38,148 nucleotides of DNA. Origin: a virus. The notes under the pieces are model-generated. The model made no database searches and was not told where the DNA came from. It worked only from the letters and a program-made list of their open reading frames with translations. The DNA lies in the IMG/VR virus record IMGVR_UViG_3300021503_000002, positions 1-38,148 of that record, one strand, 5' to 3'. The position numbers were made by a program, and so were the translations under genes. Positions 1-38,148 of the stretch are shown in pieces (the stretch's first letter is position 1; every line of letters starts with the position of its first letter).

Positions 1-1
1 T

Positions 2-85
2 GGTCTTTCTAAAGAAGAGATTCTATCTTCTTTTCCTGAAGATAGAAGAGAAAAGATAAAAGAATTTCTTGAAAATTGTTGTTGA
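2..85 (+). CDS. 3' end of a truncated gene, possibly DUF433/HTH-like
   Basis: An open frame enters from the left edge and stops at TGA 83-85. It gives 27 residues beginning GLSKEEILSSFP and ending ENCC. The GLS-EEI-xxFP pattern followed by an amphipathic helix resembles the C-terminal helix-turn-helix tail of DUF433-type antitoxin-like proteins, but this is a weak resemblance over few residues. No start is visible because the gene is cut. The stop codon overlaps the -35 box of the promoter behind it, so it would be a separate transcription unit. It could also be fortuitous open frame. Confidence 0.35.
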   Translation, partial: GLSKEEILSSFPEDRREKIKEFLENCC

Positions 86-110
86 CAACTTCGTGATTGT
101 ATGTTATACA
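82..110 (+). promoter_or_regulatory. sigma70-type promoter with extended -10
   Basis: A perfect -35 TTGACA (82-87), a 17-bp spacer and a -10 TATACA (105-110) preceded by TG at 102-103, which makes an extended -10. The predicted start of transcription is about 117-118, exactly at the ATG of the regulator gene (118). The -35 lies inside a small palindrome, GTTGACAAC (81-89), and a second palindrome, ATGATCAT, covers 112-119; either could be an operator for the regulator it drives. This is the best bacterial promoter I can see in the window and probably starts the early operon. Confidence 0.75.
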
Positions 111-117
111 TATGATC

Positions 118-294
118 ATGCGGTCACCAAAGGAACACTTACATATTTTAGTCTCGCAAGAAACTAAGAGTCTCTTAAGACTAAAGGCGGCTGTAACAGG
201 CATCTCTATGAGTTCTCTTATAGAGAATGCCATAAAATCTTATATAGAGAAAGGAGAAACATATGGCAAAGAGGAAATTGGAAAAAGAGATTGA
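118..294 (+). CDS. ribbon-helix-helix (CopG/Arc-like) DNA-binding protein
   Basis: A 58-residue protein with the layout of a ribbon-helix-helix repressor: a short strand (HLHILVS), helix A (QETKSLLRLKAAVTG), a turn with SMSS, and helix B (LIENAIKSYIEK), then a charged tail. Such proteins bind DNA as dimers through the paired strands and often repress their own promoter. ATG 118 coincides with the predicted transcription start and no Shine-Dalgarno precedes it, so the mRNA may be leaderless. ATG 112 and TTG 97 are in frame, but 97 lies inside the promoter. The end overlaps the next gene by 32 bp. Likely an early regulator; its targets are unknown. Confidence 0.7.
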   Translation: MRSPKEHLHILVSQETKSLLRLKAAVTGISMSSLIENAIKSYIEKGETYGKEEIGKRD

Positions 295-619
295 TGGTAA
301 GATTGTAAAGGTTAAAGAGTTAGAGACTGGTGAAACCAGGGAATATGACTTCTCAAGCCTGCCTGCAGACATCCAGGAAAAATTCGGCCCCTTTGGCCTT
401 GCCCACAAGATAGGCGACGCTGCTGCTGGGAAGAGTGGCAACGTCGCTTTGGAGGCTATGGATAAGGTCTGGAAGGGCCTCATGGCTGGCAACTGGGCAG
501 TCAGAGCGCCAGCGGCTCCGAAGGTCACCAAGAAGCAGCTCTTGGAGAATCTGGAAAAGCTCTCTCCAAAGGAGCAGAATGTGGCCAGGGGACTCTTGGA
601 AAAGCTGGGGATTATTTAA
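263..619 (+). CDS. conserved phage hypothetical protein (118 aa)
   Basis: Starts at ATG 263, seven bases after a strong AAAGGAG inside the end of the regulator gene, so the two are translationally coupled. The N-terminal 25 residues look like a small beta unit (DGKIVKVKELETGETREYDF), followed by SSLPADIQEKFGPFGLAHKIGDAAAG and two or three helices that end at LLEKLGII. The GLAHKIGDAAAG stretch is of a kind I associate with small early proteins of many phages, but no function is known to me. G+C is visibly higher in its middle third than in its neighbours. No membrane segment or catalytic motif is seen. Confidence 0.75.
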   Translation: MAKRKLEKEIDGKIVKVKELETGETREYDFSSLPADIQEKFGPFGLAHKIGDAAAGKSGNVALEAMDKVWKGLMAGNWAVRAPAAPKVTKKQLLENLEKLSPKEQNVARGLLEKLGII

Positions 620-630
620 TAACTTTAACT

Positions 631-730
631 GGCTGGGTAAGCCACGGGCCGCCTCTTAGTCAGGCATTGATATAGCTTAGATTTGAGATCTGCCACCCTC
701 CATATCTAAGTCTATCTGGCTTATCCAGCC
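631..730 (+). ncRNA. structured leader RNA, predicted three-way junction
   Basis: The gap between genes folds into a closed structure. P1 is a continuous 14-bp helix (631-644 with 717-730, one G-U pair). P2 is a 4-bp hairpin (651-654 with 662-665). P3 is an 8-bp helix (675-682 with 704-711) topped by GAG/CUC (685-687 with 698-700). The ribosome site AAGGAG (742-747) and start codon of the nuclease gene follow directly. This is the layout of a cis-regulatory RNA, or of a small RNA. I could not match it to purine, preQ1, THF or hammerhead consensus elements. There is no U-run, so it is not a simple terminator. Confidence 0.55.
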
Positions 731-752
731 ATTTCTATGTCAAGGAGATAAA

Positions 753-1739
753 ATGATAGAGCTTGACAACACCTATCGAAGTGCGTTTGCGTCCTGCAAG
801 CGCAAATATTATCTGTCGAGAGTATTAAGCCTTACACCTACACAGGGATCCTGTGCCATCAGGTATGGCTCAGCCTTTCATGCCCTCTTAGAGGGCTATT
901 ATTCTTGGATAAAAGAGAAAGGTTGGGACCAAAGGGAAGAGGCTATTAAACGGGCTTTCTCCTTTGGAGAGGCTGTTTGGAAGAATGAAAGCAGCAAGAA
1001 GTCTTTTCCAGAGGATGACTACCGCTCCCTTCAAAATGCCTTTGAGGCTTTTGTAGCTTACTGTACAGAATATTCCTTCGACAAGGATATTCTTGAGGTA
1101 GTAGAAACTGAAAGAGCCTTCAAGATAAAGATGGAAATCTCCTCTGAAGAAGAAAAGAGATTTCCGTTGCTCAAGCAGGAAGAAATTTACTTCACCGGTA
1201 TTCTTGATATGCAAGTAAGGATGTCAGGTCTCCCCTATATCATGGAGCACAAGACTACATCACAGAACTTGTCTATTCAGGTCGGAAGACTGCACAGGTC
1301 CCCTCAAATCTTAGGGTATACCTACGCAGGCAAGGAGATTCCTCAGCTAAAGGCTATAGGCTGCATAGTTAACCTCCACCAGATATCTTCCAGAAGAAAG
1401 AACGATGGAACCTGGGGGAAGCTGAATATTAGCTTTCAAAGGTCTCCAGAGATCTTTTCTGATAGAGATCTTAGGTTATGGAGAGAAAGTTTTCTGTCTA
1501 CTTGCAATGAGATTCTCTCATGTCAGGAGACCAACAACTGGCCAATGCAGTTTGATAATTGTTATTCCTTTGGAAGGTGCAGGTATTGTGATCTCTGTGA
1601 AAGAAATATTTCTCTTAAGGAAATAACAGAGGATGTTAGTCAAGACATCCTTCCAGAAGGATACATAAAGGATAGGACTAACATCTTTGAGATAAGCACC
1701 TCAGGCCTTATCAAGGAGGTTAACAATGCCGTCAGCTAA
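753..1739 (+). CDS. PD-(D/E)XK nuclease, Cas4/RecB-like with Fe-S cysteines
   Basis: A 328-aa exonuclease-like protein. The catalytic core is visible as GILD (D152) and, 13 residues later, EHKTT (E165, K167), the D...ExK signature of the PD-(D/E)XK fold. A lone cysteine near the N-terminus (C15, in ASCKRKYYLSR) and a C-terminal cluster (C270, C276, C279, C282) match the split cysteine arrangement that holds a 4Fe-4S cluster in Cas4 and AddB. In phages such enzymes resect DNA ends for recombination-dependent replication. It lies directly before a RecA-like ATPase and an SSB-like protein and overlaps the ATPase gene by 14 bp, which supports one recombination unit. Start ATG 753 follows AAGGAG. 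Confidence 0.85.
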   Translation: MIELDNTYRSAFASCKRKYYLSRVLSLTPTQGSCAIRYGSAFHALLEGYYSWIKEKGWDQREEAIKRAFSFGEAVWKNESSKKSFPEDDYRSLQNAFEAFVAYCTEYSFDKDILEVVETERAFKIKMEISSEEEKRFPLLKQEEIYFTGILDMQVRMSGLPYIMEHKTTSQNLSIQVGRLHRSPQILGYTYAGKEIPQLKAIGCIVNLHQISSRRKNDGTWGKLNISFQRSPEIFSDRDLRLWRESFLSTCNEILSCQETNNWPMQFDNCYSFGRCRYCDLCERNISLKEITEDVSQDILPEGYIKDRTNIFEISTSGLIKEVNNAVS

Positions 1740-2454
1740 GAATGTCAGCCCAGAAACAGAGTTTTTCAAAGCTATGGTGGTTGGATCTTACGGAACTGGA
1801 AAGTCCATCTTTGCAGCCTCTTGTCCAACTCCAGGCTTTGTATTTGACTTTGACGAAGGAATTATCTCTTATAGAGGCAAAGACTTCGACTATGAACAAT
1901 ACTCCAGGGACTGGAAAGGCTGGGTTAAGTTTGAGAAGGATCTTCTTAACCTTATCAAGGATACAGAAGGAGGAAAATATAGGACTGTTATTGTAGATTC
2001 GACTTCCACAATGACAGACCTTGCAATGGAAAGAGCCCTGGTTCTTGATCCAAAGAGAAGTGCCACAGGTGGGCCAGTTTGGAATGTTCACTATATGATG
2101 GTAAGGCACATGATGGAAGGCAAATTGAGACAAATAGTAGGCCTTCCTTGTAATGTTATTGTCATTTCTCATATAGATATTGCAAGAGATGAAGACACTG
2201 GTGCTATAGTGGATATAACGCCTCTGTTGACAGGCCAGCTAAGGGAAAAGATCCCTGGCCTTTTTCAAGAGGTCTATTATGCCACTACCAAGAGAACGGG
2301 TCAGAAAACAGAGTGGCTCCTCCAAACTGTTCCAATTGGCTTTAAGAAAGCCAGATCAAGGCTATCTGGAAAAGATCATTTCTTACCAGATTTTATACCA
2401 AATGATTATAACGAAGTAATGAAATATTTGAGAAAAAGAAACAAGAAAAAATAA
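1726..2454 (+). CDS. Sak4-like RecA-fold ATPase (AAA_24 type)
   Basis: 242 aa with Walker A GSYGTGKS (residues 20-27) and Walker B TVIVDS (D91), plus a later sensor-like strand CNVIVISHID. Length and motif order fit the phage Sak4 single-strand annealing/RecA-like family, whose members bind ssDNA and work with the phage SSB. It overlaps the nuclease gene by 14 bp and sits 24 bp before the SSB-like gene, so end resection, annealing and ssDNA protection are encoded side by side. The C-terminus is strongly basic (RKRNKKK). Alternatives within the P-loop class cannot be excluded, but the context makes recombination the best reading. Confidence 0.85.
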   Translation: MPSAKNVSPETEFFKAMVVGSYGTGKSIFAASCPTPGFVFDFDEGIISYRGKDFDYEQYSRDWKGWVKFEKDLLNLIKDTEGGKYRTVIVDSTSTMTDLAMERALVLDPKRSATGGPVWNVHYMMVRHMMEGKLRQIVGLPCNVIVISHIDIARDEDTGAIVDITPLLTGQLREKIPGLFQEVYYATTKRTGQKTEWLLQTVPIGFKKARSRLSGKDHFLPDFIPNDYNEVMKYLRKRNKKK

Positions 2455-2478
2455 CAACAGGAAAAGGAGAAAGAAACT

Positions 2479-2997
2479 ATGGCAAAGAAAAAAGTGCAAG
2501 AAGAAGAAATTCAAGAACAGGCTTATTATCCTGACGGTGTAGATGACTCTTTTGGAATCTCCGAGGACTTTAACATAGATGATGAATATAAGCCGGCTCC
2601 GTTGATTCCAGCTGGAGTCTATCACAGCTATGTTACTGACGTAGCCTTCAATGCAGCTGACCAGACTCTTGTCTGGACCTTCACTCTCAATGGAAATGGA
2701 GGTGTAATGTCGGACGGAGAAACTGCTATTGATGGAAGCCAGATAACCTATAGAAACTGGCTCCCAAAGCCTGGAGACGAAAGTGAACTGACCAAGAAGG
2801 GGAACATGACGAAGCGCCAGGCGAAGATCAACATGCTCCATGACTTTGCTAAGGTCATGGGCATAAATCTCTCTACTCCTGCCGCCATTGCAGAAGGCAT
2901 TGCGAATGCCTCTTGGATAGGAATTGAGAAGGATCTCAAGATTGGCGTCAGAACCTATGAAGGAAGGAACTTTAACGATATAGAGAGAATAATTTAA
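2479..2997 (+). CDS. single-stranded DNA-binding-like protein (DUF669 type)
   Basis: 172 aa. An acidic N-terminal tail (KKKVQEEEIQEQ...) is followed by a beta-rich part beginning PAPLIPAGVYHSYVTDV, the usual opening of DUF669-like OB-fold SSBs of phages, then a helical C-terminal part and the final pattern GVRTYEGRNFNDIERI. It should coat ssDNA during replication and recombination. It follows the Sak4-like ATPase, the usual partner. ATG 2479 is preceded by AAAAGGAGAAAG. The family call rests on layout and neighbours rather than on an invariant motif. Confidence 0.75.
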   Translation: MAKKKVQEEEIQEQAYYPDGVDDSFGISEDFNIDDEYKPAPLIPAGVYHSYVTDVAFNAADQTLVWTFTLNGNGGVMSDGETAIDGSQITYRNWLPKPGDESELTKKGNMTKRQAKINMLHDFAKVMGINLSTPAAIAEGIANASWIGIEKDLKIGVRTYEGRNFNDIERII

Positions 2998-3008
2998 TCC
3001 TTCCTTAA

Positions 3009-3230
3009 ATGAAGTTCCACCAGCTATATAATAACTTTTTAGAGCTCTCTCCTCTTGAGAGAGAAGCCTTTGTAAGGAAATATCGAGGGGAGAGGGCTCG
3101 TGATCTTGAAAGATCTTCCAAGGGAAAAAAGACTCCCTCTATTTCTCTAACAGAAGAGGAAAAGACTTTATTAAAAACCCTTGGAATTAGTAAGAAAGAT
3201 CTTCTTTCTTTAAAAGGACTACTATCATGA
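3009..3230 (+). CDS. small hypothetical protein (73 aa)
   Basis: A charged helical protein, rich in Lys, Arg and Leu, without cysteines or membrane segments. It starts 11 bp after the SSB-like gene but has no recognisable Shine-Dalgarno, so it probably depends on reinitiation by ribosomes that finish the upstream gene. Its TGA overlaps the ATG of the zinc-ribbon gene (ATGA). The C-terminal part (SLTEEEKTLLKTLGISKKDLLSLKGLL) is made of two short helices. I do not recognise a family. The tight packing on both sides is the main reason to call it real. Confidence 0.6.
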   Translation: MKFHQLYNNFLELSPLEREAFVRKYRGERARDLERSSKGKKTPSISLTEEEKTLLKTLGISKKDLLSLKGLLS

Positions 3231-3442
3231 AGCCAACTAACAGTAAAATTAATGTTAACCTCAAGAACCTTGAAACTGTAAAATGTCCAAGCTGCGGTAA
3301 AGAATTCTTTACTACTGTTTGGCATTTAAAGAAAATACCTGCCCTGGTCTCTAAGTCTGGTAGAGACGAAATCTTTCCTGTAGCGGGATTTCGGTGTGTT
3401 AACTGTGGAGTTGTCTTTTGTTTAACCGAGAATATTCAATAA
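3227..3442 (+). CDS. zinc-ribbon protein (71 aa)
   Basis: Two cysteine pairs, CPSCGKEFF (about residues 20-26) and CVNCGVVF (about residues 57-62), frame a stretch LKKIPALVSKSGRDEIFPVAGFRC. The spacing and the PALVS-x-G pattern are typical of a small zinc-ribbon protein found next to replication genes in many phages; its function is unknown. It may bind nucleic acid or a replication partner. The gene overlaps its upstream neighbour by 4 bp and ends in CAA TAA, with that TAA lying in the loop of a palindromic hairpin that runs up to the next gene. Confidence 0.75.
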   Translation: MKPTNSKINVNLKNLETVKCPSCGKEFFTTVWHLKKIPALVSKSGRDEIFPVAGFRCVNCGVVFCLTENIQ

Positions 3443-3454
3443 TTGAACCTTCTT
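3428..3454 (+). repeat. intergenic palindrome, copy 1 of 4 (stop codon in loop)
   Basis: Predicted hairpin: GAGAA (3428-3432) pairs with TTCTT (3450-3454) and TTCAA (3435-3439) with TTGAA (3443-3447), separated by a 2x2 internal loop. The loop TAA (3440-3442) is the stop codon of the zinc-ribbon gene. The methyltransferase ATG follows four bases after the stem. It shares the core CAATAATTGAAYCTTCTTA with copies at 12.6 and 18.5 kb. There is no U-run, so it is not an ordinary terminator. Confidence 0.6.
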
Positions 3455-3457
3455 AAA

Positions 3458-4759
3458 ATGGACGAATCTATTATCTTTGAAAAAGACCCCAAGGAAATAA
3501 AGATAGCTGAGGATCTCCCAAGATATAGAAAGGAGATCCCCAAGCTAAAGGAGCTATTAGCCTCAATAGAGAGGTTTGGCCAGCTTGTCCCTATCGTCAT
3601 AACAAAGGACAATGTCCTTGTAGCTGGTGGTAGAAGGCTGGCAGCATGTCTCTTAGGAAACATAAAAGTAAAATGTATTTATAAAGATACAGCCAGCCCG
3701 CTTCAAATGAGGGAGATAGAGCTTGAAGAGAATCTTCAAAGAGAAGATCTATCTCCTGCGGAGGAGGCTGAAGCCATTGCTGACCTTCATAGAATAAGAC
3801 AAAAGCTTTATGGCGAAGCCCAGCCAGGAAGAAAAGGAGGCTGGCGCTTGAAAGATACAGCTGCTTCCATAGGAAAAACTCCTGGCTCAGTGGTAGAGGC
3901 TATAAAGATAACAGAAATACTAAAGGATTTTCCTGAGCTAAGAACACTTCCTACAAAGAAAGCAATTAAAAAAGCTGTAAGAGGAGCCGAGGCCGTTGTA
4001 ACAAAACTTGCGGCTCTTGAGGAAGCCCAAAAGGTTTTGGAAAAGCAACAAAGCTGTGATATTTGTCAGGCAAATGCAGTAGAATACTTAAAAAATATAA
4101 AAGATAACTCTATAGATATAATCATAACAGATCCTCCTTATGGTATAAACATAGATGAAGTTCAACAACAGATAGGAGGAAAGCCAGGCGGTCAGTCCCT
4201 TACTGGCCATAAGTTTTCTGATGATCCAGAGGCCAGTTTGTCCTTATATAAGATCTTGGCAAAAGAGTCTTTTAGGATATCCAAGCCAACATCCCATGCT
4301 TGGATTTTTGTATGCCCTGAACACTTTTCTACCATAAGAAAATTTTTCGTGGATGGCAACTGGGACGCTCATATAAGACCTATAATATGGATAAAAAGAG
4401 CTATAGGCCAGTGTAACGTTCCCAAGAACTGGCCATCAGCCTGCTATGAAATGATTCTCTATTGTCGAAGAGTAGATTCCGTTATCATTGAACAAGGAAA
4501 GCCTGACTGGATTCAGTGTGATCCTGTTTTGTCAGATAAAAGGCTCCATCCTACAGAGAAGCCTGTTAAGTTAATAAAAGAACTTTTGCAAAGAGTAGCC
4601 TATCCTGGCCAAGTTCTATTAGACCCTTTTATTGGAAGCGGTGCGGTAATAGAAGCTGGATTACAACATAATCTTGTATGCAAAGGCTGTGAAATAGATA
4701 AAGCTATTTATGCAACAGCTGTTGATAGGTTATCAAAGATTGAAAATGAAGCCAACTAA
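3458..4759 (+). CDS. ParB/Spo0J N-terminal domain fused to a DNA methyltransferase
   Basis: 433 aa. Residues about 12-110 form a ParB-like nuclease/CTPase-type N-terminal domain: LKELLASIERFGQLVPIVI, then LVAGGRRLAAC in place of the usual GERRxxA, then EIELEENLQREDLSPAEEAEAI. After a helical linker comes an amino-methyltransferase with motif IV DPPY (225-228) and the AdoMet motif DPFIGSG (389-395) near the end, i.e. beta-class order. It probably methylates adenine or cytosine N4 in DNA, perhaps protecting phage DNA; no restriction partner is visible. ATG 3458 is chosen because the in-frame TTG 3443 lies inside the palindrome. It overlaps the next gene by 14 bp. Confidence 0.85.
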   Translation: MDESIIFEKDPKEIKIAEDLPRYRKEIPKLKELLASIERFGQLVPIVITKDNVLVAGGRRLAACLLGNIKVKCIYKDTASPLQMREIELEENLQREDLSPAEEAEAIADLHRIRQKLYGEAQPGRKGGWRLKDTAASIGKTPGSVVEAIKITEILKDFPELRTLPTKKAIKKAVRGAEAVVTKLAALEEAQKVLEKQQSCDICQANAVEYLKNIKDNSIDIIITDPPYGINIDEVQQQIGGKPGGQSLTGHKFSDDPEASLSLYKILAKESFRISKPTSHAWIFVCPEHFSTIRKFFVDGNWDAHIRPIIWIKRAIGQCNVPKNWPSACYEMILYCRRVDSVIIEQGKPDWIQCDPVLSDKRLHPTEKPVKLIKELLQRVAYPGQVLLDPFIGSGAVIEAGLQHNLVCKGCEIDKAIYATAVDRLSKIENEAN

Positions 4760-5120
4760 GGTATACTTAGCATCTCCTTATACACATGAACAATATCTTG
4801 TAAGAGCCCTCAGAGCAAGGGCAGCCGCCAGAGCTGCAGGAGTTCTTCTAAAAGCAGGATATCTTGTTTTCTCTCCTATAGTACATGGTCACTTGATTGC
4901 TATGTACTCCGAGTTTCCTGTTCCTATAGATTATTCTTATTGGGAGCCTCTAAATAAAGAATTTATAATATGGTCAGACACTTTATATATCCTTACTTTA
5001 GATGGATGGGAAGACTCTATAGGAATAGAAAGAGAGATAGAGATAGCCAGAACTTACAATAAGGAAATATATCTATGGCAAGGTACATTGGAACAGTTGG
5101 CCCACCTACAGCCAATATAA
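4746..5120 (+). CDS. DUF1937/DUF4406-like protein (nucleoside deoxyribosyltransferase fold)
   Basis: 124 aa beginning KVYLASPYTH, with RARAAARAAGVLLKAGYLVFSPIVHGHLI in the middle and ILTLDGWEDSIGIEREIEIA near the end. This set (ASPY, FSPI-H, GW-S-G---E) is the signature of the DUF1937/DUF4406 branch of the nucleoside 2-deoxyribosyltransferase-like fold, including the glutamate in the last motif that acts as nucleophile in relatives. It may act on nucleotides or sense ADP-ribose-like compounds; the real substrate is unknown. It overlaps the methyltransferase by 14 bp and the polymerase gene by 46 bp. ATG 4746 is preferred over upstream in-frame codons that lie deep in the methyltransferase. 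Confidence 0.75.
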   Translation: MKPTKVYLASPYTHEQYLVRALRARAAARAAGVLLKAGYLVFSPIVHGHLIAMYSEFPVPIDYSYWEPLNKEFIIWSDTLYILTLDGWEDSIGIEREIEIARTYNKEIYLWQGTLEQLAHLQPI

Positions 5121-7402
5121 TGCTTGTTGGCGAGGCTCCTGGGGCTGAGGAAGATCGAACAGGTCTTCCCTTTAAAGGCCCTGCAGGAAAGACCTTAAAT
5201 ATCCTATTGGCTAAAGCTGGTATTATAAGAGAAGAATGTCTTATAGCCAACGTGGCAAGGGAGAGGCCTCCCAAGAACAATATAGGATATTACTTCCATG
5301 ATAAAAAGCAAACAATTCCCAAACCAGAACTATCCGCCTGGATTGAAGAACTAAAGAGAGATATAGAAACCTATAAGCCCAATGTTGTAGTAGCCCTTGG
5401 AGCGACAGCCCTTTGGGCCTTAACAGGTATAAGAGGAATAAAGTCCGCCAGGGGCTATATCATGGAGTCTACTCTTGTTCCTGGACAAAAAGTCCTTCCT
5501 ACCTATCATCCTCAGGCTGTTGGATATTCTTGGAATCTATCCTATATAGCAGTTCTTGATCTAAAAAAGGCTCTCTACCACAGTGCTTTTCCAGGGATAA
5601 GAAAGGATAACAGAACCTTTGACATAGATCCTTCGAAAGATGCTTTTATAGATATATGTAAGAATGTATTTCTAAAAGAAAACAAGCCCTTAGCAGTAGA
5701 TATTGAGGCTACTAAAGCTCATATAAATAGAATAGGCTTTTCTAATAGTCCTTATTGGGGAGTATCCTTAGGAATCTTAGATGGTTCTTATCCAAGATTT
5801 CCTGAACGAGACGAATTAGAGATATGGTATTGGATAGCAAAGGTTTTGTCATCTGTTCCCTTAGTTTTCCACAATGCTACTTATGACATAAGCGTTTTAT
5901 GGAAGAGGAATCATATCTACTGCAAAAATATCTATATGGACACAATGATAGCAGCCCATTGTTGCTGGCCAGAATTACCAAGAAGCCTGGACTTTGTGTC
6001 AAGCATTTGCTTAGATGTTCCTATGTGGAAGTTTCTATCTCATGAAGACCCAGGGTTTTACAACGTGCAAGATGCTATTAACACTGCGGCTTTGATAGAG
6101 CCTTTGAAAGATAGGCTAAAAGCCCATCATGAGGAAGAAACCTTCAAAAGAGAAATGTCCTGGATTAAGCCCGCAGCTATGATGCAATTACAAGGAATAG
6201 ATGTTTCTCTTGAAAAAAGAGATAAAATAAGAAAAGATGCCGAAAAAAGGTTAAAAGAAATAGATGCAAAGTTGCTCTCTTTAACTGGAAGGAATGATAT
6301 AAACTATAACAGCCCGGATCAAATAAAGAAACTTTTGTATATAGACTTAGGTCTTCCTCTCCAGTTTAAGAGAAGAAAAAGTATAAGGGAAGACAGAAAA
6401 ATAACCACTGAAGAAAAAGCTTTAAAGAATCTTGCAAGAATGCATGAAGTGCCTGCTTATATAATTAAAAGAAGAAAATGCCAGAAGTTAATATCTACTT
6501 TCTTAGATATAGAAACCTCTCCAGAAGGAAAGATATATACTTCTTATAATATAACAGGCACAGATCTTGGAGGTCGATGGTCTTCAAGCAAGTCCATTAT
6601 AGATCCTTATGGACCAGGAAATCTTCAAAACATACCTAATGCTGCAAGAAAGTTATATACTGTATCAGATGATGAAGTATTATTAGAGGCTGACTATGTT
6701 CAGGCAGAGGCTGTTGTAGTGGCTTATCTAAGCCTTGATATAGCCCTTATGAAGATGTTCCAAGAATCTTTTGGAATGTCTCCATCTGAGAGAAAAAAAG
6801 ACCATGATGTCCATAGATATACAGCATCTATAATGTACGAAGTAGATATAGACGACGTTACTTCTGAACAACGATCTATAGGGAAAACACTAAGGCATGC
6901 CGGAAATTACGCAGCTGGTCCAGGTGTAGTTGCAGATAAGCTAAATATAACCATGCAACAGGCCAAGCCTTTACTTAAAAGATACTTTGACAAAAACCCT
7001 ATGCTTGTTCTATGGCACAAGCGTATACAAGAAGAGCTGAGAAGATCAAGGACCTTGACAAACCTCTTTGGAAGATCACATCTATTTCTTGATAGATGGG
7101 GAGAGGCTCTCTTTAGAAGGGCTTATGCTTATATTCCACAAACAACAGTAGGTGATCTATTAAATTCTTCTCTAAAAGATTTTTATGAAAGATATGGAGA
7201 TAAATATAAAATATATCTTCAACTTCACGACGCAATTTATTTAAGGATACCAAAGAGAGAAGTAGACACTGTTATTCCTTTATTAAGAACCTGTATGATA
7301 AAAGAAATCCCTGTAGGTCAAGAGATTATGAAAATAGATGTAGATTTCAAGATGGGATCTAACTGGGGAGAGATGGAAGAGCTGGATATATCATGGAGAT
7401 AA
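5075..7402 (+). CDS. UDG-like / 3'-5' exonuclease / family A DNA polymerase fusion
   Basis: 775 aa, the replicative polymerase. Residues 1-175 are a uracil-DNA-glycosylase-fold domain of family 4/5 type: GEAPGAEEDRTGLPFKGPAGKTL (19-41) and TYHPQAV (H145). The usual Fe-S cysteines are missing; the NVxxCRPP position reads NVARERPP. The exonuclease has DIE (D209, E211), N267/D271 and Y329xxxD333, so proofreading looks intact. The PolA palm has motif A DYVQAE (D540, E545), motif B R600/K604/H608 with NY 611-612, and motif C HDA (H718, D719), where the common glutamate is alanine. SPO1-like phage polymerases also carry an N-terminal UDG-like domain, so the fusion has precedent. Confidence 0.9.
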   Translation: MARYIGTVGPPTANIMLVGEAPGAEEDRTGLPFKGPAGKTLNILLAKAGIIREECLIANVARERPPKNNIGYYFHDKKQTIPKPELSAWIEELKRDIETYKPNVVVALGATALWALTGIRGIKSARGYIMESTLVPGQKVLPTYHPQAVGYSWNLSYIAVLDLKKALYHSAFPGIRKDNRTFDIDPSKDAFIDICKNVFLKENKPLAVDIEATKAHINRIGFSNSPYWGVSLGILDGSYPRFPERDELEIWYWIAKVLSSVPLVFHNATYDISVLWKRNHIYCKNIYMDTMIAAHCCWPELPRSLDFVSSICLDVPMWKFLSHEDPGFYNVQDAINTAALIEPLKDRLKAHHEEETFKREMSWIKPAAMMQLQGIDVSLEKRDKIRKDAEKRLKEIDAKLLSLTGRNDINYNSPDQIKKLLYIDLGLPLQFKRRKSIREDRKITTEEKALKNLARMHEVPAYIIKRRKCQKLISTFLDIETSPEGKIYTSYNITGTDLGGRWSSSKSIIDPYGPGNLQNIPNAARKLYTVSDDEVLLEADYVQAEAVVVAYLSLDIALMKMFQESFGMSPSERKKDHDVHRYTASIMYEVDIDDVTSEQRSIGKTLRHAGNYAAGPGVVADKLNITMQQAKPLLKRYFDKNPMLVLWHKRIQEELRRSRTLTNLFGRSHLFLDRWGEALFRRAYAYIPQTTVGDLLNSSLKDFYERYGDKYKIYLQLHDAIYLRIPKREVDTVIPLLRTCMIKEIPVGQEIMKIDVDFKMGSNWGEMEELDISWR

Positions 7403-7557
7403 AGAGAGAAAATCAAGAGCACTTTGAATCAAGTTTAGCTCAGCTCATTGGAGCAGCAATGATAGTTGGAGTAGTTCTCCTTGCACCCTTGGCTTTAGTA
7501 TTTCGGATTCTTGACGGAATAACAAAGTTTACCCTTTGGTTGTTTAAGAAGTTATAA
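7393..7557 (+). CDS. small membrane protein (54 aa)
   Basis: ATG 7393 overlaps the last 10 bases of the polymerase gene (ATGGAGATAA). The product has a charged N-terminus (MEIKRENQEHFESS), a long hydrophobic helix (about residues 16-42, LIGAAMIVGVVLLAPLALVF) and a short basic tail ending FKKL. That is a single-span inner-membrane protein with its basic end probably inside the cell. No family is recognised; it could be a superinfection or lysis-related protein, but nothing shows this. It fills the gap before the next gene exactly. Confidence 0.6.
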   Translation: MEIKRENQEHFESSLAQLIGAAMIVGVVLLAPLALVFRILDGITKFTLWLFKKL

Positions 7558-7568
7558 GGAGAATACCT

Positions 7569-7766
7569 ATGAGCAAGGTCTTGCAACTAACCATCACACA
7601 GAAAATGGATGCCCTGAGTCCACTTTGCCACTGGACTTATGACTGGCATTCTAAAGACAGAGAGCCTCCAACAGAATTTCAGAGATTTTGTCGAAGGCAA
7701 TGGGCAAGGTTGTACCTGAAATATAGAAAAGAAGAAAGATTAAGAACGGAAGAAGATCCGTGGTGA
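7569..7766 (+). CDS. small hypothetical protein (65 aa)
   Basis: Starts at ATG 7569 after AAGGAGAATACCT. Rich in Arg, Trp and Tyr (WTYDWHSKDREPPTEFQRFCRRQWARLYLKYRKEERLR), it is strongly basic and probably helical in the second half. It could bind nucleic acid, but no motif proves this. It ends with TGA overlapping candidate GTG starts of the next gene. Not recognised. Confidence 0.65.
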   Translation: MSKVLQLTITQKMDALSPLCHWTYDWHSKDREPPTEFQRFCRRQWARLYLKYRKEERLRTEEDPW

Positions 7767-7771
7767 TTATT

Positions 7772-7984
7772 ATGGAAAAATACGAGATTTACGAAATAAA
7801 GGCATTATCCTTTGAAGGTAGATTGCGTCTTCAGCATGAATTTGAAATGGCCGGAAAATCTGAAGAGGAAGTAAGGCAGTCCATAACAACACGATGGCCA
7901 GAGTTATATGATATTGAGATAACAAAAAGTATAAAAAAGGAGAAAAGATATGTACTTAGGAAAGGAAGAGGGGTGTTATATTAA
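7772..7984 (+). CDS. small hypothetical protein (70 aa)
   Basis: A 70-residue product from ATG 7772; GTG 7760 and GTG 7763 are in frame and overlap the previous stop, so the start may be four residues earlier. The sequence EKYEIYEIKALSFEGRLRLQHEFEMAGKSEEEVRQSIT suggests a small alpha/beta protein that ends in a basic tail (KKEKRYVLRKGRG). It overlaps the next gene by 35 bp. No known family. Confidence 0.6.
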   Translation: MEKYEIYEIKALSFEGRLRLQHEFEMAGKSEEEVRQSITTRWPELYDIEITKSIKKEKRYVLRKGRGVLY

Positions 7985-8159
7985 TGATAGGATTGATCTT
8001 GAACTAAGCCCTTCTGATCTTGAAAATTTGGTAATACTTACAGAGAAAAAGGCACTTGAAGCCTCAACTTATCTTGAGCAAGGTGCTTGGCGTAATCTAA
8101 AAGATAAGCTACAAAGTCGATTTGATGAATGGAGAAGATTAAGGAACAAGAAAGATTGA
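7950..8159 (+). CDS. small hypothetical protein (69 aa)
   Basis: ATG 7950 follows a good AAAAAGGAGAAAAGAT ribosome site located inside the upstream gene. The product is acidic at first (RIDLELSPSDLENLVILTEKKALEAS), then forms a basic helix (NLKDKLQSRFDEWRRLRNKKD). It is helical throughout and resembles a small two-helix phage accessory protein; no family is recognised. Confidence 0.6.
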   Translation: MYLGKEEGCYINDRIDLELSPSDLENLVILTEKKALEASTYLEQGAWRNLKDKLQSRFDEWRRLRNKKD

Positions 8160-8174
8160 ACGAAAGTAAACAAG

Positions 8175-8447
8175 ATGAAAACACATCTCATTTTTTGTTG
8201 CTGTAGAGCATGTGCCAAAAAAGAAATGGGCGACCTTATCAACTCAACAACAAAATATCAATATAAAGTTAAACATCCAGATACTGTTTTAATCGGGGAC
8301 GTTCGATATATCTTTATAGTCGATATAAACTGTTCTCCAGAGCGTATTAGAGGGCTTTTACCTGAAAGTTTTAGAACTTGTTCGAACTATGTTCTTAGTC
8401 ATGAAGTCTTATGCTATCTTAAATCACATCTTAATAAAAGGAGCTAA
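8175..8447 (+). CDS. Cys-rich hypothetical protein (90 aa)
   Basis: The N-terminus carries CCCRAC within the first 13 residues, and further cysteines occur later (C at about 53, 68 and 80). The middle strand stretch VRYIFIVDINC followed by SPERIRGLLPESFRT suggests a small alpha/beta fold. The ribosome site is weak (AAGTAAACAAG). Arginine codons include CGT and CGA, unlike the AGA/AGG-only polymerase gene, which suggests a separate origin. Function unknown. Confidence 0.55.
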   Translation: MKTHLIFCCCRACAKKEMGDLINSTTKYQYKVKHPDTVLIGDVRYIFIVDINCSPERIRGLLPESFRTCSNYVLSHEVLCYLKSHLNKRS

Positions 8448-8449
8448 TA

Positions 8450-8641
8450 ATGGCCTGTGAATACATTTGCGATGGCTGTGGAAAACGAGAACCTGCAGAG
8501 TTTAATGGCAGGGAATGGACTAAGCCATCTTCATGGTATCAGCGAAGCGATGAGGATGGTATTCAAGATGCTTGTTGCCGAGAGTGTATTGAGATAGTTT
8601 CGAAAAAAACAGGCAAGACATCTGTAGTGTTGCCTGTGTAG
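8450..8641 (+). CDS. small zinc-finger-like phage protein (63 aa)
   Basis: Begins MACEYICDGCGKREPAEF and continues with KPSSWYQRSDEDGIQDACCRECIEIV. Two cysteine pairs (C7/C10 and the CCREC group at about 42-46) should bind zinc. This arrangement, with KP--W--R between the pairs, occurs in small accessory proteins of many phages; their function is unknown to me. It starts 3 bp after the upstream gene with AAAGGAGCTAATA as ribosome site. Confidence 0.7.
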   Translation: MACEYICDGCGKREPAEFNGREWTKPSSWYQRSDEDGIQDACCRECIEIVSKKTGKTSVVLPV

Positions 8642-8659
8642 AGAGAATAGGAGATAAAG

Positions 8660-8722
8660 ATGAAGACATTGAAGGAAATTGTGAGAGATGAGAAGGGAAA
8701 AGGTGGTCGCAGATTCTTGTAG
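8660..8722 (+). CDS. short peptide or frameshifted small gene (20 codons)
   Basis: ATG 8660 has a good ribosome site (ATAGGAGATAAAG) but stops after 20 codons at TAG 8720. Moving one base back near 8719 continues the frame as VDNFGEVDEREN to TAA 8758-8760, which would give a protein of about 33 residues with sensible composition. This may be a minor gene broken by a one-base deletion, or an error in the assembly. The site (TTCTTGTAG) does not resemble a standard slippery heptamer. Confidence 0.35.
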   Translation: MKTLKEIVRDEKGKGGRRFL

Positions 8723-8740
8723 ATAATTTTGGAGAAGTAG

Positions 8741-9082
8741 ATGAAAGAGAAAATGTATAAGATTGAAAAACATGAGGATTATCACACCAGATACAGATTT
8801 CTTAGTCTATATAACGGCATGAGAGGAAGTTGGACTACTTGGGAGAATGCAGTTGAGGAAGGAGAAGCCCACCAGAAGATAGTGTTAGCATTAGCTGGGT
8901 GCAAAGATGCAGAACTTCAGCTTATATCAAAAAAGAATCTTAGTATCCTATACGAGAAGATTTGCACGGCGATCTCACGCTTAGATAAGATTGAGGTATC
9001 CGATGAAAAGTGGGGGTACCAAGTCGAGAAGAAACAGGTCTTGGATATCTTGGATCAAGCGAAGCAAATATTGGAAAGATAA
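8741..9082 (+). CDS. hypothetical protein (113 aa)
   Basis: ATG 8741 is preceded by GGAGAAGTAG at good spacing; an internal ATG at 8753 is less likely. The N-terminal half has aromatic-rich strands (MYKIEKHEDYHTRYRFLSLYNGMRGSWTTW) and the C-terminal half is helical (LQLISKKNLSILYEKICTAISRLDKI). Not recognised. It stops one base before the next ATG, so translation is coupled. Confidence 0.65.
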   Translation: MKEKMYKIEKHEDYHTRYRFLSLYNGMRGSWTTWENAVEEGEAHQKIVLALAGCKDAELQLISKKNLSILYEKICTAISRLDKIEVSDEKWGYQVEKKQVLDILDQAKQILER

Positions 9083-9454
9083 ATGCTACAAATCAAGCAA
9101 CATAACGATGGCACAGTTACAATTGAAGGAACACGATATTCTGAAGCTTTCTTTCGTGAATTAGGATGTAATTTTCCGAGCATGGTAGGGCAAATTCTTA
9201 GAGTAGAAAGAAAGGAAGATGGAGTCATTACTGTTACACGGCTATCACTGAAAGATAGTGATCAATTAACTGATCTAAAGAAAGCCTTACAGGCCGCAAT
9301 ACTGAAAACGAATAGGACAGTCACAAGATGTGTCAACTGCGATCCAGCCGCCAGATCAACTTACGAAATTGATTGGACAGATGAGGTCAAGGAATGGGCA
9401 AAACTGTGTGACTTGGATCTGGAGAAGTATGATCCGCCTATGGAATGGAGGTAA
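9083..9454 (+). CDS. hypothetical protein (123 aa)
   Basis: Begins directly after the previous stop. The first 50 residues are beta-like (QIKQHNDGTVTIEGTRYSEAFF, MVGQILRVERKEDGVITVTRL), the middle is helical, and a TRCVNCDPAA motif with a cysteine pair lies near residue 80. Arg codons CGA, CGT and CGG appear here, unlike in the replication genes. Function unknown. Confidence 0.65.
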   Translation: MLQIKQHNDGTVTIEGTRYSEAFFRELGCNFPSMVGQILRVERKEDGVITVTRLSLKDSDQLTDLKKALQAAILKTNRTVTRCVNCDPAARSTYEIDWTDEVKEWAKLCDLDLEKYDPPMEWR

Positions 9455-9461
9455 GTAAAAC

Positions 9462-9686
9462 ATGAAACCACGTAGAGGATATACAAAAGCCTACAAAGCA
9501 GGAGAAGGATGGAAAAAAGAGAAGAGAAATTGCCTTATTCATGGGTTCTTTGACTGGTCTGATAGAGATGAGGCAGAGCCAGTAGCAGTCGTAGAGTTTG
9601 ACAATGGAATTATTCAAGTAGTAGCTGCTGAGGACGTTGTTTTTACAGAAAGTCATGAAAAATGGGCTACACGAATTTCTTTCTGA
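9462..9686 (+). CDS. hypothetical protein (74 aa), small beta fold
   Basis: Basic N-terminus (KPRRGYTKAYKAGEGWKKEKRN), then CLIHGFFDWSDRDEAEPVAVVEFDNGIIQVVAAEDVVF. The alternating pattern VAVVEFDNGIIQVVAAEDVVF suggests a small SH3-like barrel. Such 'GLFHGF-----EPVAVVE-DGTV--V---DI-F' proteins occur in phage accessory regions and in small bacterial genes. Probably structural or regulatory; not proven. Start ATG 9462 follows GGAGGTAAG. Confidence 0.65.
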   Translation: MKPRRGYTKAYKAGEGWKKEKRNCLIHGFFDWSDRDEAEPVAVVEFDNGIIQVVAAEDVVFTESHEKWATRISF

Positions 9687-9701
9687 CTAAGAAAATAAAT
9701 T

Positions 9702-9845
9702 ATGAGAGATGGTCTATACAGAATTAAAAAGTCTTATCTTTGTGCAGGCTTTGTCATCAAAAACAATAAAGTTATTGCCTGCGCACCAATTCTAAGAAAG
9801 AAAATAAATTACTGGAAAACAATTGCTACATGGATTTGTTTATAG
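9702..9845 (+). CDS. conserved phage micro-protein (47 aa, 'CAGF...APILR' type)
   Basis: A 47-residue product from ATG 9702 to TAG 9843-9845. It reads LYRIKKSYLCAGFVIKNNKV, then IACAPILRKKINYW and IATWICL. The CAGF, CAPILR and W motifs identify a very widespread small phage protein of unknown function that gene finders often skip. The ribosome site is weak (TAAGAAAATAAATT). Its last 25 bases are repeated 539 bp downstream, where they are read in another frame. Confidence 0.7.
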   Translation: MRDGLYRIKKSYLCAGFVIKNNKVIACAPILRKKINYWKTIATWICL

Positions 9846-9847
9846 CT
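9823..9847 (+). repeat. 25-bp direct repeat, left copy
   Basis: Identical to 10362-10386. It covers the last codons and stop of the CAGF micro-gene; weaker similarity (TACTG and A-rich bases) extends about 15 bp upstream and the next bases (aagg versus tagg) also agree partly. A likely partial duplication of the 3' end of the micro-gene. Confidence 0.85.
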
Positions 9848-9891
9848 AAGGATATCTGAATTACCACTTTAAAGAAGAGGAAATATAAAAG

Positions 9892-10161
9892 ATGGAGTGC
9901 CTACATTGCGGAGACTGTTGTTTAAGATTTTCTCCTTTCGGAAATCCCTGTCCGAAACTAATACAAGATGGTTTATTCTTCTTTTGCAGTATTTACTCAA
10001 GCAGACCAGAACAATGCAGAAAACACAGATTCAATGGATTTCGATTTTGCCCCATAGGACTGGAGAAATTAGGGCTGTCTACGCCCATAGAAGTCTCCAT
10101 AAGGATTGATGCTGGATGGGAGAAGATAAAAGCCTTATCTGAGAAAGGAGAAATAAGGTGA
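9892..10161 (+). CDS. YkgJ-family CxxCxxCC iron/zinc-cluster protein
   Basis: 89 aa opening ECLHCGDCCLRFSPFGNPCPKL (C3, C6, C9, C10, C20) and continuing with FFCSIYSSRPEQCRKHRF and FCPIG. This is the YkgJ/UPF0153 cysteine pattern (CxxCxxCC ... C-xY--RP--CR), thought to bind a metal cluster. Small phage versions are common and their role is unknown. ATG 9892 follows GAGGAAATATAAAAG. The stop TGA overlaps the GTG start of the next micro-gene (GTGA). Confidence 0.8.
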   Translation: MECLHCGDCCLRFSPFGNPCPKLIQDGLFFFCSIYSSRPEQCRKHRFNGFRFCPIGLEKLGLSTPIEVSIRIDAGWEKIKALSEKGEIR

Positions 10162-10322
10162 ATGGAAGGAAGGCCAAGCAACTTAGAAAAGCAATCTACG
10201 GTGACTTTTCAATTAGGAGCCCTGAATATACCATAGACATAAATGGAACAATTCGCTGTGAAGGGAGAAGGAAGCTTTATAAAGAAGCCAAGAAGGTGTA
10301 TCGGAAGGTGCAAAATGAGTAA
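10158..10322 (+). CDS. conserved basic phage micro-protein (54 aa, 'NGRKAKQLRKAIYGD' type)
   Basis: Starts with GTG 10158, overlapping the stop of the YkgJ-like gene, with GAGAAAGGAGAAATAAG just upstream as ribosome site. The product opens NGRKAKQLRKAIYGDFSIR, continues with YTIDINGTIRCEGRRKLYKEAKK, and is strongly basic. This pattern (RKAK-LRKA-YGD-S---Y ... RR-LY-EAKK) is a recurring small protein of phage accessory regions, possibly nucleic-acid binding. Its short length and GTG start make it easy to miss. It overlaps the next tiny frame by 8 bp. Confidence 0.7.
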   Translation: MNGRKAKQLRKAIYGDFSIRSPEYTIDINGTIRCEGRRKLYKEAKKVYRKVQNE

Positions 10323-10389
10323 GAAGTGGCTATGGAAAATGCAATACTGTAAAGAGAACAGTTGCTACATGGATTTGTTTATAGCTTAG
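10315..10389 (+). CDS. 24-residue peptide frame, possibly remnant of a duplicated gene end
   Basis: ATG 10315 to TAG 10387-10389, reading MSKKWLWKMQYCKENSCYMD and ending LFIA. Its last third is the second copy of the 25-bp repeat that ends the CAGF micro-gene, here in a different frame. It overlaps the basic micro-protein by 8 bp. It is either a tiny peptide gene or, more probably, a decayed duplicate of the micro-gene's 3' end. Confidence 0.3.
   Translation: MSKKWLWKMQYCKENSCYMDLFIA
10362..10386 (+). repeat. 25-bp direct repeat, right copy
   Basis: Identical to 9823-9847. The two copies flank the YkgJ-like gene and the basic micro-gene, so recombination between them would delete exactly those two genes. 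Confidence 0.85.
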
Positions 10390-10398
10390 GAGAAGCGT

Positions 10399-10605
10399 AT
10401 GAAACCAGAAGAGCAATTAGCTGAATTAGAAAAACATCTTAGACAAAGAATCGAGGTCCTTGGAGGAGACTTGAAACTTGTAACAGAGATTTCTTACTAT
10501 ATGAGTACCTTTGTTTTGGAACAATTTAATCCTCCTTATAGATTTCTGACCAAAGAAATAGCTTACGAGCTTGTAGAAGCTTTTTTAAAGATAAAGGACA
10601 GATAA
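10399..10605 (+). CDS. small helical hypothetical protein (68 aa)
   Basis: ATG 10399 follows TAGGAGAAGCGT. The product is predominantly helical and acidic (PEEQLAELEKHLRQRIEVLGGDLKLVTEISYYMSTFVLEQF), ending with LVEAFLKIKDR. No cysteines, membrane segment or known motif. It lies 4 bp before the DUF1599-like gene and may work with it. Not recognised. Confidence 0.65.
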   Translation: MKPEEQLAELEKHLRQRIEVLGGDLKLVTEISYYMSTFVLEQFNPPYRFLTKEIAYELVEAFLKIKDR

Positions 10606-10609
10606 GAAA

Positions 10610-10912
10610 ATGAACCAAGATACACTAATGAATATAATCAAGCAAAGACATCAAGCATGTCTTTCGACACTTGACTATAAGTCAACAATATATTCACCTC
10701 GTAATGATAGACTTTCTAATTTCAAGGACGTAGCATCTATGAACCAAACAACTCCACAAAGTGCTTTATGGAGTATGGTAAGTAAGCACATTATTGCTGT
10801 AAGGGATATGATTCTTTCTGGCAAGGTTCCCTCAGGGCAATGGATTGAAGAACATCTTGGAGATATTCATAATTATATGTTTTTACTTGAAGCTATTTGG
10901 AGGGAGAAATGA
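10610..10912 (+). CDS. DUF1599-like protein (nucleotide-modification-associated, MazG-like?)
   Basis: 100 aa. The core NDRLSNFKDVASMNQTTPQSALWSMVSKHIIAVRDMI, then QWIEEHLGDIHNYMFLLEAIW, matches the pattern of DUF1599 and related phage proteins (R--NF---A-----P--A------KH------M---------EE---D--NY--LL). That family has been linked to phage nucleotide modification and has an all-alpha fold like MazG-type NTP pyrophosphohydrolases. The EE...D...Y residues could hold metal. It sits directly before thyX, overlapping by 4 bp, which supports a role in nucleotide pools. The family call is moderate. Confidence 0.55.
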   Translation: MNQDTLMNIIKQRHQACLSTLDYKSTIYSPRNDRLSNFKDVASMNQTTPQSALWSMVSKHIIAVRDMILSGKVPSGQWIEEHLGDIHNYMFLLEAIWREK

Positions 10913-11424
10913 AGATAGTAGATCAATCAGTTGAGCTTCTTTGGATAACTACTGATCCAGAGAAACAGATTGAAAGAGCAGGGAGAACATGCTATAAAAG
11001 CGAAGATAGAATTACTCATGATTCCGCTGGCAGATTTGTAGCTATGTTAAGAGACTCTGGCCACCATGCTATGCTGGAACACGCCGTTGCTTCTTTTAAG
11101 ATTATAACCGATAGAGGAATATCTCATGAGATTGTCAGACATAGAATAGCAAGCTATGCACAAGAATCAACGAGATACTGCAATTACAGTAAGAAGAAGT
11201 TCGGAAATGAATGCGCCTTCATCCAACCTCCAGACCTGAGCTATGGACAAACAATTGCCTGGAGAAGAGCCTGTAAAAGTGCAGAGGATACTTACTTTGA
11301 GTTATTAGATGCAGGCTGTTCTCCACAGATCGCAAGAGCAGTCTTACCAAACTGCCTAAAGACTGAAATAGCAAATCACATCAAAGAAATACTCCTCCAA
11401 TATGCTCCAAATGTTATAAAATGA
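10909..11424 (+). CDS. thyX: flavin-dependent thymidylate synthase ThyX, shortened at C-terminus
   Basis: 171 aa; it would make dTMP from dUMP using FAD and methylene-tetrahydrofolate. The ThyX signature is clear: RHRIASYAQESTRY (residues 77-90), preceded by GRTCYKS and LEHAVASFKI. Normal ThyX is about 210-250 aa. Here ARAVLPNCLKTEIA jumps directly to HIKEILLQYAPNVIK, so the segment that usually reads N-R-----F--LR---AQ-E(I/M)R is missing. That segment holds an arginine needed for dUMP binding in characterised enzymes. The frame is uninterrupted, so it looks like an in-frame deletion of roughly 25-30 residues. ATG 10909 follows GGAGGGAG; it overlaps the next gene by 4 bp. Confidence 0.85.
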   Translation: MKIVDQSVELLWITTDPEKQIERAGRTCYKSEDRITHDSAGRFVAMLRDSGHHAMLEHAVASFKIITDRGISHEIVRHRIASYAQESTRYCNYSKKKFGNECAFIQPPDLSYGQTIAWRRACKSAEDTYFELLDAGCSPQIARAVLPNCLKTEIANHIKEILLQYAPNVIK

Positions 11425-12623
11425 GAAAGTTAAGCGACTGGGTTACCTCTTATCAGGAGTATATGGAAGAAACCGAGAGTGCAAAGATACTACACTTATG
11501 GACAGCGCTCTCAGTGATAGGAGCAGTCTTGAGGAAAAAAGTTTTCCTTCCTATTGGAAGGATAAATATATATCCTAATATGTACATTGTCTTTGTTGGG
11601 CCACCAGGAGGACCAAGGAAATCTCAGGCTATATCCTTTGGAGTAAAGTTCCTTACTGATATTCCAGATATAATTATATCAGCAGATGCCACAACTCCGC
11701 AAGCCCTCATAGATGATCTTGAAAAAAGTGCAATAGATGAACAGATGGCTGATGGAAGCGTATTTAGGCATGCTTCCTTGACTGTTACAAGTAAGGAATT
11801 TGAATCCTTTCTTGGTCAAAAGGCTGAGAACACAAAGATGATAACTTACCTAACAGATCTATTTGATGCTCAGGAGATACCCTGGAGATATAGAACGAAG
11901 CACTCAGGATCTAATGTTGTACCATCAGTTTTTCTTCATATCCTCGCAGCGACTACTCCTGATAGTATTGCCAGCACCTTACCAAGTTCAGCTATTGGGA
12001 CAGGCTTAACATCAAGGATGATATTTGTCTGGGTAGAACACAAAGAGAAAAAGGTCTGCTATCCAATAGAGACTCCAGAGGAAAAGGTTCTTAGAGAAAA
12101 GCTCAAGCATGACCTCTATATCATCAGCAGAATGTCAGGTGGGTTCATCCAGTCTAAAGAAAGCTTCGTCTTATGGAAAGAATGGTATGACAGCTATGAT
12201 GCTCTTGATGAAAATAGAATATGTAAAGATCCTATCTTCACTGGCTGGTATGAAAGAAAACCTTTATACATACAAAAACTTTCAATAATCTATTCAGCTT
12301 CAGAAGGAGACTCCATGACAGTGGAGTGGAAGCACTTTCAAAGAGCTATCTCAACGATAGAAGAAATTGAACATAATCTTCCAAATGTATTCAAAGCTGT
12401 TGGAAGATCCAATGTAGCTGTTGATGTAGATAAAGTAAATAGCATTATAGAAGCAAGAAAGTGGATTACAGAAAAAGAGCTATTATCCTTAACATGGAGA
12501 GACCTGGACAGCTCAAAGCTCGACAATGTTATTGATACACTTCTAAGAAGTGGAAGCATAGAAAGAAAATATATAGGCCCAAAAGGAGAAAGAGGCTCCA
12601 TATGGTATAAGAAGGTGCAATAA
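11421..12623 (+). CDS. DUF3987-like P-loop protein (replication-associated)
   Basis: 400 aa, opening with LSDWVTSYQEYMEETESAKILHLWTALSVIGAVLRKKVFL, then YPNMYIVFVGPPGGPRKSQ (P-loop-like, residues 60-68, with R in place of the glycine before K). Phage proteins with this N-terminal pattern belong to the DUF3987/primase-helicase-associated group of RecA-like ATPases. A TSRMIFVWVEHK strand and a C-terminal winged-helix-like part (WITEKELLSLTWRDLDSSKL...IDTLLRSGSIER) follow. A role in replication initiation or helicase loading is inferred; no separate DnaB helicase is visible in the window. It ends KKVQ, with its TAA in the loop of palindrome copy 2. Confidence 0.65.
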   Translation: MRKLSDWVTSYQEYMEETESAKILHLWTALSVIGAVLRKKVFLPIGRINIYPNMYIVFVGPPGGPRKSQAISFGVKFLTDIPDIIISADATTPQALIDDLEKSAIDEQMADGSVFRHASLTVTSKEFESFLGQKAENTKMITYLTDLFDAQEIPWRYRTKHSGSNVVPSVFLHILAATTPDSIASTLPSSAIGTGLTSRMIFVWVEHKEKKVCYPIETPEEKVLREKLKHDLYIISRMSGGFIQSKESFVLWKEWYDSYDALDENRICKDPIFTGWYERKPLYIQKLSIIYSASEGDSMTVEWKHFQRAISTIEEIEHNLPNVFKAVGRSNVAVDVDKVNSIIEARKWITEKELLSLTWRDLDSSKLDNVIDTLLRSGSIERKYIGPKGERGSIWYKKVQ

Positions 12624-12636
12624 TTGAATCTTCTTA
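12608..12636 (+). repeat. intergenic palindrome, copy 2 of 4 (stop codon in loop)
   Basis: A predicted 13-bp stem from 12608-12620 with 12624-12636, containing one G-A mismatch and one G-U pair. The loop TAA (12621-12623) is the stop codon of the P-loop gene. The downstream membrane-peptide gene has its own AAAGGAG six bases after the stem. The loop-side core equals that at 3.4 and 18.5 kb. Confidence 0.65.
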
Positions 12637-12654
12637 GATGGAAAGGAGAAAAAG

Positions 12655-12747
12655 ATGTTTGATCACATTGAAGAAGTCCTTGTTGCCTTAGCGATATTTC
12701 TGATAATATCCATCTTGTTTATTCACTTCGGAGAACCTATTCCTTAA
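12655..12747 (+). CDS. 30-residue single-span membrane peptide
   Basis: ATG 12655 follows an excellent GAAAGGAGAAAAAG. The product begins FDHIEEVLVALAIF, has a hydrophobic helix over residues 6-24 and ends HFGEPIP. Small phage membrane peptides of this kind can be lysis, inhibition or superinfection proteins; nothing here decides between these. It is the last plus-strand gene, and its stop overlaps the stop end of the facing 1787-aa gene by 4 bp. Confidence 0.6.
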   Translation: MFDHIEEVLVALAIFLIISILFIHFGEPIP

Positions 12748-15700
12748 TCATGAGTAGCTGGAATAGCAAATAGATATTTTAATCTGCTATCTCTATATCT
12801 TTCTGGTATATCATCTTCAGACAACCTAAGAGCCTTTTTAACAGCCACAGGAACAGGTGCAGGGATACCTGCAATAGTAGCCCTGAACCATTGTTTAAAG
12901 AATGTAGATACTATAAACTCATCATAGTCTTCTTGCATATACTGGTTATAGGTATCTAAAGCTGCATTAGCAACAGGAGGCATTCCTATAGCAATATCCC
13001 TTCTTCTGACCTCTCCAAAAGGAACATGAACAAAGTGATGTAAGAGGTCTGCATCAAACATCCACTTACCTAAGCCAACTGCCGTACCTATAAGCATTAG
13101 CTCTCTCATCATCTGTGTGGCCAAAGACGTACCAAAGAGATCTTGCTCCTTATTTAACCCTTGTTTCACCATCTCCCACTTAAAGATCTGCTCTCCTTTT
13201 ATAATATCTCTTCTAAGCTGCTTAACAGTTTCAAGAAGAGCCTCGCCTCCACGCTTATACATCATAGCTCTTTGTTCCATTATCTTATAAGGAGTACCTT
13301 GGAACATAAGCAGAAGCCTAACAAAAGGATTTCTTATCCAAGAAGGATTAGTTGGCCCACTTAAGAAGTTGGTCTTTAAGATAGTATCATATACACTATA
13401 AAGAGCCTGAGCAGGAGTCATGCCCTTCTTTGCTGCCATCTTAGTAGCACAGATAACTGTTAAGGCCCTATCGAACCTTTCGCTTGCCGCAAGAGGAGCA
13501 CCTCCAACAGTATTGAACCACATTAAGAGCTTATCCCCATAGGCTTCATTTACCTTAAAAGGAGAAATATCAGATATTACTCTATATAGCTTTCCAGTTT
13601 CAGTAAAGGCCTCCACAGCCTCATCCATCATATCCAGTCCCCAGCCTTGTTTCTTAAGCCACTCTTCACCTCCTGCTTGTTTTATAGCAATCTTTGACGC
13701 AGAGATTACAGCCTTAGGAACAGCCTTAGCTGTTTCTTTAACTCCAAAGATCCTGGCAGTAGCTACTGTTTTGAGGATATGCTTAAAAGGAACTGACAGA
13801 GAGAATGCCAAGAGCCTTGCTACCTCAAAGGCATATATCCTCTCTGACCACTTATTCAAACTTGATCTATCGTAAGGCTTGAATCCATCTTCAAAAGATC
13901 TAAAGGATTCTATAAGTCCTCTTGGAGCAAGACCTGGTTCATTCATTATCTTTGTCTTAAAGGCCCACCATCCGTCAGGCTTACCTTTTCTCCAGAAGTT
14001 CATAGCCTCTAATCTCATGTTTATATCTCTAAGGTAAGCCGTCAGACTATATTCAGCATCTGGAACCATAGGAAGATATCCAATAGACCTGCTATATAAC
14101 CTTGTCATTGGTGGAGATGCAGTTGTATAAGGATATTTCTTATTTAACTCTTCAAGAATCTTTTTACTATCCATCTTAGGATGCCAAGGATGGTGCATAA
14201 AAGGCCTACTGGTTATAATCTTCTCACCAGCCTCCATCACCCTGACACCATAAGTCTCCATCATATCCTTTATCTTTCCAACAGCAGCCTTCTCTTCAAA
14301 GGATAGAGTTCCTTTAAGCCAAGGATAAAACTTAAAATCATGGGTATCTTCAGCAGCAAGAAACACTCTAATTCCTGCGTGTCTCTTATCCTTAGCCAAA
14401 GGTTCTATAACCTTAAGCCAATCTTTTTGATATCTTTGAACAAGCGGCTCTGATGCCAGATAGGCTGCCTTGTGCCTATTGGCTTTATCTTCTAAAGCCT
14501 CTAATGTAGCAAGAGCCTCATCCTCTACCTTTTTGCTAAACTTCTTCTTCCTACTTAACTTCCTCCATTCATCCTTGGATAGTTTCTCAAAGTATTTATA
14601 CATACCAAAGTGGAATGATCTCTCTTGCATAGGCCTATGATATCTCTCCACAAGAGGCTCCATAGCCTTTATAAGATCCTTTGCAGAGGATTTATATCCT
14701 GGAATAAAGTCCTTCAATATCCTAAGAGCTGTTTTCTGCGCCACGGTGCTGTTATATAAAGCACTCCCCTGAGCATCAGCCCACTGGACTATAGGATTGC
14801 TCATAAGTTCCTTGCCATCTTTATATCCCATATAGTGCCAGAATCTTGCCATCGGCGTCATTGTTTCTTGTACTAAGGAAGGAAGCTGTTTGGCCCTATC
14901 TCTTATAGTATTTACATCAGGAATTACCCTAATGGATTCCTTAGGATTAGGCAAGGTATAAGGATCTGTTTGAGGCTCAGGTATGCTGCCCATTTTCTTG
15001 AAGGCCTTTAACAGTTTAGGAACCTCAACAGGCTTTGCATCCTTCAATGTCTTGCCAACAAGCTCTGTTACTACTCTCATAGCAGCATCAGGAATTCCAG
15101 CAGCCTCTGCTTGTCTTGGAGATACAAAGTCTGTTAAAGCTCCAAAAGTAATTGAGCCTGTTAAGCCTAAGAGCATACCAAAAGATAACCTTTTCTTGTC
15201 AAGAGTCTCTTGTACCTCTAAAGGATCTACTGACTTAGTAGCAAAGGTTGTTCCTGTCTTTTTATCAGTGAAGAAATGAAACGCAGGCTTTCCTTTAGCA
15301 TCCTCTTGGACTCCATTGTATATAATATCAAGCTTATCTGCTATTTTATGAGCCTCTTCTTCCTTTGCTGGCTTAAAAGCCCTGGCCTGAAATTCTTCCA
15401 TTCCGGCTCTAATAATGAGATCCTCTTCTGTTATTCCTTTCTCAGCTGGAGTGGCCAGTATTGGCTCTTTTGGAAGGGCTCTTCTAAAAGCTTCTACCGT
15501 ATCTTTGGAGTGAAAGGTTCCATATATTTCTCCAGTTCTTTTATTTATAAGAGTAACAGGAGTTAGCTGTGTTTCATAAGGAACCATTTCCTTTAACACT
15601 TCTGGAGGTAAAGTAGATTCATCCGCTACACTCCTTGCTTCTACTTCTCCCAAAAGCCTTCTGTATCTCCAAAAAGCGGCTTCCTCAATATCAAGTGTTC

Positions 15701-18107
15701 CATATCTGTCAAGGACATACTCAGATATCTGTGAAGAACTTAGGCGCTTTCCGAGCTTGCCTTCTACTTCCAATATAATATTAAACCTTTCCAGAGAAGG
15801 ATTCCCTCCTGGAGCAAATCCTTCTATCTTCTGCACAAAGTGCTGTACTTCATGAGCAAGTAAGGACTTAAATTTACGTATCTGTGTATACTCTCCTAAT
15901 GGATTGCTTGTGATTATTCTATTTTTATCAACATAGCTTACAGCGTGTCCTGGAGGAAGTGAGTCTTTGGTAATAACAGTAACATCCTTTAATTGAGGAT
16001 AGATTTCATATAGCTTCTTATGCGGATATACATAAGACAACCTGCTTTCTTCTTCTGGCCTTGGTATCCTAACCTTCACATCATAATCAGGAATCCTAAA
16101 CCTCCACTTGCCATCAGGCCCTTTAAACCAGCCAGTCTTCTTAAAGATCTCACCGTCCCTTGCAGCTGAGGCTCCTTTCCAAAACATCTCTGCAGCCTTC
16201 ATAAAAGCAGAGGCTACAGGCTTCTCTAACTTTCCAAGAGCTCCTATATAAGCAGCCTCAGCACTATCCTCTCTGGAGGCAACTGCTCCAGTTACACCAA
16301 CACCTACAGCCGCTTTAGCACCTTTGCTCTTAAGCATTTTAGAAACAAATTCTTTCTTAGAAAGGACCTTTGGCTCTGTTCCAAGAGAACTAAGATATTC
16401 TAAATCTTTTTCTTTCTCTCTCAAAGTATATTTCTTATACTCCTCCCCAGCCTCTATTTTAGCTTTCTCTTTTTCAACAATAGCTTTATAGAGCTTCCCA
16501 GGTAAGATTCCTCTCCTCATAAGGTCTTCCCTCTTCTGCGGAGATAATCCTTTAGCAAAAGTTAATAACCTCTCTTTCCTTCCTACTTCAGAAAGCTCAG
16601 CCTTTGGCCTAATCTCACGCTCTAATTCTTTAGTTCCAGAAGCAATCTGCTTTGTCCTCTCTGCAGCCTTTAACATCCTGTTAGCTAATCCAGGAGAAAT
16701 ATTCCTTATATCTACATCTTCATATCCAAGCTTCTTAAGCTTCCTCCTCATAACAGGAGCCGTAGTTCCAGCTTCTTCAGCCTTTTCAACTCCCTTCTCC
16801 ATGCTTCCAACAAGATCTATAGCTTCATCCTTTGTCTTTCCCTTAGAAAGCTCCTGCAAGACCCTTTCCATTCCCTCTGGAGACTTTATATCAGAATACT
16901 TATATTTCCTGGCCTCAATGCCAGCTCTCCTGAGCTCCTCTGGAGTATACCTTATAACTCCTTCACCCTCAGGAACTCCTGGATGAATTCCTCTTCTTAT
17001 AGATTCCAGCTCTTCAGGAGAAAGAATTCTTCTTCTTGGAACTCTTCCAGCCAAAGGAATAGCAGGTTCTAAGGGCTCTAAAGGTTCTACAGGTTTCTCA
17101 GGCTTTACACCTAACTCTTTTACTCTTCTATCTAAAAGATCAACAAAGTTCTTTACAAGCTTTTCCTTATCTTTTTCTAAGACCTCACTTCCTTTCTCAG
17201 CCGCACGAATACCTTCCTTATAAGCATCCCAGTATTTCATAAGGTTTTCTGCTGTAGGCTTAGCAGTAACCTCTTCAGCTAAGGTATTTCTCTTTAAAAA
17301 CTTATCAGCCAAGGTTCCAAGATATTCCTTTGTTCCTTCAGATAAGCCTCCACCAAAAATAGCCTTAACAGGAACGCCTCCACTGGCCGCAGCTGCTGCC
17401 AAAAAACCTCCTATATGTGCAACAGTAGGATGCTCCTTTCCTACAGAAGTACTCTTTATTGCCTCAGTAACTCTTGGCTCTACCTCTTCAAAAACTCTGA
17501 ATGCTAATGGTGCTGTGGCTGCAGCTTCGAGCATAGTTAATGGAATAGATCTCCTTACGCCACGCCCAATAGCTCTTTTTCCAGCCTCTATGACAGCCGC
17601 TCCACCAGCACCCCATAGCGCACTTTCTTCAGCTCTCATATGAGGTATTCTTGTAGGATGTTCCCTCTCCCATTCCTCTTGACCAGGAATTGGAACATAA
17701 GGCTTATGAATAAAAGTACTGAAGGTCCCTGTGTGCTGTTTCTGAATATACCTATGAATAGCTTCCCTTCGTCTTCCAAGCTCGATATCACCAGCAGCAG
17801 CCATTATTTCAGAAGGCTTATACTTAGCCAACCTTGGATCTTCAACCATAGAAGTATATCTATTCCATATATCAGTCCCTAAGGTCTTCCTTGGATCTCC
17901 TTCAGGAATAGCTTTCTCTACAGCTTGAAGAGAAGTAGCCTTCTGGCCCTTCTTTACTTTCCTTCCTTCAGGAACAGCCAATATTCTTACTGCTTCAGCA
18001 AGCCTCTTTTGAATAAGAGCAGGATTGTATCTATACCTTGTCCTTTCAGATTCTACAGCCCTCTCCCTGGCTTCTCTCTCTGCAAGATATCTACTATATA
18101 AAGACAT
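12744..18107 (-). CDS. giant polyvalent/internal virion protein with metallopeptidase domain (1787 aa)
   Basis: Last gene of the late operon. Residues 1-640 are charged, helical and Pro/Lys/Glu-rich, with Ala-rich hydrophobic stretches near 170-260. At about 655-672 KTGWFKGPDGKWRF, and at 746-763 LLAHEVQHFVQKIEGFAPGG with zinc ligands H752/E753/H756, match the metallopeptidase and associated domains of phage 'polyvalent' proteins, which are packaged and injected with the genome. The remaining 1000 residues are mainly helical; 1500-1700 contains amphipathic and hydrophobic segments that could line a channel. It may help cross the peptidoglycan or disarm host defences after entry. ATG 18107 follows GAGGTAGAT. 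Confidence 0.8.
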   Translation of the reverse strand: MSLYSRYLAEREARERAVESERTRYRYNPALIQKRLAEAVRILAVPEGRKVKKGQKATSLQAVEKAIPEGDPRKTLGTDIWNRYTSMVEDPRLAKYKPSEIMAAAGDIELGRRREAIHRYIQKQHTGTFSTFIHKPYVPIPGQEEWEREHPTRIPHMRAEESALWGAGGAAVIEAGKRAIGRGVRRSIPLTMLEAAATAPLAFRVFEEVEPRVTEAIKSTSVGKEHPTVAHIGGFLAAAAASGGVPVKAIFGGGLSEGTKEYLGTLADKFLKRNTLAEEVTAKPTAENLMKYWDAYKEGIRAAEKGSEVLEKDKEKLVKNFVDLLDRRVKELGVKPEKPVEPLEPLEPAIPLAGRVPRRRILSPEELESIRRGIHPGVPEGEGVIRYTPEELRRAGIEARKYKYSDIKSPEGMERVLQELSKGKTKDEAIDLVGSMEKGVEKAEEAGTTAPVMRRKLKKLGYEDVDIRNISPGLANRMLKAAERTKQIASGTKELEREIRPKAELSEVGRKERLLTFAKGLSPQKREDLMRRGILPGKLYKAIVEKEKAKIEAGEEYKKYTLREKEKDLEYLSSLGTEPKVLSKKEFVSKMLKSKGAKAAVGVGVTGAVASREDSAEAAYIGALGKLEKPVASAFMKAAEMFWKGASAARDGEIFKKTGWFKGPDGKWRFRIPDYDVKVRIPRPEEESRLSYVYPHKKLYEIYPQLKDVTVITKDSLPPGHAVSYVDKNRIITSNPLGEYTQIRKFKSLLAHEVQHFVQKIEGFAPGGNPSLERFNIILEVEGKLGKRLSSSQISEYVLDRYGTLDIEEAAFWRYRRLLGEVEARSVADESTLPPEVLKEMVPYETQLTPVTLINKRTGEIYGTFHSKDTVEAFRRALPKEPILATPAEKGITEEDLIIRAGMEEFQARAFKPAKEEEAHKIADKLDIIYNGVQEDAKGKPAFHFFTDKKTGTTFATKSVDPLEVQETLDKKRLSFGMLLGLTGSITFGALTDFVSPRQAEAAGIPDAAMRVVTELVGKTLKDAKPVEVPKLLKAFKKMGSIPEPQTDPYTLPNPKESIRVIPDVNTIRDRAKQLPSLVQETMTPMARFWHYMGYKDGKELMSNPIVQWADAQGSALYNSTVAQKTALRILKDFIPGYKSSAKDLIKAMEPLVERYHRPMQERSFHFGMYKYFEKLSKDEWRKLSRKKKFSKKVEDEALATLEALEDKANRHKAAYLASEPLVQRYQKDWLKVIEPLAKDKRHAGIRVFLAAEDTHDFKFYPWLKGTLSFEEKAAVGKIKDMMETYGVRVMEAGEKIITSRPFMHHPWHPKMDSKKILEELNKKYPYTTASPPMTRLYSRSIGYLPMVPDAEYSLTAYLRDINMRLEAMNFWRKGKPDGWWAFKTKIMNEPGLAPRGLIESFRSFEDGFKPYDRSSLNKWSERIYAFEVARLLAFSLSVPFKHILKTVATARIFGVKETAKAVPKAVISASKIAIKQAGGEEWLKKQGWGLDMMDEAVEAFTETGKLYRVISDISPFKVNEAYGDKLLMWFNTVGGAPLAASERFDRALTVICATKMAAKKGMTPAQALYSVYDTILKTNFLSGPTNPSWIRNPFVRLLLMFQGTPYKIMEQRAMMYKRGGEALLETVKQLRRDIIKGEQIFKWEMVKQGLNKEQDLFGTSLATQMMRELMLIGTAVGLGKWMFDADLLHHFVHVPFGEVRRRDIAIGMPPVANAALDTYNQYMQEDYDEFIVSTFFKQWFRATIAGIPAPVPVAVKKALRLSEDDIPERYRDSRLKYLFAIPATHD

Positions 18108-18109
18108 AT

Positions 18110-18250
18110 CTACCTCTGGATTGTTTCCTTCAGTTTCTTGTTCCTAACCTTTATACTCTTAAGAGTACCATAATAAAGCTCACCTGGCCGAAGCTTCACA
18201 AGCTCCTTCTTCTTTTTAAGAAGATACTTTCTAATTCTTGCAATAGCCAT
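18110..18250 (-). CDS. small basic protein (46 aa)
   Basis: ATG 18250 overlaps the TAA of the preceding gene (TAATG), so translation is coupled. The product opens AIARIRKYLLKKKKELVKLR and continues PGELYYGTLKSIKVRNKKLK; it is Lys/Arg-rich with a short beta-like LYYGTL segment. It is probably DNA- or membrane-associated and perhaps packaged with the large protein that follows 2 bp later. Not recognised as a family. Confidence 0.65.
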   Translation of the reverse strand: MAIARIRKYLLKKKKELVKLRPGELYYGTLKSIKVRNKKLKETIQR

Positions 18251-18450
18251 TACTTGTGCATCCTCCTAAGAGTTCTGGCCAGGACAGCTCTCTTGGCCAC
18301 AGCTCCACCGGCGGCGATTCCTTTCTCTATGCAAGCATTTGTGACACCTTTGAAACCAAGAGACTTACAATAAGCTGTAAAAGATCCTGGTTTCTTTATA
18401 GCTCCTTGTATCCACTTCTTTTTCTTCTTCCTCATTTTTGCAACTGCCAT
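18250..18450 (-). CDS. small Lys-rich phage protein (66 aa, 'KWIQGAIKKPGS' type)
   Basis: Begins AVAKMRKKKKKWIQGAIKKPGS and ends KRAVLARTLRRMHK. The KKWIQ-AIKKPG start and the ARL/ARTLRRM end are typical of a short basic protein found near structural genes of many phages, where it can be a virion component. Role unproven. ATG 18450 follows AGAGGAGAATAAA, just downstream of palindrome copy 3. Confidence 0.7.
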   Translation of the reverse strand: MAVAKMRKKKKKWIQGAIKKPGSFTAYCKSLGFKGVTNACIEKGIAAGGAVAKRAVLARTLRRMHK

Positions 18451-18464
18451 TTTATTCTCCTCTA

Positions 18465-18489
18465 AGAAGATTCAATTATTGAACCTTCT
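18465..18489 (-). repeat. intergenic palindrome, copy 3 of 4 (stop codon in loop)
   Basis: An 11-bp stem with one G-U pair and the loop TAA, which is the stop codon of the gene ending at 18476. Its arms on the minus strand are AGAAGGTTCAA and TTGAATCTTCT. TTAGAGGAG follows, giving the ribosome site of the next gene. It has no U-run. Confidence 0.7.
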
Positions 18490-18700
18490 GGCGTCTATGA
18501 GCTTTCTTTATAGCTTTCTCCCTTAGAGCTCCTACAGCTCTCTTCCAGGCTTCATCTTTAGATAGTCCTTTCTTCAGATATTCTATAACTATCTTGTGAG
18601 CCAGTTTAGTATGTATACCCTTCCCCTCAGGAGGAACAAGCCCAGCTCTTCTATACATATTTCTTATTTCTTTACTCAATTGGCACGCACTCCTCTCCAT
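18476..18700 (-). CDS. small hypothetical helical protein (74 aa)
   Basis: The start is uncertain. ATG 18700 has GAAGGA about ten bases upstream and overlaps the preceding gene by 29 bp; ATG 18658 (RRAGLVPPEGKGIHT...) begins after that gene's stop but has no clear ribosome site. The core GKGIHTKLAHKIVIEYLKKGLSKDEAWKRAVGAL is typical of small basic helical proteins in phage structural regions. It ends QKVQ, with its TAA inside the loop of palindrome copy 3. No function known. Confidence 0.6.
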   Translation of the reverse strand: MERSACQLSKEIRNMYRRAGLVPPEGKGIHTKLAHKIVIEYLKKGLSKDEAWKRAVGALREKAIKKAHRRQKVQ

Positions 18701-19118
18701 TCCAGCGATATCCTTCAGGACACAAGGAAGCTCCAGGCTTGGCAACAATCCTTTTTATTTCCTTGATAAGGTCTTCCGAAGATACCTCTGGATGGCTCCT
18801 CGCCCATTCAGATTCTTTCTCTGCTAAGCCCACTTCCCTTTCCCTAACACCAGCCATCCTGCCATAATGAAGGGCTGTTAACCTACTTGTAGTAGCCTCT
18901 CTTTCAGGTAATCCATAAGGATATCTCCTTGCAAGCTCCTCTCCTACAAGACCTCCTGGGCCATATCTCCAAGCAGACTCCCTACCACCAAGCTGTACCC
19001 TGCGCCTTTCCGCTTCTGCTTGTATCCTGGCAGCTCTTGCTGTCTCTTCCTTTACAGCATACTTTCTTCTAAGCCACTTATCTATATCTGTATCTCCATA
19101 ATAGCTAATACTTGCCAT
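18672..19118 (-). CDS. hypothetical virion-region protein (148 aa)
   Basis: Arg/Glu-rich and mostly helical (RRKYAVKEETARAARIQAEAERRRVQLGGRESAWRYG...), ending with a small motif CPEGYRWNGEECVPIE that contains two cysteines, like a mini disulfide or metal loop. It lies between the heptad-rich 620-aa protein and the small basic proteins, so a role in the ejected internal core or tail is plausible but inferred. Not recognised. Confidence 0.65.
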   Translation of the reverse strand: MASISYYGDTDIDKWLRRKYAVKEETARAARIQAEAERRRVQLGGRESAWRYGPGGLVGEELARRYPYGLPEREATTSRLTALHYGRMAGVREREVGLAEKESEWARSHPEVSSEDLIKEIKRIVAKPGASLCPEGYRWNGEECVPIE

Positions 19119-19129
19119 AGGCCTCTCCT

Positions 19130-20992
19130 TTATATACTTTCATTATAATTATGATATTCTCCAACCTCTCCTGACAAAGTCCCTCGCATTGACATTTGAA
19201 CTCCTGCAGCAACAGCACTTATAGCCGATGCAGCCATTTGTGCAGTTATCCTGGCACTGGAATCAGCCACCTTAAACTCAAGCTCTTTTTGTCTATTTGC
19301 TTCATCAAGAAATAGCTTTGAGTTTTCTAAAGCAACTCTTGCATAGTTAGCTGCATGATCAGACTCTGCTCTGTACTTATCAACATTTGCTTGTATTTGA
19401 GTCCTTGATCTATCAATCTCCGCTCTATATCCCTCAACGGAATATCCATATATCCTTGCCTTAGTCTCAAGCTCAGACATCTTGGCCTTAACTTCAGCAT
19501 TCCACTCTTCAATCTTTGCTTTTAAGATATCTATCTTATTTCTATTAGATTCTAAAATGACATTAGCCTTTGCAATATCTATATCAGCCTTTGCTCTTGT
19601 TGCATTTACTTCATTAGCATAAGCCCTAACTTGTTCACCATAAAGAGACGCCTTAGCAGCCTGCCCAGCTATCTTGGCTTGATATAAATTAAAAGAACTT
19701 ATCATAGCATTAAGCTTTGCATTATAAACATCTATTTTTCCTCTATAGACATCAAGCTTCGTTCTCTCTATATTAGCTTGTATGCTTGCAGATTCCATTT
19801 CTACTCTATAGAGATCTATAAGAGTAGAAACAGCAGCTATCTGGGATCTGTACAGATCAACTTGTGTTCTCTGTACTTCAGCCCTTACTCTAACACCTTC
19901 CATCTGGGCTCTATACCTCTCTATCACAGCCAAAGAAGCCCTTATTCTACTTTCATACACAGCTGCTCTTGTTTGATATCCTGCAAGCCTTGCTTTATAT
20001 AAAGCAACATTAGCATTAAACACTGCAACAGCAGCATCTTGTACTGTCTTAGCTGCATTCAATGCTCTATTCTGCGTCTCAGTAAAGAAGGCCATTAGAG
20101 AAGCTTCATACTGTATAGTTGAAGTAATTGCAAAGTGTGTATTTGTTTGTGCAAGTTTAGCTTGCTCTATGGATATTTCATAATTAAGCTGCTGTACAGC
20201 CCTCTCTTGTTCCTTAATAACCTCAGCAAGTCTACCCATCAAGGCTCCTGGAGGAATAGAGAATCCCTTAGATGCAAAGTAATTTTCAGCATCACTATAC
20301 GCCTTTTCATTTTCCAAGGCTAATCTATCTTTTGATCTCTCCCAGATAGCATCCTCAATCTCTGCAGCAAGCCCAGTACCTCCGTTCTCTACAAGATCCT
20401 GTAATTTCTCTTTCACAGCATCCGCAAGCATAGAGGTATAACCAGGATCTTCATAAACAAAAACTGAACTTGGAGGATCAAGATTGCAAGTAGGATACTC
20501 TCCTTCAAAGGAAATCGTCTCTACTTCAGGAACCTCAGGAAAAGTTAATTCTTCAAACTCCGGAGCATCTGGAAGATCATAAGATGGTTTTGTAGGAATA
20601 TCTGGATAGCTAATAGTAGGGCCATCTCCTGGATCTTCAGGATAGCTTTCACTTGGCTCATCAGGAATAATTATATCAGGAGCTACTGCATCTAAAGATG
20701 GAATATCAAGGTCTGGAATAGAAATACTTGTAGTCTCTATTCCACCTGGCTTATCTGGAAGTTCCACTGAAGTATCAGGCCCTTCTGGAGCCTCTGGGTC
20801 ATCTGCATCTGTATTCATGGGAGGAACATCTAAGGCCCCTAAGTTTATACTAAAAGAAGAAGCACCTAACTGCATATCTTGAAGATACGTCTTGGCCAGC
20901 TCCCACAGCTCAGTTGCAAACGTCTGCGTGCTCTCAAACTTGTTTGTTACAAGCTCCTTTACTGGCCCTACATCTATATCAATATAGCTCAT
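19130..20992 (-). CDS. long heptad-periodic alpha-helical virion protein (620 aa)
   Basis: Residues 1-60 are mixed. Residues about 60-170 are acidic, Pro-rich and disordered (DVPPMNTDADDPEAPEGP...). From about 190 to 600 the protein is one long alpha-helical region. Between Y332 and Y458 eleven tyrosines all fall at exact multiples of seven residues, in units such as LYRSQIAAVSTLID and LYQAKIAGQAAKAS. This argues for a long coiled coil, perhaps a tube or internal rod. Related LY-xxI-rich proteins occur in phage structural regions, but their place in the virion is unclear. It follows the Cys-rich protein by 1 bp. It could be an ejection/internal protein or a fibre shaft. Confidence 0.7.
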   Translation of the reverse strand: MSYIDIDVGPVKELVTNKFESTQTFATELWELAKTYLQDMQLGASSFSINLGALDVPPMNTDADDPEAPEGPDTSVELPDKPGGIETTSISIPDLDIPSLDAVAPDIIIPDEPSESYPEDPGDGPTISYPDIPTKPSYDLPDAPEFEELTFPEVPEVETISFEGEYPTCNLDPPSSVFVYEDPGYTSMLADAVKEKLQDLVENGGTGLAAEIEDAIWERSKDRLALENEKAYSDAENYFASKGFSIPPGALMGRLAEVIKEQERAVQQLNYEISIEQAKLAQTNTHFAITSTIQYEASLMAFFTETQNRALNAAKTVQDAAVAVFNANVALYKARLAGYQTRAAVYESRIRASLAVIERYRAQMEGVRVRAEVQRTQVDLYRSQIAAVSTLIDLYRVEMESASIQANIERTKLDVYRGKIDVYNAKLNAMISSFNLYQAKIAGQAAKASLYGEQVRAYANEVNATRAKADIDIAKANVILESNRNKIDILKAKIEEWNAEVKAKMSELETKARIYGYSVEGYRAEIDRSRTQIQANVDKYRAESDHAANYARVALENSKLFLDEANRQKELEFKVADSSARITAQMAASAISAVAAGVQMSMRGTLSGEVGEYHNYNESI

Positions 20993-20993
20993 T

Positions 20994-23141
20994 TTATATC
21001 AGTCCTATTTCAATTAATTGGTGTTGTTCACAGTTCAATTTCTTAAAGAGTTCCTCTGTTATATCTATCCTTCTAACAACATTATCTTTATCAACATACT
21101 CATGATAAACCTCCCAGTAAAGGTTCCCATTCTTGACACCCTTACCAGCTATTATCAATCCTTGGGAACCATCTGTTGCTCTATCATCCAGATAGTAGGT
21201 TTTGTATGTCTCTGTAGCATCAAATTCTATCTCTCTATCAGTCTTATATTTTCTGATAAAAGGCTCTTCATAATTATCCTGGCTTGACTCTCTTCTTAAG
21301 ATATAAATGCCAGCACTTTCTTCAACATATTCATTATCTATACTAAACCAGTCCCCTCCTGGCATAGAAAGCACAAAGCACTTGCCGAGGCCACTGGGGC
21401 ATTCCTCCGCCCAGAGTATCCAAGGATTACTTGACTTTAACCATTTACAGCTATAGAAATCTTCTATATTTGGCCCTCCAAAAGGAGCATCTCCAGAGCA
21501 TGTCCAGCAATGAGTAAAAACACCATCTTGGCTTGCTGACCCAATACATCTATTTCTATTCTGTTCTTTGAAAAAATAAGCAACATTATTACTCAGCCAG
21601 AGAGCGGATAAACCTTTTGTATATTTCTGTCTTAGACTCTCCCCAAGATTCCTACGAGCTACGTTATAGTTATACGTAGCTTGAATATCACAATCTTCTT
21701 GAGAAACATCCCAAACACACCTATACGCTCTATATCCCTTTGTTTCTTCTACCCCAAAATTTCTATACGTAGTATCAGCTTTAAACAAATCATCAAATAT
21801 TTTTATTTCATACAAAGACTCATAGCCATCCAAGATATTAACCTTTATTCCAATTCCTCCAAAAACCTGTTTTATTTCACTACAACCTTCGCACTCTAAC
21901 TGAGTATGTATATCACGACATGGACAATAATCTCTGCTAAAATACTCACAATAATCAACACCAGCCTCACTACACTCAGGAATGGAAGGATTCCACTCCT
22001 CTTCAAAGTCTGACTGACTAAAAAATGCACAAGGCTTCTGTTCAAATCCCTCAGCACTCCAATACCAGTGTTTCGTTTCATCTACTCCAACTGCTGAGAT
22101 TGTATATCCCCACTCATAGTTTATCCAATCTATTGTAACAAGCCCTGGACGATCGAAAGGTAATCCTCGAGATAAGTAAAAGGATATTTCTGTATCAGTC
22201 ACAGATGCTACGTCTGGCATCATATTGATAGGAATATCCTCTTTTGTACCTTCAAGTGTTCGATACTGATCTGCCACGATTGAAAATCCACTGGCTGCTA
22301 CACTGTTCCAAGTATAATTATATAATCCTCTTTCTATATCAAGATCGTTGAATCGTATTACTAAGGCACCCATAAAAATCTCATAGCTGCCGTACCAGAC
22401 TAATATCTTTTTATCTATATCACAATAAAACTGAGTAGGAGGACATGGCATATCTTCTATTTCACAAGGAGGAGGAGGCGTCCACTTAGTACCAACATTT
22501 ATTGCTGCCCTTCTATTATGCATCAGATAGTGAGTAGTAGCTATCCATCTTTCTTTAACATACTCACCATCTTCATCTTTCTTATGACTATCTTCCAACA
22601 TAAAAGCCTTCACAGCAAAACAAGGAGTATCGAAGTCAGTCCACTTTACAAAAGGAGTTAAGGCTTGCTCAAGAGTGAAGTGAAATCCGTATCCTAACAA
22701 GACTTCTTCCTCAGTTCTCTCAAAGCTATTAGATATTTCAAAAACTACTATATTATTGCTATGCTCATCAGGAGAAGGTTGTACACAGTCTCTTTTAACT
22801 CTTTTACTTAAAACATCTTCAGCCTTACCAAAATAGATCCAATAATACTTATAGTCTTGCTCTACTTTTACCTTAGCAAAGAACCTTGGAACAATAACCT
22901 CTGACCACTTCCATCCTTCTTTTCTTGGAACATATATCTGAACATCATTTATACCAAAGATTGATCTACACGTTATTTCGCTTCCATCTGTATATCTTAT
23001 CTTCCTAACATCTTGATCCAATGATTGAAAGCTCATATTATCTTTAAGAATATTAAGCTGTCTAATACCTTCTCTAACCTTAAGGTTAGCCTCTTCCAAG
23101 TCTCCATGAAGAGTTATTCTTGGGATCTCTTTAATAGTCAC
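20994..23141 (-). CDS. Cys- and aromatic-rich tail-region protein (715 aa)
   Basis: An acidic, beta-rich protein with about 30 cysteines, clustered in CDIDKKILVWYG, CEYFSRDYCPCRDIHTQLECEGC and HCWTCSGDAPFGG. The N-terminal PRITLHGDLEEANLKVREGIRQLNILK is helical. No enzymatic motif is seen. The cysteine clusters could bind metal or form disulfides after export; phage virions are made in a reducing cytoplasm, so metal binding or late oxidation would be needed. It overlaps the upstream 151-aa gene by 11 bp. Probably a tail or host-contact protein; not recognised. Confidence 0.6.
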   Translation of the reverse strand: MTIKEIPRITLHGDLEEANLKVREGIRQLNILKDNMSFQSLDQDVRKIRYTDGSEITCRSIFGINDVQIYVPRKEGWKWSEVIVPRFFAKVKVEQDYKYYWIYFGKAEDVLSKRVKRDCVQPSPDEHSNNIVVFEISNSFERTEEEVLLGYGFHFTLEQALTPFVKWTDFDTPCFAVKAFMLEDSHKKDEDGEYVKERWIATTHYLMHNRRAAINVGTKWTPPPPCEIEDMPCPPTQFYCDIDKKILVWYGSYEIFMGALVIRFNDLDIERGLYNYTWNSVAASGFSIVADQYRTLEGTKEDIPINMMPDVASVTDTEISFYLSRGLPFDRPGLVTIDWINYEWGYTISAVGVDETKHWYWSAEGFEQKPCAFFSQSDFEEEWNPSIPECSEAGVDYCEYFSRDYCPCRDIHTQLECEGCSEIKQVFGGIGIKVNILDGYESLYEIKIFDDLFKADTTYRNFGVEETKGYRAYRCVWDVSQEDCDIQATYNYNVARRNLGESLRQKYTKGLSALWLSNNVAYFFKEQNRNRCIGSASQDGVFTHCWTCSGDAPFGGPNIEDFYSCKWLKSSNPWILWAEECPSGLGKCFVLSMPGGDWFSIDNEYVEESAGIYILRRESSQDNYEEPFIRKYKTDREIEFDATETYKTYYLDDRATDGSQGLIIAGKGVKNGNLYWEVYHEYVDKDNVVRRIDITEELFKKLNCEQHQLIEIGLI

Positions 23142-23586
23142 CAGGCTTCCTCCCCAAGATCACAGGAACAATTCCAATTTTATCTATCTTAAACTTATAG
23201 CCAGTATCGTTCTCTATTCTAAGTTTCCAATACCTACCTTTTCCATCTCTACCAATAGGCACCTTTACTCCATCAGATCCACTAATAGTATAAGCTCTTT
23301 CATTTCCTCCATCATTATAAACCTTTAATCTTAAATCCCCTTCCAGCTCACATCCAAAATATACAGATCTTAATCTTTTCTGGTGAGAAAGACCAAAGTC
23401 TGTAGAAGGCAATTCAAAATAAGCGTCCACATTCATATCAGGATCTTCTAATACATATAAGCCCTCTCTACAGGCTCCAAGGAAAGTATCTCCAATCTTG
23501 CAAAAAGACTCAAAGTCATAGTCGCAATACTGACTTGCAGACAACCCTACAAGATTAATAGCCAAGCATAAAAATCTATCCTTCAT
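23131..23586 (-). CDS. tail-associated hypothetical protein (151 aa)
   Basis: Beta-rich, with KRLRSVYFGCELEGDLRLKVYNDGG and GRDGKGRYWKLRIENDTGYKFKIDKIGIVPV. The RYW-LRIEN--G--F-ID-I pattern is common in small tail or fibre-associated phage proteins with a jelly-roll-like fold. It overlaps the SPRY-repeat protein by 11 bp upstream and the 715-aa protein by 11 bp downstream, so the three are made together. Function inferred from context only. Confidence 0.6.
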   Translation of the reverse strand: MKDRFLCLAINLVGLSASQYCDYDFESFCKIGDTFLGACREGLYVLEDPDMNVDAYFELPSTDFGLSHQKRLRSVYFGCELEGDLRLKVYNDGGNERAYTISGSDGVKVPIGRDGKGRYWKLRIENDTGYKFKIDKIGIVPVILGRKPGDY

Positions 23587-25084
23587 ATTTCAATATCCAA
23601 CAAGTTTCATCTGTTAAAGACCTTGACTTAGCAAAAATATCAAGCAATCCTAAATCAATATCTCCAATAGCTGTAATAAACTCATATCCAGAAGCATTTA
23701 TACTTAAGCAAGGTAATAAAATTGCTCCTTCACAAACTGCTCCATTAACACTACTGCCTAAAATATGCAATCTTGGAAGGCTCAATAATCCCTCCACAAA
23801 GGAACCATGAAGAGCATCACTGGAAATCCTAAGAGTTCCAAGGCGAGCAACTCCTTGTGCTAATCCCTCAATCTTTACATTACTAAGTATCTTTATTCCT
23901 GGAACCTTAACAGCTCCGTTAGCAAAGATCTCTTCGATTCCTCTGCTCTCTATATCTAATAAAGATAACAGACTTTCAGCAGTGGCCCCTATATAGGACA
24001 AAACCTGTAACTTAGCCAGCTTATAGTCTGCTATGCAAGAAGTTCCTACACTTGCAGCAGAATCTATATCAGGCATAAACAAAGAAATATCTCCACAAGC
24101 ACCAACAAAAGCTTCTACATCAAAGACTGGTAGTTCTATATCAAAATAACCACCACTGGTTGCTAAGGCATCTACTTGAAGGATTGGAAGTGCTGGAGTT
24201 CCACAAAGAATAGGATGAAGAATGACCTTACTGTCTAACTGTTTTATAAAGGTTTCAAAAACATACAACTTACCATCAAGAGGATTAGTCTTTGAGTTCT
24301 TGACTAAGGTCTTACCATCAAGAAACTTAGTTGCAGTATCTTTAATCCTTACTTTACCATCTAACAAATTAGTAGTTATATAGATAACATATACCTTTCC
24401 ATCAATATACTTGACTGCAGTATTTTTAATTCGAGCCTTGCCATCGAAGGAAATAGTCTTTGGAGATACACAAACCTTTCCATCAAGAGAATCTATCTTA
24501 GGAGAAATACTGACCTTGCCATCAAGAAGATTTGTCTTAAAATTTAGAGCAGCAAATCCAGAAGGAGGAGAATAGGTCTGATCGCCTGCTATAAATCTTG
24601 CAGTCCTGGTATCGCCTGTCCCATGAACTGATGCCATCGGAAAGAACGTACCAGATATTCCTGAAAAAGCTTCATTTGTACCAGCAGCTGGATCACCAGA
24701 CTCTTGCCATACTCCATTCTTAGCGAACCACAATTTTCCATTATCTAAATCAAGAGCAACGCCTATTATATCACCCTCTGATGTCCAGGAAGCTCCATAA
24801 GAAGTATAAGAACCATTGTGATACTTATATCCAAGCCGATGGTAGCCATAGCCATAAGCATCATAACCACATAAACTGTTTAAGGAAGCAGAACTGGTAC
24901 CAATCCCAACTATTTGATCGCCGCTTGAATCATCAACACGCTCTTCCCAATACCATTTACCACTACACTTAGATATAGTAGCTCGAACTGAGTCATCACC
25001 GGAGGATGAAGCTGATACAGTTAGATTACCATTTGATAAGGTTATGGTAGAACCCTTATCGTTTGGATTCCAAGTAATAGCCAT
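23576..25084 (-). CDS. SPRY-domain tail/adhesin protein with eight LDGK repeats (502 aa)
   Basis: Residues about 15-178 form a SPRY domain: GKWYWEERVDDSSGDQIVGIGT, then DIIGVALDLDNGKLWFAKNGVW and FFPMASVHG. SPRY domains bind protein or glycan surfaces. Next comes an array of eight 13-14-residue repeats, D188 to D284, with core L-DGKV-I---; only the last copy is altered (LDSK). The C-terminal 200 residues are glycine- and leucine-rich repeats (GAVKVPGIKIL, GLLSLPRLHILG) that suggest a beta-solenoid. This layout fits a receptor-binding or fibre-like protein at the tail. It abuts the upstream gene with a 1-bp overlap. Confidence 0.75.
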   Translation of the reverse strand: MAITWNPNDKGSTITLSNGNLTVSASSSGDDSVRATISKCSGKWYWEERVDDSSGDQIVGIGTSSASLNSLCGYDAYGYGYHRLGYKYHNGSYTSYGASWTSEGDIIGVALDLDNGKLWFAKNGVWQESGDPAAGTNEAFSGISGTFFPMASVHGTGDTRTARFIAGDQTYSPPSGFAALNFKTNLLDGKVSISPKIDSLDGKVCVSPKTISFDGKARIKNTAVKYIDGKVYVIYITTNLLDGKVRIKDTATKFLDGKTLVKNSKTNPLDGKLYVFETFIKQLDSKVILHPILCGTPALPILQVDALATSGGYFDIELPVFDVEAFVGACGDISLFMPDIDSAASVGTSCIADYKLAKLQVLSYIGATAESLLSLLDIESRGIEEIFANGAVKVPGIKILSNVKIEGLAQGVARLGTLRISSDALHGSFVEGLLSLPRLHILGSSVNGAVCEGAILLPCLSINASGYEFITAIGDIDLGLLDIFAKSRSLTDETCWILKYEG

Positions 25085-25491
25085 TAAACTATCCTAATAG
25101 CAGGATGAAGATGATTCTTGAATTGCTCTAAAGGAGCAATATAGTTCTTAATTAGACTTCCTGTATAAAAATCTATATCCTTCAAGAAACAGTCCTTTCC
25201 ATCAGTCCAACCAACAGTCCATATATTGATAGGTCTATGACCAATATACTTCCCAGACCTATCATACCTGGCTTCCATACCTCCCCATCTAAAGTTCATA
25301 AAGGTTTTAAAGCCTGGTCCTTTACAGTCCACTGTATGAACATGATTCAAGATATGGACTGAAATCTGAATAACATTCCTCCAGTCCACTTCCCTCCAGT
25401 TTTTAAGACGAGAGTCCTCTACTGTACCATTGACAAGATGGAACTCCTCCCAGCGATCCCTATATTCACTGTCAAGATGAAGCCTCTTCAT
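25084..25491 (-). CDS. tail-region hypothetical protein (135 aa)
   Basis: Opens KRLHLDSEYRDRWEEFHLV, with a middle stretch FMNFRWGGMEARYDRSGKYIGH and then WTVGWTDGKDCFLKDIDFYTG and a C-terminal HLHPAIRIV. The RWGG---Y---G--IG and WTVGWTDG---FL-DIDF motifs look strongly conserved, and I associate such proteins with fibre/adhesin clusters of environmental phages. No function is known to me. It is beta-rich, soluble and without a signal peptide. It is packed 11 bp after the preceding gene's stop. Confidence 0.65.
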   Translation of the reverse strand: MKRLHLDSEYRDRWEEFHLVNGTVEDSRLKNWREVDWRNVIQISVHILNHVHTVDCKGPGFKTFMNFRWGGMEARYDRSGKYIGHRPINIWTVGWTDGKDCFLKDIDFYTGSLIKNYIAPLEQFKNHLHPAIRIV

Positions 25492-25502
25492 TTAGGCTCT
25501 CC

Positions 25503-26081
25503 TTATGAATAAGAGTACTTAAAAGAATACTGCAATTCATAACCAGCATCAGTTCCCTTATAAGTTCCTGTAGTTTCTCCATCAGCAATAGCCAGGTACA
25601 TAGCCCACATTATTACATCATCTGAAGTAGTAGAAAGAGCCATGCTCGAACCTTCATCACTTGGCCAAACATTTATAGATCCAGGCTCAGTCTCTGGCAT
25701 AGTGCTATAAGTATAATCACCAGTCCCTGCATTTGCCTTATAGTTTTCTGTATTAGAAGGAGATCCCTGGTCCGCTCCAGACAAAGGCTGAAACTTACAA
25801 ACACTTCCAGCCTGATCAAATCCATTAGAGGACATCCAGAGCTTAAAGTTCTCAACCAAGGTATTTCCACCATCAGCTGTTACGTCCCATAGAAGAGTAA
25901 GAACATTTGAATTCGCAGCTCCTCCTGAGATATCTACAGTTCCGAAATCTGCCTCGTTTCCATCACCTGTTGAAACTACACTCTCCCCAGAGATAGCTGC
26001 CAACCTCTCAGCTGGAGTATCAAGATCAGCAACTGCTGTACTCTGAGGAATCAACCTAAATCTTGTGGTCGGTTCTGCCAT
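25503..26081 (-). CDS. probable minor tail/virion protein (192 aa)
   Basis: A Ser/Thr/Gly-rich beta protein (AEPTTRFRLIPQSTAVADLD, NSNVLTLLWDVTADGGNTLVENFKLWMSSNGFDQAGS) that lacks cysteine except one and lacks any enzymatic motif. The composition, with few lysines and many small polar residues, is typical of phage structural proteins. The ribosome site AAAGGAGACTAAA precedes ATG 26081. It lies in the tail/fibre block between two similar beta proteins. Confidence 0.6.
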   Translation of the reverse strand: MAEPTTRFRLIPQSTAVADLDTPAERLAAISGESVVSTGDGNEADFGTVDISGGAANSNVLTLLWDVTADGGNTLVENFKLWMSSNGFDQAGSVCKFQPLSGADQGSPSNTENYKANAGTGDYTYSTMPETEPGSINVWPSDEGSSMALSTTSDDVIMWAMYLAIADGETTGTYKGTDAGYELQYSFKYSYS

Positions 26082-26100
26082 TTTAGTCTCCTTTCCTTAG

Positions 26101-26820
26101 TTAACTTGCAGGCATTGTAATTTCGAAGGAGTCTATTGTAGTAGTAGCACCAGCCTTTATAGAAGTAGAGCTCATATTCAACTGAGCTCCGCTGGTTCCA
26201 CAGACACCATCTAATCTTACAGCACTCTTCACAGCCCCTGTATGCTCAAGATTATCATAGTACCTAAACCAGCCAGCGACTCCATCAGCAAGTCCCTTGC
26301 CAGACCAGATCTCACCGTCTTTTATATTGATAACTCCATCTATCGGACCTTGAATTTCAAGCCCATTAGTAGGAGAGCCTGGAGTGAAATCTCCACTTGA
26401 AATAGTTATCTTCAATAAAAGTGACCCAGTCTCTGCATCATCTGCACTGGAAGGCTGAGAGCCACTATAAACCCTGATAACTCCATCTTTCAAAAGCTCC
26501 TGCAAAGACCCTTGGTTATCTCCTTCAACGTCTGTATTAGCATTAAATGCTTCTGCAGTGTCAACAGTTCCTGTGGCGAACTCTATTTTCCCTGCAGATA
26601 CAGCCAGAAGGGTAACTCCTGACATATCATTTCCAGCTGTAGTAGAGCCCGTTGTAGTTATCTTATCTCCAACCTTAAACCCAGCGGCCAGGAATCTATT
26701 CTCTGTATCAGTAATATAATCATTCCCTGCTCCGCCATCACCATAAGCCAGAGAAGTCCCTTTAAGATAAGCATTTCCTAAGAGACTATCCCTCAAACCT
26801 GTACTTAATCTTACTGCCAT
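26101..26820 (-). CDS. probable tail/virion protein (239 aa)
   Basis: Starts AVRLSTGLRDSLLGNAYLKG, then FLAAGFKVGDKITTTGSTTAGN, LKDGVIRVYSGSQPSSADDAETGSLLLKIT and a C-terminal jelly-roll-like part (GWFRYYDNLEHTGAVKSAVRLDGVCGTSGAQLNM). The V-RLSTGLR-----G and I-VYSG-QP--AD-AETG-LL--I patterns occur in phage structural proteins linked to tail tips or decorations. No enzyme motif. ATG 26820 follows AAAGGAGATGTAAA. Confidence 0.6.
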   Translation of the reverse strand: MAVRLSTGLRDSLLGNAYLKGTSLAYGDGGAGNDYITDTENRFLAAGFKVGDKITTTGSTTAGNDMSGVTLLAVSAGKIEFATGTVDTAEAFNANTDVEGDNQGSLQELLKDGVIRVYSGSQPSSADDAETGSLLLKITISSGDFTPGSPTNGLEIQGPIDGVINIKDGEIWSGKGLADGVAGWFRYYDNLEHTGAVKSAVRLDGVCGTSGAQLNMSSTSIKAGATTTIDSFEITMPAS

Positions 26821-26835
26821 TTTACATCTCCTTTT

Positions 26836-27729
26836 CTATAATCTAAGGGTACATACATACCTGTCATCTATACAAATTCCAGCACCTTCACTGGATTTAG
26901 GACAAACAAGTCTTCTATTTGTAAGATTTTCAAACACTCCCTTTGGCCCTGCAATACATATGCCCTCTTGGGCACAAAAGATTATAACTTTCTCTAAGAT
27001 CTCTCCTCCTCTAAGCTTCCTGCCATCTATAACAATATCAGTTCCTTCTACTGCAGGATAGTCAGCCATTTTGACCAAAGAAAATTCTTTAGGATTATCT
27101 CCTTCTAAGTATAAAATCTCCTCTTCGGTACTAACGTAAACTCCATCTTTTACACTTCTAAGCATCCTTATCCTGCTTGAAAAAGGAATATAATCTCCTC
27201 CATAATAAAATAGACTATAGTTAAAAGGAAGACTATACCAAACAACATCACCTTGGGCCACAAGCATAAAGCCATTATAAATCTCCAATAAATGCCCTAT
27301 CGGAGGCCCATAAAACTCTTTAGTAGTTGCAGGCCCAATATACTTACTCTTCTCCCAAGAATGATATGTTAAATCCTCAATATAACCATTCTTATCACCA
27401 TTACTGAAAAAGACTCTATCTCCTACTCCAACATAACTAACCTTCTTGTTTCCTACATAAACAAGATCTTTCACATCAAAGTCTTCTCTCATATATGAAA
27501 GAACATTATCTTTAACAAGATAACAAATATTCTTATATGTAAACAAACTATGAAAGCTCCCTGTAAGCTTTTTATAAGCTCCCCTCCTTCTTTCAATAGC
27601 TCCATCTTGAGTAATATTAATATTTATAGCTTGAGCCAGCTCATACTTTCTATCCTCTACTATAAGCCTCTTAGGATTGGTCTTATTGTTAAGCCCAAGA
27701 CATCTATCTAAAACAAACTCTTTAGTCAT
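26836..27729 (-). CDS. tail nozzle/stabilisation-like protein, beta-propeller type (297 aa)
   Basis: Pattern ELAQAININITQDGAIERRRGAYKKL near residue 30, then GSFHSLFTYKNICYLVKDNVLSYM, VGDRVFFSNGDKNGYI and GFMLVAQGDVVWYSLPF. This succession of short YxF/YLV strands after an '...NV---G-I-RR-G' opening is typical of podovirus nozzle proteins such as P22 gp10-like packaged-DNA stabilisers. It follows the adaptor gene, which matches the usual order adaptor then nozzle. ATG 27729 overlaps the adaptor TAA (TAATG) with GGAG upstream; the in-frame ATG 27741 is less likely. Confidence 0.65.
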   Translation of the reverse strand: MTKEFVLDRCLGLNNKTNPKRLIVEDRKYELAQAININITQDGAIERRRGAYKKLTGSFHSLFTYKNICYLVKDNVLSYMREDFDVKDLVYVGNKKVSYVGVGDRVFFSNGDKNGYIEDLTYHSWEKSKYIGPATTKEFYGPPIGHLLEIYNGFMLVAQGDVVWYSLPFNYSLFYYGGDYIPFSSRIRMLRSVKDGVYVSTEEEILYLEGDNPKEFSLVKMADYPAVEGTDIVIDGRKLRGGEILEKVIIFCAQEGICIAGPKGVFENLTNRRLVCPKSSEGAGICIDDRYVCTLRL

Positions 27730-28355
27730 TAATAGCTCCAAATAGACCTGGATCGATGAGGAACTCTCTTTGCAACCCAGTTTTTAAGATCAAATAAAGC
27801 CATCTTATAGTTAATCTCTTGTGCCTTAGTGTTCACCTTTTCTCCTTCAACACCATCCTCTATAAGACTAAACCCAATAGCTGCAGCTTTAGAAACAATA
27901 GTAGCTCTTTGCAAATGCTCAGGTATTCCTTCAGGAGTATGAGTTTCTTCTGTCATCCTTGTTGGACTTCTTCTATGAAGCAGTGTCAAAGTTGTTGCAG
28001 TAGATGGAATTGGCTGATAATATAAAGTACTTCCTTCCACAGCAACATATTCCACATCTCCTGTCTCATTCATAGAAGGATACATCTCCATAAGAGCTTC
28101 AAGTGTGACGACCCCTCCAGATAGCTCATTCTCACTGTCTCCTACATATAGAATCCTCCCATTACAGTCTAAAGGAAGATTGGTATATGCCTGATCCTCG
28201 ACAGTATCGACTGTTATAATGGTCTTAAACCCTGGCAAATCTGCATCATCGATTATAAGATCAACAGCATCGTTTATCCAGTTGACTACTCTATCTCCAA
28301 AGGATGTATCTTGTAAGGTTATCTCAACCTCATCTCTTAGCTCGGCTAAATTCAT
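27729..28355 (-). CDS. head-tail adaptor protein (gp4-like, 208 aa)
   Basis: Opens MNLAELRDEVEITLQDTSFGDRVV followed by NWINDAVDLIIDDADLPGF, the classic start of phage adaptor proteins (L---V---LQD-----RV--WIN-A---I). It continues with beta strands (VEYVAVEGSTLYYQPIPS) and a C-terminal helical part that would dock on the portal crown. It lies downstream of capsid genes and upstream of the nozzle protein, as expected. A strong 15-bp hairpin precedes its ribosome site (AGGA). Confidence 0.8.
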   Translation of the reverse strand: MNLAELRDEVEITLQDTSFGDRVVNWINDAVDLIIDDADLPGFKTIITVDTVEDQAYTNLPLDCNGRILYVGDSENELSGGVVTLEALMEMYPSMNETGDVEYVAVEGSTLYYQPIPSTATTLTLLHRRSPTRMTEETHTPEGIPEHLQRATIVSKAAAIGFSLIEDGVEGEKVNTKAQEINYKMALFDLKNWVAKRVPHRSRSIWSY

Positions 28356-28367
28356 CTTTAGTCCTAT

Positions 28368-28408
28368 AATAGCCCAGAAGATGCAAAAATTGAATCTTCT
28401 GGGCTATT
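28368..28408 (-). repeat. strong intergenic hairpin, palindrome copy 4 of 4
   Basis: A 15-bp perfect stem (28368-28382 with 28394-28408) and an 11-base loop. The stem's upper half (AGAAGAT / ATCTTCT) and loop start (TCAA) match the other three palindromes, but here it is extended by AATAGCCC / GGGCTATT and the stop codon lies 28 bp upstream, again as CAA TAA. No U-run follows on either strand. A 19-codon frame beginning ATGGGATTGATAGG covers it, but without a ribosome site. It may be a processing site or attenuator between decoration and adaptor genes. Confidence 0.7.
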
Positions 28409-28429
28409 TCCTATCAATCCCATTAGGGC

Positions 28430-28951
28430 TTATTGAAGTCTACTTACCAGGACATAGAGCCTACCGGCGCCGGATGTAAGCCCTGTTGCAACCTCTGCCG
28501 TTATACAAGGCATATTGGTATCAGCTCCTACAATAATGAGCTCTCCTATAGAACCTTCCGCCTTAGCCTTGGCCCAATCAGTACCTGTCACTGCACCATC
28601 TGCATCAATAGCTATTGCTCCACCAGGATAATATCCAGCAGTTGCCTCTGTAATCTCAGTGCTTATCATATAGTTGTCTTTGTCATAATTGCTATATGTA
28701 AGGTCGACTGAGGGATCATCCAGGGTGCAATAGCCTATATCTATAGAAGGTGTTCCACCTGCAAAGAGTGTCTCTACATGAAAGACAAACTCATGCAGGA
28801 AATAGGCTCCGCCAGCCTCAGGAAATGAAAACAAGGCCACGATCTTGTTCGCAGAATCCTTGTTTATTTCCGCAGACTTCAGCCAAAAAGGATTTATCCT
28901 TACGTTTGTCCTAAGATCTGTTCTCCTTAGATCTCCACCTAAAACAGTCAT
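28430..28951 (-). CDS. probable capsid decoration/head protein (173 aa)
   Basis: A beta-rich protein without cysteine clusters: RINPFWLKSAEINKDSANKIVALFSFPEAGGAYFLHEFVFHVETLFAGG then TPSIDIGYCTLDDPS, and a C-terminal GRLYVLVSRLQ. Its core FLHEFVFHVETLFAGGTPSIDIGY aligns with LLKQVWLWVITAYSGGAPEVLVGF of the neighbouring upstream gene, so the two are probably tandem paralogues. Position just after the capsid gene suggests head decoration or completion. Ends CAA TAA. Confidence 0.6.
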   Translation of the reverse strand: MTVLGGDLRRTDLRTNVRINPFWLKSAEINKDSANKIVALFSFPEAGGAYFLHEFVFHVETLFAGGTPSIDIGYCTLDDPSVDLTYSNYDKDNYMISTEITEATAGYYPGGAIAIDADGAVTGTDWAKAKAEGSIGELIIVGADTNMPCITAEVATGLTSGAGRLYVLVSRLQ

Positions 28952-28968
28952 AATATTCCTCCGTCTTA

Positions 28969-29370
28969 TTAATGAACAACTGAATAGTCAGCAAAGACTA
29001 TCAGTGTTCCTGCCGTGGTGCCTTTAGTAGTCTTGAGTGTGATAGCACCTGCGGCGTCTCCAAAGTATTTACCATCCGCCCACTTAGCCGTGCCTGCCAT
29101 GGATGTCTTAAGACCTGTTACAGTGGGATCACACTCTATATTGGTCATAAAGCCATCCTCATCAGCAGACTCGCCGTTGCCCATGAAGCCTACTAAAACC
29201 TCAGGGGCACCGCCAGAGTAAGCGGTTATAACCCATAGCCATACTTGCTTTAACAGAGCAAACCTTGGAATCCTTATAAGATTATAGGTTCCATCAGCTG
29301 GGGCTATCAACCTCTTACTCTTGGCTAAGCGGACATTGTCTGAAAAAGAATGTGTATATAGATCTGCCAT
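28969..29370 (-). CDS. probable capsid decoration/head protein (133 aa)
   Basis: Lies 17 bp after the major capsid gene. Pattern ADLYTHSFSDNVRLAKSKRLIAPADGTYNLIRIPRFALLKQVWLW, then SGGAPEVLVGFMGNG and GTLIVFADYSVVH at the end; it is a compact beta protein. G+C is visibly higher than in the flanking tail genes. The similarity of its core to the next gene points to a duplication. A decoration or head-stabilising role is inferred from the position and size. Confidence 0.6.
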   Translation of the reverse strand: MADLYTHSFSDNVRLAKSKRLIAPADGTYNLIRIPRFALLKQVWLWVITAYSGGAPEVLVGFMGNGESADEDGFMTNIECDPTVTGLKTSMAGTAKWADGKYFGDAAGAITLKTTKGTTAGTLIVFADYSVVH

Positions 29371-29387
29371 CTTAGCTCCTTATTACC

Positions 29388-30443
29388 TTAGTCTATCGGT
29401 GCTCCCCAAGAACTTCCTACAACACGGCCAAAGTCTTTTCCCTGGAACCTGACACATTTCACTCCAAGAATACCACCACCCCTGATATTCATGAATCTCT
29501 TGGCGTCAGTTTCGTAAGGAACAAATGACATTGTTGTAGACTTAGATTCACCTGCGCCGCCCCAGGCTATTACAGCCGCTTGGCAACCCAGAAGAACATT
29601 CCTGAACACCCCAGCCCTGTTATCAGTGCTATCCTTTATAACCTGAGGAATCCTTTCACTCTTACTGACAAGCATACCATTATACTCAATCTCTACATCA
29701 GGCATTTGTAGCTTGTTAGCTGCTCTTTGCAGGTCTCCCCACTGGCCTATATTAGTGTTCTGCCTCAAGGCATCAAACACATAATTGTGAAGAATAACAC
29801 GATAATACTTTTTGCCCTTAGGAACCAAGGGCCTAACCTTATAGCATTCAGAGTCTTTCCTCGGATTCTCTGCTACCTGCTTCATCTTATCCAACATGGT
29901 TAGATCAAGCAGATCTGCGCTTGTCATGCTTGCTTCCGCAACATCATTGGCTTTAACCCAATGATCGTCATCAGGGTCTACTGGGTCCTGAGCAAAAGTC
30001 TTGCCAGCAATCCTATAGCTGGTATCTCCACACAGATGAGCAAACACCATATCGGATATCTTACTTGCCCACCAATACTGCAAAGCATCCTTACCTTCTT
30101 GCATAAGATTGTAAGGAATCCTTTGCTGATCCATCCTACCACCAGTAGACACAGCATGGTTGAGCTCTTCCACTGTGACCTTAAAGTCACGAAACAGAAG
30201 TTCCTCTTCATTTCCTTCTACTGTATCCCTGCCGACTATACCTTCACCAGTCAACGGAAGCCTAATACCGAAGGTTATCTGATCGCCATCTCCCTTTCCA
30301 AGCTCCGTCCTTGTCTGAACTATACTATCTGGGCTCTTCCCTATAAGATAGGCTATTTCAGTAGACGGAAGCAGGAGAGAGAATAGCTCTCTTGCCCATC
30401 GTTTCCTTGTTAAAGGATCATTTGTTAGAAATTTTGTCTCCAT
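29388..30443 (-). CDS. major capsid protein, N4 gp56 family (351 aa)
   Basis: HK97-fold capsid protein of the N4 gp56/DUF4043 group. It shows KGDGDQITFGIRLPLTGEGI, GNEEELLFRDFKVTVEELNHAVSTGGRMDQQRIPYNL, ISDMVFAHLCGD, and later LQMPDVEIEYNGMLV and CQAAVIAWGG, all at the usual order and spacing. It assembles on the scaffold encoded directly upstream (15 bp). No prohead protease gene is visible in the window. The length is within the family's normal range. Confidence 0.9.
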   Translation of the reverse strand: METKFLTNDPLTRKRWARELFSLLLPSTEIAYLIGKSPDSIVQTRTELGKGDGDQITFGIRLPLTGEGIVGRDTVEGNEEELLFRDFKVTVEELNHAVSTGGRMDQQRIPYNLMQEGKDALQYWWASKISDMVFAHLCGDTSYRIAGKTFAQDPVDPDDDHWVKANDVAEASMTSADLLDLTMLDKMKQVAENPRKDSECYKVRPLVPKGKKYYRVILHNYVFDALRQNTNIGQWGDLQRAANKLQMPDVEIEYNGMLVSKSERIPQVIKDSTDNRAGVFRNVLLGCQAAVIAWGGAGESKSTTMSFVPYETDAKRFMNIRGGGILGVKCVRFQGKDFGRVVGSSWGAPID

Positions 30444-30458
30444 CTAAGTGCTCCTAAC

Positions 30459-31244
30459 CTACTTCAATTCTCCCGCAAGGTATTTGCTGTAGATCTCCCT
30501 GGGAACTTTAGACAGCTCTTCCTCTGGAAGATTGTCTATCTTAGAAGCTGTCCAGCCAACATCTCCGCCTCCAGCGCCTCCATCGAGATTCTGCAGGCTC
30601 GCTGGAGCATCAGCGGCTTTCTTCTTCTTACCTCCCTCAGCCTTCTGAAAAGAAGGATGATGTTTCTTTATAAGATCATACATATACCTATAAGGATTCG
30701 TTAATGACCATACCCAAGCCTCTACATCTGCAGAGGCCTCTCTTATACTGACTCCATTTTTCTCAGCATAATCCTTGGCCATAGCTTCTATCATATCATC
30801 AAAATTACTTTGAGATACAACAGAATCCACGTCCTCATATTTAGGATTAAGCCTCATCATTTCAAGGACTGTATCCAGTTCCTTTTCTCTTTGCTTCACA
30901 AGGGCATCTTGCTCTTTCTGAGCCTTTTTATCCTCCTCAGACAGAATCCCAGCCTTGTCAAGGATCTTTTCAGAGCCTTCTACCCTGCTACTTAGCTCAT
31001 CCATGACACGCTTGTTTTCTCTCAACAATTGCCTGAGCTCTTGGATTTCAGCATCCCTGGCTGCAAGTTGCTCTTCTAATCCAGGTTCCTTTTCTCCTTC
31101 TTTCTCACCAGCATCACCGGAACCTTCTTCACCCTTGTCTTTGCCTTCATCTTGGCCTTGGCCCTCATCTTGACCCTCATTTTCAGGATCTCCGTCCTCA
31201 AGAGGTTCCAAGCCTTCCTCTTGCGACTTGTTTAAATCTTCCAT
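30459..31244 (-). CDS. capsid scaffolding protein (261 aa)
   Basis: A strongly acidic, low-complexity N-terminus of Glu/Asp/Gly/Gln (DGDPENEGQDEGQGQDEG...), then a coiled coil over about residues 55-130 (EEQLAARDAEIQELRQLLREN...), and a basic C-terminal helix-turn region (FQKAEGGKKKKAAD ... EIYSKYLAGELK) that could bind the capsid protein. Position between portal and major capsid genes is the standard one for scaffolds. ATG 31244 follows AAAGGAGAAAGAG. Confidence 0.85.
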   Translation of the reverse strand: MEDLNKSQEEGLEPLEDGDPENEGQDEGQGQDEGKDKGEEGSGDAGEKEGEKEPGLEEQLAARDAEIQELRQLLRENKRVMDELSSRVEGSEKILDKAGILSEEDKKAQKEQDALVKQREKELDTVLEMMRLNPKYEDVDSVVSQSNFDDMIEAMAKDYAEKNGVSIREASADVEAWVWSLTNPYRYMYDLIKKHHPSFQKAEGGKKKKAADAPASLQNLDGGAGGGDVGWTASKIDNLPEEELSKVPREIYSKYLAGELK

Positions 31245-31283
31245 TCTCTTTCTCCTTTAAGAATATATTTTTGATAATTCACC

Positions 31284-31299
31284 AGTCTCTAAAGAGACT
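31284..31299 (-). repeat. 16-bp palindrome behind the portal gene
   Basis: AGTCTCTAAAGAGACT is a perfect palindrome just behind the portal stop codon. As RNA it would give a 6-bp stem with a 4-base loop. No U-run follows. Its sequence is unrelated to the four-copy palindrome family. Confidence 0.5.
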
Positions 31300-33120
31300 T
31301 TAAGCCTTCTTTCCCTTTTCTTCCCCCTTCACAGAAGAAGAGGTCTTAGCTTCAAGTTCCTTTCTCCTAAACTCTTCCTCCCTTCTAATTCTTTCTTCAT
31401 TATACTTTTGCACCTTTATCTTAACAGACATTGGTAGATCCAGGTATTCTAAGATAACCTCAGGTGGAATGACACCTGGATCATTGTGGATAATTTCTAT
31501 AAGTCTACTGGCAATCTCTTGTTTCATTGTAAGATTCTCAGCTGCTTCATCAATGACTACGTCAAATTTGCCAGCACTTACATCATTAAACCCTGGTCCT
31601 TGTGGATTAAGCTGTGTGTTTATTTCAACTAATCTTTCACCTTCAGGCCCCTCAATCCTTATCAACCTTGGCATGGTAACATATTGCTGGATAAGAGAAA
31701 GCATCTTCTGTGTTCCAGCTATTCTACTCGCTCTAAAGTTCCTTAACAAGATGTACAAAACTGCTATGTTAGACTCAAGCCTTAACCTTGCAGTAACCCC
31801 AGGCTCCCTGGAAGACGTTTGCTTACCCATAAGCGGATCTTGTATTCCACTTACGTCCTTCATACTCTGCTGAAAGACTCCATCAAGAACAGCATATATG
31901 TTACTTATCCGTGGCTGATCTGAGAACTTCACCCTTCCAAGCCCTCCTCTTTCAAGCTCCAATCTAAAATTAGGCTCAGAAGAGTGCTTATCATATTCAT
32001 CTATGTTAAGAATTGCATTCACTTCATGCATTAAGATTCCCTTTGGGGCAGTCTGAAGTAGATGCACCAGCTGTCTTCTCATAGTATTAAGAGCCCTTTG
32101 AGGATCTTTTTGCATAGTAATAGCTCCAAACCATCTATTTTCATCCTCGTTCTTATAAGCTCCATACTGCACTATAGGAAATCCTTCATGTTTATACTTA
32201 GATAAACCACTTTCTAAAAGAATTCCACCTGAGAAAATAGCATAGTGCATAAATTTCTTAACAGTCTCCACTGCCTCAGGAACTTCGTTAATAACCCTCC
32301 CATCAGGAAGCCTTAATCCTTCTTTAATAGCTTTCTTAAACTTCTGCCAACCAGGTCTTGTCAAATATTCTGGCCTTCCTGTAACTGGGTTTACAAACCA
32401 AACAACTCTCTCAGGAACCTTGTAATAAGCCTCAATTAATCTAAACAATTCCTTGCTCTCATCAAAAAAACTTGGCACATATAAGCCCATACTTCCCTGC
32501 ATCATTGCAGAGGTTGCATCCTTAAACTCTGGCCAAAATGCAACTATATCTTCCTCCTTGAACCATCTACTTATAAAAACAAACCTGGCATCTTCATCAA
32601 GATCATAGGCTATGCTGTTAGGATCTACAAGAATATCTCTTCCTGGCAGCCTGGTAGCTTTTATCTCTGGCTCAAAGGGATTAGAATTGTCTATATAAAA
32701 GTATAAAAAAGACCTTCCACTCTTGACAGTGTGTTCAAAGCAATCCATCTCTTTATCAGATAGCTTTAAGGTATACCTAAAATGCTTTATGCATCCATTC
32801 ATAAGCTCCGTCAAGGCTTCATCTTCCCTTCCCACTGGAAGAACATAAGGAACTCTCCTAACTTGGTCAGCCAGGCCAACAAGCTTATCTATCTTAGGCT
32901 TTATTTCATTATATACAGTATTAGGCCTTCTTTGAGCTTTTAGGAGAGCAAGAACTTCTCTACTATCCTGCTCTCCTGCATAGAAAGCATAATCCTCTTC
33001 AGCTACCTCCCGCCACTTAGACTCAGGAATAGACCTTTCAGCTTCATTTAGCCAGGTAGTTAGCTTTTGTAAAACAGGATTATTTACTCCAACTGGATAT
33101 ACAGTTTCTTCTATATTCAA
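31300..33120 (-). CDS. portal protein, P22-type (606 aa)
   Basis: The DNA-entry portal of the head. Typical opening EEDYAFYAGEQDSREVLALLKAQRRPNTVYNEIKPKIDKLVGL, then LPGRDILVDPNSIAYDLDEDARFVF (the 'D--s---d--Da---f' segment), WFGAITMQKDPQRALNTMRRQLVHLL and a C-terminal helical/barrel part with charged tail (EEEFRRKELEAKTSS). Length and order fit P22-like portals of podoviruses. It starts with TTG 33120, preceded by AAAGGAAAATACC; no closer ATG exists. Arginines are almost all AGA/AGG. Confidence 0.85.
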   Translation of the reverse strand: MNIEETVYPVGVNNPVLQKLTTWLNEAERSIPESKWREVAEEDYAFYAGEQDSREVLALLKAQRRPNTVYNEIKPKIDKLVGLADQVRRVPYVLPVGREDEALTELMNGCIKHFRYTLKLSDKEMDCFEHTVKSGRSFLYFYIDNSNPFEPEIKATRLPGRDILVDPNSIAYDLDEDARFVFISRWFKEEDIVAFWPEFKDATSAMMQGSMGLYVPSFFDESKELFRLIEAYYKVPERVVWFVNPVTGRPEYLTRPGWQKFKKAIKEGLRLPDGRVINEVPEAVETVKKFMHYAIFSGGILLESGLSKYKHEGFPIVQYGAYKNEDENRWFGAITMQKDPQRALNTMRRQLVHLLQTAPKGILMHEVNAILNIDEYDKHSSEPNFRLELERGGLGRVKFSDQPRISNIYAVLDGVFQQSMKDVSGIQDPLMGKQTSSREPGVTARLRLESNIAVLYILLRNFRASRIAGTQKMLSLIQQYVTMPRLIRIEGPEGERLVEINTQLNPQGPGFNDVSAGKFDVVIDEAAENLTMKQEIASRLIEIIHNDPGVIPPEVILEYLDLPMSVKIKVQKYNEERIRREEEFRRKELEAKTSSSVKGEEKGKKA

Positions 33121-33131
33121 GGTATTTTCCT

Positions 33132-33266
33132 TTATTTATCCTTATCGTGTTCCCTTTCCAATAGAGCTATCAACTTCTCAATAATAGGGATCATTATCTC
33201 CCCAAAAGCCTCAAGAAGAGGAAGGCACCTTTCAATTAATGCTATGATTCTTTCTGCTTTTCCCAT
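33132..33266 (-). CDS. 44-residue helical peptide
   Basis: ATG 33266 with a strong GGAGGAACTGAA ribosome site. The product begins GKAERIIALIERCLPLLEAF, then GEIMIPIIEKLIALLEREHDKDK: an amphipathic to hydrophobic helix without charged breaks in its middle, possibly membrane-associated. It ends 11 bp before the portal start and could be translationally coupled with it. Too short for family assignment. Confidence 0.6.
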   Translation of the reverse strand: MGKAERIIALIERCLPLLEAFGEIMIPIIEKLIALLEREHDKDK

Positions 33267-33298
33267 TTCAGTTCCTCCATTATATAATATTAGTTCTA

Positions 33299-33658
33299 TT
33301 AACTTATAGGCAGCGCAGGGTAATTATCCAACGGGATATAACACTGCGCACGCAAATTCAGATCATTCCCAAGATCACTATCATAAGTGCCCTGAACTGT
33401 AAAGAGCCTCAAGATCTTACCAGCTGTTTCATGTGGCAGTACAGCACAGTCGGCATCATTCAGCACCACATCTTCTGAAGATGCAGGATTCGGTATGTTT
33501 ACTTCCTTGCGATTGTTAATTATCGTCTGTCCATCTCTGGTCGTGAGAGTCCAATTAAGAGTCTTGGGATCTTTGGGGTTTCCATCTTCATCTTTAATGG
33601 ATATATTTATGACATAAGAGCCATTTTCATCCATATGAAGACTTAATGTTGTTGCCAT
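33299..33658 (-). CDS. beta-rich hypothetical protein (119 aa), Ig-like?
   Basis: ATTLSLHMDENGSYVINISIKDEDGNPKDPKTLNWTLTTRDGQTI looks like one immunoglobulin-like beta domain of the kind used by phage decorations and fibres. Arginine codons include CGC and CGT, unlike the portal gene. It stands in a cluster of adhesin-like genes upstream of the portal. It could be an accessory part of a fibre or head spike; no function shown. Confidence 0.6.
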   Translation of the reverse strand: MATTLSLHMDENGSYVINISIKDEDGNPKDPKTLNWTLTTRDGQTIINNRKEVNIPNPASSEDVVLNDADCAVLPHETAGKILRLFTVQGTYDSDLGNDLNLRAQCYIPLDNYPALPIS

Positions 33659-33673
33659 TGTTTATTTAGTTCC

Positions 33674-33907
33674 TTATGTAATTGTTATCTCAGCCTTCCT
33701 TGATGTAAAAGTTAGTCCTGCTTTTCTTGATGTAAAAGTTATCGCCAACTTACCAACAGCAAGACTAACTCCAGACCATAAAATACCAGGGTATCCCCAA
33801 AGAAGTTGCTGATTATCTGCTTGGTCAAGTCCATCAGCAGATATTGGCAAGGGTACATTCCACGGCTGCTGATAACTAATTAGAGCAATTTTATCGTTAG
33901 TATCCAT
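33674..33907 (-). CDS. hypothetical protein with tandem TFTSRKA repeats (77 aa)
   Basis: The N-terminus DTNDKIALISYQQPWNVPLPIS is followed by LLWGYPGILWSG and a C-terminal beta repeat ITFTSRKAGLTFTSRKAEIT. The repeat is also visible in DNA, 27 bp apart. The alternating strand pattern suggests a small beta-hairpin stack. It lies 2 bp after the 386-aa protein and 15 bp before the Ig-like gene, in the adhesin-like cluster. Not recognised. Confidence 0.6.
   Translation of the reverse strand: MDTNDKIALISYQQPWNVPLPISADGLDQADNQQLLWGYPGILWSGVSLAVGKLAITFTSRKAGLTFTSRKAEITIT
33699..33740 (-). repeat. two 15-bp direct repeats, 27 bp apart
   Basis: CTTGATGTAAAAGTT occurs at 33699-33713 and again at 33726-33740 (plus-strand reading), in frame, giving the two TFTSRKA units. 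It is a possible site of slippage that changes the number of beta units. Confidence 0.75.
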
Positions 33908-33909
33908 AT

Positions 33910-35070
33910 CTATGCGCCAGTTCCGAATTTAGCTCGTGTTACTGTGCCTCCTGATTCACTCACACTGGCCTTATGATCTACTACTGTACCTGCATCATTA
34001 TAGACCTTGATGTCTGTTCCATCATTGGTAATCTTGTTTCGAGCCAATTTGTAAAGCCACGCAACCTTTGCCTCAATAGATGCAGTTTCAGCAGGCGCCC
34101 CCTGTGCAGGCTCGCCGGAAGTATCTGTCTTGAGTACATCACAGACTTCGGCATTGACGTCCGCCGCCGAAAGATCATTCAGTGTGTCAATTTCAGTAAT
34201 GATTTCATCTTTGTCACTGGTTAATTCAGTCCTTGTTGGAGGATCATAACTGTTAAGAGAATTGGTAACATGCGTTTCTACATTCGCCTCTACTGCAAGA
34301 CTTGACACATCAGCCTTATAATCAGCCAGAGTCTCGCTGGGGACAACCTTTTGGTTCTTGCCGCCAAATGTCGTGCTTGTCGTGTGATCTGCAATAGCTT
34401 CATCCCACACAGCATCAGCTATGGCGGAAGCTGAGGGGTCATTAAGTCCATCTACTTGATCACTAATTGTTTTAAGGGTATCAGAGTCAGCACCCCGGAT
34501 ATTGCTTTCGGCTGCATCCAATTCAGCTTTGGTTGGAGGGTCATAATCTGCCAGCGCTGCGTCTACCTCGGCATTGACATCTGCCTTTCCTTGAGCATTC
34601 AATGCCACAGTTGTTGCTGTAACCCAGTTGCCTTGATTTGTTTGGAGTTCATCAGTGTCTGCCAGGATAGCATCTACATCTGCGCCTACATCATTTCCGG
34701 TCTGGGCTACGCCAGCAATTTGTGTAACGTCTACCTGGAGTTTATCTGTGCCATATTTTGAATCCCAGTAATTTTGTGTTACGACCATAAAACTCCTTCT
34801 AACAGGCAACGCCCCTGACTCTTTGCACATTAATTCAAGACAACCTAAAGTATTCGTATCAGTGGCATTAAGGGGCACACTATAATTGCCACCATATCTA
34901 TGAGTAGCTGAATTTGTATCATTCTTCTGGGCAGCCGTACCTCCATTTTTTGATAGTTGTAGGTCGGCCTGTGAAAGGGTTAATGCTTCTTCTGTGGTTT
35001 TACCATCAGTATCGTCCACAAAGGGGCCGAGCATTACATTTACTGCGGTTGATTGTCTCAATTCTTGCAT
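33910..35070 (-). CDS. fibre/neck-like structural protein with internal repeats (386 aa)
   Basis: N-terminal attachment-like part (residues 1-110) ends LPVRRSFMVVTQNYWDSKYGTDKLQVDVTQIAG, a pattern I associate with phage fibre or head-appendage proteins. The middle is helical and repeats about every 90 residues (ADVNAEVDAALADYDPPTKAEL, later SYDPPTRTEL and ADVNAEVCDVL). The end is KLARNKITNDGTDIKVYNDAGTVVDHKASVSESGGTVTR, a beta tail common in fibres. Arg codons are often CGN. It is probably an adhesin component anchored by its N-terminus. Confidence 0.65.
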   Translation of the reverse strand: MQELRQSTAVNVMLGPFVDDTDGKTTEEALTLSQADLQLSKNGGTAAQKNDTNSATHRYGGNYSVPLNATDTNTLGCLELMCKESGALPVRRSFMVVTQNYWDSKYGTDKLQVDVTQIAGVAQTGNDVGADVDAILADTDELQTNQGNWVTATTVALNAQGKADVNAEVDAALADYDPPTKAELDAAESNIRGADSDTLKTISDQVDGLNDPSASAIADAVWDEAIADHTTSTTFGGKNQKVVPSETLADYKADVSSLAVEANVETHVTNSLNSYDPPTRTELTSDKDEIITEIDTLNDLSAADVNAEVCDVLKTDTSGEPAQGAPAETASIEAKVAWLYKLARNKITNDGTDIKVYNDAGTVVDHKASVSESGGTVTRAKFGTGA

Positions 35071-35071
35071 T

Positions 35072-36196
35072 TTATGCTCCCATTTGCCTTAAATAATCGC
35101 TCATAGCCACTGGTATTAATAGGCCACCACCTCCTGTTGTATAGGTGCAGTAGATGGAGAATTTTTTATCTTCTGTAACAGGAACTAACGGATCAGGCCA
35201 TGCTCCATAAGTCTGCTCGTCTTTAACTCCTTTTCCTGTTTCATCATCATAGGCTATCCCTATGTACGCATCAGTCCAGTAAACTAAATAATATTCAGTA
35301 TTCCCTGCAAGAGATGGTGAACCGCTAAAGTTAAAAGTTTCCTCATGAGACAAATAATCCGATACTGTAAAAGACCTTTCTTCTGTTGATGCAACTAAAC
35401 TATTATCACTCTTTTTGTAAATAGCACATTTGACGTTACCATTGCCATAAACTACTAACCACGCAGTCATGCTGGTGGCAGTGCCGTCTTCAGGAATCTC
35501 AAAAAAGGACCCATGAATCTCGTTAGCAACTATTATATCTTTACTCCCTTTTGCTGTATATCCAAAAGTTGGGTCGATAATTACTGGATAAGCTGCATTG
35601 TCCAAGAATTCTTGCGGGATTTCAATTGACAGTATTTTGTTCTTTTCATCTATATTTAATTTTCCCCAAACCCAGTTTCCTTTGCTATCAATTATTTTTG
35701 GACGGTAAATATGGAAGACTTTCCCTGTCTTATATTTGCCTCCCTGCTTTGCCTTATGATAGGCAGAATAAGAGCCGACCAACTTATCAGGACAATCTTT
35801 ATCCCCTGACTGATAATGAAAACTAAGGTTTTTTGACACAAATGGAAATTCAAATAGGTTTGTATCAGGTTTACTCTTTAAAACAACGTCAAATTCTAAA
35901 CCACCATGCTCATTTAAAACATAAATTCTATCTTTTCCCTGCACCTCTTCCGGTTCCTTAGGATAAAATACAACATCAAAATCTTTATCCGACCATTTGA
36001 GTTTACTATCTGCAAACTCATTAGGTTTTTCTCTTTTCACATATGGAATATGAAGTGTAAAAGTTACTTCTTCTTCCCATTTGCTTAGTTTTATATAAGG
36101 TATGGGGGAAGGATATACTTTATTCCCAACTTCAATAATATTCCCATCCAGGGATTTTAAAGTATATAAAGTGGAATTAACTTTTTTAATTTTCAA
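35072..36196 (-). CDS. adhesin/fibre-like protein with jelly-roll C-terminus (374 aa)
   Basis: Beta-rich. The middle motif LDNAAYPVIIDPTFGYTAKGS and the following domain (SFFEIPEDGTATSMTAWLVVYGNGNVKCAIYK, SPSLAGNTEYYLVYWTDA) resemble the pair 'linker YPV-IDPTFGY' plus carbohydrate-binding jelly roll seen in phage fibres and bacterial surface proteins. The first 180 residues look like a beta-sandwich (VTFTLHIPYVKREKP). It likely contacts host surface glycans. It is followed by the neck/fibre protein with a 1-bp gap, so the two may form one appendage. Confidence 0.65.
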   Translation of the reverse strand: MKIKKVNSTLYTLKSLDGNIIEVGNKVYPSPIPYIKLSKWEEEVTFTLHIPYVKREKPNEFADSKLKWSDKDFDVVFYPKEPEEVQGKDRIYVLNEHGGLEFDVVLKSKPDTNLFEFPFVSKNLSFHYQSGDKDCPDKLVGSYSAYHKAKQGGKYKTGKVFHIYRPKIIDSKGNWVWGKLNIDEKNKILSIEIPQEFLDNAAYPVIIDPTFGYTAKGSKDIIVANEIHGSFFEIPEDGTATSMTAWLVVYGNGNVKCAIYKKSDNSLVASTEERSFTVSDYLSHEETFNFSGSPSLAGNTEYYLVYWTDAYIGIAYDDETGKGVKDEQTYGAWPDPLVPVTEDKKFSIYCTYTTGGGGLLIPVAMSDYLRQMGA

Positions 36197-36350
36197 TTAC
36201 ATCCCTCTCTATTTTCTTGAGAACTTCAATTCCGTGATCGATCTCTTCTTTTGAAAGACGCTCTCTGCCGCTCCTTACAAGTAAGGTGCTTATTTCTATG
36301 AGCATCCAATGCAACCGTCCCGCTTTGTCATAATACTTTGGTAAGGACAT
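36186..36350 (-). CDS. small helical protein (54 aa)
   Basis: ATG 36350 gives SLPKYYDKAGRLHWMLIEISTLLVRS then GRERLSKEEIDHGIEVLKKIERDV, two helices. An in-frame TTG 36374 would overlap the upstream gene. The ribosome site is weak, so reinitiation after the upstream stop is likely. It overlaps the adhesin gene by 11 bp. Not recognised. Confidence 0.55.
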   Translation of the reverse strand: MSLPKYYDKAGRLHWMLIEISTLLVRSGRERLSKEEIDHGIEVLKKIERDVIEN

Positions 36351-36354
36351 TGTC

Positions 36355-36699
36355 TCATATTTTAGTAGCCTCAATCTCCGTTATGAAGCCATCCTGATCT
36401 CTCTTCACAATAAATTTATAATCCTTTTGCTCCATAATTGCAGGAGCAGTTTCTATTTTTATCTCTTCAATCGATCTTATAAGTCTATTAAGAATAAAAG
36501 TATAATCTTTTTCCGTTTCTGCCCGTAAAGCTTCCTTTGCATCATCTACACTCTTAGCAAGATCAACGATAGCCTCAACCTGTTTAGACAGCAAAGAAGC
36601 TATGTTCTGTTTATAAATAGTTTCCTTGCTGTCAGGCGTTAGCTCCCAGCCCTTTTCTTTAACCAATCTCTTCAGGTCTTTTTGAGATATAGTTTTCAT
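36355..36699 (-). CDS. hypothetical helical protein (114 aa)
   Basis: From ATG 36699, overlapping the end of the polyvalent-type gene by 4 bp: KTISQKDLKRLVKEKGWELTP, a long helical part with KQNIASLLSKQVEAIVDLAKSVDDAKEAL, and a short C-terminal beta unit YKFIVKRDQDGFITEIEATKI. The 'I-RDQ-GFI-EIEA' ending is common in small phage proteins that seem to act as chaperones or tail linkers, but no function is established. ATG 36711 is a possible earlier start. Confidence 0.6.
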   Translation of the reverse strand: MKTISQKDLKRLVKEKGWELTPDSKETIYKQNIASLLSKQVEAIVDLAKSVDDAKEALRAETEKDYTFILNRLIRSIEEIKIETAPAIMEQKDYKFIVKRDQDGFITEIEATKI

Positions 36700-38148
36700 G
36701 ATGATAGACATGCCAAGAGCTTCTCGTACCTACTAAGCTCCTTTTTCGTTTCTCGCAGGGCCTCAGCGGCATCTTTCGTAATAGTAATGACCTCTCCGGT
36801 TTCTGCAATCTTTACTTTCATCTCATAATTAACACCCGCTTTTTTCTTGGAAGATAGGAAAGTGGCGATAGGTTCTTTAGGTTTTCCTGGTGGCTTTGCC
36901 TGTTCTGCCGTTAGGTATTTGGATTCAGGTTCTTTGAGTGTGGGTTCTTTCTTAGGCCCAGCCTTTTTTACAAAATCTGGTGCGGCTTTTTCTTTGGTAA
37001 AGATTTCTGCCAATCTCTTCAGTTTTGAAACGCTTTCCTTGGGCATCAATTTTTTCTCTGCTGACAATTTATCAGCATAAAGAAAAAATGTTTTTGCGGC
37101 AGTTCGAGCCTCTTTTAACGTATCAGTATTCAGAATTCTAAGAGATGACGGTGTGTGTGTTACAGTATATCCCTTTTTATATGGCTCAAGATTTTTATGA
37201 ACAGCGTAGTCGCCAAATACAACAGCATCTGTGTCCTGTGTTTTTCCAGTGGTTAATTTTATCGGAATCTTTGTTTTCTTGCCCGCTATTTTCTTCTTAT
37301 TAACTTCATCTATAAATCTTTGACGCTCTTGATATTCAGCTCTGGCAATTTCTTCTTCTTCTTTTCTTGCCTTTTCAGCTTTTTTTGCTTCTAAGGCTCT
37401 TTCTTTTTTTATCTTTATTTCTTTATCTACAAACTTTTTAAGCGTAGGATCTAAAACTTCAAGATCAGTAATGTCTTTGCCGATACTGGGATATCTTTCG
37501 GCTAAGAATCTAATAGCATCTCTTCTTGATGTTGCTTTGCCTACCAAGGCCGATTCCCAATCTTTTGAACCTACAGATCGCATTTCAACCTGATGTGTAA
37601 GTTGAGGGGCTTCAGGGACTTTAATTTTTGCTACCCTGTACTCATATTGCTTGCCGTTAACAGTGTCTCTGGCGATTATTTCTTTCGAAGCTTTTGTCGT
37701 AATTTTCGGCTCAGACTTTAGCTCAGGATATTCAGCGAGAACTTTTTCAGGGACGGGTTTGTTTTGATTAATAGCATATTGAACTAATTTTTTGTGGTTA
37801 CCTCCCTTGCCTATATTTTCCCCGGCTGTAACAGCGGCTATCTCATCAGCAATAAAACGGTTAACAATTCTCCCACGATCAGTTTCAAAAAGATCAATTT
37901 CCGGGTAATCACCTTTTTTGGTACGTAATCCATCACTTGTTTCACGAACAAACCCCTGTTCTATCGCTTTGTTTATTGCTTCTGCATGAGTAGGAGCCTT
38001 AAATATCTTACCATCTGCAATTATAACAGATTGCTTTATCTTTTCTCCAGTTCTTTCCCATTCCTCTTTTGTCATCTCCCAAGGCTCTTTGGCCTTAGAT
38101 TCAATTTTAGATGCCATCGGGGTCGCTTTTTGGCCGCTTTTTGGCTCT
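36696..38148 (-). CDS. polyvalent-type (LPD) protein, cut by the window edge
   Basis: 473 codons from ATG 38117, but the frame stays open to the window edge (EPKSGQKATP before the ATG) and that ATG has no ribosome site, so the gene probably continues outside. The N-terminal part KEPWEMTKEEWERTGEKI, LVQYAINQNKPVPEKVLAEYPELK, and the C-terminal unit KVKIAETGEVITITKDAAEAL with YEKLLACL, match domains found in phage 'polyvalent' proteins that are injected with DNA. A charged Lys/Glu coiled coil lies between them (about residues 225-280). It is the first late gene seen and may be the tail end of a much larger protein. Mixed CGN and AGR arginine codons. Confidence 0.65.
   Translation of the reverse strand, partial: EPKSGQKATPMASKIESKAKEPWEMTKEEWERTGEKIKQSVIIADGKIFKAPTHAEAINKAIEQGFVRETSDGLRTKKGDYPEIDLFETDRGRIVNRFIADEIAAVTAGENIGKGGNHKKLVQYAINQNKPVPEKVLAEYPELKSEPKITTKASKEIIARDTVNGKQYEYRVAKIKVPEAPQLTHQVEMRSVGSKDWESALVGKATSRRDAIRFLAERYPSIGKDITDLEVLDPTLKKFVDKEIKIKKERALEAKKAEKARKEEEEIARAEYQERQRFIDEVNKKKIAGKKTKIPIKLTTGKTQDTDAVVFGDYAVHKNLEPYKKGYTVTHTPSSLRILNTDTLKEARTAAKTFFLYADKLSAEKKLMPKESVSKLKRLAEIFTKEKAAPDFVKKAGPKKEPTLKEPESKYLTAEQAKPPGKPKEPIATFLSSKKKAGVNYEMKVKIAETGEVITITKDAAEALRETKKELSRYEKLLACLSS
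38124..38145. repeat. two tandem copies of an 11-bp unit at the window edge
   Basis: CGCTTTTTGGC occurs at 38124-38134 and again at 38135-38145. It lies in the open frame upstream of ATG 38117. It may be a coding repeat or an assembly effect near the edge. Confidence 0.7.

Follow-up and report, generated by a model that had tools for sequence, protein, structure and literature searches.

A terminator-like RNA hairpin at a conserved position between dufA and the recombination genes of an uncultured phage group

The locus described here raises the question of what role is played by a highly stable RNA fold in the gap that separates an early phage gene from the recombination genes behind it. It lies in a virus record of 38,148 bases, which was analysed as a whole and is termed the window below. 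The initial annotation, based on this single sequence, had described the fold as a three-way junction and had offered three roles for it: a new cis-regulator of the recombination cassette, a small RNA derived from processing of the leader, or a decoy RNA directed against host defence. The early part of the window comprises the following features.

82 to 110, plus strand: promoter-like site heading the RHH-dufA unit, TTGACA-17 nt-TATACA, its -10 preceded by TG (extended -10)
97 to 294, plus strand: Arc/CopG-like ribbon-helix-helix (RHH) gene (RHH_1, E 7e-4, narrowly missing the cut-off; Arc-like repressor PHROG, E 8e-6)
263 to 619, plus strand: dufA (name coined here), encoding a 118-aa protein and conserved directly before the nuclease-AAA-SSB block
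630 to 644, plus strand: 5' arm of the closing helix, from folding
651 to 665, plus strand: short inner hairpin of 4 bp, weakly supported (pair probability about 0.55)
669 to 716, plus strand: inner arm, consisting of helix 669-672/713-716 and hairpin 675-711, from pair probabilities
717 to 731, plus strand: 3' arm of the closing helix, which alone can form a 5-bp hairpin TGGCT/AGCCA
732 to 739, plus strand: U-rich tail UUUCUAUG, an interrupted run with 5 U of 8, from the sequence
742 to 747, plus strand: ribosome-binding site AAGGAG of the nuclease gene, from the sequence
753 to 1739, plus strand: PD-(D/E)XK (Cas4/RecB-like) exonuclease gene (PDDEXK_1, E 2.5e-18; exonuclease PHROG, E 2e-18)
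1726 to 2454, plus strand: gene of a Sak4-like AAA ATPase/ssDNA annealing protein, from a profile search
2479 to 2997, plus strand: gene of a probable single-strand-binding protein (SSB), from a weak profile match (E 0.03) and conserved synteny

Between the stop codon of dufA (617-619) and the ATG of the nuclease gene (753) the window holds a noncoding gap of 133 nt (620-752). Folding of this gap bore out the coordinates given before for a closing helix of 14 pairs (631-644/717-730) that encloses two hairpins; the helix contains one G-U pair (637-724) and is extended to 15 pairs by U-A 630-731, so that 8 of the 15 pairs in 630-644/717-731 are G-C, and the pair probability amounts to about 1.0 for 631-643, i.e. 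the inner 13 pairs. Regarding the two hairpins, 675-711 has 8 bp plus a 3-bp extension and belongs to the stronger arm (669-716), while 651-665 is weak; the helix 669-672/713-716, of 4 bp, is stacked onto the closing helix. The minimum free energy of the gap is -41.8 kcal/mol, as opposed to a mean of about -28 for shuffled sequences (z = -4.4 for 116 nt and -4.1 for 123 nt), and none of 200 shuffles was as stable in either case. With 72 nt enclosed, the closing helix falls outside the short-loop definition of an intrinsic terminator, and a terminator scan with loops of 3-8 missed it, its one hit being the 5-bp hairpin formed by the 3' arm. A short loop is typical of intrinsic terminators and is used by predictors, without being strictly required.

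The remainder of the early region provides the context of this fold. The promoter-like site at 82-110 was equalled in score by 3 of 58 control stretches, and a consensus scan of the plus strand listed no further promoter-like site between 110 and 753. The RHH gene more probably starts at one of two in-frame ATGs, 112 or 118; because the -10 element ends at 110, transcription may begin at or near ATG 118 (105-118), yielding a possibly leaderless RHH mRNA. Around the ribosome-binding site and start codon of the nuclease gene (738-771), TGTCAAG and CTTGACA could form a 7-bp hairpin, possibly by chance. Further downstream, 3443-4759 encodes an N6_N4_Mtase DNA methyltransferase domain located C-terminally to a weak ParB_N-like N-terminus, and 5075-7402 is a single ORF of 775 aa combining a uracil-DNA glycosylase domain (residues 8-154) with a family A DNA polymerase domain (383-766), a type of fusion known from SPO1-like phages. 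The early operon had also been said to contain no long gap other than that between dufA and the nuclease gene. On a list of ORFs of at least 60 aa this does not hold, since gaps of 166, 205 and 237 nt occur at 7403-7568, 9687-9891 and 10162-10398; the claim is nevertheless reasonable once small ORFs are allowed, because these three gaps contain, as read by eye, small ORFs of approximately 48-54 codons. The latter two gaps, which also carry their ORFs of about 50 codons, share the sequence TTGCTACATGGATTTGTTTATAGCT.

Protein searches in IMG/VR retrieved about 40 contigs featuring the order dufA, PD-(D/E)XK nuclease, Sak4-like AAA and SSB. The closest relative (L001/L006; nuclease 92%, AAA 97%) ends inside the nuclease gene and does not cover the gap, and no close IMG/VR relative includes the window's own gap. 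The homology search among environmental phages that the initial annotation had called for thus recovered the gene order in about 40 contigs. In the INPHARED phages, DNA similarity to the window was confined to chance pieces and tblastn with the nuclease and dufA gave no match, nor did the nuclease alignment match GTDB genome contigs. Upstream of dufA, most relatives possess promoter-like TTGACA-17-TGnTATAAT sites, and in many of them no control stretch scored as high.

To compare homologous positions, the 120-140 nt following the dufA stop codon were extracted from 34 distinguishable loci, and the best helix within 120 nt of the stop was ranked against 100 random windows of the same contig. 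A significant long helix, i.e. one matched by at most 2% of the random windows, was present in 28 of the 34 regions, 19 of which were matched by none, with a median helix score of 32.75 compared with 18 for the controls. In agreement, the folding-energy profile averaged across relatives reaches its minimum in the first 70 nt behind the dufA stop (0 to +70); this dip constitutes a specific feature because the GC content is lower there, the stability of the dufA coding region stemming from its higher GC content. The helices measure 11-21 pairs in most relatives and start 10 nt behind the stop codon in the window and at a median of 17 nt in relatives.

Conservation is restricted to pairing and place. 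According to blastn, most post-dufA gaps have sequences unrelated to one another, the exceptions being a few sister pairs and a small palindrome that several gaps have in common. No other post-dufA gap (about 30 relatives) significantly matched that of the window, and the hairpins are not alignable across groups of relatives. Loop sizes vary from 3 to 72 nt, some loops being multi-branched, and lie at 3-26 nt in most relatives; an interior branched as in the window was found in a minority only, e.g. L038 and L050, most relatives having a plain hairpin. Four loci (L019, L030, L037, L047) resemble textbook intrinsic terminators. The initial annotation had named homologous gaps devoid of complementary segments as evidence against its proposal, and such cases were partly encountered. 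One clade, comprising L007-L014, L016 and L056, has neither gap nor hairpin, its dufA stop overlapping the start of the nuclease gene, and in six gaps (L041, L044, L049, L067, L082, L232) the first 120 nt yielded no significant helix, though in L049 a terminator-like GCCGGA...TCCGGC-ACTTTTTC is located slightly beyond that range.

The small palindrome is an element of its own. It is a dispersed near-palindrome, AGAAAnGTCAAnnnTTGACnTTTTnnCTKA, often intergenic, present in both orientations and often in several copies per contig. Its sites include L015:3993, L027:5924, L031:5258, L067:386/4011/6042/6230 and about 80 more in L123-L200. It was counted in 101 stretches of viral contigs, many of them on dufA-nuclease-AAA contigs, and is absent from the window. 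In L015, L029, L038 and others it adjoins the post-dufA hairpin, and it is possibly an operator-like or stoperator-like site.

Three properties of the helices point to an RNA that would act on the transcript itself. Firstly, the bases 3' of the helix are enriched in U, with frequencies of 0.54-0.63 at positions 1-4 and 0.42 at position 5 before background (0.26) is reached from position 6, and at least 5 U among the 8 bases after the helix occur in 12 of 28 loci compared with 12.6% of random positions. This enrichment is not universal, as little U follows the long helices of L015, L017, L043 and L238. Secondly, when G-U and A-C were allowed equally in the helices, they were counted 64:23 (p about 1e-5; a few of the 28 loci are related, so that the counts are not fully independent), whereas control helices gave 1092:1107; since a G-U pair is tolerated only in the sense RNA, it is the sense transcript that is under selection. 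Thirdly, sister pairs display double compensatory changes, namely G-C to A-U and G-C to C-G in L026/L034 and A-U to G-C in L093/L095.

Taken together, these data describe a layout of a promoter, one or two genes, a terminator-like hairpin and the recombination cassette beyond. Its most probable explanation is that the intercistronic hairpin reduces the transcription that passes from the RHH-dufA promoter into the nuclease-Sak4-SSB cassette and thereby gives an excess of dufA mRNA. As RNA polymerase goes past the dufA stop codon, the 5' arm would pair with the 3' arm while the interior forms hairpins of its own, for which a fixed sequence is not required. On reaching the U-rich tail, a fraction of the transcripts would end just upstream of the ribosome-binding site of the nuclease gene, and the remaining ones would read through into the cassette. 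Such read-through would be needed, because the consensus scan lists no other plus-strand promoter-like site ahead of 753, and leaky termination is to be expected because the tail is modest and the loop large. Moreover, a closely trailing ribosome could cover the 5' arm, since the helix starts only about 10 nt past the stop codon, and thus increase read-through. In constructs with the lambda terminator tR2, a terminator close behind a stop codon was repressed by the trailing ribosome and recovered beyond about 30 bp (PMC4824070); as the spacing of about 10 nt falls into this repressed range, ribosome-controlled read-through is plausible. Termination, partial read-through, ribosome coupling and the excess of dufA mRNA are all four conclusions that we infer from comparing sequences. 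Several observations speak against a terminator: the U-tract of the window is interrupted, with 5 U of 8, the 72 nt enclosed are far above what a classical terminator encloses, and there are the relatives with little U, the gapless clade and the six gaps without a significant helix. The best reading is that of an ordinary, fast-turning, terminator-like hairpin, conserved in position and free in sequence, which would exert an ordinary kind of control over gene expression.

The arrangement suggests that DufA is meant to be made in amounts different from those of the adjoining recombination proteins. Its structure model is confident (pLDDT 89.6), and neither a structural match for the predicted model nor a profile match was obtained. 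The protein features the motifs KxGDAAAGxxG and RAPAAPK as well as a C-terminal LLEKLGI; a similar motif (EKALLKKLGV / EKALMKTLGI) stands at the end of small ORFs of L002 and L017. The GC3 of dufA (0.61) is the top value in the window, and in relatives C-ending codons are slightly commoner in dufA than in the nuclease gene (p 0.03), a codon bias that weakly hints at a higher expression of dufA.

Mainly because some relatives lack a U-tract, the chief alternative is mRNA processing or 3'-end protection, in which host RNase III cleaves the helix or the helix blocks 3' exonucleases. The RHH-dufA transcript would then be detached from the mRNA downstream of it and persist longer than the latter. 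We regard it as rather unlikely, even though much of the evidence would suit it: the intercistronic position is conserved with free sequence turnover, the sense-strand helices have 11-21 pairs in most cases, such a mechanism copes with a loop as large and branched as that of the window, and the low-U loci L015, L017, L043 and L238 pose no difficulty, as a U-tract is not required. For RNase III in particular, the 15-pair closing helix with its stacked inner helices is a long enough double-stranded intercistronic helix. On the other hand, many of the helices are short for RNase III, and processing or protection predicts neither a U enrichment that ends with the fifth base behind the helix nor the presence of textbook terminators in several relatives.

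A control of timing rather than mere lowering of the cassette would result from a regulated attenuator, i.e. a terminator/antiterminator switch driven by the ribosome, a phage protein or another ligand. The start of the helix 10 nt (window) or a median of 17 nt (relatives) after the stop lies in or near the ribosome-sensitive range (PMC4824070), and each arm of the window helix can fold on itself (TGGCT-N5-AGCCA), which would provide an alternative local state. This self-complementarity may be due to chance, though, and no sensing domain or alternative pairing is conserved across relatives, whose interiors are free, which makes such an attenuator distinctly improbable. Hardly better are the prospects of a regulated switch that has kept its fixed post-dufA place while sequence and branching were almost wholly replaced, and whose read-through is set by dufA translation or by the DufA or RHH protein; if this were true, the first unit of the operon would time the recombination cassette.

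A new class of structured RNA, be it a riboswitch, a ribozyme, a small RNA or an anti-host-defence decoy, is very unlikely. The fold is strong and stable, and in keeping with the initial annotation, which had found no fit to familiar consensus elements of riboswitches or ribozymes, Rfam returned no covariance-model match at gathering thresholds for the window and 15 related loci; at E up to 10 the window gave nothing beyond chance-level matches. Yet neither sequence nor interior is conserved at the same place in about 30 relatives, and a search of 2.9 million viral contigs for the arm pattern of the window helix revealed no second copy. Of the three roles proposed initially, the cis-acting part of the first is upheld by the position, the sense-strand RNA and the pairing kept across relatives, but a new, specific three-way-junction class is not, as the form seen in most relatives is a simple hairpin that a U-rich tail often follows; nothing speaks for a decoy, and a small RNA from a processed leader is conceivable at best. 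A DNA-level palindrome, acting as an origin or as an operator pair (two TGGCT-N5-AGCCA sites 87 bp apart), accords with the palindromic nature of both arms and the RHH regulator gene next door, but is disfavoured by the G-U/A-C strand test in relatives and by the sole non-Watson-Crick pair of the window, likewise a G-U on the sense strand, and is thus highly improbable.

By comparing homologous positions, a striking RNA fold of a single sequence could be explained as one instance of a feature in which pairing and place are kept while sequence and shape are not. A conserved unit of an uncultured phage group also emerges from this comparison; it consists of a promoter-like site, in some cases RHH, dufA, the hairpin, the nuclease, Sak4 and SSB. 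In the literature on multibranched terminators and intercistronic phage terminators no direct precedent was found, and the nearest likenesses are to three known systems. With intrinsic terminators and attenuators the element shares a self-complementary helix right behind the stop codon, action as sense-strand RNA, free sequence turnover and, for the group as a whole, a U-rich tail, while the copy in the window differs by the two hairpins within its 72 enclosed nt and by its modest U-tract. In T7 early mRNA, intercistronic RNase III sites separate the transcripts; those of T7 and its relatives are similarly hairpins located between early cistrons, where they give the mRNAs different fates, but a U enrichment directly after the helix, as found in the phage group described here, is not expected there. 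The lambda tR2 constructs (PMC4824070) match the window in the distance of about 10 nt from stop codon to helix, the range of ribosome repression, although tR2 is a compact hairpin.
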